A stretch of DNA of 64,000 bases from NCBI GenBank assembly GCA_029264355.1, contig JARIBW010000036.1:92936-156935 (forward strand). Reading direction: 5' to 3'. Position 1 is the first letter of the stretch, and each line of letters starts with the position of its first letter. Positions 1 to 64,000 of the stretch are shown here, piece by piece. The notes under the pieces are model-generated. The model saw only the letters and a program-made list of their open reading frames with translations. It had not been told where the DNA came from and did not search any database. Source of the stretch: Collinsella sp. (GTDB taxonomy: Bacteria > Actinomycetota > Coriobacteriia > Coriobacteriales > Coriobacteriaceae). Both the position numbers and the translations under genes were made by a program.

Positions 1-2
1 TC

Positions 3-512
3 GTGCCCTATCTCATCTCGAGCCATCCGGGTTCGACCATGAAGGAAGCCGTGGAGCTGGCGGAGGCCGTGCGCGACATGGGCTACATGCCCGAGCAGGT
101 GCAGGACTTCTACCCCACGCCCTCCACCATGTCCACCTGCATGTTCTATACGGGCGTGAATCCGCGCACCATGGAACCGGTCTACATCCCGCGCGACCCG
201 CACGAGAAGGCCATGCAGCGCGCGCTCATCCAGTACCGCAAGCCCGAGAACTACAAGTTGGTGAAGGAGGCGCTGCGAAAGGCCGGGCGCGAGGACCTGA
301 TCGGGTACGGCGCCAAGTGCCTCATCCGCCCCGTGCCGCCCAAGCCGGGTACAGGAGGCGGGAAAAAACAAGACGGGGTGGACGCCCGGAAGAGCGGACG
401 CCCCAACCCCGGCAAACCCGGCGGACGCACCACCGGCAAGAGCGCGGCGGGTAAGAACCCGCACGCCCGCAACCGCGCCGCGCAGGGACGCCAAGGGGCG
501 AACCGGCACTGA
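3..512 (+). CDS. YgiQ family radical SAM protein, C-terminal part (5' end outside window)
   Basis: Translation [54 protein letters not shown]...KCLIRP resembles the YgiQ C-terminus, followed by a basic low-complexity tail. Confidence 0.8.
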
Positions 513-533
513 CGAAGCGACGAGCCGAACGCG

Positions 534-1685
534 CTAACACGCGTAGCCATCGGGCGGAGTCGGGCCCTTCCCGGCCTCGACCGCCGCATCCAATCGGTCG
601 CGAACACCCGGTTCCCCCGCAGGGGCCTCTGTCTGAACGGCCCCCAGCTCTGCATCCTCGACCTCGCCGCAAGGCGCACCGGGCACAGCCGGGGCGTGTT
701 CCCGCCCGACGTTCATCATATCGACGGACATCGATGTACAGGATTCACCCTTAGGCATCTCGATGGCGGGCAAGGAGTCAGACGAGCTCCAAAGGCGCGC
801 GAACGCCCGCACCCCGGCCATGCACAGCAGCCCGGCGCACAAGATGACGGCGCCCGTCGGCAAGACGTTCGTCAACGGATACAGGGGCTCGACCAAATAC
901 GATGAGATGTTCAACGCGAAGTGAAGGATGATCGGGTAACGAAGCTTGCCCGTGCGCCAAAACACCCAACCCAACGCGACCCCGAGGACAAAGGCATAAC
1001 TCCCCTGAATAAGGTTCATGTGCAGAACACCGAACGCGAGCGCCTGCAATATGTTGGCGATCCAAAATGCCCGCGCTGGAACGGCGCGGTAGCGAGCGCC
1101 GTCGACCGCATTCCAGCCGGGGCTCACCGCTCTCATGGCATATTCGAGCATGACACCGCGGCAGACGATCTCCTCGTTGATGGGAGCGAGCACCGCGATC
1201 GACAGCATGGAGAGAAGGCCGAAGACCCCGACGCTCGCATCTTCCATGAGCTCGGAGTATTCGGCCATGGCCTCGGGAAAAACCGACTCGACGATCTCCA
1301 GGATGCCACCGACGAAGAACTGCGCCGAGACGCCGATCGCCAGCAGCAGTGCAAACGATTTGGCAAACGACGCACCCGCGGGCGCAACCGATTCACGGCG
1401 AGCGGTGAACGAGGCGGGGCGCATGTGCCGCCACCATGGCAAAAACACGGCGATGACGACGAGCTGGGCCACGACGCCGAGCATCAAAATGGCGTTGTCG
1501 AAGGCACCGTCCTCCATGAGCGATCCGGAATCGCCCGAAGCCAGCGCAGCGGTAACCCCGATCATGGCTCCGCCAAAACCCACCACCACGACTTGTATCA
1601 ATAGGTATATGCCAAAAATGCCGACCACGGCGAGCAGCCATTTGACACCGTTGCCAACGCGGGCGCCGGTCGTCATGTCGTCCAT
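534..1685 (-). CDS. CPBP family intramembrane metalloprotease
   Basis: Multi-TM protein with motifs APINEEIVCRGVML, FGVLHMN and ILHFALN typical of CAAX/CPBP proteases; start placed at MDDMTTG. Confidence 0.8.
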   Translation of the reverse strand: MDDMTTGARVGNGVKWLLAVVGIFGIYLLIQVVVVGFGGAMIGVTAALASGDSGSLMEDGAFDNAILMLGVVAQLVVIAVFLPWWRHMRPASFTARRESVAPAGASFAKSFALLLAIGVSAQFFVGGILEIVESVFPEAMAEYSELMEDASVGVFGLLSMLSIAVLAPINEEIVCRGVMLEYAMRAVSPGWNAVDGARYRAVPARAFWIANILQALAFGVLHMNLIQGSYAFVLGVALGWVFWRTGKLRYPIILHFALNISSYLVEPLYPLTNVLPTGAVILCAGLLCMAGVRAFARLWSSSDSLPAIEMPKGESCTSMSVDMMNVGREHAPAVPGAPCGEVEDAELGAVQTEAPAGEPGVRDRLDAAVEAGKGPTPPDGYAC

Positions 1686-1724
1686 GGGGACCTCCTCGTC
1701 AATCGCCCTCATGCCGCACGCGGA

Positions 1725-2210
1725 CTATGCGCGCGTCCGCTCGATCTCGACGGAAACCGACTGCAGGGGCAGGCCGACCGGTGCCCAGGGCTTCTCGAGC
1801 TTGACGCGTACGCCATACGCACTCGGGTAGCGCCCGAGCAGCATGTCGGCCACGCCCTCGGCAGCCGCCTCGATGAGCTTGAACGTATGCGCGCGCATGA
1901 ACTCGTCGATGGCGTGAGCCGCCTCGCCGTAATGGATCGAGGCCGACAAGTCATCGGCCTCACCGGCCCGACGCGTATCTGTGTAGAGCGTCACGCTCAC
2001 CACGAACTTCTGGCCGAGGGCGTTCTCCTCGGGGAACACACCATGGTTGGCGAACACCTCGAGGCCCTCGATGGAGATGCGATCGAGGCGACGGAGTTGC
2101 TCGGGCTCCACGCGCGCGAGCAGCCGCCGCGCGGCGGGAAGGCCGGTCTCGCGGCGAGCAAGGGTGCCGCGGTCGTCCACGATGTTCTCTGGCAGATGCT
2201 TCGTATCCAT
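1725..2210 (-). CDS. folB: Dihydroneopterin aldolase
   Basis: RISIEGLEVFANHGVFPEENALGQKFVVSVTLYTDTR...VKLEKPWAPVG; start at the ATG preceded by AAAGGAG. Confidence 0.85.
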   Translation of the reverse strand: MDTKHLPENIVDDRGTLARRETGLPAARRLLARVEPEQLRRLDRISIEGLEVFANHGVFPEENALGQKFVVSVTLYTDTRRAGEADDLSASIHYGEAAHAIDEFMRAHTFKLIEAAAEGVADMLLGRYPSAYGVRVKLEKPWAPVGLPLQSVSVEIERTRA

Positions 2211-2254
2211 GATGTGCTCCTTTGACGACATGCGTCCGCAGTCGGGGCGCGCAC

Positions 2255-2782
2255 TTATATATCGATCGACAAGTTCTTACGTTCCTCCGGCCAATAGCAG
2301 GCCTCACGAGCGGCGCAGGCATAACATGCGCGCGAGCGGTCGTCCGCCTCCTTGATGAGACGGGAGAGCGCATGGGGCGCGTGGCCCTCACCTCCATCGG
2401 GGCCTCCGGGACACCCGATCCGAGAACCGCGATGGCCGCCCACGGCAGCTAGGATGGCCGCGCGCTCGAAAGCGTCGAAACGCAAGCCGCGAGGTAATCC
2501 GTCCAGGATCTCGGACGCGATGCGAACACCCGCCTCATCGTGAGGCTCGCCGGTCTGATACTGGGCGGCACGGCCGATATCATGCAGCAGCGCCGCGGCA
2601 TAGACCACGTCTCGATGCAGGCCGCAACCCCTCTCGAGATTGAGGATCCAGGCGATGCGGGCGACGTCGAGCAGGTGGGAAAGCCCATGACGGCAGAAAA
2701 TCCGGTCGCCCTCCGCGGCGTCGATGCCCGCCAGGCACCGGATGAACGGATCGCTCTCACCGATCGCCGCAATGCGCTCCAT
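2255..2782 (-). CDS. HD-domain phosphohydrolase
   Basis: H-HD pattern: GLSHLLDVARIAWIL ... YAAALLHDIGRAAQYQTGEPHDEAG. Confidence 0.75.
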   Translation of the reverse strand: MERIAAIGESDPFIRCLAGIDAAEGDRIFCRHGLSHLLDVARIAWILNLERGCGLHRDVVYAAALLHDIGRAAQYQTGEPHDEAGVRIASEILDGLPRGLRFDAFERAAILAAVGGHRGSRIGCPGGPDGGEGHAPHALSRLIKEADDRSRACYACAAREACYWPEERKNLSIDI

Positions 2783-2821
2783 GCTCGCCTCCAAATGTCG
2801 ACACTTGTTCTCATGTTGTAC

Positions 2822-2852
2822 CCAATACGGCAACCCGAAACGGCCGTATTGG
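2822..2852. repeat. Perfect inverted repeat CCAATACGGC-N11-GCCGTATTGG upstream of the decarboxylase operon
   Basis: 10-bp perfect arms read directly; intergenic. Confidence 0.8.
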
Positions 2853-3046
2853 CAAAACGGCACGTGCTGGCCGCGGTGTATTTTGCCAGTGCTAAAACGA
2901 AACACCACATCCCCGGTCAATTCCTACCAGTCGCCGAAGACGGAACCCACGAGCGCCACAATTCCTACAAATCTCGCTAGCATGAATCTTCGTGGAGATG
3001 TGCGCCGGCACCGACCCGACGCGCATCGCACGGGAAAGGAAGGCCC

Positions 3047-3424
3047 ATGGGACTACGCTCCTGGATCAAACGCCACGCCGGCCACGGAAGAAGACCTTCG
3101 GCTGGCACCCCGACCACCGTCGCCGCAGCGGTCGCAACCACCGTCAAAGCCGCCGGTCGCGATGAATACGCTTGGGAGCCGCTTCCGGCATTTCTCCCCG
3201 TCGACCCGCACGAACATGAACACGTGTGCGTCATCGCGTCGGCCATCGCCGCAGAAGATCATCCCAACAGCACACTCTGCGTGAAGCGCGTGCTCATCGC
3301 AAACCCCGAGTATCGCACCGTCTCGGTCATCGCCGCAGCGCTCGCCGCCGGAGCGCTCGAGAAGAGCTCATTTACGGTCAAGAACATCTACAAGATGAAA
3401 GAGGAGGACAGCCATGCTGCGTAA
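3047..3424 (+). CDS. Small decarboxylase-operon protein resembling the soluble C-terminal part of an OadG/MmdD-type gamma/delta subunit
   Basis: Contains VCVIASAIAAEDH...VKRVLIANPEYRTVSVIAAALAAGALEKSSFTVKNIYKMKEE and no obvious TM helix; overlaps the next gene by 11 nt (ATGCTGCGTAA). Confidence 0.5.
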   Translation: MGLRSWIKRHAGHGRRPSAGTPTTVAAAVATTVKAAGRDEYAWEPLPAFLPVDPHEHEHVCVIASAIAAEDHPNSTLCVKRVLIANPEYRTVSVIAAALAAGALEKSSFTVKNIYKMKEEDSHAA

Positions 3425-3845
3425 ATTCAAGATCTCCGTCGACGGAACCCAGTATCTGGTCGAGATGGAGGAGGTCGGCGCCCCCTCCCCAACCCCGGCC
3501 GACGCCGCTCCGGCGGCGAGCGCCACGCCCACCCCGAGGCCCGAACCTGCCCCGGCGCGCGACGGGCGCCCAGCCGCGGCCGCCGCGACGCCCGAACCCA
3601 CCCCGGCACCTACCGAGCCCACGGCAACGGGATCCCATGTCCAAACCGCGCCCATGCCCGGCACCATCCTCGACATCCATGTGAAGGTCGGCGACGCCGT
3701 CACCGCCAATCAACCCGTCATGATCCTCGAGGCCATGAAAATGGAGAACGAGGTCGTCGCCGAGCAGGCGGGCACCATCGCTTCCATCAACGTCGAGAAG
3801 GGGGCCATGGTAAATCCGGGCGACACGCTCTTCACGCTCGCCTAG
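3414..3845 (+). CDS. Biotin carboxyl carrier protein of a Na+-translocating decarboxylase
   Basis: Pro/Ala linker followed by the biotinylation motif LEAMKMENEV. Confidence 0.92.
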   Translation: MLRKFKISVDGTQYLVEMEEVGAPSPTPADAAPAASATPTPRPEPAPARDGRPAAAAATPEPTPAPTEPTATGSHVQTAPMPGTILDIHVKVGDAVTANQPVMILEAMKMENEVVAEQAGTIASINVEKGAMVNPGDTLFTLA

Positions 3846-3902
3846 GCGCGCCCGACCGACGCGGCGCCGTCTGGCGGCGCCCCCATCCAGAAACGAGACA
3901 CT

Positions 3903-5021
3903 ATGGAGATCTTACTCGACGGCGTGCAGGCGCTTATCGCCGAGCCGGGGCGCATCGCGATGATCCTCATCGGCTGCGTCCTCATGTACCTGGGCATCAA
4001 GAAGGAGTACGAGCCCACCTTGCTCGTGCCCATGGGACTCGGAACCATCCTGGTGAACATCCCGGCGTCCGGTGTCCTCATGACCGGCACCGAGCCCGGC
4101 CCGTTTCAGATCTTGTTCGACGCCGGCATCGAGACCGAGCTGTTCCCGCTGCTGCTGTTCATCGGGATCGGCGCCATGATCGACTTCGGGCCGCTGCTCG
4201 CCAACCCGTTCCTCCTGCTGTTCGGTGCCGCTGCGCAATTCGGCATCTTCTTCGTGACCATCGTGGCCACGGGCGTGTTCGGCTTCGACATCGCCGATGC
4301 CGCCTCCGCGGGCATCATCGCCGCAGCAGACGGCCCCACCTCGATCTTCGTGGCAAACTCCCTCGGCTCCAAGTACATGGGCGCGATCATGGTCGCGGCG
4401 TACTCCTACATGGCGCTCGTCCCCATCATCCAGCCCATCGCCATCAAGGCCTGCACCACCAAGAGGGAGCGCGCCATCCGCATGACCTACCGTCCCGGCC
4501 AGGTATCGCAAACGGCCAAGATCCTCTTCCCCATCACCATCTGCGTGGTCGCCGGCCTCATCGCCCCGGTGTCCCTGCCGCTCGTGGGCTTCCTCATGTT
4601 CGGCAACCTGCTGCGTGAGTGCGGCGTGCTCAACTCGCTTTCCACATCCGCCCAAAACGAGCTCGTGAACCTCATCTCGATCCTGTTGGGCCTGTGCGTC
4701 TCCGTGAAGATGGAGTACAGCGAGTTCTTGCAGTTCGACACGCTCATCATCATGGGCCTCGGCCTCATCGGCTTCATCATGGACTCCGTGGGCGGCGTCA
4801 TGTTCGCCAAGATCTTGAACCTGTTCCGCAGGGAGAAGATCAACCCCATGGTGGGCGCCGCGGGCATCTCCGCCTTCCCCATGGCCTCCCGCGTGGTGCA
4901 AAAGCTCGCCACCGAGGAGGACCCCGGCAACTTCATCCTCATGCAGGCTGCCGCCGCCAACGTCGCCGGCCAGATCGCCTCGGTCGTCGCCGGCGGTCTC
5001 GTCCTCGGCCTTCTGCTCTAG
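3903..5021 (+). CDS. oadB: Sodium ion-translocating decarboxylase subunit beta
   Basis: Multi-TM; GIKKEYEPTLLVPMGLGTILVNIP, GAMIDFGPLLANP, AADGPTSIF are characteristic. Confidence 0.93.
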   Translation: MEILLDGVQALIAEPGRIAMILIGCVLMYLGIKKEYEPTLLVPMGLGTILVNIPASGVLMTGTEPGPFQILFDAGIETELFPLLLFIGIGAMIDFGPLLANPFLLLFGAAAQFGIFFVTIVATGVFGFDIADAASAGIIAAADGPTSIFVANSLGSKYMGAIMVAAYSYMALVPIIQPIAIKACTTKRERAIRMTYRPGQVSQTAKILFPITICVVAGLIAPVSLPLVGFLMFGNLLRECGVLNSLSTSAQNELVNLISILLGLCVSVKMEYSEFLQFDTLIIMGLGLIGFIMDSVGGVMFAKILNLFRREKINPMVGAAGISAFPMASRVVQKLATEEDPGNFILMQAAAANVAGQIASVVAGGLVLGLLL

Positions 5022-5036
5022 AAAGGGGTGCTGGCA

Positions 5037-5195
5037 ATGACCGATCTCATCTCATCGCTCGGCCTTTCCGCCGACCTGTCCCTCGCCTTCCAGATCCTCA
5101 TCCTGGGCTGGGGCGGCATCTTCATCGTCATGTTCGTCATCTACGTGATCTCTCTCGCCCTCGCCCGGCTCTTCCCGCCATCGAAGGAGGCCTAG
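5037..5195 (+). CDS. Single-TM small protein (52 aa), OadG-like membrane anchor; absent from the ORF track (below its length cutoff)
   Basis: ATG 5037 to TAG 5193-5195: MTDLISSLGLSADLSLAFQILILGWGGIFIVMFVIYVISLALARLFPPSKEA; GAAAGGGGT upstream of ATG; next gene starts 2 nt after the stop. Confidence 0.7.
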   Translation: MTDLISSLGLSADLSLAFQILILGWGGIFIVMFVIYVISLALARLFPPSKEA

Positions 5196-5196
5196 C

Positions 5197-6591
5197 ATGG
5201 CCCGCAAGGTCCGCTTCATGGAGACCGTCCTGCGAGACGGCCAGCAAAGCCAAATCGCCACGCGCATGCCCATCGAGGACATGCTCCCCGTCCTCGAAAC
5301 GCTCGACCGGTGCGGCTTCGAGTCCCTCGAGGTCTGGGGAGGCGCCACGTTCGACAGCTGTCTGCGCTATCTGAATGAGGATCCGTGGGAGCGCCTGCGC
5401 ACCATCCGCGCCCACGTCAAGAACACCAAGCTGCAGATGTTGCTGCGCGGGCAGAACCTGCTCGGCTACCACAACTACGCCGACGACGTGGTCGAGGCCC
5501 TCGTGAGAAAGTCCGTCGAGAACGGGATCGACGTCGTGCGCATCTTCGACGCACTGAACGACACCCGTAATCTCCAAACCTCCATCCTCGCCGCCAAAAA
5601 GGCCGGTGGCGAGGTCCAGGCCGCCATCTCCTACACCACCAGTGACGTGCACACCGTGCGTTACTTCGTGAGCCTGGCCAACGAGATGGCGCGGGCCGGC
5701 GCCGACTCGATCTGCATCAAGGACATGGCCGGCGTCCTCACCCCCGATGTCGCCTTCGAACTCGTGAGCGAGATCAAGGCATCGTGCGACCTGCCCCTGC
5801 AGGTGCACACGCACGGCACCGCCGGCGTCGCCCAGATGACCTACCTCAAGGCCGTGGAGGCGGGTGCCGACATCATCGACACCTGCTCATCCCCCTTCGC
5901 GGAGGGCACGAGCCAGCCGGCGACCGAATCCATGGCCATCGCGTTGGAGGCCCTCGGCTACAAGACCGGTCTGGATATCGAGGGGCTCGAGGCCGTTGCC
6001 GCGCACTTCCTGCCCGTCCGCGACCGCTTCCTGGACGAGGGCGTCCTCAACCCCAAAGTCATGGCCGTCGATCCCAAGGCCCTGTTGTACAAAGTTCCCG
6101 GGGGCATGCTCTCCAACCTGCTCGCCAACCTCAGGGACATGCATGTCGAGGACAAGTACACCGAAGTTTTGGCTGAGGTCCCGCGCGTCCGAGCCGACCT
6201 GGGCTATCCGCCGCTCGTAACTCCCTTGTCCCAGATGGTGGGCTCCCAGGCGCTCATGAACGTCATCTCCGGCGAGCGTTACAAGGTCGTCCCGGCCGAG
6301 ATCAAAGACTACGTGCGCGGCCAGTACGGCCGCCCGCCCGTGACGATCTCCGAGAAGATCCGCCGTCAGATCATCGGCGACGATGAGGTCATCACCTGCC
6401 GCCCGGCCGACCTGATCGAGCCCGCGATGCCACGCCTGCGCAAGGAAATCGCGCGATACGCCCGCTCGGAGGAAGATGTGCTGTCCTACGCCCTGTTCCC
6501 CGAGCAGGCGCGCGACTTCCTGGGCCGCCGCGAAGATCCGTTCTACGACGTCCCCGTCCAAGAGGTCAACGTCTCCATCGACGTCGCGTGA
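5197..6591 (+). CDS. oadA: Oxaloacetate decarboxylase / carboxyltransferase subunit alpha (no attached biotinyl domain)
   Basis: METVLRDGQQSQIATRM, CIKDMAGVLTP, VHTHGTAGVAQMTYLKAVEAGADIIDT. Confidence 0.9.
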   Translation: MARKVRFMETVLRDGQQSQIATRMPIEDMLPVLETLDRCGFESLEVWGGATFDSCLRYLNEDPWERLRTIRAHVKNTKLQMLLRGQNLLGYHNYADDVVEALVRKSVENGIDVVRIFDALNDTRNLQTSILAAKKAGGEVQAAISYTTSDVHTVRYFVSLANEMARAGADSICIKDMAGVLTPDVAFELVSEIKASCDLPLQVHTHGTAGVAQMTYLKAVEAGADIIDTCSSPFAEGTSQPATESMAIALEALGYKTGLDIEGLEAVAAHFLPVRDRFLDEGVLNPKVMAVDPKALLYKVPGGMLSNLLANLRDMHVEDKYTEVLAEVPRVRADLGYPPLVTPLSQMVGSQALMNVISGERYKVVPAEIKDYVRGQYGRPPVTISEKIRRQIIGDDEVITCRPADLIEPAMPRLRKEIARYARSEEDVLSYALFPEQARDFLGRREDPFYDVPVQEVNVSIDVA

Positions 6592-6661
6592 GAGTCGCAC
6601 GCCATGGCCCGCGACGGTCAAGTCACGGGCCATGAACCAAATACCATGCAGCCGGGGAGAT

Positions 6662-7537
6662 CTAGACCGGGCGGATGCAAACGTCCACGGCATCGTATGT
6701 GTCCACGACGCCCTCGTCGTGCGATACGAGCGCATGGCCATACCCATCGACGCCCAAAAACAACCCACGGGCCAATTCATCGCCCTCGATGGTGATGACG
6801 CGGACTCGCGTGCCGATGAAAGCCAGCGAGGCGTTGTACGCGGCCAGAAGCGGCGCCAGGGGACCTTCGGCCCCGCCGCGCACGGGGTCCTTGATCCAAC
6901 GGTCGACCTCGGCGCTCGACGTCTGCCGTGCGGAACTGTCCGGACTCGGGTACTTGCGATTCCAGCGGTCGGCCGCCGACCAGCGCTCCACGGACTTGAG
7001 GATACCATCGCGAATGGCATCGGCAAGGACGTCCAAATCGGGACAGCGGGCCCCGGGGGCGAGCGCGTCACTCAGGCCCGTCGCCGGCAACGGGGCCAGG
7101 GCGCCATCGCGCACGGGCAGCTCGGGGGCCTCGATATTCACGCCGACGCCGCATACGGCAAAGGCGCCCCCATCGGACATGACGAGCTCCGTGAGCACGC
7201 CCGCGAGCTTGCGGCCTCCCACGACGATGTCGTTGGGCCACTTGAGGCGCACACCCGGACAACCCGCCTCGCGGAGGGCGGCCATGACGCCCATCGCGCA
7301 GGCGACGGGCAATGCGGGGAGTGCGGCGGCGGATACATCGGGCCTGAGAAGGACCGAGAGATACAGGCCGCCGGCGGGAGACGCCCATATATGGGCGCGC
7401 TGACCGCGACCGGCGGTCTGCACACGCGCACGGAGGGCAGCGCCATGCGGCGCACCCTCGCGGCCGCGCTTCTTCATTTCGGCATTGGTCGAACCGACCT
7501 CATCGGCCACCTCGATGAGCGGCAAGCTCTCCCCCAT
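6662..7537 (-). CDS. birA: Biotin--[acetyl-CoA-carboxylase] ligase
   Basis: VGSTNAEMK, GRGQRAHIWASPAGGLYLSVLLRP, RLKWPNDIVVGGRKLAGVLTE. Confidence 0.9.
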   Translation of the reverse strand: MGESLPLIEVADEVGSTNAEMKKRGREGAPHGAALRARVQTAGRGQRAHIWASPAGGLYLSVLLRPDVSAAALPALPVACAMGVMAALREAGCPGVRLKWPNDIVVGGRKLAGVLTELVMSDGGAFAVCGVGVNIEAPELPVRDGALAPLPATGLSDALAPGARCPDLDVLADAIRDGILKSVERWSAADRWNRKYPSPDSSARQTSSAEVDRWIKDPVRGGAEGPLAPLLAAYNASLAFIGTRVRVITIEGDELARGLFLGVDGYGHALVSHDEGVVDTYDAVDVCIRPV

Positions 7538-7643
7538 CTCGATCCCCTCTTCCCCCGGAGGCCCTCGTATATGCGGACGAGGCGGCGCGTGCGGGCACTC
7601 CCGTCAACGCGCCGCCCCGTCAGATTCAGCGGGTAGAACAACC

Positions 7644-8225
7644 CTATCTGTCTAGCATACGGAAAAATCTGGCCTCGAGCCCTGGGTTTTCGATGAACGC
7701 GCCCCTACAGGCGAGAGTGGCGGTTTTGGCGCCCGGTTTCTGGACGCCGCGCATGGTCATGCACATGTGCTCGGCCTCCATGTACACGATGGCGCCCTTG
7801 CAGTCGAGCTCGACCATGAGCGCATCGGCGACCTGGGCGGTGAGCTGCTCCTGCAGTTGCAGGCGACGGGCAAAGACCTCGACCGTGCGGGCGAGTTTCG
7901 AGAGTCCCGCCACACGGCCGTTAGGGATATAGCCGATGGCCGCCTTGCCGTAAAACGGGAGCATGTGATGCTCGCACAGCGAATAGAAGGTGATATCGCG
8001 CTCGATCACGAGGTCGTCCTCAGGCACGGGGAAGGTCTTGGACAGATGCTCAGAGGCGTGATGGTCCATGCCGGCACACAGCTCGGCATACATACGGGCG
8101 ACGCGGTCGGGCGTCTCGGCCAGGCCCTCCCGGGTCGGGTCCTCGCCGATAGCTTCCAACAGCATGCGCACCGCCTCGCGCGCTTTGTCTTGGTCGACCA
8201 TCTCCACCAGCTTTCCTCGCACCAC
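7644..8225 (-). CDS. folE: GTP cyclohydrolase I
   Basis: [53 protein letters not shown]; start may be an internal Met. Confidence 0.95.
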
Positions 8226-8280
8226 AGGGCGCCTCGCGACTCAATCTGCAAGCTATGGTACCACGCGTCGAGAACCGCGC

Positions 8281-8865
8281 TTAATCCATCACATGCGTGG
8301 CGTAGATCCGCTCATCTCCCCACAAGCGCACGGAATCCGCAGGGACCGCGCCCGCCGCCAGAGCCTCGAGCGTCTCCGGCATGTCGATGAGACGCTGATT
8401 CGAGGAACCCCTAAAGCGAAGCGTGATATCGTGCAGGCCCTGCACGAAGGGGCCATCCACCAAAACGTCCACGCACCTCAGGATTCGATCGGTGCACTCG
8501 GTGTGATGGCGTCCGCCGGCCACGAGCTCCACATCCCAGGTGTCCCCCGTGAAGCACCAGATGGTCTTGCCGCACCCGCGCGGAAATTCCTCGCGCACGC
8601 GCTCGACGAAGGCGACGAGCCCCTCCTGGTTCTCCGGCTCCATGGGTTCGCCGCCCAAAATGGTCAGACCGTCGATATACGCCGGTCGCATGCTCTCGAT
8701 GATGGCATCCTCGGTTTCACGCGTAAACGGCTTGCCCGCGGCGAAGTTCCAGGCCACCTCGTTGAAACAGTTCTTGCATCCCCGGCGACATCCGGACACG
8801 AACAGCGTCGTGCGAACCCCCTCGCCGTTGGCGATATCGAAATGCTTGATCTCGGCGTAGTTCAT
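8281..8865 (-). CDS. nrdG: Anaerobic ribonucleoside-triphosphate reductase activating protein
   Basis: MNYAEIKHFDIANGEGVRTTLFVSGCRRGCKNCFNEVAW (radical SAM CxxxxxxCxxC variant). Confidence 0.92.
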   Translation of the reverse strand: MNYAEIKHFDIANGEGVRTTLFVSGCRRGCKNCFNEVAWNFAAGKPFTRETEDAIIESMRPAYIDGLTILGGEPMEPENQEGLVAFVERVREEFPRGCGKTIWCFTGDTWDVELVAGGRHHTECTDRILRCVDVLVDGPFVQGLHDITLRFRGSSNQRLIDMPETLEALAAGAVPADSVRLWGDERIYATHVMD

Positions 8866-8894
8866 GACACCATCTCCCCTGTCCGGGTCGAACC

Positions 8895-11117
8895 CTACAG
8901 GTGCAGCACGCGGTCGCGAATCTCCTCGGTGCGGCCCTGATTCCAGAACTGCGTACCGATGTATCCGCAGGTACGACGCGCGACGTTCAAGGTCTCCTGG
9001 TTGCGGTTGCCGCAATGCGGGCACTCCCACACCAGTTTGCCATCGTCCTCCACGATCTTGATCTCACCGTCGAAGCCGCACTCCTGGCAGTAATCGCTCT
9101 TGGTGTTCAGCTCGGCGTACATGATGTTTTCGTAGATGTACTGCATGACGCGGATGACGGCCTTGAGGTTGTCCTGCATGTTGGGCACCTCGACGTAGGA
9201 GATGGCACCACCCGGGGACAGGCGCTGGAACTGGCTCTCGAACTTGAGCTTGTCGAACGCATCGATCTCCTCGGACACGTGGACGTGATAGCTGTTGGTG
9301 ATATAGCCCTTGTCCGTCACACCGGGGATGATGCCGAAGCGACGCTGCAGGCACTTGGAGAACTTGTACGTGGTGGACTCAAGCGGGGTTCCGTAGATGG
9401 AGTAGTCGATGTCCTCGGCGTCCTTCCACTCGTTGCACTTGTCGTTCATGCGCTGCATGACCGCCATGGCGAACGGCGTGCCGTGCTCGTCGGTATGGCT
9501 CGCGCCCGTCATGTACTTCACGCACTCGTACAGGCCGGCATATCCCAGGCTGATGGTGGAATATCCGCCAAAGAGCAGCTTGTCGATCTTCTCGCCCTTG
9601 TCCAGGCGCGCCAAGGCGCCGTACTGCCACAGAATCGGGGCGGCGTCGGACAGGGTGCCCAGTAGGCGCTCGTGGCGGCAGCGCAGGGCGCGGTGGCAAA
9701 GCTCCAGGCGCTCATCGAAGATCTCCCAGAACTTATCCATGTCGCGCTGCGAGGAGAGGGCCACGTCGGGCAGGTTGATGGTCACGACACCCTGGTTGAA
9801 ACGACCATAGTACTTGGGTTTGCCGGGCTCGTAGTTCTTGGCGCGGGCGACGTTGCCATAGCCGTCGCCCGAACGATCGGGCGTGAGGAAGCTGCGGCAG
9901 CCCATGCAGGTGTAGCAATCGCCATTGCCCTCGGTCTCCCCCTTGGAGAGCTTGAGCTCGCGCATCTTCTTCTCGGAGATGTAATCGGGCACCATGCGCT
10001 TGGCGGTGCACTTGGCCGCGAGCTGAGTCAGGTAGAAGTACTCGGAGCCCTCGTAGACGTTGTCCTCCTCGAGGACGTAGATGAGCTTGGGGAACGCCGG
10101 GGTGATCCAAACGCCCGCCTCGTTCTTCACGCCCTCGTAGCGCTGGCGCAGGGTCTCCTCGATGATCATGGCCAGATCGCGCTTCTCGGCCTCGTCGCGG
10201 GCCTCGTTGAGGTACATGAACACGGTGACGAAGGGGGCCTGGCCGTTGGTGGTCATGAGGGTGACGACCTGGTACTGGATAGTCTGGACGCCGCGGCGGA
10301 TCTCGTCGCGCAGACGGGTCTCCACAACCTCGGAGACCTTCTCCTCGGGCGCCTCGACCCCGAGCTCCTCAAGCTCGGCATCGACCTGACGCCGGATCTT
10401 CTGACGGCTCACCTCGACGAACGGGGCGAGATGCGTGAGCGAGATGGACTGGCCGCCGTACTGGCACGAAGCGACCTGGGCGATGATCTGCGTGGCGATG
10501 TTGCAGGCGGTGGAGAAGCTATGCGGGCGCTCGATGAGCGTGCCGGAGATGACCGTGCCGTTCTGCAGCATGTCCTCGAGGTTCACAAGATCGCAGTTGT
10601 GCATGTGCTGGGCGAAATAATCGGAATCATGGAAGTGGATGATGCCCTCGTTGTGCGCCTCGACGATCTCGGCGGGCAACAGCACGCGCTGCGTGAGGTC
10701 CTTGGAGACCTCGCCGGCCATATAATCGCGCTGAACGGAGTTGACCGTGGGGTTCTTGTTGGAATTCTCCTGCTTGACCTCTTCGTTGTTGCACTCGATG
10801 AGGGACAAGATCTTATCGTCCGTGGTGTTCTTCTGGCGCTTGAGGCCTTGGACATAACGATAGATGATGTAGCGACGGGCGACCTCGAAGTGATCGAGGG
10901 CCATGATCTCATCCTCGACCATGTCCTGGATCTCCTCGACGGAGACGGTGTGGCCGGCGGACTCGCAGCGATCGGCGACGTTCTGCGCGGCGTAGACCAC
11001 CTGGCGATCGGTGAGGCGCTTGGCTTCCTCAACCTCGCTGTTGGCGCCCTTGATGGCGTCGATGATCTTCTGGATGTCGAAATTGACCTCAGAACCGCTG
11101 CGCTTGATGATCTTCAT
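8895..11117 (-). CDS. nrdD: Anaerobic ribonucleoside triphosphate reductase
   Basis: N-terminal ATP cone, C-terminal zinc ribbon (CQEC...CPHC) and glycyl-radical motif RRTCGYIG. Confidence 0.97.
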   Translation of the reverse strand: MKIIKRSGSEVNFDIQKIIDAIKGANSEVEEAKRLTDRQVVYAAQNVADRCESAGHTVSVEEIQDMVEDEIMALDHFEVARRYIIYRYVQGLKRQKNTTDDKILSLIECNNEEVKQENSNKNPTVNSVQRDYMAGEVSKDLTQRVLLPAEIVEAHNEGIIHFHDSDYFAQHMHNCDLVNLEDMLQNGTVISGTLIERPHSFSTACNIATQIIAQVASCQYGGQSISLTHLAPFVEVSRQKIRRQVDAELEELGVEAPEEKVSEVVETRLRDEIRRGVQTIQYQVVTLMTTNGQAPFVTVFMYLNEARDEAEKRDLAMIIEETLRQRYEGVKNEAGVWITPAFPKLIYVLEEDNVYEGSEYFYLTQLAAKCTAKRMVPDYISEKKMRELKLSKGETEGNGDCYTCMGCRSFLTPDRSGDGYGNVARAKNYEPGKPKYYGRFNQGVVTINLPDVALSSQRDMDKFWEIFDERLELCHRALRCRHERLLGTLSDAAPILWQYGALARLDKGEKIDKLLFGGYSTISLGYAGLYECVKYMTGASHTDEHGTPFAMAVMQRMNDKCNEWKDAEDIDYSIYGTPLESTTYKFSKCLQRRFGIIPGVTDKGYITNSYHVHVSEEIDAFDKLKFESQFQRLSPGGAISYVEVPNMQDNLKAVIRVMQYIYENIMYAELNTKSDYCQECGFDGEIKIVEDDGKLVWECPHCGNRNQETLNVARRTCGYIGTQFWNQGRTEEIRDRVLHL

Positions 11118-11282
11118 GGCGTTCCTCCGCGAATCGCTCTATTAACCCGTACATGCCACAATGATGGGAAAACCTCGGTTCCACACGATATGACGACGCG
11201 CGGACAAACCGAGACCATAGTTGCCTGAAACAGTATGATAGGTCATTTTTCCATCAACATCTGGTATTACTTTTTTGATACA

Positions 11283-11298
11283 ACACTACATGTTGTGT
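11283..11298. promoter_or_regulatory. NrdR-box-like palindrome ACACTACATGTTGTGT upstream of nrdD
   Basis: Near-symmetric 16-mer resembling the NrdR consensus (ACACwATATATwGTGT); downstream gene is an NrdR-type target. Confidence 0.6.
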
Positions 11299-11526
11299 TT
11301 TAGCAGGTCAGGAATAATGTGCCAACTTCTTCCCGCATTCAAATGCGCATCCCCCTCGAAATGCGAAAAGCAAGATGTGGGCACCCAACCTGCGAGGATG
11401 CAAAAACAGCGACGCGGGAGACCGGGAAGGTGTCCATAACTTCTCCGCTTGACACGGCGCGGTCACTCCGAGGCATGCTGGGCAAATCGTGTCGGGCCCA
11501 CATGTTGTGCGCGGCGCGCGGCTCGA

Positions 11527-11566
11527 TCCCTCCCGGATGGAGATGATGGCGCCCATCCGGGAGGGA
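11527..11566. repeat. Strong hairpin TCCCTCCCGGATGG-N12-CCATCCGGGAGGGA in an ORF-poor gap
   Basis: 14-bp perfect inverted repeat read directly; no U-tract on either strand. Confidence 0.75.
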
Positions 11567-11592
11567 CTGGAAGGACCCGAGCCGAAACGTTC

Positions 11593-11622
11593 AAAAAAGC
11601 GGACGCCCCAAAGGGCGCCCGC
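11593..11622 (-). terminator. Intrinsic terminator of the - strand tRNA operon
   Basis: On - strand: GCGGGCGCCC-TTTG-GGGCGTCCGC-TTTTTT. Confidence 0.85.
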
Positions 11623-11633
11623 TTGCAACGCTA

Positions 11634-11707
11634 TGGAGGCGAAGCCCGGATTCGAACCGGGGGTAAAGGCTTTGCAGGCCTCTGCCTTACCACTTGGCCA
11701 CTTCGCC
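11634..11707 (-). tRNA. tRNA-Cys(GCA), CCA encoded
   Basis: GGCGAAG...CTGCAAA anticodon loop...GGTTCGAATCC...CTTCGCCTCCA. Confidence 0.95.
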
Positions 11708-11750
11708 GTATATGCAAAGGGCCGATTGAAATCGGCCCCGGCACATTCAA

Positions 11751-11826
11751 TGGAGCGGACAACGGGGCTCGAACCCGCGACCCCAACCTTGGCAAGGTTG
11801 TGCTCTACCAACTGAGCCATGTCCGC
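11751..11826 (-). tRNA. tRNA-Gly(GCC), CCA encoded
   Basis: GCGGACATGGCTCAGTTGGTAGAGCACAACCTTGCCAAGGTTGGGGTCGCGGGTTCGAGCCCCGTTGTCCGCTCCA. Confidence 0.95.
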
Positions 11827-11829
11827 ATG

Positions 11830-11904
11830 TGGTGGGCGATACAAGATTTGAACTTGTGACCCCTTCCGTGTCAGGGAAGTGCTCTCCCCCTGAGCTAATC
11901 GCCC
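11830..11904 (-). tRNA. tRNA-Val(GAC), CCA encoded
   Basis: GGGCGATTAGCTCAGGGGGAGAGCACTTCCCTGACACGGAAGGGGTCACAAGTTCAAATCTTGTATCGCCCACCA. Confidence 0.95.
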
Positions 11905-11934
11905 GTCTCAGGTGTGCGCCTCAGCGCGGGATTA

Positions 11935-11963
11935 ACTATAGCCGAGCGGAATTTCAGATGCAA
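11935..11963 (-). promoter_or_regulatory. Sigma70-type promoter for the - strand tRNA operon
   Basis: On - strand: TTGCAT-N17-TATAGT immediately upstream of tRNA-Val. Confidence 0.75.
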
Positions 11964-12201
11964 CAACATTTTTCAAAAAATTTGAAATCGTTGAGTCCCG
12001 CCTGGTAGAGGGAAAGAATCAGGAGGCTCCGCACCGCCTTGCGAAGCGAATCGCACCATCGGGCCGCGCCGCTCCCCATCCAACCGCCAAGGAGACCCTT
12101 TCCGCAGCCCCATCCGATCCCAGCTTCCGCCGGTCTCCATCCCGCCCCCGCCCGGCGGGTGCGCCCTCTCAAGCTCGTTTCCATTATTTTCAAATGGGGC
12201 C

Positions 12202-12230
12202 TTGCGCTTGAACGGACGATTGCGTATAGT
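12202..12230 (+). promoter_or_regulatory. Sigma70-type promoter for the + strand tRNA pair
   Basis: TTGCGC-N17-TATAGT immediately upstream of tRNA-Gly. Confidence 0.75.
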
Positions 12231-12242
12231 ACTTCCACGCAA

Positions 12243-12318
12243 GCGGACATGGCTCAGTTGGTAGAGCACAACCTTGCCAAGGTTGGGGTCGCGGGTTCGA
12301 GCCCCGTTGTCCGCTCCA
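12243..12318 (+). tRNA. tRNA-Gly(GCC), identical to the 11751-11826 copy
   Basis: Base-by-base identical 76-mer on the opposite strand. Confidence 0.95.
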
Positions 12319-12364
12319 TTGCTTTTGGGGAGCCGGTTGTTTCAATCGGCTCTTTTCATATCAC

Positions 12365-12438
12365 GGCGGCTTGGCCAAGTGGTAAGGCAGAGGCCTGCAA
12401 AGCCTTTACCCCCGGTTCGAATCCGGGAGCCGCCTCCA
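12365..12438 (+). tRNA. tRNA-Cys(GCA), second copy with a different acceptor stem
   Basis: GGCGGCTTGGCCAAGTGGTAAGGCAGAGGCCTGCAAAGCCTTTACCCCCGGTTCGAATCCGGGAGCCGCCTCCA. Confidence 0.95.
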
Positions 12439-12449
12439 TCGCAACATCG

Positions 12450-12475
12450 ACGGGCGCCTCAAGGGCGCCCGTTTT
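12450..12475 (+). terminator. Intrinsic terminator of the + strand tRNA pair
   Basis: ACGGGCGCC-TCAAG-GGCGCCCGT-TTT. Confidence 0.8.
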
Positions 12476-12496
12476 CACTTGGCGCCGCCCGTCCCC

Positions 12497-13225
12497 CTAT
12501 CCCACCAGCTTGATCAGGCGGACCCGCGTACCCGGCGCATCGGAGCGCCGACGAACCTCCACGCTGTCCACGAGCATGCGCATGAGCTTGATCCCGCGAC
12601 CTCGCTCGAGGCTCTCGACGGGCTCCTCCCCATCTGAGATCTGATAACCGCAACCGCAGTCGCGCACTTCGATGACCACGCGATCGGGATACGCGTAGAC
12701 GCTCATGGAACCACCCTCTCCGCCGCAGGCATGGTCATACGCGTTGGAAAGCGCCTCTCCCGCCGCCAGGGCCACATCGAAGCATTCCTCGCGCGTGAGC
12801 GGGAGCGCGCCCAAGAGCTCCGCCACGCGATGGCGGTACCCCGCGAGATGCTCGACGCCCCGCTGGATGGTGAAGCTCTTGCTCCACAACGGCGGCGTGT
12901 CGGGCGCTATGACCGGAATGGCGGGGCGCTCGACGGTCGAAACGTGCAAAATGTCGATCAGGCGCGCGATCTGCAAAAAGCGCGCGACGTCGGGGGATGC
13001 GTTCACGAGCGACAAGAGCCCCTCCCGCTCATAGAGGGCGCGGGCCCGCGATAGGAGGAAGGCGAGGCCCGTCGAATCGATGAACGTCACATTCTGGCAG
13101 TTCATCAAGATGCGGCGAACACCGCTGTCGACCAGGGCGTCGACCTGCTCGCGCAGGCGCGGCACCGACGCGAGGTCGATGTCGGTCGTGGGCGCGATGA
13201 CGGCTATGTCGTTCCATTCATTCAT
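12497..13225 (-). CDS. STAS (anti-sigma factor antagonist) - HATPase_c (RsbW/SpoIIAB-like) fusion
   Basis: N-terminal STAS with FIDSTGLAFLL; C-terminal kinase with EALSNAYDHA (N box), DCGCGY and GRGIKLMR. Confidence 0.85.
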   Translation of the reverse strand: MNEWNDIAVIAPTTDIDLASVPRLREQVDALVDSGVRRILMNCQNVTFIDSTGLAFLLSRARALYEREGLLSLVNASPDVARFLQIARLIDILHVSTVERPAIPVIAPDTPPLWSKSFTIQRGVEHLAGYRHRVAELLGALPLTREECFDVALAAGEALSNAYDHACGGEGGSMSVYAYPDRVVIEVRDCGCGYQISDGEEPVESLERGRGIKLMRMLVDSVEVRRRSDAPGTRVRLIKLVG

Positions 13226-13294
13226 GCTGCTATGGTTCCCCAAACTCCCCCATTCGATACCCCGCCCGATCACGGGGCCACCGCGCACGCGGCC

Positions 13295-15703
13295 TTAGGA
13301 CTCGTCCATACGCAGTGCGACGAGGGCGATGTCGTCGTCGAGCGCGGAGCCGGTGAACGCATCGAGCTCCGCCAGGACCTTCGAGCACAGGCCGTCGATG
13401 CCGGCGGACGCGGAGCGCAGGAGGGTCTCGCGCAAACGGGTCTCGCCGAAAAACCCGCCCGACGCATCACGCGCCTCGATGGCGCCGTCGGTGTACATGA
13501 ACAGGATGTCGCCGGGATTGAAGGCGAATGCGCCGTTCTCGTACACCATGGAGGGAAACGCCCCCACGACGCCCGACTGGACGCTCAACAGCTCCGACTC
13601 GACGCCGCCGGTCGCATCCCGCCTCAACAGCATGGTGGGCGGATGACCCGCCGAGCAGTACGTCGCCCTGCCGTGGCGCAAGTCGATCTTGGCGATGAAC
13701 ACCGTAACGAAAGTCTCCACCCGAGAGAAGCTCATGAGCATGCGGTTGAGCGAGCGCGCCATGCGCGCGGGGCTCGCGCCCTCCCAGGCGTAGGCGGTAA
13801 GCGCCGTTTTGACGAGGGCCGACATCGAGGCGGCCTCGACGCCCTTGCCCGACACGTCACCCAAGATCATGACGGCGCGGTCATCGGGCAAGCGGATGAG
13901 CGTGTAGAAGTCACCGCCCACGAGCGCCTGGCGCGTGGCGGACGAATAGAGGGAATCGGCCGTGATGCCGGGGACGGCCCCGAGGTCGTTGCGCATGCCG
14001 GCCTGGAGGGTCTGGGCGATGCGACGCTCGCTTTTCTGCTGCAGGGCCCCCTCCATGATGAGCTCGAAATCATGGGCGACATGCGTGAGGTAATCGAATT
14101 CCATGTCGTCGATGGGCTCCTGGGAGCCATCGCGCAGCAAGAGGAAGCGGCGCGGCGGGAGCACCGTTGAGAAGGGGCCCGCATCCTCGACGAACACCGC
14201 CTCTTCCAAGCTGGGCCCGTTGTCCATGAACACACCCTGGCACGGCAGGCCATGGCGCTCGAGCCACTCGCCGATCCACGTGATGCGGTCGACACGGGCC
14301 AGCCTGATCTGCTTGGGGTCCTCCGTGACGGCGAGCGGACCCGTATCGGCGCTGAAGGCGTCAACACGCGACGAGGTGCCCACGCGCGCGGCGGGCGCGG
14401 TCACGGAGAAAAACATCTCGTCCGCGCCGCAGGGCAGGTCGATGCGACGGCCGCCGTCGAGCTCGATGACGCACACGCCGCGCTCCATATCGTTCAGCAC
14501 GGGCAGCAGGCGGCAGGAGAGTTGATCGAGAACCTCCTCGATCATCTCCCGCCATGCGGTGGCCGGGTCCGACCCCGCCGCGTACAGGGCCTCGCGGATA
14601 CGCGTGAGCGATCGCGTGAGGCCGGCTGTGCGGGCGGCGCGCAGGGAGCTCGCCACGCCGACCAATTCGATGGAGAGGTAATCGCAGATGACCTCGAGCA
14701 CACGCACATCGGATACCCGAGGCGAACAGGGCCGCGTCCAACCGAGCTCGACGATGCCGAGCACCTGCGTGCCGAAGTACACGGGAACGGCGATGAGCGT
14801 CTTGAACGGCGCCATGTCCTGAACGCGGACATTATGGCGGATGCGCGCGTCCAGATCGTAAAACGATCCGGGGACCGTCGGGTCATCCGGATCACCGGGG
14901 ACGAGCGAGATGCGGCACGCCCGCTGCTCGCGCAGAACGTGCGTCTCCACGCCCGCGCCATAGGGAATGAACGCCGGGACGTCGGGACCCACGAGGCCGC
15001 GACTCACACCGCGCAGGTTGAAACCGCCGCTCTCGGCGAAATAGATCGTCGTCCCCGCGGCGTCGAGCGTCTCGGCCATGCGATTCAAAACGGTGTCGAG
15101 CAGCGTGGACATATCATTGGAGCCAACCGTGGACATGATCACGGACAGCGTGCCGGACAAGCGCTTGTTCGCCGCCTTGAGCTCGGACAGCAGGCGTTGC
15201 GTCTTGCGATCGTAGGCATATTGCTCTTCGAGACTCCTGATGGCGACGACGTAGCGATGCGCGTGCCCGTCACCGCTTTTGGGACTTCCCGAAAGCTCGA
15301 TGGCACGGACGCGGACGGGGATGAAGGAGCCGTCGGCGAGTTTGAGCATGAGCGTGTTCTCGGAGCCATCGGAGGTGAAGGGGACCTTATGGCCCATCGA
15401 ACGCTCGAATGAGACGCTATACAGCAAGTCCTTGATGTCGACGCCGACGATCTGCTCCTTGCCGATCTTCCCCAGCAAAAGCATCTGCCGATTCACATGG
15501 GCGACCGTGCCATCGGCATCGCAGATGGCGACGGCATCGCTCGTGACCTCGACGAGCCGGGCGACATCGCTCAATTCCCCGTTGTCCATGCGTTCCATGC
15601 GCATCCTCCCGCCGGCTCGACACGACGTGGGCGCGCTCATCGCACGACCACGTGCGATAGATAGTAAAAAACCCAAACCCCGAAGGGTTTGGGTACTGTT
15701 CAC
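13295..15703 (-). CDS. PAS/GAF sensor-type PP2C (SpoIIE/RsbU-like) serine phosphatase
   Basis: PAS-like N-terminus; GAF-like middle; C-terminal ALVGGDFYTLIRLPDDRAVMILGDVSGKGVEAASMSALVKTAL...GDILFMYTDGAIEARDASG; exact start uncertain (several Met near the N-terminus). Confidence 0.85.
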   Translation of the reverse strand: MNSTQTLRGLGFLLSIARGRAMSAPTSCRAGGRMRMERMDNGELSDVARLVEVTSDAVAICDADGTVAHVNRQMLLLGKIGKEQIVGVDIKDLLYSVSFERSMGHKVPFTSDGSENTLMLKLADGSFIPVRVRAIELSGSPKSGDGHAHRYVVAIRSLEEQYAYDRKTQRLLSELKAANKRLSGTLSVIMSTVGSNDMSTLLDTVLNRMAETLDAAGTTIYFAESGGFNLRGVSRGLVGPDVPAFIPYGAGVETHVLREQRACRISLVPGDPDDPTVPGSFYDLDARIRHNVRVQDMAPFKTLIAVPVYFGTQVLGIVELGWTRPCSPRVSDVRVLEVICDYLSIELVGVASSLRAARTAGLTRSLTRIREALYAAGSDPATAWREMIEEVLDQLSCRLLPVLNDMERGVCVIELDGGRRIDLPCGADEMFFSVTAPAARVGTSSRVDAFSADTGPLAVTEDPKQIRLARVDRITWIGEWLERHGLPCQGVFMDNGPSLEEAVFVEDAGPFSTVLPPRRFLLLRDGSQEPIDDMEFDYLTHVAHDFELIMEGALQQKSERRIAQTLQAGMRNDLGAVPGITADSLYSSATRQALVGGDFYTLIRLPDDRAVMILGDVSGKGVEAASMSALVKTALTAYAWEGASPARMARSLNRMLMSFSRVETFVTVFIAKIDLRHGRATYCSAGHPPTMLLRRDATGGVESELLSVQSGVVGAFPSMVYENGAFAFNPGDILFMYTDGAIEARDASGGFFGETRLRETLLRSASAGIDGLCSKVLAELDAFTGSALDDDIALVALRMDES
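15666..15694 (-). terminator. Intrinsic terminator downstream of tRNA-Leu
   Basis: - strand: ACCCAAACCC-TTCG-GGGTTTGGGT-TTTTT. Confidence 0.85.
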
Positions 15704-15704
15704 G

Positions 15705-15793
15705 TGGTGTCGGAGGCGGGACTTGAACCCGCATGACCAAAATCGGTCACTAGCACCTCAAGCTAGCGCGTCTGCCAATTCCGCCACTCCGAC
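15705..15793 (-). tRNA. tRNA-Leu(GAG), CCA encoded, long variable arm
   Basis: GTCGGAGTGGCGGAATTGGCAGACGCGCTAGCTTGAGGTGCTAGTGACCGATTTTGGTCATGCGGGTTCAAGTCCCGCCTCCGACACCA. Confidence 0.95.
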
Positions 15794-15880
15794 GTTCGCA
15801 ACAGGGAGTATATTAACCTGGATTCCGTCACCTAGGCAAGTCTTTTTCCAAAAAAGTTCGAAATATTTTTCCGGACGTCA

Positions 15881-17605
15881 TCACACCAGGTCAGAGGCGA
15901 AAAGATCGATCCTTCCGGAAGCGTCGACGGAGGACGCGGCGATGCGGTCGGACGCGATCTTGGTATATGCGGGGTGGGCAAGCGGGAGAAGGGGCAGGCT
16001 CTCCCCCATCATGGTCAGGGCATCTTGAATGAGCGCCGAGCGCGCCGCGGAGTCGGTCGTCCGGCGCGCCTCGTCAAGGGATCGATCAACCTGCTCGTCG
16101 CGACACGCGCAAATGTCAGCCGAAGGTCGATCGCATGCGAGCAACTCATCCGCAATCACCTCGAGGACGGGCACGGTCGGCTCGAGGGACCTCAAGGCGC
16201 AATCGAACTCGGCGGTGCGACAGCGCCTCACGAAGTCATCCGCGTCCAGCGCCTCGGACTTGACCGAGAACCCGGCGGCCTCAAGATCGCGTGCGACGTG
16301 CGCGACCACCCGGGCACTCGTCCCGCCCTTGCGATAGATCAGATCGATGCCGAGGTCGAGCTGATCGGCCGAAGGAGCGTCGGACTCGGTGCCCTCCCCG
16401 GCCGAGCCCTCCCCGACGGCGGGATCCCCCTGCGCGGACTCGAGTTTTGCATCCTCGACCAACTGGATCGATCCCTCGGGATCGTACGCGCACGCATCCC
16501 AGGGCCGGGTCTCGGCAATGCGCGGGGAGATGGGCGCGGCGGCCGGTTCGCAGCTGAATTTGAGTACCTTGCGACATAGGGCCTCGCGGTCGATGGACAA
16601 GCAGGCGGCACGCCGCATCTCGGGTCGGGAAAACACCCCGGACGAGCAATTGAGGGCCAGGTAGAGCAATCCCCCCTCGAGACCGTGCGCGAGACGGGCA
16701 TCCGCCGTCAGGGAACTTCCGTCGAATGCGGGGCTCGCGATCTCCTCGGCATCCGAGAGCTGATCGGCTGGCACATCGGTGATGTCGATATCGCCGGCGC
16801 GGAACTGCTTGTACGCCGCGACGGTATCGGCCATGGAAACGATCAAGACGCCTGGCACAAGCGGCGCGCCGATGACACAGTCGGAGAAAGACTCGAGCAT
16901 CACGTCTTGCCCGCGCTTCCAGGGGCACTTGAGGGCGAACGGCCCGTTGCCGATGGGCTTTGATGCGAACTTCTCGGGATCGGTCAATGCCGAAGCGGGA
17001 ATGGGCCCCAGCGCGGGATGGGTCGCCACGCGGTCGAAATACGGGCACGGCTCGGTGAGGCTCACGGCGAAGGTGGCGTCATCGGGACAGCGCAGGCCGA
17101 CCATCTCCGAGGCCCGACCCGCGCGAAGCGCCTCATAGCCATCGACCAGGCGCAGCAGCGAGCCCCAACGCCCAAACTCGCCATCGGTTTCCGGAGCGCC
17201 CTCATCTCCGGGAATGGCACGCACGAGACGCTCCCATGCGATCTTGAAGGAGGATGCGGTCACGCGCTCCCCGTTGTGGAAAACCGCATGCTCGGGCAGC
17301 TTGAACGTGAACGTGCACTCGTCATCGGAAACGGAACACCACGACGCGGCGCCGGGAGCGATCCCGCCATTTGCATCGAGGCGCATCAAGGGCGTGAAGA
17401 CGGCGGAGAGGACCTGCAGGCCCGCACGATCCTCGACCAGCAGCGGATCGATCGCCGAAAGTTGCCCGATACGGCATTTCAGCCAGGTTGCGGGGACATC
17501 GTCCGAACCGACCTGGTTCCCGCCATCCCGCCCCCCGCATGCGGAGAGCGCGGACATCGCGACGATACCGGCGGTGGCACCGCAAAGGGTTCTTCTATCG
17601 ATCAT
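15881..17605 (-). CDS. ABC transporter substrate-binding lipoprotein, peptide family (SBP_bac_5)
   Basis: Lipobox ALSAC; VFTPLMRLDANGGIAPGAASW..., PEHAVFHNGERVTASSFKIAWERLV, KPIGNGPFALKCPWKRGQ. Confidence 0.85.
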   Translation of the reverse strand: MIDRRTLCGATAGIVAMSALSACGGRDGGNQVGSDDVPATWLKCRIGQLSAIDPLLVEDRAGLQVLSAVFTPLMRLDANGGIAPGAASWCSVSDDECTFTFKLPEHAVFHNGERVTASSFKIAWERLVRAIPGDEGAPETDGEFGRWGSLLRLVDGYEALRAGRASEMVGLRCPDDATFAVSLTEPCPYFDRVATHPALGPIPASALTDPEKFASKPIGNGPFALKCPWKRGQDVMLESFSDCVIGAPLVPGVLIVSMADTVAAYKQFRAGDIDITDVPADQLSDAEEIASPAFDGSSLTADARLAHGLEGGLLYLALNCSSGVFSRPEMRRAACLSIDREALCRKVLKFSCEPAAAPISPRIAETRPWDACAYDPEGSIQLVEDAKLESAQGDPAVGEGSAGEGTESDAPSADQLDLGIDLIYRKGGTSARVVAHVARDLEAAGFSVKSEALDADDFVRRCRTAEFDCALRSLEPTVPVLEVIADELLACDRPSADICACRDEQVDRSLDEARRTTDSAARSALIQDALTMMGESLPLLPLAHPAYTKIASDRIAASSVDASGRIDLFASDLV

Positions 17606-17727
17606 CAAAAGTCCTCCCGGCTTTCGCGCGGTTGCATATCGAATCCACTCTAAACGAAATGGACGCGCAGTAACCGACATTCCACGCACTATTCAGGTGG
17701 CTCGATACGGCCCTTCGCGCCGACCGT

Positions 17728-17764
17728 CAAAAAGAAGGACCCGCCGAGGGCGGGTCCTTCTTGC
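17728..17764. terminator. Bidirectional-looking intrinsic terminator
   Basis: AAGAAGGACCCGCC-GAG-GGCGGGTCCTTCTT, perfect 14-bp stem. Confidence 0.85.
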
Positions 17765-17793
17765 GTTCGATGCAGGGCGCGTCGACAGACGGG

Positions 17794-18816
17794 CTACAGG
17801 TCGATGTGAGACTCCTTGATGGGGAATGGAGCCGCGTAGTGGCAGGCGCAGAAATGGCCATCGCCGATCTCGCGGAACTCGGGCGTCTCCTCGGAGCACT
17901 TGGCCTGGGCGATCGGGCAGCGGGTGTGGAAGCGGCAGCCACTCGGCGGGTCGATCGGGCTCGGGGGGTCGCCGGCGAGAATGATGCGCTTGCGGTTCTG
18001 CTGCACATCGGGATCGGGAATCGGAACGGCCGAGAGCAGGGCCTGCGTGTAGGGATGGTTCGGCTCGGCATACAGCCTCTTCCAGTCGGAAAGCTCGACC
18101 ATCTTGCCGAGGTACATGACGGCCACGCGGTCGGAGATATGCTGCACGACGGAAAGGTCATGGGCGATGAACAGGTATGCGGTGCCATACTGCTTCTGAA
18201 GGTCCTTCAACAGGTTCAGAACCTGAGCCTGAATGGAGACGTCCAGAGCGGAAACCGGCTCGTCGCAGATGATGAGCTTCGGGCGCAGGATGAACGAGCG
18301 GGCGATGCCGACGCGCTGGCGCTGGCCGCCGGAGAACTCGTGCGGATAGCGGTTGATGTGCTCGGGGTTGAGACCGACCACGTCAAGCAGCTCGCGGACG
18401 CGCTCGATGCGCTCCTCGGGGGTACCGACACCGTGGATGACCATGGGCTCGGAGATGATCTCGCCGATGGTCATGCGGGGGTTGAGGGACGCGTAAGGGT
18501 CCTGGAAGATGAACTGCATCTCGCGGCGCATGGCCTTGAGCTCCTTCTTGTTCATCTTGGAGATGTCGCGGCCCTCGAAGTAGACCTTGCCCGAAGTGGG
18601 GGGATCGAGGTGCATGATGGCGCGCCCGGTGGTGGACTTGCCGCAGCCGGACTCACCGACCAGGCCGAACGTCTCGCCGGCGCGGATCTCGAACGAGAGA
18701 TCGTTGACGGCGGAGACGACCTTCTTGGAGAACTTGCCGCCCATGAAACCGGAACCGGTGGGGAACTCCTTGTGCAGGTGCTCGACCTTGAGCAGGGGCA
18801 TGTTGGTATCTGCCAT
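17794..18816 (-). CDS. oppF: Oligopeptide ABC transporter ATP-binding protein OppF-like
   Basis: [36 protein letters not shown]-terminal oligo_HPY-like [11 protein letters not shown]. Confidence 0.92.
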
Positions 18817-19950
18817 TTAGGCCTCGCCTCCCTTCGTGGCGTCGACGTTCACATCGTCGGGAATTGCGGTCGGGACCGTGGCGCGAGAACGGGACGTATC
18901 GGGTGCGAAGCGCTTCACGAATGCGTCGTCATCGGCGTAGTGGCACTCGGAGTAGTGACCGTTGTCCATGACGAACTTCTGCGGGCGCTCCTTGTGGCAA
19001 AGCTCGGTTGCGTAGGGGCAACGGGGGGCGAAGGCGCAGCCCTTGGGAAGGTTCACGAGCGAAGGCGGATTGCCGTGAATCGGCGTGAGGGGCTTCTTCT
19101 CATCGGTCGCCTGCTCGGGAATTGAGCGGATCAGGCCCCACGTGTAGGGGTGACGGCTCTCATAGAAGATCTCCTCGGCGGTGCCGAACTCGACCGGGTG
19201 ACCGGCGTACATGACCATGATCTTATCGGCCATGTCGGCTACGACGCCCAGGTCGTGGGTGATCATGATGATCGCGTTGCCGTTCTTCTCCTGCATCTCC
19301 TGCATGAGCTCGATGATCTGCGCCTGGATGGTGACGTCGAGGGCCGTGGTCGGCTCGTCGGCGATCAGGATGTCGGGATCGCACGCGAGGGCCATGGCGA
19401 TCATGACGCGCTGGCGCATGCCGCCGGAGAACTGGTGGGGATACTGGTTGACGCGCTTCTCGGGCTCGGGGATGCCCACGAGATCGAGCAGCTCGGTGGC
19501 GCGCTGCAGGGCCTCCTGCTTGGAGTAGCCGCGGTGCAGGCGCAGGCCCTCGCCCACCTGGCGCCCGATCTTGTAGACCGGGTTCAGGGAGGTCATGGGG
19601 TCCTGGAAGATCATGGCGATATCGTTGCCGCGAACATGCTGCATCTCCTCTTCGGACATGTTGAGCAAGTCATGGCCGCGATACGTGACGGAACCGCCCT
19701 CGATCTTTCCGGGGGGCATGGAGATGAGGCCCATGATGGTCATGGCGGTCACGGACTTACCGGAGCCCGACTCGCCCACCACGCCGAGGGTCTCGCCGCG
19801 GTCGAGGGTGTAGGACACGCCGTCGACGGCATGCACGACGCCGTCCTCGGTGTGGAAGTACATCTTGAGATCGTCGACCTCAAGCAGGTGCTGGCCCTCT
19901 GGAATGGGCTGGGTCTTCAGATCGACGTAGTTGTCATTCTTCTTAGCCAT
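18817..19950 (-). CDS. oppD: Oligopeptide ABC transporter ATP-binding protein OppD-like
   Basis: [60 protein letters not shown]. Confidence 0.92.
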
Positions 19951-19953
19951 GAT

Positions 19954-20913
19954 TTACGCGTCCTTCATCTTCACGTCGAGAGCGTCACGCAGGCCGTCGC
20001 CGAGCAGGGTGAACGCCAAAACGGTGGTCAGGATGGCGAGACCGGGCAGGATCATGAGCCAGGGCTCGGTCTGCAGGAACTTCTGGCCCTCCTGGATCAA
20101 GGTGCCCCATGAGGGATCCGGCGGGATGACGCCCATGCCGAGGAAGGACAGCGCCGACTCGGTCAAGATGGCACCGCCGATGTTCATGGTCGCGTAGACC
20201 ACGATGGAGGCAACGGAGTTCGGGAAGATATGACGCGCGATGATACGGACGTCGGAGGCGCCCATGGAGCGGGCCGCGTCGATGTAATCGCTCTCCTTGA
20301 CGGAGAGGATGGCGGAGCGGAAGACGCGGGCGATCTGCGGCCAGCCCAGGATGCCGATGGCGAAGAACACGTTCTGGATGCCGTTGCCGATGACCGCGAT
20401 CATGGCGATGACGAACAGGGTGTACGGGAACGCCAGGAAGGTGTCGGCCAGGCGCATGATGATCGTATCCCAGATACCGCCGTAGTACGCGGCGATGGCG
20501 CCCATCACCAGGCCGATGATGGTGGAGATACCGGTTGCGACGATACCGACGGTGAGCGAGATGCGCGCGCCGTAGATCACGCGGGACAAGACGTCACGAC
20601 CGAGGGTGTCGGTGCCGAAGGGATGCTCGAAAGACGGCGCGAGGCGCGAATTGGCAGCCATCGTGGCCGTGTCGGAGGCGGTGGGGTTTCCCAGGACCTG
20701 CGGGACCCAAAGGTCCGCAGTGGCGGCCACGAGGATCGTGATGGCGAGCCACACGATGGCGAACATCGCGAGCTTGTTCTTCCTCAGGCGCTTGAACGCG
20801 TCACCCCACAGGGTGCGCGTGGGCTTGTCGGATGCACCGACGGCGGCGTGATGCTCGGGCGCGGTGGCGGCGGCGTTCGCGCGATCGTCGATGTTGCTCA
20901 TTGGATACTGCAC
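19954..20913 (-). CDS. oppC: Oligopeptide ABC transporter permease OppC-like
   Basis: HPFGTDTLGRDVLSRVIYGARISLTVGIVA, EAARSMGASDVRIIARHIFPN-type EAA loop. Confidence 0.92.
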   Translation of the reverse strand: MQYPMSNIDDRANAAATAPEHHAAVGASDKPTRTLWGDAFKRLRKNKLAMFAIVWLAITILVAATADLWVPQVLGNPTASDTATMAANSRLAPSFEHPFGTDTLGRDVLSRVIYGARISLTVGIVATGISTIIGLVMGAIAAYYGGIWDTIIMRLADTFLAFPYTLFVIAMIAVIGNGIQNVFFAIGILGWPQIARVFRSAILSVKESDYIDAARSMGASDVRIIARHIFPNSVASIVVYATMNIGGAILTESALSFLGMGVIPPDPSWGTLIQEGQKFLQTEPWLMILPGLAILTTVLAFTLLGDGLRDALDVKMKDA

Positions 20914-20925
20914 GCTGCTCCCCTC

Positions 20926-21960
20926 CTACTTCTCGCTCTTGTTGCCAAGGCGGATACGCGGGTCGAGGAACGCGTAACTCACATCGACAATAAGGTTGAT
21001 GATCATGACCACGAACACGATGACCGTGACGGAGCCCATGACGATGGGCCAGTCGCGCTGCGTGATGGCGACGTAGGTCATCTGTCCGATACCGGGCCAG
21101 TTGAAGACCGTCTCGGTCAGGATCGCGCCGGCGAGCATGGCGCCGAAGTCCATGCCGATATAGGTCACGACCGGGATGAGGGCGTTCTTGAGCGCATGAT
21201 TGAAGATGATGGAGCGCTTGGAAAGGCCCTTGGCCTTGGCCGTGCGGATATAGTCCTGGTTCATGACCTCGACCAACTGGGAGCGCATGATGCGCGCCGT
21301 GTAGGCGGTCGAGACCGCGGCCAGGGTCACGGCCGGGAGAACGTAATAGGTCCACGCGGGGAACTGCGGGAAGGGACCGGGGACGCCGGAGACCGGCAGG
21401 GCGATCGCGCCGCCCGTCGCGTCCTTGAGCCAGATGCCGAAGATCAGCTGCAGCAAAAGGCCGAGCCAGAACGCGGGCATCGCGACGAGCATGGACGTGG
21501 TGAGCGTGACCAGGATATCCCAGAAGGAATAGCGCTTGATGGCAGAGATGATACCGGCGCCGATACCCACGAAGGCCTCGATCACGATGGCGACCAGGGC
21601 GATTTGGACGGTGTGCGGATACGCCTCGAAGATCATGTCCTTGACCTCGCGACCCTTCTGATAGGAAGTGCCGAGGTCGCCCTGGAGCAGCTTGCCGAGG
21701 TAGTTGAAGTAACGGTCGACCATCGGGGTCTCGATGGTGTTACCGTCCTCGTCGAAGACGATATTGCCGTTCTCGTCCGTCACGATCAAACCGTGAGCGG
21801 CGCGGATGTTCATCTCCGTCTGGGGATCCATCTTCTTCTCGCCGGCGATCAACTTGATCGGATCGCCGGGCACGACATTCTGCATGATGAACAGAATGAG
21901 CGTGACGCCGAGGAAGACCGGGATGAACTGTAGGATTCGCTTGAGGATGTACCTGAGCAC
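20926..21960 (-). CDS. oppB: Oligopeptide ABC transporter permease OppB-like (GTG start likely)
   Basis: VLRYILKRILQFIPVFLGVTLILFIMQNVVPGDP; GTG preceded by GGAGGG. Confidence 0.9.
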   Translation of the reverse strand: MLRYILKRILQFIPVFLGVTLILFIMQNVVPGDPIKLIAGEKKMDPQTEMNIRAAHGLIVTDENGNIVFDEDGNTIETPMVDRYFNYLGKLLQGDLGTSYQKGREVKDMIFEAYPHTVQIALVAIVIEAFVGIGAGIISAIKRYSFWDILVTLTTSMLVAMPAFWLGLLLQLIFGIWLKDATGGAIALPVSGVPGPFPQFPAWTYYVLPAVTLAAVSTAYTARIMRSQLVEVMNQDYIRTAKAKGLSKRSIIFNHALKNALIPVVTYIGMDFGAMLAGAILTETVFNWPGIGQMTYVAITQRDWPIVMGSVTVIVFVVMIINLIVDVSYAFLDPRIRLGNKSEK

Positions 21961-22124
21961 AGCGATACCCTCCCTAGTCTCATGGACACTACATCTTGCT
22001 GCAGTGGGGATGCAGCATAAACTGTGATTATACGTCACTTGCAACGAATTACTGCGGGGATTGTGCGTAGATATGCACTCAGCGCACTCATCACCCGTCG
22101 AATCTGGTCTCCGTTACACATAAA

Positions 22125-22152
22125 GCAGGACACCGCTTGCGCGATGTCCTGC
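22125..22152 (-). terminator. Hairpin downstream of oppA (oppA/oppB junction)
   Basis: GCAGGACA...TGTCCTGC followed by TTTA on - strand. Confidence 0.6.
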
Positions 22153-22187
22153 AGTTCATAGCGCTTTAAGCTTTGCGAGCAAGGGAA

Positions 22188-23849
22188 CTACGCAAGCTCG
22201 GCAGTCTCGAAATGAGGCTTGGTCTGGGCATCGTAGTTGAAGGACTTCATGCGCTCGGAGCCGATGTAGTTGTGAGCGTAGAACATGATCGGGATGACGG
22301 GCATGTCCTTGCCGATGGTTCCGCAGATCTTGCGGCAGGCGGCCTTGCGCTCCTCCTCGTCCTGGATCTGACGGGCAGCCAACATGGCGGCGTCCATCTC
22401 CGGGTTGCTGTACTCCTCGTAGTTGTTGTCAGCACCGGTGAAGAAGTTCGGGTACAGGAAGTTGTCCATGGTCGGATAGTCGGCGGTCCAGCCGAGGCGG
22501 CCGAGGCTGAAGTTCTTGTCGCCGAGCTGCTGCAGATAGGTGGCCCACTCGACGGTCTCCTGCGTGACCGTGATGCCGACCTGCTCGAGATCGAGCTGGA
22601 CGGAGGACATGAGATCGCCGTGATCGCCGTCGCCGTTGTAGTTCAGCGTGATCTCGATGTCGCGCTTGCCGTCAGCATCGGCGGGATACCCGGCCTCATC
22701 GAGGAGCTTGCCAGCGGCCTCGGGGTCGTACTTGCAATCCTCCCAGACGTTCTCGGGGGAATCGTCGATGGAGGTCGGCATGATGGACGTGGCCGGCATG
22801 CGGGAGCCCTCATACAGGGTGTCCACGATGTTCTGACGGTTGATGGCGAGGGAGACCGCGCGACGGACCTTCGGGTCGGACAGGAACGGATCCTGAGGGC
22901 CCGGGATCAGGAAGTAGGTGGAGAGCTCGGTGCCGAGCAGGCACTGCTTGCCGGGGGTGGAGGTGAAGCCGTCCTCGGACTCGCCGTACTTATCGATGCA
23001 CTCCTTGATCTTGCCGCTCGGAATCGCCGCGAAATCGATGGAGCCGGCCTGGAACTCGTTGAAGGCGGTGTCGGGGTTCTTCTGGATGGACATGTAGACA
23101 CCGTCGAGGCTGGGCTTGTCGCCATAGTAATCGTCGAAGCGGGCCAGGGAGATGTACTGGTTGTGCTTCCAGGGCTCGGTCATCATGAAGGGGCCGTTGC
23201 CGATGGGCTTCTCGAGGAACGCCTTGGGGTCCTCATCGGCGCATGCCGGGACGGGCGCGAGGCCGGGATGGCAGCAGACGGCCGGGAAGTCGGCCATGGG
23301 CTCGGAGAGCGTGACCTCAAGGGTCAGATCGTCGACGGCCTTGAGGCCGGAGAACTCATCGGCCGTGCCATCGTGGAACTCGGTGTAACCCGCGACCGGC
23401 GCGAGGTGGTAGCAGATGTCGGAAGGGGTCTCCATCTTGGGGGAGGCCACGCGCTTCCAACCGCGGATGAAGGACTCGGCATCGACGGCGTCGCCGTTGT
23501 GGAACTTCATGCCCTCGCGGAGCTTGAAGGTGTAGACACGGCCGTCCTCGGAGACCGCGGGGTCCTCGGCGGCGCAGCAGGGAACGGCGGAGGCGGAGTC
23601 CCAATCCCACTCCATGAGACCGTCGAACACGTTGAAGACGACCGCGGTGCCCTGATTCTCCTGAGCGTTGTACGGATCGATGAACGCGGGCTCGGAAAGA
23701 TAGAAGTTCATAACGTTCTTGCCGGAAGCACCGCCGCCCTTGTCACCGCCGCCGCAGCCGGCGAGGGCAGCGACAGCGCCGGTGGCAAGCGCCCCGCCGA
23801 TGAAGGCGCGACGACCCATGACGGGCTGGGAAAACTTGAAATTAGCCAT
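22188..23849 (-). CDS. oppA: Oligopeptide ABC transporter substrate-binding lipoprotein OppA-like
   Basis: Tat-like N-terminus GRRAFIGG, AALAGCGGG lipobox; KLREGMKFHNGDAVDAESFIRGWKRV. Confidence 0.9.
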   Translation of the reverse strand: MANFKFSQPVMGRRAFIGGALATGAVAALAGCGGGDKGGGASGKNVMNFYLSEPAFIDPYNAQENQGTAVVFNVFDGLMEWDWDSASAVPCCAAEDPAVSEDGRVYTFKLREGMKFHNGDAVDAESFIRGWKRVASPKMETPSDICYHLAPVAGYTEFHDGTADEFSGLKAVDDLTLEVTLSEPMADFPAVCCHPGLAPVPACADEDPKAFLEKPIGNGPFMMTEPWKHNQYISLARFDDYYGDKPSLDGVYMSIQKNPDTAFNEFQAGSIDFAAIPSGKIKECIDKYGESEDGFTSTPGKQCLLGTELSTYFLIPGPQDPFLSDPKVRRAVSLAINRQNIVDTLYEGSRMPATSIMPTSIDDSPENVWEDCKYDPEAAGKLLDEAGYPADADGKRDIEITLNYNGDGDHGDLMSSVQLDLEQVGITVTQETVEWATYLQQLGDKNFSLGRLGWTADYPTMDNFLYPNFFTGADNNYEEYSNPEMDAAMLAARQIQDEEERKAACRKICGTIGKDMPVIPIMFYAHNYIGSERMKSFNYDAQTKPHFETAELA

Positions 23850-24255
23850 GCCATCCTCCTTATAACGCAGGTTCACGGGGCACGACGCCGGCTGCGCACC
23901 CCTTTGGTGCGACCGGAGTGCGAACACGTTGCCCTACCCCGTTGCGCTTCGCGATGCCGCTAGGCTGTGCGGCTTCGCGCGATGGTCAATACCATAGCGC
24001 ACTTTTGCATAATGGAGTATGAGTTTTCTGCCCGATTCATGGCATATTCTTTAGTTTGTCAGAGTACATGCAGGTAAAACAGCGCTTTAGTGCATAAAAG
24101 AACACGCGGTTGAATTGAATAATCGACGCTATGTTTCAACTGTGTAACGCAAGTTTCCCGCCAGCGCGCCTTTGACGGAAGCAAAACGACCGCTGGCCAA
24201 TATCCCAAGTCAAGACAAGAGCCGATATGTTAGCCCCAGGCCGCTTGCAAACGAA

Positions 24256-24284
24256 AAAGCCCGACCGGACCATGCCGATCGGGC
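24256..24284 (-). terminator. Intrinsic terminator downstream of secG
   Basis: - strand GCCCGATCGGCATGGTCCGGTCGGGCTTTTT. Confidence 0.8.
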
Positions 24285-24308
24285 CCCGATGCTTCATGAG
24301 AGCACGTC

Positions 24309-24563
24309 CTACAGGCCGACGATGCCCTGCGGGAAGAAGAACATCGCCAATACGACGCAGGCGGCAAACACGCAAGCCACGATAACCGTGAGCTTGTCGA
24401 GGTTCTTCTCCATGACGCCGGTTGCGGTGCTGGAGTTGTACAGGGAGCTGGCGATCATGTCGGAAACGCCGGTGCCCTTGCCGGAATGCATGAGGACGAG
24501 CGCGATGAGCAAAAGCGCGGACAGCGCCCACACGGCGAAGAGAACGATCTGCAACGGACCCAC
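24309..24563 (-). CDS. secG: Preprotein translocase subunit SecG (GTG start)
   Basis: VALVLMHSGKGTGVSDM-type motif (LVLMHSGKGTGVSDMIASSLYNSS); GTG preceded by AGAAGGAG. Confidence 0.85.
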   Translation of the reverse strand: MGPLQIVLFAVWALSALLLIALVLMHSGKGTGVSDMIASSLYNSSTATGVMEKNLDKLTVIVACVFAACVVLAMFFFPQGIVGL

Positions 24564-24684
24564 GAGGACTCCTTCTAGCCAAGAGAAACGTACAGCGGAT
24601 AATGGTAGCACACTCCCCCGCCCTTCCGCGAAATTTCACTCGCCTTGGCCCTGATGGTCGGGGCCGTGCGCCCGGGGCGGGCAA

Positions 24685-24717
24685 AAGGCCGCCGCCCGAG
24701 ATGGACGGCGGCCTTCC
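24685..24717 (-). terminator. Intrinsic terminator downstream of gpmI
   Basis: AAGGCCGCCG...CGGCGGCCTTTT on - strand. Confidence 0.8.
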
Positions 24718-24749
24718 CATGCGGTAGCCGCAACCGTGATGCGCGGGCG

Positions 24750-26300
24750 CTACTCCTCAACGGCGAGGGCGCGACCCGTCATCTCGGCGCTGGGCTCGAG
24801 ACCGGCCATGGCGAGCATGGTCGGGGCGATATCGGACAGGCGGCCGTCCTCGATGCCGACGAGCTTGGCGGCGTCGCTCACGATGATGAACGGCACGCGG
24901 TTGGTGGTGTGGGCGGTGAAGGGCTTCTTCTCCCCATCGACCTCGTCAAACATATGGTCGGCGTTGCCATGGTCGGCGGTGATCAGCGCAAAGCCGCCCT
25001 TGGCCTGGATGGCCGGGATGACCTTGGAAAGGGCCTCGTCGACGGCCTCGACCGCCTTGACGGCTGCATCGAACACGCCGGTGTGGCCGACCATGTCGCA
25101 GTTGGCGAAGTTCACGATGTAGAAATCGGCGCGATCCTCGTTGATCGCCTCGACGAGCTTCTCGGTGACCTCGGGGGCGCTCATCTCGGGCTTGAGATCG
25201 TATGTGGCGACCTTCGGGCTCGCGACGAGGACGCGCTCCTCGCCAGACTTGGGCTCCTCGATGCCGCCGTTCATGAAGAACGTGACATGCGCGTATTTCT
25301 CAGTCTCCGCGGTGTGGAGCTGCTTCAGCCCGTTGGCGGCGATGACGTCGGCGAGCACGTTCTCGGGGAACGTCTTGGGGAAGGCGACCTCGACGTCGAA
25401 CGTCGGATCGTACTCGGTCATCGTCACGAAGTGGGACAACTCGATCTTCTCGCGCTCGAATCCGTCGAAATCGGCGTCGGTGAAGGCGCGGGTCATCTGA
25501 CGGGCGCGATCCGGGCGGAAGTTGAAGAAGATGACGGCGTCGCCGGCGTGGATGCCCTCGTTGTGGCAGACGAACGGGTCGACGAACTCATCACCGCGCG
25601 GGTCCTTCTCATAAAAGGCCTTGATGCCGGCGACGGGATCGGCCTCGGCGTCGGAGGCGTTGACCAGCACGTCGTAGGCGCTCTGGATGCGCTCCCAACG
25701 GTTGTCGCGGTCCATGGCCCAATAGCGGCCGGAGACGGTGGCGATGCGGGCATCGCACCCGGTCTTCTCAGAGACCTCGGCCAGGAAGGCGGCGAGCTCG
25801 GAAACATAGCCGGCGCCGGACTGCGGGTCGACGTCGCGACCGTCCATGAAGCAATGGACGCGCACGGTCTTCACGCCGCGCTCGGCGGCCATGGCGACGA
25901 GCGCTTCGCAGTGGCTCTGCATGGAGTGCACGCCACCGGGGCTCATGAGACCCATGAGGTGCAGGGTCTTGCCACTGGCTGCGCAATCGTCCATGGCGCC
26001 GAGAAAGACCGCGTTCTCCTTGAGGGACCCGTCCTTGATGGCGTTGTTGATGCGGGAGAGCTCCTGGAAGATGATGCGGCCGGCGCCGATGTTGAGGTGG
26101 CCGACCTCGGAGTTGCCCATCTGGCCGTCGGGAAGGCCGACGTCCTCGCCGGAAGCGCCGAGGGTGGTGTGCGGATACTTCGCATACAGGCCATCGATGA
26201 AGGGCGTGTCTGCCGCGCTGACGGCGTTGTCGGAACCCTCGGGTGCCAGACCGAAGCCGTCCATGATGACGAGCAGAGCGGGAAGGTGGCGGTTAGCCAT
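24750..26300 (-). CDS. gpmI: 2,3-bisphosphoglycerate-independent phosphoglycerate mutase
   Basis: LLVIMDGFGLAPEGSDNAV, GQMGNSEVGHLNIGAGRI, HGNADHMFD. Confidence 0.97.
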   Translation of the reverse strand: MANRHLPALLVIMDGFGLAPEGSDNAVSAADTPFIDGLYAKYPHTTLGASGEDVGLPDGQMGNSEVGHLNIGAGRIIFQELSRINNAIKDGSLKENAVFLGAMDDCAASGKTLHLMGLMSPGGVHSMQSHCEALVAMAAERGVKTVRVHCFMDGRDVDPQSGAGYVSELAAFLAEVSEKTGCDARIATVSGRYWAMDRDNRWERIQSAYDVLVNASDAEADPVAGIKAFYEKDPRGDEFVDPFVCHNEGIHAGDAVIFFNFRPDRARQMTRAFTDADFDGFEREKIELSHFVTMTEYDPTFDVEVAFPKTFPENVLADVIAANGLKQLHTAETEKYAHVTFFMNGGIEEPKSGEERVLVASPKVATYDLKPEMSAPEVTEKLVEAINEDRADFYIVNFANCDMVGHTGVFDAAVKAVEAVDEALSKVIPAIQAKGGFALITADHGNADHMFDEVDGEKKPFTAHTTNRVPFIIVSDAAKLVGIEDGRLSDIAPTMLAMAGLEPSAEMTGRALAVEE

Positions 26301-26370
26301 GGTGAATTCTCTCCTAGTTAAAAGAATGGGCCGCAGCGCTTGGCGCCGCGGCCCGATTGCAAGACGGGTG

Positions 26371-27141
26371 TTACTCCGCGGCCTTCACGACCATCTCGGA
26401 GAAGTCCGCGGCCTTGAGAGACGCGCCGCCGACGAGGGCGCCGTCGACGTCGGGCTTGGCCACGAGCTCGGCGATGTTGCCGGGCTTGGCGGAGCCGCCG
26501 TAGAGCACGCGGATGCCATCGGCCATCTCGGCGCCGAAGAGCTCGACGAGCGCCTCGCGCACGGCGTGGCAGACCTCCTGGGCGTCATCGGCGGTGGCGG
26601 TCATGCCGGTGCCGATGGCCCAAATGGGCTCATAGGCGACGACGAGCTGATCGGCGGAAGCGAGCTCGAGACCCTCGAGACCGGCCTTCACCTGGGCCAC
26701 GACATGCTCGACGTAGGTGCCGGCCTCGCGAACCTCGAGGGGCTCGCCGCAGCAGAAGACGGGAACGATGCCGCCGGCGACGAGGGCCTTGGCCTTCTTG
26801 TTCTGGTCCTCATCGGACTCATGGAAATAGTCGCGACGCTCGGAGTGGCCGATGATGCAATGGGTGCAGCCGGCGGACTTGAGCATCGGGACGGAGGTCT
26901 CGCCGGTGTAGGCGCCGGAGGCCTCCCAGTAGCAGTTCTGAGCGCCCAGGGCGATGGCGGAACCCTCGAGCTTGTGGGCGACACAGCACAGGTCGATGGT
27001 GGGCGGGCACACGAGGACCTCGACGCCGGCGGGAACCTCGGGCAGGGCCTCGACGAGCTCGGCGGCGAGGGCCTTGGCGGCCTCGCGGTCGTTGTTCATC
27101 TTCCAGTTGCCCGCGATAAGGGTGGTGCGATTACTCGGCAT
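26371..27141 (-). CDS. tpiA: Triosephosphate isomerase
   Basis: LIAGNWKMNND, CIIGHSERRDYF, VVAYEPIWAIGTG. Confidence 0.97.
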   Translation of the reverse strand: MPSNRTTLIAGNWKMNNDREAAKALAAELVEALPEVPAGVEVLVCPPTIDLCCVAHKLEGSAIALGAQNCYWEASGAYTGETSVPMLKSAGCTHCIIGHSERRDYFHESDEDQNKKAKALVAGGIVPVFCCGEPLEVREAGTYVEHVVAQVKAGLEGLELASADQLVVAYEPIWAIGTGMTATADDAQEVCHAVREALVELFGAEMADGIRVLYGGSAKPGNIAELVAKPDVDGALVGGASLKAADFSEMVVKAAE

Positions 27142-28324
27142 CGTTCAGAGCCTCCACTCCAGGAAGGGCCTTACCCTCGACGAGCTCCATGGAAGCGCCA
27201 CCGCCGGTGGAGATCCAGCTCATCTTGTCGGCCAGGTTGAACTTGTTGACGGCCGCGACGGAATCGCCGCCGCCGATGATGGAAGTGCAGTCGGCCTCGG
27301 CGACGGCCTCGGCGATGGCCTGAGTGCCGTGGGCGAAGTTGTCGAACTCGAAGACGCCCATGGGGCCGTTCCAGAAGACGGTCTTGGCGCCCTTGATGGC
27401 CTCGGCGTAGAGCTCCTCGGTCTTGGGGCCGATGTCCATGCCCTCGCGGTCATCGGGGATCGCGTTGGAGGCGACGACCTCGGGGACTGCGTCCTCGCCA
27501 AAGTGGTCGGCGACGCGGTTGTCGATGGGGAGCAGGATCTTGACGCCCTTCTCCTCGGCCTTCTTCAGCATCTCGCCGGCGCGCTCGACCCAGTCCTCCT
27601 CCTTGAGGGACTGGCCGACGCTCATGCCCTGGGCGAGGAAGAAGGTGTAGGCCATGCCACCGCCGATGATCAGGGTGTCGGCGGAGTCGATGAGGTGATC
27701 GAGAACGCCGATCTTGGAGGAAACCTTGGAACCGCCGACGATGGCGACGAGCGGGCGCTCGGGGTTGGCGAAGATGCCGGTGAGGGTGTCGACCTCCTTC
27801 TCGAGCAAGAAGCCGGCCACGGCGGGCAGGTACTCGGCGGGACCCACGACGGAGCCCTGGGAGCGGTGGGCGGTGCCGAAGGCGTCGAGGACGAACACAT
27901 CGCCGTAGGAAGCGAGCGTCTTGGCGATCTCGGGATCGTTCTTCTTCTCGCGCTTGTCGAAGCGGACGTTCTCGAGCACGAGGATCTTGCCGGGCTCGAG
28001 AGCCTCGACGGCGGCGGCGGCCTTCTCGCCGTAGGTGTCGTCGACGAAGGTCACATCGAGGCCGGAGAGCTCGGCGAGCTTGGCGGCGACGGGCTCGAGG
28101 GAGAACTCGGCCTGGAAGCCAGTGCCGTCCGGACGGCCGAGGTGGCTCATGAGGATGACGCGGGCGTTGTGATCGACCAGGTACTTGATGGTCGGGAGAG
28201 CGGCGTTGATGCGCGTGGTGTCACCCACGACGCCGTCCTTGATCGGCACGTTGAAGTCGACGCGCACGAGGACGCGCTTGCCGTCGACGTCGATGTCGCG
28301 GACGGTCTTCTTGGTGAAAGCCAT
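27131..28324 (-). CDS. pgk: Phosphoglycerate kinase
   Basis: KRVLVRVDFNVPIKDG, LMSHLGRPDG, GGSKVSSKIGVL, STGGGASMELVEGK. Confidence 0.97.
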   Translation of the reverse strand: MAFTKKTVRDIDVDGKRVLVRVDFNVPIKDGVVGDTTRINAALPTIKYLVDHNARVILMSHLGRPDGTGFQAEFSLEPVAAKLAELSGLDVTFVDDTYGEKAAAAVEALEPGKILVLENVRFDKREKKNDPEIAKTLASYGDVFVLDAFGTAHRSQGSVVGPAEYLPAVAGFLLEKEVDTLTGIFANPERPLVAIVGGSKVSSKIGVLDHLIDSADTLIIGGGMAYTFFLAQGMSVGQSLKEEDWVERAGEMLKKAEEKGVKILLPIDNRVADHFGEDAVPEVVASNAIPDDREGMDIGPKTEELYAEAIKGAKTVFWNGPMGVFEFDNFAHGTQAIAEAVAEADCTSIIGGGDSVAAVNKFNLADKMSWISTGGGASMELVEGKALPGVEALNDAE

Positions 28325-28375
28325 GTCCATTCCTTTCCTATTTGACGAGCGGCGGACGATGTGTCCGCCCGCTTG

Positions 28376-28417
28376 AAAAAGGGCGCGACCCCGGGCATAC
28401 GCCATGAGGCCGCGCCC
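28376..28417 (-). terminator. Hairpin with U-tract between gap and pgk
   Basis: - strand GGGCGCGG...CGCGCCC-TTTTT. Confidence 0.7.
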
Positions 28418-28459
28418 TCCTATAGACGCTTGGTCTAGATGCGAGAGTTAGAGCGCAAC

Positions 28460-29485
28460 TTAGGCGACGAACTTCTCGAAGTACTTGATGGTGCGAACCA
28501 TCTGGGAGGTGTAGGAGTTCTCGTTGTCGTACCAAGAAACAACCTGAACCAGGGTCTGACCATTGCCGAGCGGGTTGCACATGGTCTGGGTGGCGTCGAA
28601 GATGGAGCCGTGGGTCTCGCCGATGATGTCGGTGGAGACGATGTCGTCCTCGTTGTAGGCGAAGGTCTCGGAGATGGTCTCAGCGTAAGCCTTCATGGCA
28701 GCGTTGACCTCGTCGACGGTGACCTCCTTGTCGACAACGGCGTAGAGGTTGGTGAGGGAGCCGGTCGGCGTGGGGACGCGCTGGGCGGCACCGATCAGCT
28801 TGCCGTTGAGCTCAGGCAGGACCAGGCCGATGGCCTTGGCGGCACCGGTGGAGTTGGGGACGATGTTGACGGCGCAGGCGCGGCCGCGACGCTTGTTGCC
28901 CTTGCGCTGCGGGCCGTCCAGCGGCATCTGGTCGCCGGTCCAGGCGTGAATGGTGGTCATGATGCCGGACACGATGGGGGCGAAGTCGTTCAGACCCTTG
29001 GCCATCGGGGCGAGGCAGTTGGTGGTGCAGGAAGCCGCGGAGATGATGTTGTCCTCAGCGGTCAGCTGCTCATGGTTGACGTTGTAGACGATGGTGGGCA
29101 GGTCGTTGCCGGCCGGAGCGGAGATGACGACCTTCTTGGCGCCGGCGTTGATGTGGGCCTGGGCCTTATCCTTGGAGGTGTAGAAACCGGTGCACTCGAG
29201 CACGACGTCGACGTCGAGATCGCCCCAAGGCAGGTTGTTGGCGTCCGCCTCCTTGTAGATCTTGATCTCCTTGCCGTCGACGATGATGGAATCCTCGGTA
29301 GCCTCGACCTTGTGATCACGGGAGTAGTTGCCCTGCGTGGAGTCGTACTTCAGCAGGTACGCGAGCATGTCGGGAGAGGTGAGGTCGTTGATGGCGACGA
29401 TCTCGGAGCCCTCGTGACCGAACATCTGGCGGAAGGCCAGACGGCCGATGCGACCGAAGCCGTTGATAGCAACCTTAACTGCCAT
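28460..29485 (-). CDS. gap: Glyceraldehyde-3-phosphate dehydrogenase
   Basis: [44 protein letters not shown]. Confidence 0.98.
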
Positions 29486-29621
29486 GTGTGTCTCCTTTCA
29501 TTGGACCTCCCGCGGGCTGGCTGCCCGCCGTTGAAGTCCGAAAACTAACCACTTGCCAAATATACCTTTTTTCCGCTTGCACAATCGCGTGATTGGCAAC
29601 TTTCGGCCAAAAGTCCCTCTT

Positions 29622-29633
29622 TGAAACGTTTCA
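29622..29633. promoter_or_regulatory. LacI/CcpA-type operator-like palindrome TGAAACGTTTCA upstream of gap
   Basis: Perfect 12-bp palindrome with CG centre. Confidence 0.6.
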
Positions 29634-29673
29634 CCTCGCTATCCACCCCCAGAACCAGGGGTTGCGTAAACGG

Positions 29674-29687
29674 TTGAGACGTTTCAA
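29674..29687. promoter_or_regulatory. Second operator-like near-palindrome TTGAGACGTTTCAA overlapping the whiA stop
   Basis: One mismatched pair; centre 53 bp from the first site. Confidence 0.5.
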
Positions 29688-30631
29688 TCCCCTTCCCGCG
29701 GCGCCCGTGCCTCCTCGACCATCTTCTCCAGCCGCAGCACGCGGTGATAGAGGGCCGATTTCGACAGGGGCGGTTGCGCCATCTCGCCGAGGTCGCGCAG
29801 AGACAGGTCGGGATGATCCTCGCGCAAACGGCAAAACGTCTCGAGCGCCTCGGGCAGACCGGGGCGCAGCCCCAGCTCTTCGAGGGCCTCGATGAGCTCG
29901 AGTTGGCGCTGGGCCGCACCGGCGCTGCGCGTCTGGTTGGCCAACTCGGCATTCACGCGCCGATTCACCTGGTTCTTCACGTGCTTGACCGCACGGGCCT
30001 CCTCGATCTCCGCGACGGCTCGCACGGCCCCGAGCTTTGAAAGCAGGCGCCTGATATCCTCCGCGCTCTTGACGTACACCGCATAGGCGCCCCTGCGCGG
30101 GTTGACGCGCGCCTGGACCCCCATACCGCAGATGAGGTCGGCCAGGTCATGGGCGAACTGAGCTCCCTGCACGGCGATCTCGAGATGGAAGTCGCCGCGC
30201 GGGTCGGCCACGAAACCGCCGGCGATGAGGCTGCCGCGCACAAATGCGCGACGGCAGCAGGCGCGGTTCGCGACATGCTTGGGCACACCGGCGACCAAGC
30301 CCCCCGAGCGGTCGAGGATGCCCAGCAAGATGAGAGCCTTTTCCAGGTCGGGCTGATCGGGCAGCACGATGAGGTAATTGCGCACGCGGTGCAGGACGGA
30401 GCGGCGGACGGTGAGATCGGTCTTGAGTTTCAAGATCTTGTGCGTGAGCTCGATCATCGTGCGCGCGACCGCGCCCGTCTCCGTGGCGACCTGAAGTTGA
30501 TACCCCCCGCGCCCGCTGATCGAAAGCGTGCCGCACACGCGGACGAGCGCGGCGAGCGTCGAGACGTCGCAGTACGCGCATTCGGGAGCGCAGCGGGCGA
30601 GCTCGTCGCGAACCTCTGCCGTGAAGGACAT
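29684..30631 (-). CDS. whiA: DNA-binding protein WhiA
   Basis: MSFTAEVRDELAR, CCRRAFVRGSLIAGGFVADP, LRLREDHPDLSLRDLGEMAQPPLSKSALYHRVLRLE. Confidence 0.95.
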   Translation of the reverse strand: MSFTAEVRDELARCAPECAYCDVSTLAALVRVCGTLSISGRGGYQLQVATETGAVARTMIELTHKILKLKTDLTVRRSVLHRVRNYLIVLPDQPDLEKALILLGILDRSGGLVAGVPKHVANRACCRRAFVRGSLIAGGFVADPRGDFHLEIAVQGAQFAHDLADLICGMGVQARVNPRRGAYAVYVKSAEDIRRLLSKLGAVRAVAEIEEARAVKHVKNQVNRRVNAELANQTRSAGAAQRQLELIEALEELGLRPGLPEALETFCRLREDHPDLSLRDLGEMAQPPLSKSALYHRVLRLEKMVEEARAPREGD

Positions 30632-31687
30632 TTACCTCATCACCTCCGCGAGTGCGGCGGCGAGGCGCCCGGCATCATGGACGGCCGGAGACCCCCCACC
30701 CGTGAAATCCCGTATGACGACGCGCCCGACAAGAGAGCCGATGCGCTCGAGGTCGGCGTCGCTCGCCCCGATCGGCCCGAACGGCGCCCGCTTGGCGGCG
30801 TCGATCATCGCAGCCGAAACCGGGCCCTCGTCCGCCCCGGCATGCTCGGCCGCCTCTCGGGCGGAGCGTTCGACGATGCGCTGCCAGGCGCGTTTCTCAT
30901 AGGGTTGGACGAACTCAGGCCCTTGCGCCCGATGGACCAAGACGGCGTCGAGCGCGCCCTCGAGACCGCAGGAGACCAAGGCCTCCACGTGATCGGCCAC
31001 GCTCATGCCCGCGGTCTCGCCCAGCGAGTCGATTTTGGGGCACACGAACACCCGGGTGGCGCCGGTGGCCAAAAGCGCATCGCGGATCCCGGGGACCAGC
31101 ACGTTGGGGATGATGGAGGTGAACAGGGAGCCCGGGCCGAGGACCACGAGATCCGCGTTGAGAATCGCCTCGACGGCCTCCTCGTTCGCCGTGGGGCGCG
31201 ACGGCTCGAGTCGAACTTCGGACATGGCGCGCATGCCATAGGAGATGCGGGCCTGACCATGCACCGTATCGCCCTCGCGCGTGCGCCCGGAGAGGCTCAC
31301 GAGTTCCAAGGTCGAGGGATGCACGTGTCCGACGCACTCGAGCAGGCGCTCGCACATGCGAATCGCGCCGACAAACGAATCGGCCTCCTTGGCGAGCGCC
31401 ACCAACAGCAAGTTGCCGAGTGCATGGTCGTCGATGTAGGGGAAGCGGTGGGCGAACGCGCGCGCGAGTGGGGCGTCGGGATCGGCCGCCAGCGCGGACA
31501 GGCACTTGCGCACATCTCCGGGCGGCACGATGTGCTCCCGTTCGCGCAAAAGACCGGTCGAACCGCCATCGTCGGCCATGGCGACCACCGAATCGATGTG
31601 CGCGCCCATGAGCCGAAGGGCCGCGATGAGGCGCGGCTGGCCGGTGCCGCCGCCGATGGAAACCGCTTTGAGGCGTTGATCGGACAT
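30632..31687 (-). CDS. yvcK: YvcK/CofD-like gluconeogenesis factor
   Basis: AVSIGGGTGQPRLIAALR, VAMADDGGSTGLLR, PPGDVRKCLSALA, VLGPGSLFTSIIPNVLV. Confidence 0.93.
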   Translation of the reverse strand: MSDQRLKAVSIGGGTGQPRLIAALRLMGAHIDSVVAMADDGGSTGLLREREHIVPPGDVRKCLSALAADPDAPLARAFAHRFPYIDDHALGNLLLVALAKEADSFVGAIRMCERLLECVGHVHPSTLELVSLSGRTREGDTVHGQARISYGMRAMSEVRLEPSRPTANEEAVEAILNADLVVLGPGSLFTSIIPNVLVPGIRDALLATGATRVFVCPKIDSLGETAGMSVADHVEALVSCGLEGALDAVLVHRAQGPEFVQPYEKRAWQRIVERSAREAAEHAGADEGPVSAAMIDAAKRAPFGPIGASDADLERIGSLVGRVVIRDFTGGGSPAVHDAGRLAAALAEVMR

Positions 31688-31689
31688 CG

Positions 31690-32610
31690 CTAGCTCCTGA
31701 GGTTCGCCTTGGCGAGATCGCGGTGGGAAATGCCCACATGGTACTGGTGGCGCTCCAAGTAACGCCCCGTCGCCTCCGCGATGGCGACGCTTCGGTGTTG
31801 GCCGCCGGTGCATCCGATCGCGATGGAGAGCCTCGGCTTGCCCTCGGCTATGTAGCCCGGCATGACGGCGTCGAGCAGGCGGAACCATGCATCGAGGAAC
31901 TCCTGCGTCTTGGGATGGTCGAGCACGAAGCCGGAGACCTTCGCATCGAGGCCGGTGAGCGTTCGCATCTCGGGATCGTAAAAGGGATTGGGCAGGAACC
32001 GCACGTCGATCATGAGATCGGCCTCCACGGGCAGCCCGTACTTGAAGCCGAAGGAAAACACGTGGATGTCCATCAACTGCTCATCGGTGAGCTCGGAAAA
32101 CGCGGCCTGGAGGCGCTTTCGCAGCGTCGCCGTGCGCATGCGGCTCGTATCGATGACGAGATCGGCGCGCTCGCGGATGCTCGCCAGCGCCATCCGCTCG
32201 CGCTGGATCGCGTCGGCCATCGTGTCGCCGCGCTTCGCAAGCGGATGGCGGCGGCGATTCTCGCTGTACCGGCGGATGAGCACCTCATCCGAGGCCTCGA
32301 GGAACAGCACCTTGCAGGTCATCTCGTGGTCGCGCAGGGTCTCGATGGTGTCGAGCAGCTCGTCGAAGAGCCCCTGGCTGCGCAGGTCGCTCGTGACGCA
32401 CAGATGGCGCCCCACGCCCGTGTTGATGCCGATGATCTCGGCGAGCTGCATGATGAGGCTCGGGGGGAGGTTGTCGATGCAGAAATAACCCATGTCCTCG
32501 AACACATGCATGGCCTGCGTTCGGCCGGAGCCGGACATGCCGGTGATGATGACGATGTCGGGGGCGCGATCGGCGCGATCGGCCGAGATGGTGTCTGGGC
32601 GCTCGGGCAT
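31690..32610 (-). CDS. rapZ: RNase adapter RapZ / nucleotide-binding protein
   Basis: IITGMSGSGRTQAMHVFEDMGYFCIDNLP, FGFKYGLP, IGCTGGQHRSVAIAE. Confidence 0.96.
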   Translation of the reverse strand: MPERPDTISADRADRAPDIVIITGMSGSGRTQAMHVFEDMGYFCIDNLPPSLIMQLAEIIGINTGVGRHLCVTSDLRSQGLFDELLDTIETLRDHEMTCKVLFLEASDEVLIRRYSENRRRHPLAKRGDTMADAIQRERMALASIRERADLVIDTSRMRTATLRKRLQAAFSELTDEQLMDIHVFSFGFKYGLPVEADLMIDVRFLPNPFYDPEMRTLTGLDAKVSGFVLDHPKTQEFLDAWFRLLDAVMPGYIAEGKPRLSIAIGCTGGQHRSVAIAEATGRYLERHQYHVGISHRDLAKANLRS

Positions 32611-32684
32611 GATGGGCCTTTCATCTGGATCGAGGCGTTAGCGAATCATTGCTACGAGTATATCCCCTCATGCGGCGGCGGATG

Positions 32685-32720
32685 AAAACACCGCGCCCCG
32701 GCCGACGCCCGAGCGCGGTG
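32685..32720 (-). terminator. Terminator-like hairpin at the end of the nan block
   Basis: - strand CACCGCGC-N16-GCGCGGTG-TTTTC between manA and rapZ. Confidence 0.6.
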
Positions 32721-32744
32721 AACCCATGCCTTGCGGAAAAGGCG

Positions 32745-33695
32745 CTAGATGTGGCTCACGATGAGGGTCATGCAGCCCGTAAACGAGAGGCTCTCGCACG
32801 TCGAGGTCGCGATGAAATGGTCCCCCGCCTTGAGGGCGCGGCCGTTGACCGATCCCTCGCCCGCCATGACCGTCGCGCAGAGAAACGGGATGCCGGCGCT
32901 CGCCACGGGATACGTGAGCGCGCCGTCGAGGTACACGCGGTCGACGGAGTAGGCCGGGCAATCGACCAGACGCGTGACGCCATCGACCTCGGGGGCCGCG
33001 ATCTCCCCCGACTCCGGGGCCTTCGCCCCATAATCGACGACGTCGAGGGACTTCTCGATGTGCAGCTCGCGCAGGGAGCCGTCGTCCTGACGGCGGTCGT
33101 AGTCGTAGAGACGATAGGTGACATCGCTGGACTGCTGCGTCTCGAGGATCACGGTCCCCCGCTTGATGGCGTGCACCGTGCCGGCGTCGATCTGGAAGAA
33201 ATCCCCGGGATGGATGGGGATCTCGTTCAGGACCTCGCCCCAGCGGCCCTCCTCGATGGCGGCGGCGAGCTCCTCGCGAGAGGCCGCGCGCTGACCGACG
33301 ATGATCGTGGCATCGTCATCGCAGTCGATGACATACCAGCACTCGGTCTTGCCGAGAGAGCCCCCCTCATGCTCGGCGGCATACGCATCACCGGGATGGA
33401 CCTGGACGGACAGGTCGTCCGTGGCATCGAGGATCTTGACCAGCAGGGGGAACCGATCGACATCGAGGTCGCCGAACAGCTCGGGGCGCTCACTCCACAC
33501 CTGCGAGAGGAGCATGCCGGAAAGCGGGCCCGAAGCGATCGTGCAATCCCCGTTGGGATGGGCGGAAATACCCCAGCACTCCCCTACCGGTCCATCCGGG
33601 ATCTCGTAGCCGTACATCTCCTCGAGCTTACGGCCTCCCCAAATCTTGCCGTGGAAGACCGGCTCCATGAACAGCAGATCGGTTGAAATGGCCAT
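32745..33695 (-). CDS. manA: Class I mannose-6-phosphate isomerase
   Basis: EPVFHGKIWGGRKLEE, GPVGECWGISAHPNG, LSVQVHPGDAYA, KTECWYVIDC, FFQIDAGTVHAI. Confidence 0.9.
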   Translation of the reverse strand: MAISTDLLFMEPVFHGKIWGGRKLEEMYGYEIPDGPVGECWGISAHPNGDCTIASGPLSGMLLSQVWSERPELFGDLDVDRFPLLVKILDATDDLSVQVHPGDAYAAEHEGGSLGKTECWYVIDCDDDATIIVGQRAASREELAAAIEEGRWGEVLNEIPIHPGDFFQIDAGTVHAIKRGTVILETQQSSDVTYRLYDYDRRQDDGSLRELHIEKSLDVVDYGAKAPESGEIAAPEVDGVTRLVDCPAYSVDRVYLDGALTYPVASAGIPFLCATVMAGEGSVNGRALKAGDHFIATSTCESLSFTGCMTLIVSHI

Positions 33696-33863
33696 GTGTA
33701 CCCTCCTTGCAATCGCGCGAGATGCCCTCGCACCTCAGTCCCACCCATGATACCGTCCCCGGCGGCGGCGCATTCCCCTTTTCCAGCCGACAAGGCGCAT
33801 TTCCCAAAATCGGGCCGTCGCCGAATCGAAAAACGCGGGGTGGGGCGAGAAGACGGCGGGTGC

Positions 33864-33899
33864 CCCGATCGCGCGGGCGCCCGCCGGCAACCGATCGGG
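33864..33899 (-). repeat. Intercistronic hairpin between nanE and manA
   Basis: CCCGATCG-N20-CGATCGGG, 8-bp perfect stem. Confidence 0.6.
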
Positions 33900-33915
33900 C
33901 TGAAGAAGATCGCGG

Positions 33916-34596
33916 CTATGCGTCGATGGCCGCCTTGAACCAGGAGGTGAGGCTCGTCGGATGCGTGATGGCGGTGCCCACGACGACGGCCCACGCCCCG
34001 GCGTCGATTGCGGCGCGCGCCTCGGCGGGCGTATGGACATGACCCTCGCAGATGATGGGAAGATCGGGGAACTCGGCCGTGGCCTGGCGCAGGAGCGGCA
34101 GGTCGGGACCCTCGTCGAGCGTGGTGTCGATGGCGGGCTTGTTATGCGAGAGCGTGGTGGAGACCAGGTCGAAGCCGAGTTCCGCGGCATGGCGGATATC
34201 CTCGATGGTCATGCAGTCCGCCATGAGCAGGACGCCCTCATCCTGCAGCGGGCGCACCGTGTCCTCGAGCGTCTTGCCATCGGGACGCGGGCGGTCGGTG
34301 GCGTCGATGGCGACTATGTCGGCGCCGGCGGCGACGCAGGCGCGCGCGTGCCGCAGCGTCGGCGTGATGTAAACGCCCTCATGGCCGTCCTTCCACAGGC
34401 CGATGACCGGGATCTCGACGCGCCCCTTGATGGCGGAGATGTCGGACAGCCCCTGGCAGCGGATGGCCGCGGCGCCGCCGAGCTCGCAAGCGCGGGACAT
34501 GCTCGCCATGATCTCGGGCGTGCGCAGGGGCTCGCCGGGATAGGCCTGTACGCTCACGATGAGCTTGCCCTTGATCGATTCGATGATGGGATGCAT
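33916..34596 (-). CDS. nanE: N-acetylmannosamine-6-phosphate 2-epimerase
   Basis: KLIVSVQAYPGEPLRTPEIMASMSRACELGGAAAIRCQG, PVIGLWKDGHEGVYITPT, ICEGHVHTPAEA. Confidence 0.93.
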   Translation of the reverse strand: MHPIIESIKGKLIVSVQAYPGEPLRTPEIMASMSRACELGGAAAIRCQGLSDISAIKGRVEIPVIGLWKDGHEGVYITPTLRHARACVAAGADIVAIDATDRPRPDGKTLEDTVRPLQDEGVLLMADCMTIEDIRHAAELGFDLVSTTLSHNKPAIDTTLDEGPDLPLLRQATAEFPDLPIICEGHVHTPAEARAAIDAGAWAVVVGTAITHPTSLTSWFKAAIDA

Positions 34597-34674
34597 GCGC
34601 GCCCCTTTCAGATTGAAGGTCCAGGTGCCGAGGCGATCCGACCGCACCTTCGCGAACGGTCCCCGGCACCAACG

Positions 34675-35640
34675 TCACAGGGATGCCAGCAGGTGTTCGG
34701 CGGCGCCGATGAGCGGCGCGCCGCCCTCAAGTTCGCCGATCAAGATCGGGGTCTCGAGGAGGGGGTCGAGGGCCTGAGTCGCATAGCCCTCCGCCACGCT
34801 CGTCCTCCACGTCTCGCTGCGCCAATCGGGGCCCTGGTGGATAACACCGCCGGACAGCACGATGACCTCGGGGTCCAGGATATTGGCAAGCGAGCCCAGG
34901 CTCGCGCCGAGTGCGAAGCCCGCCTCGTGGACCACGGATACCGCGCGCTCATCGCCCTGGCGACAGAGGTCGTTCACGTCGCGGCCGACCGTCGGGCGGG
35001 ACTCGTCGACGCGACCGTGGCGCTCCTCGAACATGCGCCCGATGGAGGTGCCGGAGGCGACGGACTCGAGATGCCCCGAGCGACCGCAGGCGCACGGGAT
35101 CCCCCGCGCGCTCGTCGACTCGATGTGGCCCATATGGCCGGCGGCGCCATGGAAACCGCGCATCACGCGGCCGTCCTCGACGTAAGCGCCGCCGATGCCG
35201 GTGCCGATGCCCAGGCACAGCACGGAATAGCAGTCGCGCCCAACGCCCCAACGGGCCTCCCCCAGGCCGTGGGCCTGAACGTCGCCGACGACGGCGACGG
35301 GCATCCCCAGGGCCTCACGCAGGCGCGGGCCGAGCTCGATGCCGCTCCAGCCGGGCATGATCTCATTGGCATAGGCGATGGAGCCGGTCTTGGGATCGAC
35401 GACGCCGGCGGAGGCCACGCCGACGCCGATCACCTCACGCGCGGGGTCGCTCGCAAGCGCCCCTCGGATCGCGGCCTCGACGCGGGAATACACGGCCTCC
35501 CCGCCCTCCGAGGCATTCGTGGGCGTCTCGGCCGAATAGACGGGGCGCGGGCGTGAACCGTCTGCCGGGTATTCCATGATGGCGCTGGCGATCTTGGTGC
35601 CGCCGATGTCGACGGAGCACACATAGCGCGTATCAGCCAT
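34675..35640 (-). CDS. nanK: ROK family sugar kinase, probable N-acetylmannosamine kinase
   Basis: SVDIGGTKIASAIM, GIGTGIGGAYVEDGRVMRG, GHIESTSARGIPCACGRSGHLES; context next to nanE. Confidence 0.82.
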   Translation of the reverse strand: MADTRYVCSVDIGGTKIASAIMEYPADGSRPRPVYSAETPTNASEGGEAVYSRVEAAIRGALASDPAREVIGVGVASAGVVDPKTGSIAYANEIMPGWSGIELGPRLREALGMPVAVVGDVQAHGLGEARWGVGRDCYSVLCLGIGTGIGGAYVEDGRVMRGFHGAAGHMGHIESTSARGIPCACGRSGHLESVASGTSIGRMFEERHGRVDESRPTVGRDVNDLCRQGDERAVSVVHEAGFALGASLGSLANILDPEVIVLSGGVIHQGPDWRSETWRTSVAEGYATQALDPLLETPILIGELEGGAPLIGAAEHLLASL

Positions 35641-35652
35641 AGTTGCCTCCAA

Positions 35653-36573
35653 TTAGAGCAGACCGCACTCGGCGAGGACGTTTCGGATGGCCTCGACGTT
35701 GGCACCGGAAAGGGCCTTGACCGGGCGAAGCATCTGATTGGACTCGAAGACACCCATGAGCTGCAGGGCCGTCTTGAAAGCACCGACGCCGGCACCGTAG
35801 CCCTGCACGCCGTCCGTGCAATCGAAGATGTGGGAGAGCTCGTTGAGCTTGTCCTGCTCGGCCTTGACCGTGGCCCAGTCTCCGGCTTCGGCGGCCCTCC
35901 ACATGCGGACGTAGCCCTCGGGGTCGACGTTGCCCAAACCGGGGACGGAGCCGTCCGCACCGGAGAGATACGCGCCGTCGACGACGATCTCATGGCCGGT
36001 GAGCAAGCTCATCGGGTGGCCGAGCTTCTCATTCTCCTGGCAAAGGTAGCGGAAGGAGATATCGTCGCCGGAGGAGTCCTTCACGCCGGCGAGCACGCCC
36101 TCGGCCCCGAGCCTGGCCAAAAGCTTCCAGGGGAGCTTGGTGTGGACGCAAACGGGAATGTCATAGGCGAAGATCGGAAGGTCGAGCTCCTCGTGGAGGA
36201 TGCGGAAGTGCTCCTCGACATCGGCCAAGCCGCCGAGGGCATAGAAGGGGCAGGTGGCGACCAGGACGTCTGCGCCGAGCTCCTGAGCGCGGCGGCCATG
36301 CTCGAGCACGCGCTCGGTCTCGGTGTCGATGATGCCGACGAACACGGGCACACGATGGTCGACGATGCGGACCGCCTCGCGAACGACCTCATCGCGACGC
36401 TCGTCGGTGGAGAAGACGACCTCGCCGGATGAGCCGAGGAAGAACAGGCCGTCGACGCCCGCGTCGATCATGCGGTTGATGTTGCGCTCGAAGGAAGCGA
36501 CGTCGAGCTTGCGGTCCTCGGTATCGGGGACGACGACCGGCGGGATGACGCCGCGGTAGATCTTGTTTGCCAT
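35653..36573 (-). CDS. nanA: DHDPS/NAL family aldolase, probable N-acetylneuraminate lyase
   Basis: GVIPPVVVPDTEDRKLD, GLFFLGSSGEVVFSTDER, FAYDIPVCVHTKL, GVLAGVKDSSGD; context nanK/nanE. Confidence 0.75.
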   Translation of the reverse strand: MANKIYRGVIPPVVVPDTEDRKLDVASFERNINRMIDAGVDGLFFLGSSGEVVFSTDERRDEVVREAVRIVDHRVPVFVGIIDTETERVLEHGRRAQELGADVLVATCPFYALGGLADVEEHFRILHEELDLPIFAYDIPVCVHTKLPWKLLARLGAEGVLAGVKDSSGDDISFRYLCQENEKLGHPMSLLTGHEIVVDGAYLSGADGSVPGLGNVDPEGYVRMWRAAEAGDWATVKAEQDKLNELSHIFDCTDGVQGYGAGVGAFKTALQLMGVFESNQMLRPVKALSGANVEAIRNVLAECGLL

Positions 36574-36633
36574 GAGGGTATCTCCTTCTGTTCGCGTCCC
36601 GAGCCTCGCCCGGGCGCAGTGGATGAGCGAAGA

Positions 36634-36665
36634 GGGCGCCCCGCCGCGCGTGCGGCGCGGCGCCC
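36634..36665 (-). repeat. Intercistronic GC hairpin between transporter and nanA
   Basis: 14-position stem with one mismatch, 4-nt loop. Confidence 0.6.
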
Positions 36666-36729
36666 ATATCCCGTGACGCGACGGCCCGAAAAGCTCGCAC
36701 GCGCGACCGAGGCATCCGGGATCAAACCG

Positions 36730-37548
36730 CTATTTTCCCAGATTGGGATGGAGCAGCGAGGGTGCGGCCCCGAGCAGCATCTTGGTGTAGGGGTCCCGCG
36801 GGTTCTCGAAGACCTGCTTGGCGGGGCCCTCTTCCATGATCTGCCCATGGTTCATGACCACGATCCTGTCAGAGATATAACGGACCGTCTGGATGTCGTG
36901 GGAGATGAACATCATGGACAGGCCGAGATCCTTCTTGAGATCGGTGAGCAGGTTCAGGATCTGCGCGCGGACGGACACGTCGAGGGCCGAGGTCGGCTCG
37001 TCGGCGATGATGGCGTCGGGCTCGAGGGACATGGCGCGTGCGATGGCCACGCGCTGGCGCTGGCCTCCCGAGAGCTGGCCCGGCATGGCGCGCAGGGCGC
37101 TCTTGGGCAGGCCGACGAGGTCGATGAGCTCCTTGATGCGCCTCTCCTGCTCCGCCGTGCTACCGACCTTATGGACCAGCAACGGGTCGAGAAGCTGATC
37201 GTGCACGATCATGCGGGGATTGAGCGCGGTGGCGGGGTCCTGGAACACGACGGAGACGACGCGGCCCATCTTCTTGCGAAGGTCCGCCGTGCGCTTGGTG
37301 ACGTCCTCGCCCTTGAAGTAGACCTTGCCGGACGTCGGCGACTGAAGGCCGCACATGACGTTGGCGGTGGTGGACTTGCCGCAGCCGGACTCGCCGACGA
37401 TGCCGATGGTCTCGCCGGGCATGAGCTTGATGGTGACGTGATTGACCGCGTGCACCAGATTGGGGTGCAACAGGGAACCGGTGCGCGTCTTGAACGTGAC
37501 GGAAATATCGTCGAGGAAGATGATCGGCTCCTTCCGGGCGTCGCTCAT
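36730..37548 (-). CDS. Dpp/Opp-type ABC transporter ATP-binding protein
   Basis: [62 protein letters not shown]. Confidence 0.92.
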   Translation of the reverse strand: MSDARKEPIIFLDDISVTFKTRTGSLLHPNLVHAVNHVTIKLMPGETIGIVGESGCGKSTTANVMCGLQSPTSGKVYFKGEDVTKRTADLRKKMGRVVSVVFQDPATALNPRMIVHDQLLDPLLVHKVGSTAEQERRIKELIDLVGLPKSALRAMPGQLSGGQRQRVAIARAMSLEPDAIIADEPTSALDVSVRAQILNLLTDLKKDLGLSMMFISHDIQTVRYISDRIVVMNHGQIMEEGPAKQVFENPRDPYTKMLLGAAPSLLHPNLGK

Positions 37549-39603
37549 CTACATCACCTCCTGCTCGGTAACGGCCGCGCGCTCGAGATACGGCGTGAGG
37601 CCGTTCTCCTTGAGGTAGGCGTCGGGAAGCTCGGAGAAACGATGGTTCCTCCCGGGGATCTCCTTGATAACGGGATGGACGTCCAGGCCCAGCGTGGGAT
37701 GGCTCGAACGCGGGGCGAAACGGTCTCCCCTCGGGAAATCCTGCGGCGAGGGCACGGAGCCGGGCACCTGGTGCAGGCGGGAACCGTCCTTGGCGCCCTC
37801 CTCTATCGAGAGCACGGAGCCGAGGAGGCCGCGCGTGTACTCGTGGATCGGGTTGGTGAGCAGCTCGGTGGTGGGAGCCTGCTCGATGACCTGGCCCGCA
37901 TACATGACCGTGATCTCGCTGGCGACCTCGGCGACGAGGGCCAAATCGTGGGAGACGAAGATCATCGCGAAGCCGAGCTTGGCCTGCAGGTCGTTCAGGA
38001 GTTTGATGACCTGCTTCTGGACGGTCACGTCCAGGGCGGTGGTGGGCTCGTCGCAGATGATGAGCTTCGGGTCGCGGGTCAGGGCCATGGCGATGAGCAC
38101 GCGCTGGCGCTGGCCGCCGGAGAGCTCGTGAGGGTAGCTCTCGAGCGTGCGCTTGGGATCGAGGCCGACGAGCTCGAGGAGCTCCTCGGCGGAACGGGTG
38201 CCGCCGCGGCTCGTGAGCTGCTTCATCTGGGCGGAGATGAGCATCGACGGGTTCAGGGAGGACAGGGCGTCCTGATAAACCATGGCGATCTCATGGCCGA
38301 GCAGCTTGCGATGCTCCTCTTTGGTGAGCTTGAGCAAGTCGGTATCGCCAAAGAGGACCTCGCCCGTGACGGTCTCGTTGGGGTCGGTGAGGCTCATGAT
38401 CACCTTGGTGGTGATGGACTTGCCGCAGCCGGACTCGCCCACGAGGGCCATGCACTGACCGGGGCGGACATCGAAGCTGACGTCGTCGACGACTTTGACG
38501 TCGCCGTGGGAGTCGAACCGGATGCCCAGGTCCCTCACGCGGAGCAACGGCTCGACGGACAGGTCGGGCACATGGCGATCGGTGCGCCGCAGCTCCACCT
38601 CGCGCAAGGCGGCCAGACGGCGGTTGAGGCTCTCGGCCTGCTCGGCATAGGCGCGAACGGGATCGGAGGCGAGGATGTCGTCGGCGCGGCGGGCCTCGGC
38701 GTCCTCGCCGTCGCTGGCGACCATGGCGCCGGGCTTGGCCGCCATGGCATCGGTGAGGCCCTCGGAGAGGATGTTCAGCGCAAGGCAGGTGACCATGATG
38801 GCGATGCCCGGGAACAGGGCCTGCCACCAACGGCCGGCCAGCACGCCGCCGCGGGCGTCGGCGAGGATGTTGCCCCAGGTGGCGGTGGGCTCGGTGATGC
38901 CCGCGCCGATGAAGGTCAGGGAGGCCTCGAAGATGATGGCGTCGGCGACGAGCGTCACGGTGAAGACCATGATGGGCGCGATGCAGTTGCGCAGGACATG
39001 CTTGATGAGGATCCACGGGGCCCGGGCGCCGGATACGACGACGGCGCGAACGTAGTCCTCTCCATATTCGGACACGATGTTCGCTCGGACGATGCGGGCG
39101 ATCTGGGGCGTGTACATGAAGCCGATGGAGAAGATGATGGCCGGGACCGAATTGCCCAGGATGAGCACGAGGACGGCGGCCAACGCGATTCCGGGAACGG
39201 ACATGATGATGTCCAGGACGCGCATGATGACCTCGGAGACGCCCTTACGGGCGACCGCGGCGACAGCGCCGACGATCGAGCCGAAGAACAGGGCGAACAG
39301 GGTCGCACCGAAGCCGATCACCAAGGAGTAGCGCCCGCCGTAGAGCATGCGGGAGAGGATGTCGCGTCCCTTGTCGTCGGTTCCGAACAAAAAGCCGTTG
39401 CCGGGAGCCTGGCGGGCGGTGAAGATCCCGAGCGGATCATGCGGGGCGATCAAGGGTGCCAAGATCGCGGTAAGCGCCACCAGGACGAGAAGGATGAGGG
39501 AAATCTTGCCGCTCATCCTCATGTTCTTGAAACCGCCGAACTTCATGCCCTTGGAAGCCGCTTCCTCGAGCTTGGCAGTTTGCCCCTCACGAATCTTAAC
39601 CAT
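37549..39603 (-). CDS. Fused ABC permease (DppC-like) - ATPase (DppD-like), 684 aa
   Basis: N-terminal FGTDDKGRDILSRMLYGGRYSLVIG permease followed in the same frame by [17 protein letters not shown]...[17 protein letters not shown]. Confidence 0.92.
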   Translation of the reverse strand: MVKIREGQTAKLEEAASKGMKFGGFKNMRMSGKISLILLVLVALTAILAPLIAPHDPLGIFTARQAPGNGFLFGTDDKGRDILSRMLYGGRYSLVIGFGATLFALFFGSIVGAVAAVARKGVSEVIMRVLDIIMSVPGIALAAVLVLILGNSVPAIIFSIGFMYTPQIARIVRANIVSEYGEDYVRAVVVSGARAPWILIKHVLRNCIAPIMVFTVTLVADAIIFEASLTFIGAGITEPTATWGNILADARGGVLAGRWWQALFPGIAIMVTCLALNILSEGLTDAMAAKPGAMVASDGEDAEARRADDILASDPVRAYAEQAESLNRRLAALREVELRRTDRHVPDLSVEPLLRVRDLGIRFDSHGDVKVVDDVSFDVRPGQCMALVGESGCGKSITTKVIMSLTDPNETVTGEVLFGDTDLLKLTKEEHRKLLGHEIAMVYQDALSSLNPSMLISAQMKQLTSRGGTRSAEELLELVGLDPKRTLESYPHELSGGQRQRVLIAMALTRDPKLIICDEPTTALDVTVQKQVIKLLNDLQAKLGFAMIFVSHDLALVAEVASEITVMYAGQVIEQAPTTELLTNPIHEYTRGLLGSVLSIEEGAKDGSRLHQVPGSVPSPQDFPRGDRFAPRSSHPTLGLDVHPVIKEIPGRNHRFSELPDAYLKENGLTPYLERAAVTEQEVM

Positions 39604-39606
39604 GGC

Positions 39607-40566
39607 CTACACCGTCCTAATGCGCGGGTTGATGAGCAGGTACAGCATGTCGACCACGATGTTGATGATGACGAAGGCCAGGGCGACGACGATGACGACT
39701 CCCTGGACGAGCATCGTCTCGCCGCCCGTGATGCCGGCGAGAATGGCCGTGCCCATGCCGGGCAGGTTGAAGATGACCTCGATGACGACGGCGCCGCCCA
39801 TGAGGTAGCCGATCTTCAAGCCGAGCGTGGTGACAGGCGTGATCAGCGCGTTGCGCAACACGTTGCGGGCGATGACGACGAACTCGGGCAGACCGCCGCC
39901 GCGCGCGGTGCGCACGTAGTCCTTGTCGAGCTCCTCGACCATGGCCGTGCGCACGATGCGGGTCATCTGACCCGTGAGCGGGAACGCGAGGGCGATGGCC
40001 GGCATGAGCATGCGCGCCATATATCCGCTGGGATTCGCGGTGAAGTGCGGCAGCGGGCCGGACGCGGGCAGGACGCCCATATACGAAGAGAACAGCAAGA
40101 TCAGCAGGACGGCGAACCAGAAGGACGGCGTCGCGATTCCCGCGATGGAGAACACGCGGATCAGCTGATCGGGCCACTTGTCGCGATACAGCGCGGCGAT
40201 GACACCCAACACGAACGAGACCACCGCGCCGATGACGAGGCCGATGAACGTCAACTGCATCGTGACCGGCAGGGCGGCGGCGATACGGTCGACGACCGGC
40301 GTGCGACCGGCGCCGTAGGTGCCGAGGTCGCCGTGGAGCAAACCGCCGATATAGTTGACGTAGCGCTCGGGCAGCGGATCGTTCAGGCCCTGATCCTCCA
40401 TGTACTGATCGATCGCCTCCTGCGAAGCGCCCTCTCCGAGGGCGTTTCGGGCAGGAATACTCGGATCGGTGAACGACATGAGGCCGAACACGAGCAACGT
40501 GACACCCAGTGCCATGATGGGCAACGCGACGAGGCGTCGTCCGATAAGGCGCAAAAGGCTATTCAC
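39607..40566 (-). CDS. Dpp-type ABC permease (DppB-like; GTG start)
   Basis: VNSLLRLIGRRLVALPIMALGVTLLVFGLMS; GTG preceded by GAGGGGGAAGAA. Confidence 0.88.
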   Translation of the reverse strand: MNSLLRLIGRRLVALPIMALGVTLLVFGLMSFTDPSIPARNALGEGASQEAIDQYMEDQGLNDPLPERYVNYIGGLLHGDLGTYGAGRTPVVDRIAAALPVTMQLTFIGLVIGAVVSFVLGVIAALYRDKWPDQLIRVFSIAGIATPSFWFAVLLILLFSSYMGVLPASGPLPHFTANPSGYMARMLMPAIALAFPLTGQMTRIVRTAMVEELDKDYVRTARGGGLPEFVVIARNVLRNALITPVTTLGLKIGYLMGGAVVIEVIFNLPGMGTAILAGITGGETMLVQGVVIVVALAFVIINIVVDMLYLLINPRIRTV

Positions 40567-40595
40567 TTCTTCCCCCTCTACATTCCAAAAGCCTT

Positions 40596-40635
40596 GTGGG
40601 GGACCCGGGTAGAACACGTCACCCGAGCCCCCCAC
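40596..40635 (-). repeat. Intercistronic hairpin downstream of the substrate-binding protein gene
   Basis: GTGGGGGACCCGGGT-N10-ACCCGAGCCCCCCAC, 13 of 15 pairs. Confidence 0.65.
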
Positions 40636-40694
40636 GCTCTCATGTCCCCCTCACGTCCAGACGGACGGGGCGGACGAAAGTGTATACGCCGATA

Positions 40695-42302
40695 TCACTC
40701 GGTGACCGTGGCGCAGTCGATGAAGGACATGCCGGTGGTGCCGATGCCCTTGAAGCCGTCGATGCGGACGCCCTCCCCGTTGGGGGTGTCGCGCCAAGAG
40801 GCGGTCACGGTCTTGACCTGAAGCACCGGGTACAGGACGGCCTGCTCGGCGATCATGTCGAAGCACTCGTTCCACGTCTTCTGCTGCTCATCGCCGGTCT
40901 GGCCGAGAGCGGAGGCCATGAGTTCGGTGAGCTTCTTCCACTCGGCAGACTCGCTCCAGCGGGCGCGGACCTTCATCCAGGCGTTGTCGCCGTACCACCA
41001 GTTCATCAGCAGGTCGGGGTCGGCGCCGAAGCAGGAAGGATCGCCCGGGGCGAGCAGCAGGTCGAAGTCGCCGCCGGCGTCGATGTCGGCATAGGTGTCG
41101 GCGGAGGTGCGGGTCACGATCTCGGCGTCGAAGCCGAGCTCCTTGAGGTCCTGCTGGACCTGGACGGACATGCTCTTGACCTGCTCGTTGTCGGTGGTGA
41201 GAAGCTTGATGGAGCCGCCGGTCACACCGGCCTCCTCCAGGAGCTTCTTGGCCTTCTCGACGTCATGCTCGTAGACGACGGAGGCCTCGTTGTAGTTGGT
41301 ATAGGACTTGGGCAGGTAGCAGGTGGGGGCGGTGGCGAGACCGGCGAAGGCGTTCTCGATCATCTTCTCGTAATCGAGGGCGAACATGACGGCCTGACGG
41401 GCCTTGACGTTATCCCACGGGGCCTTCTTCGTGTTGAAGAGCATGAAGCGGGTGCCGAAACCATCGACGGTGTCCATCTGGCAGCCGGCGTTTTGAAGCT
41501 GGTCCACGGCATCGGCGGTGACCATCTCCATGACGAGCGTGGTGCCCTCCTGCTGCGCCTGGACGCGGGCGGTCGGGTCGACGAGGATGTCGATGTGAAG
41601 CTTCTCGTCCTTGGCGGGGTGATCGCCGTTGTACTCCGGGTTCGGGACCATATCGACCTTGGAGTCGTCGATGACATCGTACATCCAGGGACCGGAGCCG
41701 ACGGGCTTGGCGGTCATGTCCTCCTTGGTGGAGGAGGCGGGAACGACGCGGACGATGGCCAGACGCTCCTTCAGCAGGGAGAAGTTCGGCACGGTCGTCT
41801 TGACGGTGACGGTGGTGTCGTCCTTGGCCTCGACGGAGGCGATGGGGGCGAGCATCGGGATGTAGATGTTGCCCTCGGCGGTGGAGCGCAGGAAGGAGTC
41901 GGCGACGTCATTGGCGGTCACCGGGGTGCCGTCGGAGAATTTGGCGTCCTTGCGCAGGGTGATCTCGTAGGTGGTGTCGTCGACCTGCTTGGGGTCGTCG
42001 GCGGCCAACTCGTTGAAGACGCTGTAATCATGGAAATCGAGACCGTACAGGCCTTCGACGACGTGCCAGTTGGTGCCGCAGGCGAGGGCGGAAGAGGTGC
42101 TGGAGGGATCGAAGTTGGTGGTGGTGTAGGCGGAGCCGGCGGTGATCACGCCGCCGCCCACGGTGCCGTCAGCCGCAGGAGCGGAACCTGCGGGTTTGTC
42201 GCCACCGCCGCAACCGGCAAGACCAAGGCCGGCGACGGCGGCGGCACCGCCGGCAAGACCGAGGAAGGAGCGGCGGGACACGCCCGTGTTCAGAAGATCG
42301 CG
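40695..42302 (-). CDS. SBP_bac_5 family substrate-binding lipoprotein (Dpp/Sat-like)
   Basis: SRRSFLGLAGGAAAVAGLGLAGCGGG lipobox; RKDAKFSDGTPVTANDVADSFL. Confidence 0.88.
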   Translation of the reverse strand, partial: RDLLNTGVSRRSFLGLAGGAAAVAGLGLAGCGGGDKPAGSAPAADGTVGGGVITAGSAYTTTNFDPSSTSSALACGTNWHVVEGLYGLDFHDYSVFNELAADDPKQVDDTTYEITLRKDAKFSDGTPVTANDVADSFLRSTAEGNIYIPMLAPIASVEAKDDTTVTVKTTVPNFSLLKERLAIVRVVPASSTKEDMTAKPVGSGPWMYDVIDDSKVDMVPNPEYNGDHPAKDEKLHIDILVDPTARVQAQQEGTTLVMEMVTADAVDQLQNAGCQMDTVDGFGTRFMLFNTKKAPWDNVKARQAVMFALDYEKMIENAFAGLATAPTCYLPKSYTNYNEASVVYEHDVEKAKKLLEEAGVTGGSIKLLTTDNEQVKSMSVQVQQDLKELGFDAEIVTRTSADTYADIDAGGDFDLLLAPGDPSCFGADPDLLMNWWYGDNAWMKVRARWSESAEWKKLTELMASALGQTGDEQQKTWNECFDMIAEQAVLYPVLQVKTVTASWRDTPNGEGVRIDGFKGIGTTGMSFIDCATVTE

Positions 42303-42527
42303 CATGGGAACTCCAATCAAGCGCTCTGCGCTGCGGCCCGGCAGCGCACACTACAGACTCCTTCAGCCTAATAGCCCATCAGATTTTTTCGAGGAGTCCG
42401 TCGATGAACGGTCGTCCTTCCGCCCAGGCGGGAAAACGACCGCTTGCGGGATTGTTGACATTTGTGCGGAATGGTATTAAAGCAGGTACCAGTTTGCCCG
42501 AAATCTGCTTTAGCGCCATAAAGTTCC

Positions 42528-42556
42528 CTGGTATTTACCAGTTTACACTGGTATTA
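42528..42556. promoter_or_regulatory. Overlapping operator-like palindromes CTGGTATTTACCAGTTTACACTGGTATTA upstream of the nan/sat operon
   Basis: CTGGTA-TT-TACCAG and TACCAGT-TTAC-ACTGGTA, both with perfect arms. Confidence 0.65.
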
Positions 42557-42605
42557 AAATAATGCTCAATATATATACATAGTATTGTCTATTTGATACC
42601 ACTTG

Positions 42606-44636
42606 TCAGTCTTCGGCGGAATCGCGCTCGGCATGACGGTCCCCGAGAGCGCGAAGCGATTCGAACACCGCACGGGCCACCTCGGCAGGCACACCGGGGA
42701 CCTCGGCGATCTCGGCCTCCGATGCGGCGCGAAGACGCTTCATGGAACCGAATCGCCTCATGATCGCCTTCTTCCGCGTGGGGCCGACGCCGGGGACCTC
42801 ATCCAGGACGGACACGGTCATCGCCTTGCCGCGCAGCTCGCGATGGAAGGTGATGGCGAAGCGGTGGCTTTCATCGCGGACCTGCTTGATGAGATACAGC
42901 GAAGCCGATCCGCTGGGCAGGACGATCGGCGTATCGTCCCAGGGGACGAACACCTCCTCATCGGCCTTGGCGAGGCCGCAGACCGGGATGTCGAGCCCGA
43001 GCTCCTCGAGCTGCCTCATCGCCGCGGTGAGCTGGGGGCGCCCGCCATCGACCACCAGCAGGTCGGGCTTGCTACCGAACCGTTCATCGGCCATGCGCTC
43101 GGGCGCGTAGCGGCGGCCGAGGACCTCGGACATGGAGACGAAGTCGTTGGCCTCGTCCAGCTCCGCGCGGATCTTGAAGCGGCGGTATTGGCTTTTGTCC
43201 GGCTTGCCGTTCGTGAATACGACCATGGAGGCGACCGTGAAGGCGCCATGCAGGGTCGAGATGTCGAAACACTCGATGCGCATCGGCGGCGCATCCAGGG
43301 CCAAGGCGCTCTCAAGCTGCAAAAGGGCCTGATTGGTGCGGTCGTCCGAATAACCCGTGCGCATCATGTAGCGCATGAGGGCATGGCGGGCGTTGCGCTC
43401 GGCCATCTGCAGCAAACGGCGCTTCTCGCCGCGCTGTGGACGGTGCAGGCGGCACACGCGGCCCCTCTTGCCCGCCAGCCACTCCCCCACCACGTCCGCG
43501 TCCGGCAACTCGACGGCCAGGTCGACCTCGTGGGGAACGTCGGCCGTTTCATCGTAGTAGCGCTTGACGAAGCCGGATGCGAGCTCGACCTCATCGACGT
43601 CGAATCCCTTGTCCAAAATGAACTCGCAGGTTCTCTGCACGCGCCCCTCGCGCACGACGAACACGCAGGCGCCGGCGATCGTCTCCTCGCGGTAGAAACC
43701 GATGAGGTCCAAATCCACACTCGTGGGGAATACGACCTGCTGGCGGTCATCGAGCCCGTCGATGACCTCAAGGCGGCGCTTGATGCGGCCCGCACGTTCG
43801 AAATCGAGGTCGGCGGCCGCCTCGGCCATATCGGCCTTGAGCTCATCGACGAGCTCGCGGCGCTGCCCGGACAGGAACCTCTCGACACGGCGCACGTTCA
43901 CGGCATACTCTTCGCGGCCGACCATGCCGGCGCACACGCCGGGCCCGCGCCCGACATGGTAGTCAAAACACGGACGTCCCTGATTCGAGCAGATGAGCTC
44001 GATGACATCGGCATCGTCCGGGCGTTTCTCGAGCAGCCGTCGGACGCGCTTCCACTCGGCGCACGAGGCCGTGCAGATCGGGCAGACCTTGCGGAGCGTG
44101 TCGATGGTCTCGCGGGCGGCGCGACTGTCCGTGTACGGGCCGTAGTAGCGCGTGTCGGGACGATGCTTTTCACGCGTGTACTTGATGGCGGGGAAAACAT
44201 CGCCGCGCGTGATGGCGATATAGGGGTAGGACTTGTCGTCCTTGTAGTCGACATTGAAATACGGATGGTACTGGGCGATGAGCTCGCGCTCGAGGACGAG
44301 CGCCTCGTGCTCGCTTTCGACGACGATGTAATCGAAGCTCGCGACGATCTGCATCATGAGCGGGATCTTCGCGCGATCGTCGGTCAAAGTGACGTATTGG
44401 CGCAGGCGGGCTCGCAGGTTCTTGGCCTTGCCCACGTAGACGACCTCTCCCGCGGCATCCTTCCACAGGTAGCAACCGGGGTCGTCGGGCACCTCGGCCA
44501 CCTGTTCGACGAGACTCGGGGCATGGTCGCCCCCCTGGGCGCGCACATGCTCGGAGGCGGCGCTCACGGAAAAGGGCGCGAGGGGCATGGAGCGAGACGG
44601 CGACGTATCGCCAGACGATCGGCCTAGCATGTGCAC
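42606..44636 (-). CDS. uvrC: Excinuclease ABC subunit C
   Basis: VPDDPGCYLWKDAAGEVVYVGKAKNLRARLRQY; C-terminal helix-hairpin-helix region VLDEVPGVGPTRKKAIMRRFGS. Confidence 0.96.
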   Translation of the reverse strand: MHMLGRSSGDTSPSRSMPLAPFSVSAASEHVRAQGGDHAPSLVEQVAEVPDDPGCYLWKDAAGEVVYVGKAKNLRARLRQYVTLTDDRAKIPLMMQIVASFDYIVVESEHEALVLERELIAQYHPYFNVDYKDDKSYPYIAITRGDVFPAIKYTREKHRPDTRYYGPYTDSRAARETIDTLRKVCPICTASCAEWKRVRRLLEKRPDDADVIELICSNQGRPCFDYHVGRGPGVCAGMVGREEYAVNVRRVERFLSGQRRELVDELKADMAEAAADLDFERAGRIKRRLEVIDGLDDRQQVVFPTSVDLDLIGFYREETIAGACVFVVREGRVQRTCEFILDKGFDVDEVELASGFVKRYYDETADVPHEVDLAVELPDADVVGEWLAGKRGRVCRLHRPQRGEKRRLLQMAERNARHALMRYMMRTGYSDDRTNQALLQLESALALDAPPMRIECFDISTLHGAFTVASMVVFTNGKPDKSQYRRFKIRAELDEANDFVSMSEVLGRRYAPERMADERFGSKPDLLVVDGGRPQLTAAMRQLEELGLDIPVCGLAKADEEVFVPWDDTPIVLPSGSASLYLIKQVRDESHRFAITFHRELRGKAMTVSVLDEVPGVGPTRKKAIMRRFGSMKRLRAASEAEIAEVPGVPAEVARAVFESLRALGDRHAERDSAED

Positions 44637-44705
44637 CGGCCGAATTCCGCTTCGGCGTCGATATGCGAAAAGCGTCCCTTGGGAGCAGGCGTGCCCATGG
44701 GCGGC

Positions 44706-45716
44706 CTAACGCCTCGCGGCCCTTGCGCGGGTGCGCAGCCTCTTGACGCCTTGCAGCGCCGCATAGAACCCGCCCTTGATGGGGACATCGCGGTCGGGGG
44801 CGATCCGGACCGTCCCCTCCTTGGCGAACTTCGTCTTGAACTCATTGAGGTTCATGGTCTCGGGCGCGAACTCGCTGCCGATGCCCATGAGGTCGTAGGA
44901 CGTGCAGCCGAGCTCGGCCACATGCATCATCTCGAAATGGATCAAGGCATCGGCGACATGCAACTTTCCCGCACCCGATACCGTGGCGGCGTAATACCGC
45001 GTTGCCACGGAACCCGAGATGGTCACGAGCGACCAGCCGACGAGCTCGCCGTCGATACGGGCGGCATACACGCGGCAGCGATCGGGGCCGAGCACCCGCA
45101 TCATGTTCGCGTAATAGGAGCAGGGGGCCGGGACGAACCCGTCGCGCGCGGCCGTGTCGCACATGATCTTGTGGTACCCCTCGAAGGAGGCGGCGGCGAG
45201 GGCGGTCTCGTCGGCCATCGCGGCGGGGCACTCGCGCAGGGCCTTGCGGACGTCGCGGCGACCGCGCGGCTTCATGCGGGAGAAGATCGCCTCCTCGCCG
45301 TCGGACAGGTCGACGACGACGGTGGTGTCATACGGCAGCGTCGAGAGGCAGGGACGCGTCCGGGGCAGCTCGTGGCCAACGGCCAGGCGCATGAAGACCT
45401 GGGACCGATCGACTTGCCTGACATGCGCGACGAGGGCCTCGAGGGCCTCGGCCTCGTCCTGAGCGCTCGGCGCGGCGGCCCAAACGGGGGCATGATGGGC
45501 GCGCAGATAGCGGTAGCCGTGCGTCTCGTACTGCACGAAGGAGGCGAGCGCCGCCGTTTCCCCATCGCGAAGCACGGCGACGTAGCCCCATGGGGAGCGG
45601 CCATCGATGGTCGACTCGAAATCCTGCCACACGGGCAACTGCTCAATGGGGATGTCGACCCCAAGGGCCTCGAGAGCGGCCTCGTACTCCTCGCGCGATA
45701 GCGTCTTCGCCTGCAT
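44706..45716 (-). CDS. FemABX/MurM-like peptidoglycan bridge aminoacyltransferase (GNAT)
   Basis: LPVWQDFESTIDGRSPWGYVAVLRDG, MKPRGRRDVRKALRE, ALIHFEMMHVAELGCTSYDLMGIG...NLNEFKTKFAKEGT; CDS restricted to the C-terminal part of ORF 44706-46670. Confidence 0.85.
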   Translation of the reverse strand: MQAKTLSREEYEAALEALGVDIPIEQLPVWQDFESTIDGRSPWGYVAVLRDGETAALASFVQYETHGYRYLRAHHAPVWAAAPSAQDEAEALEALVAHVRQVDRSQVFMRLAVGHELPRTRPCLSTLPYDTTVVVDLSDGEEAIFSRMKPRGRRDVRKALRECPAAMADETALAAASFEGYHKIMCDTAARDGFVPAPCSYYANMMRVLGPDRCRVYAARIDGELVGWSLVTISGSVATRYYAATVSGAGKLHVADALIHFEMMHVAELGCTSYDLMGIGSEFAPETMNLNEFKTKFAKEGTVRIAPDRDVPIKGGFYAALQGVKRLRTRARAARR

Positions 45717-45887
45717 GCAATCACCGGTCCACATATGCCATATCCTCATGATACAGCGGCTAATCATATCCCACGCGGACGGTCGGGCTGCCCGAGCGGA
45801 CAAGGCTCTATCAAGAATGCATGGCGGCGGGCGCGTCTTTGTCGTGAGCTTGCGCGCGGGGTGCCCCGAGTGCGATAGAATCGCAGG

Positions 45888-47177
45888 ATGTCCAGCGAAC
45901 AAAGCGCGGCCATGCCGCGAGGAGCCATCGGAGCGCCCATGCAGCCAACCACACCACGTACCGACTTCATCCCCGTCGTCCTCGGCGGGGATATCGGAGC
46001 CTACGCGCTGTGCCGCCAATTCCACGAGGCATTCGGCATCCGCCCCATCATCATGAACTCGGGTTTCGTCGGCATGATCCGACACTCCCGCATCGTCGAA
46101 CGCCGCCTGGTCCCCTCCCTCTCGACGCGAGAGATGCTCGATGCGATCACCGACATCGCGCACGGGAACCGCGATCGCCGCGTGCTCGTCGTGGCCAACA
46201 CGGACCCGCTGATCGAGGCGCTCGAGACGATCCACGGAGATCTCCCGTCCAACGTCGTGTGCCCCATCCCGCCTCGCGGCGCGTTCGACGCCGTATGCGA
46301 CAAGGACACGTTCGCCGAGCTGTGCGCCGCGCACGGACTCGAGACGCCGCGATCGGAAGTCGCGCGCCTCGCCGGGGACGAGCCCATCGCGCCGTGCGCC
46401 ATCCCCTTCCCGGTCGTCGCCAAACCAGCCGTTTCCGCCGGGTACTACGACTTCCTCCTCAAGGGCTTCAAAAAGGTCTATTTCCTCTCCTCGCAAGCGG
46501 AGCTCGATGAGCTGTGGCGCGACCTGAGAAGCGCCGGGTTCGCCGGCGACTTCCTCGTCCAGGAGCTCATCGGCGGAGACGACACCCACATGGACTCGCT
46601 CACGCTCTACATCGGGCGAGACGGCGCCCCGCGCCTGCTCGGCGCCGCCCAGGTACTGCTCGAGGACCATGCGCCGACGATGCTCGGCAACCCCGTCGCA
46701 ATGGTCATCCGCGAGAAGCCCGAACTGTGGGAGAAGGCCGCCGCGCTCCTCGCCGACGCCGGGTACCGCGGCTTCGCCAATTTCGACATCAAGCGCTGCC
46801 CGGTGACGGACCGCGAGGTCTTCCTCGATTGCAACCCGCGCATGGGGCGCAACTCCTATTACAACGTCGCCGGCGGTGTGAACCCCATGGAGGTCCTCGT
46901 CCGCGACGCCATCGATGGGATAGCCGACGAGCCGAGGCGCGCCGACGAGCCGGCGCTCTATTCCCTGGTCCCCCTGCCCCTGCTCAAGCGCTACATCCCA
47001 GCCGGCCCGCTCATCGACGAAGTGAACGGCCTGGCGGCAGCCAAGCGCGTCTTCGACCCCCAGCGCTATGCCGCCGACGCATCATGGCGCCGCAGGCTCG
47101 ATGTCGCGTTGACCGAAACCAACCAGTACCGCAAGTTTTCAAAGTACTACCCGGAGCGCACTGACACCTCTTTCTAA
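45888..47177 (+). CDS. ATP-grasp carboxylate-amine ligase, Asp-ligase-like
   Basis: VCDKDTFAELCAAHGLETP, FPVVAKPA, FLVQELIGGDDTHMDSLTLYIGRDG, GFANFDIKR...FLDCNPRMGRNSYYNVAGG. Confidence 0.8.
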   Translation: MSSEQSAAMPRGAIGAPMQPTTPRTDFIPVVLGGDIGAYALCRQFHEAFGIRPIIMNSGFVGMIRHSRIVERRLVPSLSTREMLDAITDIAHGNRDRRVLVVANTDPLIEALETIHGDLPSNVVCPIPPRGAFDAVCDKDTFAELCAAHGLETPRSEVARLAGDEPIAPCAIPFPVVAKPAVSAGYYDFLLKGFKKVYFLSSQAELDELWRDLRSAGFAGDFLVQELIGGDDTHMDSLTLYIGRDGAPRLLGAAQVLLEDHAPTMLGNPVAMVIREKPELWEKAAALLADAGYRGFANFDIKRCPVTDREVFLDCNPRMGRNSYYNVAGGVNPMEVLVRDAIDGIADEPRRADEPALYSLVPLPLLKRYIPAGPLIDEVNGLAAAKRVFDPQRYAADASWRRRLDVALTETNQYRKFSKYYPERTDTSF

Positions 47178-47206
47178 AAGCGATGCGCATCGGTCGACCA
47201 GATTGC

Positions 47207-47256
47207 CGATATGGAAAAGCGGGGCGCCGATCACGGCGCCCCGCTTTTCCATATCG
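47207..47256. terminator. Convergent bidirectional terminator, 23-bp perfect stem with ATCA loop
   Basis: CGATATGGAAAAGCGGGGCGCCG-ATCA-CGGCGCCCCGCTTTTCCATATCG. Confidence 0.85.
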
Positions 47257-47269
47257 ATCGCACTCGGCC

Positions 47270-49018
47270 CTAACCGCGATGAAGTACGCGCGACACGCGG
47301 GAGAACATCGCATCGAAGAACGGGGACTCGGACTTGCCGAGCGCATACGCACTTCCATATGCCACCAAGAGGGCGGGCAGGCCGGCGAGGGCCGCATAGG
47401 CCAGGCCGCGCAACATGGAGCCGCCCGCCGGGCCGGCGAGCGTCGTGAGCAGCGCGAGCAGGCCGACGCCGACGGCCGATCCCAACAAGCCGAACACGAG
47501 CGCCCGCATGCCCGAGAGCACGACGGAGGAGAACCCGAAGGAGCCCACCTCGCGACGTATGCTCAGCAGCGTGACGGCATCGACGGCGAGGAAGTGGAAG
47601 GTCGAACTCAAGGGAACCACGTAAAGCCCGTAGACGGGCGTGAGGACGATGCAGAACGCCACCTGCGTGGCCGCGGCGACGCAGGCCGCAAAGGCGTAGA
47701 TCTTCATCTTCATGAGCGAGGAGCAGACCTTCTGCAGATAGGTCGAAAGGGCGTACAGCGGCAACGCAATGGCCTGAACTTGCAGATACCGCGCGGTCAT
47801 AGCCGCATCCTCGGCATCAAAGCCACCGAGCAACGCCACGAGGACCGGCGCGAAGACGATGAGGAGCAACGCACAGGGAATCATGGTGAAGATGATCTTG
47901 CGCATGCCGGATGAGAGTGCGCGGCGATAGGCGTCCATGCGACCGGCGACGCGGTAGTTCGACAACTCGGTGAACATGGTGACCGAGATGGGGATCGCCA
48001 GGATCGAGAAGGGTAGCACATACCAGACGCGCGAATAGTACGCGATGGCGGCGCCGCTCGAGGTGACCTGGAGCGCGCAAGACGACTGGACGGCATTCGT
48101 TGGGTACGACGCGAACGTGACGATCAGGGTCGGGAGACCGATGGCGAGCGTCTCGCGCAAGGCGGGGTCATGCAAGTCGATCTTGAGGCGCAGCCGCACT
48201 CCGTGACGGCGCAGCGCCGGCAATTGGATGAGCACCTGGGAGACCACTCCCAAGGGGTTGCCGACGGCCAGGATGATCAGCGCCCGGTCCCATGCGAGCA
48301 GCCCGCCCTTGACCACCAGCGAGTAAAGCATGAACGACGCGATGGTGATGACGTTGTTCACCATGGGGGCGGCATTGGAGGCGAAGTAATCGCGTTCGGC
48401 ATTGAGCACGCCCGAGACCACCGAGGAGATGCCGTACAAAATGACCTCGAAGGCGAAGAAGCGGAAGAACCACACCGCGAGATCGAAATCGAAATCCGCA
48501 CTCGCCCCCGCCGATTGCGTCCAGATGATCGGGCCGGCGAATATGAAGCTCAAAACCGAGAGGCTGCCCATGATGATGAGCAAGATGGTAAGCAGATTCG
48601 AGGCGTACTCAGCCGACGCCTCACGGCCACGGCTGCTGCGAACGGAGAGATAGACCGGGAGAAACGACGTGACGAGCATACCGCCCATCACGAGCTCGTA
48701 CAGCATGTTCGGCATCCCCGCCGCGACGGTGTAGCAGCTCGCCACGGACATAAGCGCACCGGAAAGCGCATTGGCCTGCGCCATGGTGCGACCGAAGCCG
48801 GTGATGCGGCTCAAGATGACGAGGATGCTCGTCGAATTGGCCTTCCGGGCGGCGAGGCGCTCGACCTCCTCCTCCGTCTCCTCGCACGGGCGCTCTTCAA
48901 GCTCGCCATTCAAGGGGGCCTCCTCACCGCAAGCGGGGCTCGGACACGCACTCGGTCCGGAGTTCTTGCTGTCGCGGGGGGCAAAATGAGCGCCCAATCT
49001 GGACTCCTCTCCTGGCAT
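47270..49018 (-). CDS. murJ: MurJ/MviN-family lipid II flippase
   Basis: ILVILSRITGFGRTMAQANALS..., YELVMGGMLVTSFLPVYL, multi-TM MATE/MOP fold pattern; N-terminal start uncertain. Confidence 0.85.
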   Translation of the reverse strand: MPGEESRLGAHFAPRDSKNSGPSACPSPACGEEAPLNGELEERPCEETEEEVERLAARKANSTSILVILSRITGFGRTMAQANALSGALMSVASCYTVAAGMPNMLYELVMGGMLVTSFLPVYLSVRSSRGREASAEYASNLLTILLIIMGSLSVLSFIFAGPIIWTQSAGASADFDFDLAVWFFRFFAFEVILYGISSVVSGVLNAERDYFASNAAPMVNNVITIASFMLYSLVVKGGLLAWDRALIILAVGNPLGVVSQVLIQLPALRRHGVRLRLKIDLHDPALRETLAIGLPTLIVTFASYPTNAVQSSCALQVTSSGAAIAYYSRVWYVLPFSILAIPISVTMFTELSNYRVAGRMDAYRRALSSGMRKIIFTMIPCALLLIVFAPVLVALLGGFDAEDAAMTARYLQVQAIALPLYALSTYLQKVCSSLMKMKIYAFAACVAAATQVAFCIVLTPVYGLYVVPLSSTFHFLAVDAVTLLSIRREVGSFGFSSVVLSGMRALVFGLLGSAVGVGLLALLTTLAGPAGGSMLRGLAYAALAGLPALLVAYGSAYALGKSESPFFDAMFSRVSRVLHRG

Positions 49019-49035
49019 GCAATCAACCTCTCAAG

Positions 49036-49065
49036 AAAAAGCGCCCCCGGAATCCGAGGGCGCTT
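49036..49065 (-). terminator. Intrinsic terminator downstream of the NlpC/P60 gene
   Basis: - strand AAGCGCCC...GGGCGCTTTTTC. Confidence 0.8.
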
Positions 49066-49112
49066 GCATTCACACGTTCACGCCGCGCGGCCACCGCGCA
49101 CACGGCCCGGGG

Positions 49113-50294
49113 CTACACCGGCGAGCCGCCGCCGACATAGTTGCCGCCGGCATAGAGGGATGCGACCACGACGCCGACACCGGGCATCGAGGCGTGGACA
49201 TACTGCCCCCCGCCGATGTAGATGCCGACGTGGTAAATGGAGCTCGTGGAGCCACCGTTACCCCAGAACACCAGGTCACCGGGCTTGAGGCTGCCGATGT
49301 TATACACCAGATGCCCCTTTGAGCGAACCGAGTTGAACTGGCCCTGAGCGGTACGGGGAAGACCATAGCCGGCCTGGGCGTAGGAATAGCTCGTGAGTCC
49401 GGAGCAGTCGAAGGCATTGGGGCCGGATGCAGCCCACACATAGGGCTTGCCGACCTGGGCGAGGGCGACATCGACGACGCTGGCGGGCGCATTACCGGAG
49501 TTGGTGTTGCCGTTGTTGTTGGGCTTCTCCGCGGGCTTGCTGGGCTTATTGTTGTTCTCCGGCCGCTGCTGTTGCCCTTGCTGCTGCTGTTCTTGCTGTT
49601 GCTGCTGTTGCTGCTGCTGTTGCTGCTGTTGCTGAAGCGCTTCCTGGCGAGCCGCCTCCTCGGCGGCCTTGCGGGCCGCTTCCTCGGCGAGCTGGTCCTT
49701 GAGCTGCGTATCGAGGTTGTTGTAGAACGACTGCTGCTGGCTGACCTTCGAGCTGACCTCGGCCGTCTTGGACTCCTGCTCGGAAACGAGCTCCTTCTGG
49801 CGCGCCTCCTGCTCGCCGAGCTCGACCTGCTTCTGCTCGAGTTCGGCCATATCCTGCTTCACCTTGGCGATGACCTGGGCATCGGCATCGGCGACCTTAT
49901 TCGCATAGAACGTGCGCGAGAAGAGGTCGGCAAAGTCCGTCGAGCCCAAGACGATGGAGAGCAGATTCGCGCCGCCCTGCTTATAGGTGGTGGACACGCG
50001 CTGCGCGATGATCTCCTGACCCTCGGCGACCTCCGCCTGCTTCTTCTCGATATCGGCGCGGGTCTGCTCGATCTGCCCCTGAACGGTGGCAAGGTCATCC
50101 TTCACCGTGGCGAGCTGGCTGCTGGCGAGCTCGAGCTCCATGGTGTAGGTCTGGAGAGTTGCGTATGCGTCGTTGACGCGCTGCTGGAGCACGTCGGTCG
50201 GCTCCGCGAATGCGACCGCGGGAACTCCGGAAACCGAGAGCGTCGCGGAAAGTAGGCAAGCCGTGGCGATGACTTGGGTGCGTTTGAACTTCAT
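49113..50294 (-). CDS. Secreted NlpC/P60 peptidase with N-terminal coiled coil and polyQ linker
   Basis: Signal peptide MKFKRTQVIATACLLSATLSVSGVPAVAFAE; coiled coil; NAFDCSGLTSYSYAQAG...GSLKPGDLVFWG...YHVGIYIGGGQYVHA. Confidence 0.92.
   Translation of the reverse strand: MKFKRTQVIATACLLSATLSVSGVPAVAFAEPTDVLQQRVNDAYATLQTYTMELELASSQLATVKDDLATVQGQIEQTRADIEKKQAEVAEGQEIIAQRVSTTYKQGGANLLSIVLGSTDFADLFSRTFYANKVADADAQVIAKVKQDMAELEQKQVELGEQEARQKELVSEQESKTAEVSSKVSQQQSFYNNLDTQLKDQLAEEAARKAAEEAARQEALQQQQQQQQQQQQQQEQQQQGQQQRPENNNKPSKPAEKPNNNGNTNSGNAPASVVDVALAQVGKPYVWAASGPNAFDCSGLTSYSYAQAGYGLPRTAQGQFNSVRSKGHLVYNIGSLKPGDLVFWGNGGSTSSIYHVGIYIGGGQYVHASMPGVGVVVASLYAGGNYVGGGSPV
49566..49634 (-). repeat. CTG/TTG (Gln codon) trinucleotide tract
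   Basis: Encodes QQQQQQQQQQQQQQ-E-QQQQ-G-QQQ in the NlpC/P60 linker. Confidence 0.9.
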
Positions 50295-50399
50295 GTCACG
50301 TCCTAACGTGTTCGGGTGCATCAAGGATACCAACCCCGACCTGTGAGCACCACCCAAAGCCGCCGTGCGGCAGAATAGCTTCACAGGAACAGGCGGGGC

Positions 50400-50889
50400 C
50401 TACCTCCGGCAAATGTCCGCCGTCTGGGCGTTCAGGCAGGTCAGAAGCGGTTCAACCGGCACTTCGAGCTGAATGCCGCGGCGTCCGCCGGAAATGTAGA
50501 TCGCATCATACAACCAACATGTCTCATCGAAAATGACCGGGAACGGCCGCTTCAGCCCGATGGGCGAGCAGCCGCCGCGCACATACCCGGTCACCGCCGT
50601 CAACTGCTTGGTGGGCAGCATCTCCAGCGACTTCTCCCCCGCCGCCCTCGCCGCGGCCTTGAAGTCGAGTTCCTCGGCCACCGGGACGCAGCACACCACA
50701 TGCCCACCCGAGGGGGCCACCGTCACGAGCGTCTTAAAACCCTGTCCTGGATCCTCCCCCAGCCGTGCGGCGATCGCCTCGCCCAGGCCGCGGGCCTCCT
50801 CGCCATCGTCCTCGTACGTGTGCAGGATATACGGCACGCCCTTGCGCTCCAACTCGCGCATGGCATTCGTCTTTTGAACCTTGGACGCC

Positions 50890-50897
<8 letters not shown>
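50400..50897 (-). CDS. ybaK: YbaK/EbsC-type Cys-tRNA(Pro)/Cys-tRNA(Cys) deacylase
   Basis: TNAMRELERKGVPYILHTYED, FKTLVTVAPSGGHVVCCVPVAEELDFKAAA, GYVRGGCSPIGLKRPFPV. Confidence 0.93.
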
Positions 50898-53766
<2,869 letters not shown>

Positions 53767-53988
53767 GGACGATCCTTATCTGACGCGGTATCGGATATGG
53801 TTCATGGACACGGTTGCATCCAGCTCTTTAGTGTAGCGCCGTCTCGGCGCACATCTGTTCGCCCATCGGGAGCCCACCGTTCCTGCACGCCTTGTTCGAT
53901 TGGGCGCGCCTCGACCCGGCCGAGCGCATTGAAAAGCGGCCCGAGACGAATCTCGGGCCGCTGGGTCTCCGTGGGATGTAGCGCGCGC

Positions 53989-54744
53989 TTAGCTGCGGGC
54001 GGCGCCGTCGACGGGGATGACCGCGCCGGTGACGTAGGAGCTCATATCGCTCGCCAGGTACACGAAGGCGTTGGCGACGTCCTCGGGCTCGCCGATGCGG
54101 CCCAGGGGGATGGTGGCGATCAGCGGCTGGATCAGCTTCTCGGGCAGGGCGGCGACCATGTCGGTCTTGGTGATGCCGGGGGCGACGGCGTTGACGCGGA
54201 TGCCCTTGGGCGCGAGCTCGCGGGAGAGGCTCTGGGTCAGGCCGTTGACGGCGTACTTGGAGGTCGGGTAGCCGCAGCCGGAGGGCTGGCCGTACTTGGA
54301 GACCATGGAGCTGGTGGTGGTGATGGTGCCGCCGTGACCGGCCTCGATCATGAGCTGGGCACCGGCGCGGCAGCCGTTGAAGACCGCGGTGACGTTGAGG
54401 TCGATGACCTTCTTCCAATCCTCGGCCGTGTAGTCGAGCAACGGGGTGGACTGGGAAATGCCGGCGTTGTTGACGATGGTGTCGACGCCGCCCATGTCCT
54501 CGGCGGCGGCGCGGAAGGCCTCGGTCACGGCGTCGAGGTCGGCCAGATCGCAGGTGCGACCCCAGACCTTGGCCTCGGGATAGGACGCGAGCAGCTGCTC
54601 GACGGCCCTATCGGCGGTCTCCCGACGGGAGCCGAACACGGTCACGGCCGCGCCTTCTTCGATGAAACGGGCGGCGATGGCATAACCGATACCGCGCGTG
54701 CCGCCGGTGATGATTGCTTTCTTGCCTTCGAGCAACATGGACAT
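53989..54744 (-). CDS. SDR family oxidoreductase, BaiA/FabG-like
   Basis: KKAIITGGTRGIGYAIAARF, NNAGIS, TTSSMVSKYGQPSGCGYPTSK, PGITKTDM, EPEDVANAFVYLASD. Confidence 0.85.
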   Translation of the reverse strand: MSMLLEGKKAIITGGTRGIGYAIAARFIEEGAAVTVFGSRRETADRAVEQLLASYPEAKVWGRTCDLADLDAVTEAFRAAAEDMGGVDTIVNNAGISQSTPLLDYTAEDWKKVIDLNVTAVFNGCRAGAQLMIEAGHGGTITTTSSMVSKYGQPSGCGYPTSKYAVNGLTQSLSRELAPKGIRVNAVAPGITKTDMVAALPEKLIQPLIATIPLGRIGEPEDVANAFVYLASDMSSYVTGAVIPVDGAARS

Positions 54745-54985
54745 TCCTTTCGGACGTGGGGCGCGCACGTTCTTCCGCGCCCGTCTTTTCAACCATAGCC
54801 ATTCTCCCCCAAAGATGAAACGGCTATTCGATCTGCGGACGGACGTGATTCGGCGGGCGGGTGCCGAGACGGTCGGGTCGGGCCCGCACGCGCGTTGCGG
54901 GCCCTGCGTCACGGCGGCCGATCCCACTCGAGCGGGCCGACGAGGGTACAATGGAGAGGTTCCACACAAGGGAAAGGAAGCACCT

Positions 54986-55828
54986 ATGAGCTGCGAGCAT
55001 GCAACCGCGGCGGGCGGTCAGGCCGCCCCGCGGGAATTTGAGGAAAACAACCTGTCCGAGGTCAAACGCGTTGTCGCCGTGTTGTCCGGCAAGGGCGGCG
55101 TGGGCAAATCCCTCGTCACCGGCTCCCTCGCCGTCGAGCTGGCCCGTGCGGGCCACAAGGTCGGCATCCTCGACGCCGACATCACCGGCCCCTCGATTCC
55201 CAAGATGTTCGGCATGAGCGGCCGGCACGCCATGGGCCTCGGCAACCTGCTGCTGCCCGAGATCTCCGAGCGCGGCGTCAAGGTCATGTCGAGCAACCTG
55301 CTGCTCAAAAACGAGACCGATCCCGTCCTGTGGCGCGGGCCCGTCATCGCCGGCGCCATCCGCCAATTCTGGAGCGAGACTTCCTGGGGCCCGCTCGACT
55401 ACCTGCTCGTCGACATGCCCCCCGGCACCGCCGATGTCGCCCTCACCGTCTTCCAGTCGCTGCCCGTCGACGGCATCGTCATCGTGACGAGCCCGCAGGA
55501 CCTGGTCTCCATGATCGTCGCCAAGGCCGTGAACATGGCCGAGAAGATGGACATCCCCGTCCTCGGCATCGTCGAGAACATGGCCTATGTCGAATGCCCC
55601 GATTGCGGCAAGAAGATCGAGGTCTTCGGCCCCAGCAAGCTCGATGCCGTCGCCGAGCAGTACAGCCTGCCGATCCTCGGCCGCCTGCCCATCAAGCCCG
55701 AGCTCGCCGCCGCATGCGATGCCGGCGCCATCGAGACCGAGCTGCCCTGCGGCCTGCTGCCGACGGCCCTCGCCAGCGTCGAGGCGCTCCCCGAGCATCA
55801 GGCCCTCGAACCCGATGCGGAAGCCTAG
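54986..55828 (+). CDS. Mrp/NBP35 family P-loop Fe-S cluster carrier ATPase
   Basis: VAVLSGKGGVGKSLVTGSLAVELARAGHKVGILDADITGPSIPKMFG; CPDCGKK. Confidence 0.93.
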   Translation: MSCEHATAAGGQAAPREFEENNLSEVKRVVAVLSGKGGVGKSLVTGSLAVELARAGHKVGILDADITGPSIPKMFGMSGRHAMGLGNLLLPEISERGVKVMSSNLLLKNETDPVLWRGPVIAGAIRQFWSETSWGPLDYLLVDMPPGTADVALTVFQSLPVDGIVIVTSPQDLVSMIVAKAVNMAEKMDIPVLGIVENMAYVECPDCGKKIEVFGPSKLDAVAEQYSLPILGRLPIKPELAAACDAGAIETELPCGLLPTALASVEALPEHQALEPDAEA

Positions 55829-55829
55829 C

Positions 55830-57236
55830 ATGGGCCGCCCCGACTCCGCGCACATGACCTGCGACGCGCCGCTCTCCCCCGCGGAGGGCGGCGCGCCCGT
55901 CTACGACGTGCTCGTCATCGGCGGGGGCGCGAGCGGGCTCGCCGCCGCCATCACCGCGGCACGCGCCGGAGCGCGCGTGTGCATCCTGGAGCGAGACGTC
56001 GAGGCGGGTCTCTCCATCCTCGCCACCGGCAACGGGCGCTGCAACGTCTCGAACAGCCGTCTCGATGCGCGCCGCTACCGCCATCCCGAAGCCGTGCGCG
56101 AGATCTTCGGCGCCGCCCCGGAACGCGCTGTCGCCGTATTTCTCGAGAGCGCGGGCATCATGACCGTCGAGGAGGGCGAAGGGCGCCTGTACCCCGCGAG
56201 CCGCCGGGCGGAGTCGGTGCGAGACGCGCTGCTCAACACCTGTCGGCGCGAAGGCGTCACCATCTTGGCCTGCGCCGAGCCGAGGCGGCACCTCGCGAGA
56301 CCGGACGCCCCCCATGAGCTCGCGTTCGACCAGGCGGCCCTGCCCCTTGCCCATAAGCCCGGTCGCGATGAAAGGGCCCGCATCCGCAATGCCCGCAAGG
56401 CGCTTGCGGCGGCCGACCGTCTCGAACGCACGGCGTTTGCCCGAACCATCATCCTCGCATGCGGGGGTGCCTCCGCGATCCCCTGCGGCATTTTGGACCT
56501 GCCCCACGTCGATGAGGCGCCCGTCCTGTGCCCCATCGCCTGCACCCCCCTCATGGCCGAAGGCGACGAGACCGGCGGGCGCGGCCTCCTCCGGAGCCTC
56601 GACGGCCTGCGGGTCGAATGCATGCTCACGCTGGTGAGGGATGGGGCCGCCGTGGCATTCGAACAAGGCGAGGTCCTCTTCCGCCCCTACGGCATCTCCG
56701 GCATCGCCGCGTTCAACCTCTCACGGCGCATCATGCCGGGCGATCAGATCGAACTCGACCTCTTCCCCGAGATGAACGAGCAGGGTCTCGTCGACCTCCT
56801 CGAGCGCCGCGCGGAGACGATCGGCGACCTCGGCGGCGATCCCCGATGGTTCGACGGCCTCCTGGCCCGCCCCCTCGCGACGCTCGTCTGCGCCGCGCTG
56901 ACCGGCGCCGCACGCCCGTTGGTTCGGGCGGCGTCGATGCTGCACCGCATGCCCCTACGCGTGACGGGCACCACCGAGCACGCCCAGGCGCAGGTGCGGC
57001 ACGGCGGCATCCCGTTGTCGGCCATGGAGCTCGACACGCTCGCCGTCCGACCGCTCGAGGCGGATGTGAACGCACCGGGAGCGCCCATCTACGCTTGCGG
57101 CGAGGCCATCGACATGGACGCCGACTGCGGCGGCTACAACCTCGCCTGGGCCTGGCTCACGGGCGTCCGCGCGGGCGCCAGCGCCGCCGCCCACTGCCGC
57201 GGAACATCCGATTCCACCGAGGAGCCCCATGTTTGA
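55830..57236 (+). CDS. HI0933/YhiN-family NAD(P)/FAD-dependent oxidoreductase
   Basis: YDVLVIGGGASGLAAAITAARAGARVCILERD, LATGNGRCNVSN, PIYACGEAIDMDADCGGYNLAWAWLTG. Confidence 0.9.
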   Translation: MGRPDSAHMTCDAPLSPAEGGAPVYDVLVIGGGASGLAAAITAARAGARVCILERDVEAGLSILATGNGRCNVSNSRLDARRYRHPEAVREIFGAAPERAVAVFLESAGIMTVEEGEGRLYPASRRAESVRDALLNTCRREGVTILACAEPRRHLARPDAPHELAFDQAALPLAHKPGRDERARIRNARKALAAADRLERTAFARTIILACGGASAIPCGILDLPHVDEAPVLCPIACTPLMAEGDETGGRGLLRSLDGLRVECMLTLVRDGAAVAFEQGEVLFRPYGISGIAAFNLSRRIMPGDQIELDLFPEMNEQGLVDLLERRAETIGDLGGDPRWFDGLLARPLATLVCAALTGAARPLVRAASMLHRMPLRVTGTTEHAQAQVRHGGIPLSAMELDTLAVRPLEADVNAPGAPIYACGEAIDMDADCGGYNLAWAWLTGVRAGASAAAHCRGTSDSTEEPHV

Positions 57237-58884
57237 AATCACCCAGATCCCCTGCCGCCTGGTCGATGGCGGTGACGAGCGCTCGTGCATCGAGGCATGC
57301 ACCCGTGAGGCGCTCGGCATCCTCCGCTGCCGCCGTGCGGACATCGAGCGCGTCGAGCTGAGGCGCAAGTCCATCGACGCCCGCAAGAAGTCGAACGTCC
57401 ATTTCACGCTGAGCGCCCTGGTGCACATGGCGCCCGAAGTCGATGAGGCCGACCTGCTCTCGCATCTCCCCGACCGCGACCGCAAGCGCGTGCGGCAGGA
57501 CGTCGCGGACGCCCCCTCCTTTTCCAATCCGGTGCAGGCCGGTCCGAACGAGGACCGCCCCGTCGTCGTCGGAGCGGGATGCGCGGGCCTTTTCGCCGCC
57601 CTCACCCTCGCCGAAGCGGGCCTTCGCCCCATCTTGCTCGAACGCGGAGACGACGCCGCGCGACGTGGCGAGGCAGTCGGGCGCTTCAACGCCACCGGGG
57701 CGCTCGATACCGACAGCAACATCCAGTTCGGTCTCGGAGGTGCCGGCACCTTCTCCGACGGCAAGCTCAATACCGGCACGAAGAACCCCTTGCATCGCCT
57801 GGTCCTCAACACGCTCGTCCAGGCCGGCGCCCCGCGCGACATCCTCTGGGACGCCAAGCCCCATATCGGATCGGACATCCTGCCCGACGTCGTCACGGAG
57901 CTGGTCGCGCGCATCGAACGGCTGGGCGGCACCGTTCGCTTCCGCAGCCATGTGACCGGCCTGCTCCTCGATGACGGGGGAGCCATCGCGGGCCTCGCCC
58001 TCGACGGGCCCGACGGTGGGGGATCCATCACCGCGACGCGCATCATCCTCGCCTGCGGTCATTCCGCCCGCGACGTGTTCGAGATGCTCGCCGATCTCGA
58101 TGTCGCGCTCCAGCGTAAGACCTTCGCCATGGGCGTGCGCATCGAGCACCTGCAAGCCGACATCGACCGCGCCCTGTACGGTGCCGCGGCCGGCCACCCC
58201 GCGCTCGGCGCCGCGCCCTACAGCCTCGTCGCCCACCTGCCGAACGGTCGCAGCGTGTTCTCCTTCTGCATGTGCCCGGGCGGAGAGGTCGTGGCGGCCG
58301 CGAGCGAGGAGGGTGGAGTGGTCACCAACGGTGCCAGCCTGCATGCCCGCGACGGACGCAACGCGAACGCCGCGCTGCTCGTCAATATCACGCCCGAAGA
58401 CCTTCCGGGAGACGACCCCCTCGAGGGCGTCCGCCTACAGCGTGCCTGCGAGCGGGCGGCCTTCCGCATCGGCGGCGGTGATTACCGCGCGCCGGCTCAA
58501 CTCGTGGGCGATTTCCTCGCCCGGCGCCCCAGCACGGGCCCCGGCCGCGTCGAGCCCACCTATCCCCGGGGCGTCACCTGGGGGACCATCGACGACGCCC
58601 TGCCGCCTCATGTATCCAAGGCCCTGCGCGAGGGCATTCCGCTCCTCGGTCGGAAGATCCATGGCTACAACGACCCCGAAGCCGTCCTCACCGCCATCGA
58701 ATCGCGTTCCAGCTCGCCGATCACCATCCCGCGCGACCGCCAAACCTGCATCTCGGTGAGCACGCCGGGGCTCTATCCCTGCGGCGAGGGCGCCGGTTAC
58801 GCCGGCGGCATCATGAGCGCCGCCACGGATGGCATCCGATGCGCCCAATCCCTCATCGCCTCGACCATCCGCGATTTCCGATAG
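57229..58884 (+). CDS. COG2509-type uncharacterised FAD-dependent dehydrogenase
   Basis: PVVVGAGCAGLFAALTLAEAGLRPILLERGDDAARR, SNIQFGLGGAGTFSDGKLNTGTKN, YPCGEGAGYAGGIMSAATDGIRCAQ. Confidence 0.9.
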   Translation: MFEITQIPCRLVDGGDERSCIEACTREALGILRCRRADIERVELRRKSIDARKKSNVHFTLSALVHMAPEVDEADLLSHLPDRDRKRVRQDVADAPSFSNPVQAGPNEDRPVVVGAGCAGLFAALTLAEAGLRPILLERGDDAARRGEAVGRFNATGALDTDSNIQFGLGGAGTFSDGKLNTGTKNPLHRLVLNTLVQAGAPRDILWDAKPHIGSDILPDVVTELVARIERLGGTVRFRSHVTGLLLDDGGAIAGLALDGPDGGGSITATRIILACGHSARDVFEMLADLDVALQRKTFAMGVRIEHLQADIDRALYGAAAGHPALGAAPYSLVAHLPNGRSVFSFCMCPGGEVVAAASEEGGVVTNGASLHARDGRNANAALLVNITPEDLPGDDPLEGVRLQRACERAAFRIGGGDYRAPAQLVGDFLARRPSTGPGRVEPTYPRGVTWGTIDDALPPHVSKALREGIPLLGRKIHGYNDPEAVLTAIESRSSSPITIPRDRQTCISVSTPGLYPCGEGAGYAGGIMSAATDGIRCAQSLIASTIRDFR

Positions 58885-58936
58885 CCCGCTCCCCAACCGG
58901 GAGCCTCGCGGTCCAAGCCGCCCCATCCAGACGAAT

Positions 58937-58970
58937 ATGGCCCGCTTCCCTCGAGAGGGAGGCGGGCCAT
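58937..58970. terminator. Convergent terminator-like hairpin
   Basis: ATGGCCCGCTTCCCT-CGAG-AGGGAGGCGGGCCAT (one T-G wobble). Confidence 0.7.
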
Positions 58971-59052
58971 TTGCACTCATGTTTCAAAGGTCTCTCAGCG
59001 GATCCAACCCTGCCGGCGAGTCGGAAGCGCCTGCCGGGCGCGCTTTGACCCC

Positions 59053-59628
59053 CTAGGCGAGCTCTGCGCGGGACACGCTCTCGGAAAGCGAGATGCACGC
59101 ATACACGAAGCCCCAGCCGGCGAGATACAGCTCGAGCGCGGAGAGCGCCAGCATGCCGGAGGTGCCCATGAGGCCGAACAGATTCGCGAACGAGGCGAGA
59201 ATCACGCCGGCGCCGACAGCGACTTGCGCACCCGGACGGCCAACCGAGCGGCGGCGCATCTCAAGGGCAGTTGCGAGCACGTACAATGCCAGGAACATGC
59301 CCAGGAACGAAACGGTCGGGACAAACGCTCCGACAGGGAACGGGAAGTTCAGCGTCCACAGACCGCCCAGCAAAAGCACAAGGCCCACCACCGGCTCGGC
59401 GCCGAGCAACGTCCAGCCGGCGCGCGTGGCGAAAGCGGCGACCAGTGACAAGGAGCCGGCGACGATTCCAAACCAGGAAAGGAGCCGCTGCAGACGGGCG
59501 AGGTCCGCATAGCCCCACGCAGGAGAGACGAATAGGGCCGTGGCGAAGACAAAACACGCGCCCGCCATGGCCACATGGCTCCACGTGAGACCACGCAGGC
59601 GGCTGAACAGCAGGTCGAAATCGGTCAT
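59053..59628 (-). CDS. DUF308/HdeD-like integral membrane protein
   Basis: Six-TM-like hydrophobic pattern; no catalytic motif seen. Confidence 0.5.
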   Translation of the reverse strand: MTDFDLLFSRLRGLTWSHVAMAGACFVFATALFVSPAWGYADLARLQRLLSWFGIVAGSLSLVAAFATRAGWTLLGAEPVVGLVLLLGGLWTLNFPFPVGAFVPTVSFLGMFLALYVLATALEMRRRSVGRPGAQVAVGAGVILASFANLFGLMGTSGMLALSALELYLAGWGFVYACISLSESVSRAELA

Positions 59629-59777
59629 TTTGGTTTCCCTCCCCTTGCGAGAACCGTGCCCCGCATATGAATTCTCGAGCGCAAGTATACCATCCGCGCC
59701 CGCCGGACATCAGATTCACCCCCCCCTCTTCCAGCAGGGCGAATCCACAGACCGGAGCGCCCTGGTCTGCCTGCGGC

Positions 59778-62015
59778 CTACTTCTTGAACCGCGCACCCG
59801 CGCGCTTGCGACCCGGGGCGAAGACGGACCCCTTGCGCGCCGATTTCCGGAGCGCCTCGATCACCTCGTCCTCGCTCGTCCCCTCAGACATCGCCTTGAG
59901 CTGGACGACGATATCACGCAGGCGGGCGGCCTCCTCGAAATCCATGGCCTCCGACGCCGCCCTCATGTCGTCCTCCATGGCCTCAATCATGCGCGCGAGT
60001 TCTTCGGCGGGCAGATCGGCGAAATCACGCGCAAGCCGCTCACCGACATCCTCCCCCGCGTCATCTCCCCCCTCGGAGCCGGCGGGGCTGAAAAACGCCC
60101 CGTGCCCCAGCGTGTCGCCACGGCTGCGGTCCTTCTTCCCCACATTCTGCTCGGCCTCGGCAATGAAGCTCGAGATATCGTTGATGGAACGGCGGACCGT
60201 CTGGGGCCGGATGCCATGCTCCTCGTTGTACGCCGTCTGGATCGCGCGACGTCGGTTCGTCTCGTCAATCGCCTCGCGCATCGAATCGGTGATCGTGTCG
60301 GCGTACATGACGACCTCGCCCTCGGCGTTTCGCGCCGCTCGGCCGATTGTCTGGATGAGCGAGCGCCGATTGCGCAAAAAGCCCTCTTTATCCGCATCGA
60401 GGATCGCGACGAGAGACACTTCGGGAAGATCGAGGCCCTCGCGCAGCAAGTTGATTCCCACCAAGACGTCGATCTTGCCCTGGCGCAGACTGCGCAAAAT
60501 TTCGACTCGATCCATCGTCGCCGTATCCGAGTGCATGTAATTGACGCGAATACCGGCGTCGAGGAGATGATCGGTCAGGTCTTCCGCCATGCGCTTCGTC
60601 AGCGTGGTGACCAGCACGCGCTCATGACGCGCCACCCGTTCGCGGATCTCATCGATCAGGTCATCGATCTGCCCGCGCACTGGACGCACGTCGATCTTGG
60701 GGTCGAGCAGGCCCGTCGGACGAATGATCTGCTCCACGTTGTTCTGGCTCACACGCAGCTCATAGTCACCCGGCGTGGCGCTCACATAGATGAACTGCGG
60801 GATGCGCGCCTCGAATTCGTCATAACGCAACGGACGGTTGTCGAGTGCGGAGGGCAGGCGGAACCCATGCTCGACAAGCGTCACCTTGCGCGAGCGATCC
60901 CCCTCGTGCATGCCGCGGATCTGAGGCACCGTGACATGGCTCTCATCGATGATGCACAACATGTCCTTGGGAAAGTAGTCTATGAGCGTAAACGGGGGCT
61001 CACCCGGTTTGCGTCCGTCCAAATGTCTCGAATAGTTCTCGATGCCGGTCGTGAAGCCCATGGTCTCGAGCATCTCGAGATCATAGCTCGTACGTTGCTC
61101 CAAACGCTGCGCCTCGAGCAATTTGTCATTCGCCTTGAGCTCGGCGACGCGCGCCTCGAGCTCTTCCTCAATGGATTTCAGGGCTGCGGTCACCTTGGGC
61201 TTCTCCGTCACGTAATGAGAGGCGGGCCAGACCGGGATGGCGTCGAATTCACGCATGATCTCACCGGTGACCTCGTCGATCTCCGCGATGAGCTCGACCT
61301 CGTCGCCGAAAAACTCAAATCTCAGAGGATGCTCGGCATACGGAGGATAGACATCCACCACATCGCCCCGTACGCGAAAGGTGCCGCGCGAGAGGTCATA
61401 GTCGTTGCGATCGTATTGGATGTCGATCAGCGCGTGGATGAATTCATCGCGTTCAAGTGGGATCTTCTTGTCGACATTGGGGGCCAGCCCCGCATAATCT
61501 TCGGGAGAGCCTATGCCGTAAATGCACGAGACCGAGGCCACCACGATCACATCGCGGCGCGACAACAGGGATGCCGTCGCCTGATGGCGCAGCATCTCGA
61601 CCTCCTCGTTGATGGAGGAGTCCTTCTCGATATACGTGTCGCTCGATGGGACATACGCTTCAGGCTGGTAGTAATCGTAGTATGAGACGAAGTACACGAC
61701 CGCGTTGTTCGGAAAGAACTCTTTGAGCTCACTCGCAAGCTGAGCGGCGAGTGTCTTGTTCGGCGCCATGACGAGCGTCGGTTTGCCGAGGGCCTCGATG
61801 GTTTTCGCCATCGTGAACGTCTTGCCAGATCCGGTAACGCCCAGGAGCACCTGGTAACGATCTCCATCACGCACGCCCCGGACCAGGGATTCAATGGCCT
61901 GGGGCTGGTCGCCCGAAGGCTCGAACGGAGACACGACCTCAAAGGCGGCGGGACTTCCAGACACACCGAAGCGCCTCAATTCACCGCCGACGCGCTCGAC
62001 TTCGAACTCAGCCAT
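59778..62015 (-). CDS. uvrB: Excinuclease ABC subunit B
   Basis: [55 protein letters not shown]. Confidence 0.98.
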
Positions 62016-62032
62016 GTAGATCGCCGTCCTTC

Positions 62033-62617
62033 CTAGCGAAACGCTTGCGGATACAACTCTTGGTACCGATTCTTGGCCATGTTAACGCGAACGAGATATG
62101 CCTGGGTCTCTGGAAACGTAATGGCATTGTGGAGCAGCTTGTCCTGCTTTGCCCATCCGTCCACATTGCCCATGCCGGCGTTATACGCCGCAATGGCCCG
62201 ATCAGTCGCGCCGTTGAAATACGACAGGAGATACGAGAGATATGCACAGCCATATTCTATGTTGATGACGGGATCCTCGAGATCATCGCACGGATAGCGA
62301 TCGCCATCGACGAGGCCCTTGGCCACCATATCCCGGGCAGTCTCAGGCATGAGCTGCATAAGGCCACGAGCCCCCTGATGAGATGAAGCCTCAGGGTCCC
62401 AACTGGATTCAGACCGGATAACGGCGGCGACCAGATACGGATCTACGCCATGGGCGGATGCCGAGGCGGTGATCTCATCCTCATAGCGCAAGGGATACAT
62501 GGACTTGAACAGCAATGCGGGTGCAAAGCTATAACCCAATGAGACAAGCCCGAAGATCAAAACGATGACAAGGGGAATTGATCGATACCATCGGAGAAAA
62601 GAGCCACGTCTGTTCAT
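62033..62617 (-). CDS. Lytic transglycosylase (SLT domain)
   Basis: [49 protein letters not shown]. Confidence 0.92.
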
Positions 62618-62621
62618 CAAG

Positions 62622-63251
62622 TCAGTCCCCATCAGCAAATCGAATGCCTCGGTCCTCAAGCCAAAGATCGAGCGACCGAAATAGCGTATCATCCGAATCC
62701 GAGTTATCGATGATTGTGTCGGCCATCATTTTCAACTCATCTTCAGATGGCTGAAGATCGGAGCGTGCATCAAAATCGGCACCGCTCATGCCTCGCTCGA
62801 TAGCCCGCATGCGACGAATGTGCAGAGGCGCCGTGATGGCGATCACCTCATCGGCCAGCCCGAATGCATCGGTAAAGGAAGCGGGAGCGGAAATCTCGAC
62901 GACGGTCAGAGCGGGATCCGGCACCGCAAGTGAGCAACAGGGAACCGGCAAGAGAATATTGGAAAGGTATTCTAGAAGGACCGGATGAACGATTCGGTTG
63001 AGTTCTCTCACGGAGTCAGAGTCGACAAATGCACGCCGAGCGAGAACGGAAGGGCGCACCCCGCCCGACTCATCAAGAACATCCCAGCCAAAGGCATCCG
63101 CAATGGAATCAACAAGGGCGGAACCGGGGACGTACAGGCTCTTCGCAACCGCATCGAGATCGAGATGACGGGCACCGATGCGATCGAGATATGAGCAGGC
63201 GGTCGACTTTCCAGATGCGATATTGCCGATGACGAACAACGTGAAGGACAT
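62622..63251 (-). CDS. coaE: Dephospho-CoA kinase
   Basis: FVIGNIASGKSTACSYLDRIGARHLDLDAVAKSLY. Confidence 0.85.
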   Translation of the reverse strand: MSFTLFVIGNIASGKSTACSYLDRIGARHLDLDAVAKSLYVPGSALVDSIADAFGWDVLDESGGVRPSVLARRAFVDSDSVRELNRIVHPVLLEYLSNILLPVPCCSLAVPDPALTVVEISAPASFTDAFGLADEVIAITAPLHIRRMRAIERGMSGADFDARSDLQPSEDELKMMADTIIDNSDSDDTLFRSLDLWLEDRGIRFADGD

Positions 63252-63279
63252 GTGCGCCTCCAAAATATCTACCTATAGC

Positions 63280-63311
63280 AAAAAGAGGGCAGTCAAAGAC
63301 TACCCTCTTTT
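63280..63311 (-). terminator. rRNA operon terminator
   Basis: AAAAGAGGG-C/A-AGTC-AAA-GACT...CCCTCTTTT. Confidence 0.75.
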
Positions 63312-63343
63312 ATAATCACGCCTGCGAAAGGCGCGAAAGCCGT

Positions 63344-63470
63344 CCACCGGTCAGCGGCGCCCTGCTCTCCCACGGGCTTCCCCCGCAGTACCATCGGCGC
63401 GGTGCGGCTTAGCTTCCGGGTTCGGAATGGGACCGGGCGTGCCCCGCACGCAATGGCCGCTGACCGGTGG
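63344..63470 (-). rRNA. rrf: 5S ribosomal RNA (ends approximate)
   Basis: - strand CGGTCAGCGGCCATTGCGTGCGGGGCACGCCCGGTCCCATTCCGAACCCGGAAGCTAAGCCGC...GGTACTGCGGGGGAAGCCCGTGGGAGAG. Confidence 0.93.
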
Positions 63471-63607
63471 GCGGCTTTCATCCCCCCACCCAGGGTACCT
63501 CCCGTGCCCTGAGGGCCGCACAGCGACTCGACGGACGGACCGTCCGCGACCTGACCTGACGACGCGACACCGTGATACGTAAATGTGGCGTCCCGCCGGT
63601 CGGATGC

Positions 63608-64000
<393 letters not shown>

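Follow-up and report, generated by a model that had tools for sequence, protein, structure and literature searches.

The window analysed here, the whole 64-kb stretch C12:92936-156935, comes from a Collinsella genome whose closest named relative is Collinsella intestinalis DSM 13280 (the solute-binding proteins of the two are 98% identical). On its minus strand lies a nan/sat operon encoding a solute-binding protein, an ABC transporter, nanA, nanK and nanE, preceded by an array of short repeated half-sites. The array is located in the 300 bp that separate uvrC, ending at 42606, from the solute-binding protein, whose start codon is at 42305; the GC content of this gap is 0.48 vs 0.64 for the window. 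The solute-binding protein is a Tat-type lipoprotein, its signal having been judged by eye. The features of the locus are as follows:

33916-34596, minus strand: nanE (PF04131)
34675-35637, minus strand: nanK, a ROK kinase (PF00480)
35653-36573, minus strand: nanA (PF00701)
36730-37548, minus strand: ATPase of the ABC transporter
37549-39603, minus strand: permease-ATPase fusion
39607-40575, minus strand: ABC permease, within the ABC block 36730-40575
40695-42305, minus strand: gene heading the operon, for a solute-binding protein of the SBP_bac_5 family (PF00496, 6e-67)
42306-42605, minus strand: regulatory intergenic stretch that separates uvrC from the nan/sat operon
42403-42451: GATGAACGGTCG (plus strand, at 42403) and GCGGTCGTTTTCCCG (minus strand), inverted, resembling GTGAACGGTCGnTTTT of the aga promoters; second shared element
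42472-42491: TGGTATTAAAGCAGGTACCA, widely spaced pair of half-sites (42472-42476 and 42487-42491, both with 5/5 bases kept in C. intestinalis)
42478-42512: inverted pair of TAAAGCAG (42478-42485) and CTGCTTTA (42505-42512)
42528-42541: CTGGTATTTACCAG, candidate operator of the AgaR2/NagR type, with perfect 5-bp arms around N4
42536-42553: TACCAGTTTACACTGGTA, outward-facing pair overlapping the CTGGTATTTACCAG candidate operator
42549-42553, plus strand: half-site 2 (TGGTA), 5/5 bases kept in C. intestinalis
42570-42582, minus strand: putative -10 region CTATGTATATATA, of which CTATGTATATA is kept in C. intestinalis
42597-42601, minus strand: half-site 1 (TGGTA on this strand), preceding the candidate -10 by some 18 bp; 5/5 bases kept in C. 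intestinalis

Elsewhere in the window, positions 49113-50384 encode a secreted protein (NlpC/P60-like by eye) in which some 14 consecutive glutamines lead into more Q-rich sequence.

The six strings on which a first-pass annotation had based its operator array are each present exactly where it placed them, including GATACCA at 42595-42601. The two arms of CTGGTATTTACCAG occupy 42529-42533 and 42536-42540. Six TGGTA/TACCA half-sites are found inside 130 bp of the nan gap. In the entire 300-bp gap the six copies compare with 0.57 expected, a number reached by none of 5000 dinucleotide shuffles; for the longer form TGGTAT/ATACCA, four copies are seen vs 0.17 expected, again matched by 0 of 5000 shuffles. 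No 130-bp stretch in the rest of the 64-kb window holds more than two half-sites, and in the whole 1.56-Mb genome the arrangement TGGTA-NN-TACCA is found only in the nan array and inside a PTS gene of the aga operon on contig C40. A chance cluster, or a set of promoter elements not acting as operators (with TGGTATTA as an extended -10), is most improbable as an explanation: the gap is indeed AT-richer than the genome and TGGTATTAA is similar to an extended -10, but composition-preserving shuffles never gave six copies, the half-sites are conserved and they lie on both strands. As regards the promoter itself, an automatic scan gives a call different from the candidate -10 listed above, namely CTGACA-17-AATACT at 42609-42581 on the minus strand.

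The half-sites stand out from their surroundings in the comparison with C. intestinalis: 28 of their 30 positions are identical, vs 78/116 for the remainder of 42460-42605 (Fisher P = 0.002). The view of the array as an operator region, denser than chance would produce, is upheld by both the shuffles and this above-background conservation. All but one of the six half-sites are kept without change; the exception, 42536-42540, is the one common to the overlapping palindromes CTGGTATTTACCAG and TACCAGTTTACACTGGTA. The TACCAGTTTACACTGGTA pair is broken in C. intestinalis and is probably incidental. The mutually exclusive binding to overlapping palindromes that had been suggested is left unsupported by this loss of the shared half-site: the overlap is present as letters, but it is not kept even in the nearest species. 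The inverted pair TAAAGCAG/CTGCTTTA has likewise decayed, only TAAAG/CTTTA remaining. In the candidate operator one arm is gone, ACTGGT having become ACCAGT, with an asymmetric remnant scoring 5.1 on the operator matrix described below, and the three central sites read ACCAG(N5)ACCAG(N5)ACCAG, that is, exact 10-bp steps.

Neither a GntR nor an RpiR match lies in the window (C12:92936-156935), in which the annotation had noted no regulator gene. The GntR helix-turn-helix model gives 12 matches in the genome, all of them outside the window, one with an FCD domain and six with a UTRA domain; by reading, one of the others is short and YtrA-like and the rest are DeoR- or MntR-like. The sole FCD protein is encoded on contig C42 between a dipeptidase-like gene and genes for a dimethylargininase and an amino-acid (arginine/ornithine) antiporter (by reading), and there are no TGGTA half-site pairs near this arginine-type locus. 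The sole RpiR gene, on C53, adjoins two class II aldolases and a PTS (by reading); it is unlinked to nan, and its 12-kb contig has no close TGGTA pair. Both genes, present but unlinked and free of the motif, were rejected as the regulator.

An RpiR-type NanR sensing ManNAc-6-P has a precedent in Streptococcus pneumoniae, where such a protein controls the nan genes and senses this compound (PMC12713135); in Clostridium perfringens, too, nan promoters are bound by a NanR (PMC4509764). Given the position and surroundings of the C53 gene, it is scarcely to be expected here.

The case of a Neu5Ac-responsive FadR/FCD NanR of the E. coli type, reading GGTATA-like repeats, is similar. The GGTATA repeats recognized by E. 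coli NanR lie 8-9 bp apart. The nan array of Collinsella instead has GGTATT, GGTATC and GGTACC, inverted or spaced by 10-12 bp, and tandem GGTATA is absent from it. The likeness lies in the repeated GGTAT half-sites upstream of sialic-acid genes, GGTAT being contained in TGGTAT, and E. coli NanR binds its (GGTATA)3 operator as three cooperating dimers (PMC8012715); the differences are the FadR/FCD protein, the spacing, the mixture of inverted and direct sites in Collinsella and the lack of a matching regulator gene. In other Actinobacteria, FCD GntR proteins do adjoin the same operon. NanR of Corynebacterium and Bifidobacterium represents a GntR control of a similar ABC-nanAKE operon, but with the regulator adjacent. 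Among the nan operons of Actinomycetes, Corynebacterium and Microbacterium with an adjacent GntR gene, the three regulators tested are all FCD proteins, and several of the gaps show TCAGACATCTGA or similar repeats, not TGGTA arrays. Furthermore, a survey found that nan clusters of Actinomycetia nearly always carry a FadR-type regulator and that those of Coriobacteriia lack one, perhaps being regulated otherwise (PMC8754123). With the only FCD protein of the genome in an arginine-type locus devoid of such sites, and with actinobacterial FCD operators looking unlike TGGTA arrays, this alternative is very improbable. The earlier proposal of a GntR-like NanR hence stands in part: a member of the GntR superfamily is the best candidate, but not a NanR of the E. 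coli type, the sole FCD gene being unlinked and motif-free. As a separate observation, the same operon in six loci of other Actinobacteria (L049, L079, L080, L083-L085) is accompanied by a divergent GntR gene, FCD in those tested, and by a repeat similar to TCAGACATCTGA or TGTCGGACAAA, which may be the operator of that NanR group.

The GntR protein in question is encoded on contig C40 (C40:33688-34419, minus strand), inside an amino-sugar uptake operon with a mannose-family PTS on one side of it and agaS-nagA on the other (genes named by reading). It is a HutC/UTRA regulator (PF00392 and PF07702 both above cut-off) and matches DasR (3e-32) and YvoA/NagR (3e-30). Of the 16 related genomes searched, 13 encode an orthologue, with 58-96% identity. 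The residues with which NagR reads bases, Arg38, Arg48 and Gly69, are all kept by the C40 protein as well as by 14 orthologous sequences, and so are most of the phosphosugar contacts; 10 of the 15 contacts of NagR to amino-sugar-6-phosphate are identical in the C40 protein, the differing positions being Ser165, Ile166, Ile209, Ala224 and Tyr228 (for the roles of these residues see PMC4333415). Among the six UTRA GntR proteins of the genome, the C40 protein is alone in having the three base-reading residues together with most of the phosphosugar contacts. Four UTRA GntR genes are clustered on C29 (L101:7893-14374) with a SIS-domain-like gene and a mannose-family PTS, before which conserved TGGTATTAAAAA sites are found.

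The operator of the C40 regulator, [CG]TGGTTAYWACCA[CG], was deduced from the regulator's own promoters in relatives, without the nan window. The palindrome GTGGTTACTACCAG, or a close variant, lies directly upstream of the PTS operon in the genome under study and in 14 related loci; a second copy upstream of agaS reads CTGGTTATAACCAG in this genome and in two related loci (L186, L187), with variants in two others (L188, L190), so that at least four relatives have it. A conserved TTGACG/TATACT-like block is also seen, by eye, upstream of the aga operator. From 12 sites a symmetric matrix was built, the agaS copy being left out, and 217 kb of its own DNA, out of the 1.56-Mb genome, were scanned. 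The two top scores belong to its agaS site (22.9 bits) and its PTS site (21.2); the nan site 42528-42541 is third in the 217 kb and first in the window with 16.3 bits, followed by a coding match (15.3). An even palindrome of the form TGGT-N4-ACCA is present at 42528-42541, upstream of the target operon, and the generic TGGTnnnACCA hint of the first reading pointed in the right direction (HutC/UTRA) but with the wrong spacing. The centre of the nan palindrome, ATTT, is absent among the centres of the C40 regulator's own operators.

As a control, 1000 matrices were generated by permuting half-columns and swapping complementary letters; they rank the nan gap first in 2.1% of cases (0.021). For four of 15 relatives (L022, L024, L025 and L029) the top match within the entire 17.6-kb locus is located in the nan promoter, while permuted matrices place it there in a mean of 0.86 of the 15 loci and in at least four in 2.8% (P = 0.028). 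The motif link is thus statistically moderate, with P of about 0.02-0.03 for each test, the two not being fully independent. Like the sites and their enrichment, the conserved operator of the C40 regulator and its match at nan are direct results of computation.

The two promoters also have the isolated half-sites in common. Outside the palindrome, ten promoters upstream of the aga operon contain 17 copies of TGGTAT vs 1.5 expected (0 of 1000 shuffle sets) and 24 of TGGTA vs 6.1 expected (no shuffle set), so that palindrome and half-sites alike are common to nan and aga promoters. Since each half-site corresponds to an arm of the operator, the simplest reading is that the same protein reads both. 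In the nan promoters of relatives, the enrichment of TGGTAT is clear in L019, L021, L022, L024 and L027 and weak in L023, L029 and L092; the shuffle test found none in L020, L025, L026, L028 and L030-L032.

A different functional unit may be considered, namely tandem TGGTAT half-sites about one helical turn apart (10-12 bp) rather than the palindrome, read by another regulator (for example a NanR-style GntR or a DeoR-, AraC- or OmpR-type protein) that would also act on the promoters of aga, sialidase and other mucin-sugar genes, with the AgaR2-like match being secondary in this species. Several observations point that way. Direct repeats of CTGGTAT 11-12 bp apart occur three times in L022 and L027 and twice in L023 and L092, the latter two without a good palindrome. 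Moreover, half-sites survive where the palindrome is gone, as in the 10-bp ACCAG series of C. intestinalis, and TGGTATTA is found upstream of the C29 PTS operon too, where it is kept in C. intestinalis. A similar cluster on C31 (C31:5943-6070, locus L124) has six half-sites with neighbour steps of 11, 12 and 10 bp, upstream of the start of a secreted protein at the contig end. On the other hand, no such regulator was found next to the array or to nan operons of Coriobacteriia (no DeoR, RpiR or C40-type gene adjoins nan in the locus flanks examined), and a half-site that is an arm of the AgaR2-like operator makes a separate protein unnecessary. An exact search for CTGGTAT(N3-6)CTGGTAT in 45 genomes of the genus returned one match, near an unrelated gene, so this spacing is uncommon in the sample. 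Across the genome under study, direct TGGTA pairs are rarer than a reversed control and most matches are coding, the informative ones being those of the nan window and C31. We regard this tandem-site explanation as possible, though rather unlikely.

Beside the half-sites, nan and aga promoters have in common a GTGAACGGTCGnTTTT(n)CCG element at about -145 to -156 (also at L094:12002), which ranks first or second of the locus in the nan promoters of L019, L020, L024 and L029. L020 keeps the C40 regulator (88%) but its nan promoter is without TGGTA, and yet has this element.

The gene of a large LPXTG-type sialidase is cut by the end of contig C15 (L123). It may form, with the secreted-protein start on C31, a single gene split by an assembly gap; the contig ends of C31 and C15 do not overlap, and a search of this genome for the missing N-terminal part of the sialidase did not find it. 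Candidate sites that resemble those of nan are seen in the sialidase promoters of two relatives, L148 (upstream of 3741; ATACCAGTT and a GCGAACGGTATGG element) and L149 (upstream of 8731; AAACTGGTATATCC...AAACCAGTTT).

One of the nearest known systems is that of AgaR2 of Streptococcus suis. To our knowledge, the use of tandem half-sites has not been described for AgaR2 or NagR, and we know of no nan operon in the NagR or DasR regulons. AgaR2, a GntR/HutC repressor of GalNAc use, binds TTGTGGTTATAACCAGTT in EMSA (PMC4694137). This site has the core deduced above for the C40 regulator; in the form GTGGTTATAACCAG it recurs without change in a Collinsella aga operator (L217), and it differs by one base from the CTGGTTATAACCAG of the present genome, L186 and L187. 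The C40 regulator belongs to the same HutC subfamily and is similarly grouped with PTS, agaS and nagA-type genes; however, the reported AgaR2 targets include no sialic-acid genes, nor are half-site arrays described (PMC4694137). With NagR/YvoA of Bacillus subtilis and DasR of Streptomyces, which bind dre sites (PMC4333415, PMC4918961), the TGGT-N4-ACCA geometry is shared, whereas the centre of the palindrome crystallised with NagR is CTAG vs TATA, TACT or ATTT in Collinsella, and NagR Tyr228 is replaced by Ala in the C40 protein.

Taken as a whole, the best candidate for the protein binding the nan array is the C40 repressor of the GntR/HutC AgaR2/NagR/DasR kind, which would release nan and aga together, a reading to which we give slightly better than even credence. 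Against it weigh the arm missing in C. intestinalis (although native B. subtilis dre sites are asymmetric as well, PMC4333415), the L020 nan promoter devoid of TGGTA, the want of a good palindrome in L023 and L092, the ATTT centre, the tandem half-sites and the moderate P values. What follows on binding and repression, on the effector and the start site, and on what the half-sites do is inferred. The array would be the operator region of the Collinsella nan/sat operon, with CTGGTATTTACCAG as the core bound by the C40 repressor. This CTGGT-N4-ACCAG operator would lie downstream of a promoter near 42570-42609, and without inducer a dimer of the repressor would occupy the palindrome and block transcription starting just upstream (about 42570). 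The flanking TGGTAT half-sites probably aid by raising the local occupancy of the repressor. When amino-sugar phosphates accumulate, also from the breakdown of sialic acid through NanE, the repressor would be released and the sialic-acid and aga operons would be induced jointly.

A broader and more doubtful version would make of these elements a composite mucin-sugar switch, in which a HutC-type amino-sugar repressor acts through a dense same-face half-site array and one palindrome over nan, sialidase and the GalNAc PTS, with GTGAACGGTCG as a second common element. As part of that same tentative version, its assembly would be a NanR-like multi-dimer attained by a different GntR subfamily.

No literature on the regulation of nan in Collinsella was found among open-access papers; an array of this sort through which an AgaR2/NagR-type protein controls nan would extend a known type of regulation. 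For nan control in Coriobacteriia, the analysis yields one candidate regulator, an exact 14-bp site and the promoters of about ten species on which the proposal bears. If the proposal is true, the consumption of several mucin sugars is coordinated by a single amino-sugar repressor in a genus that is common in the gut.
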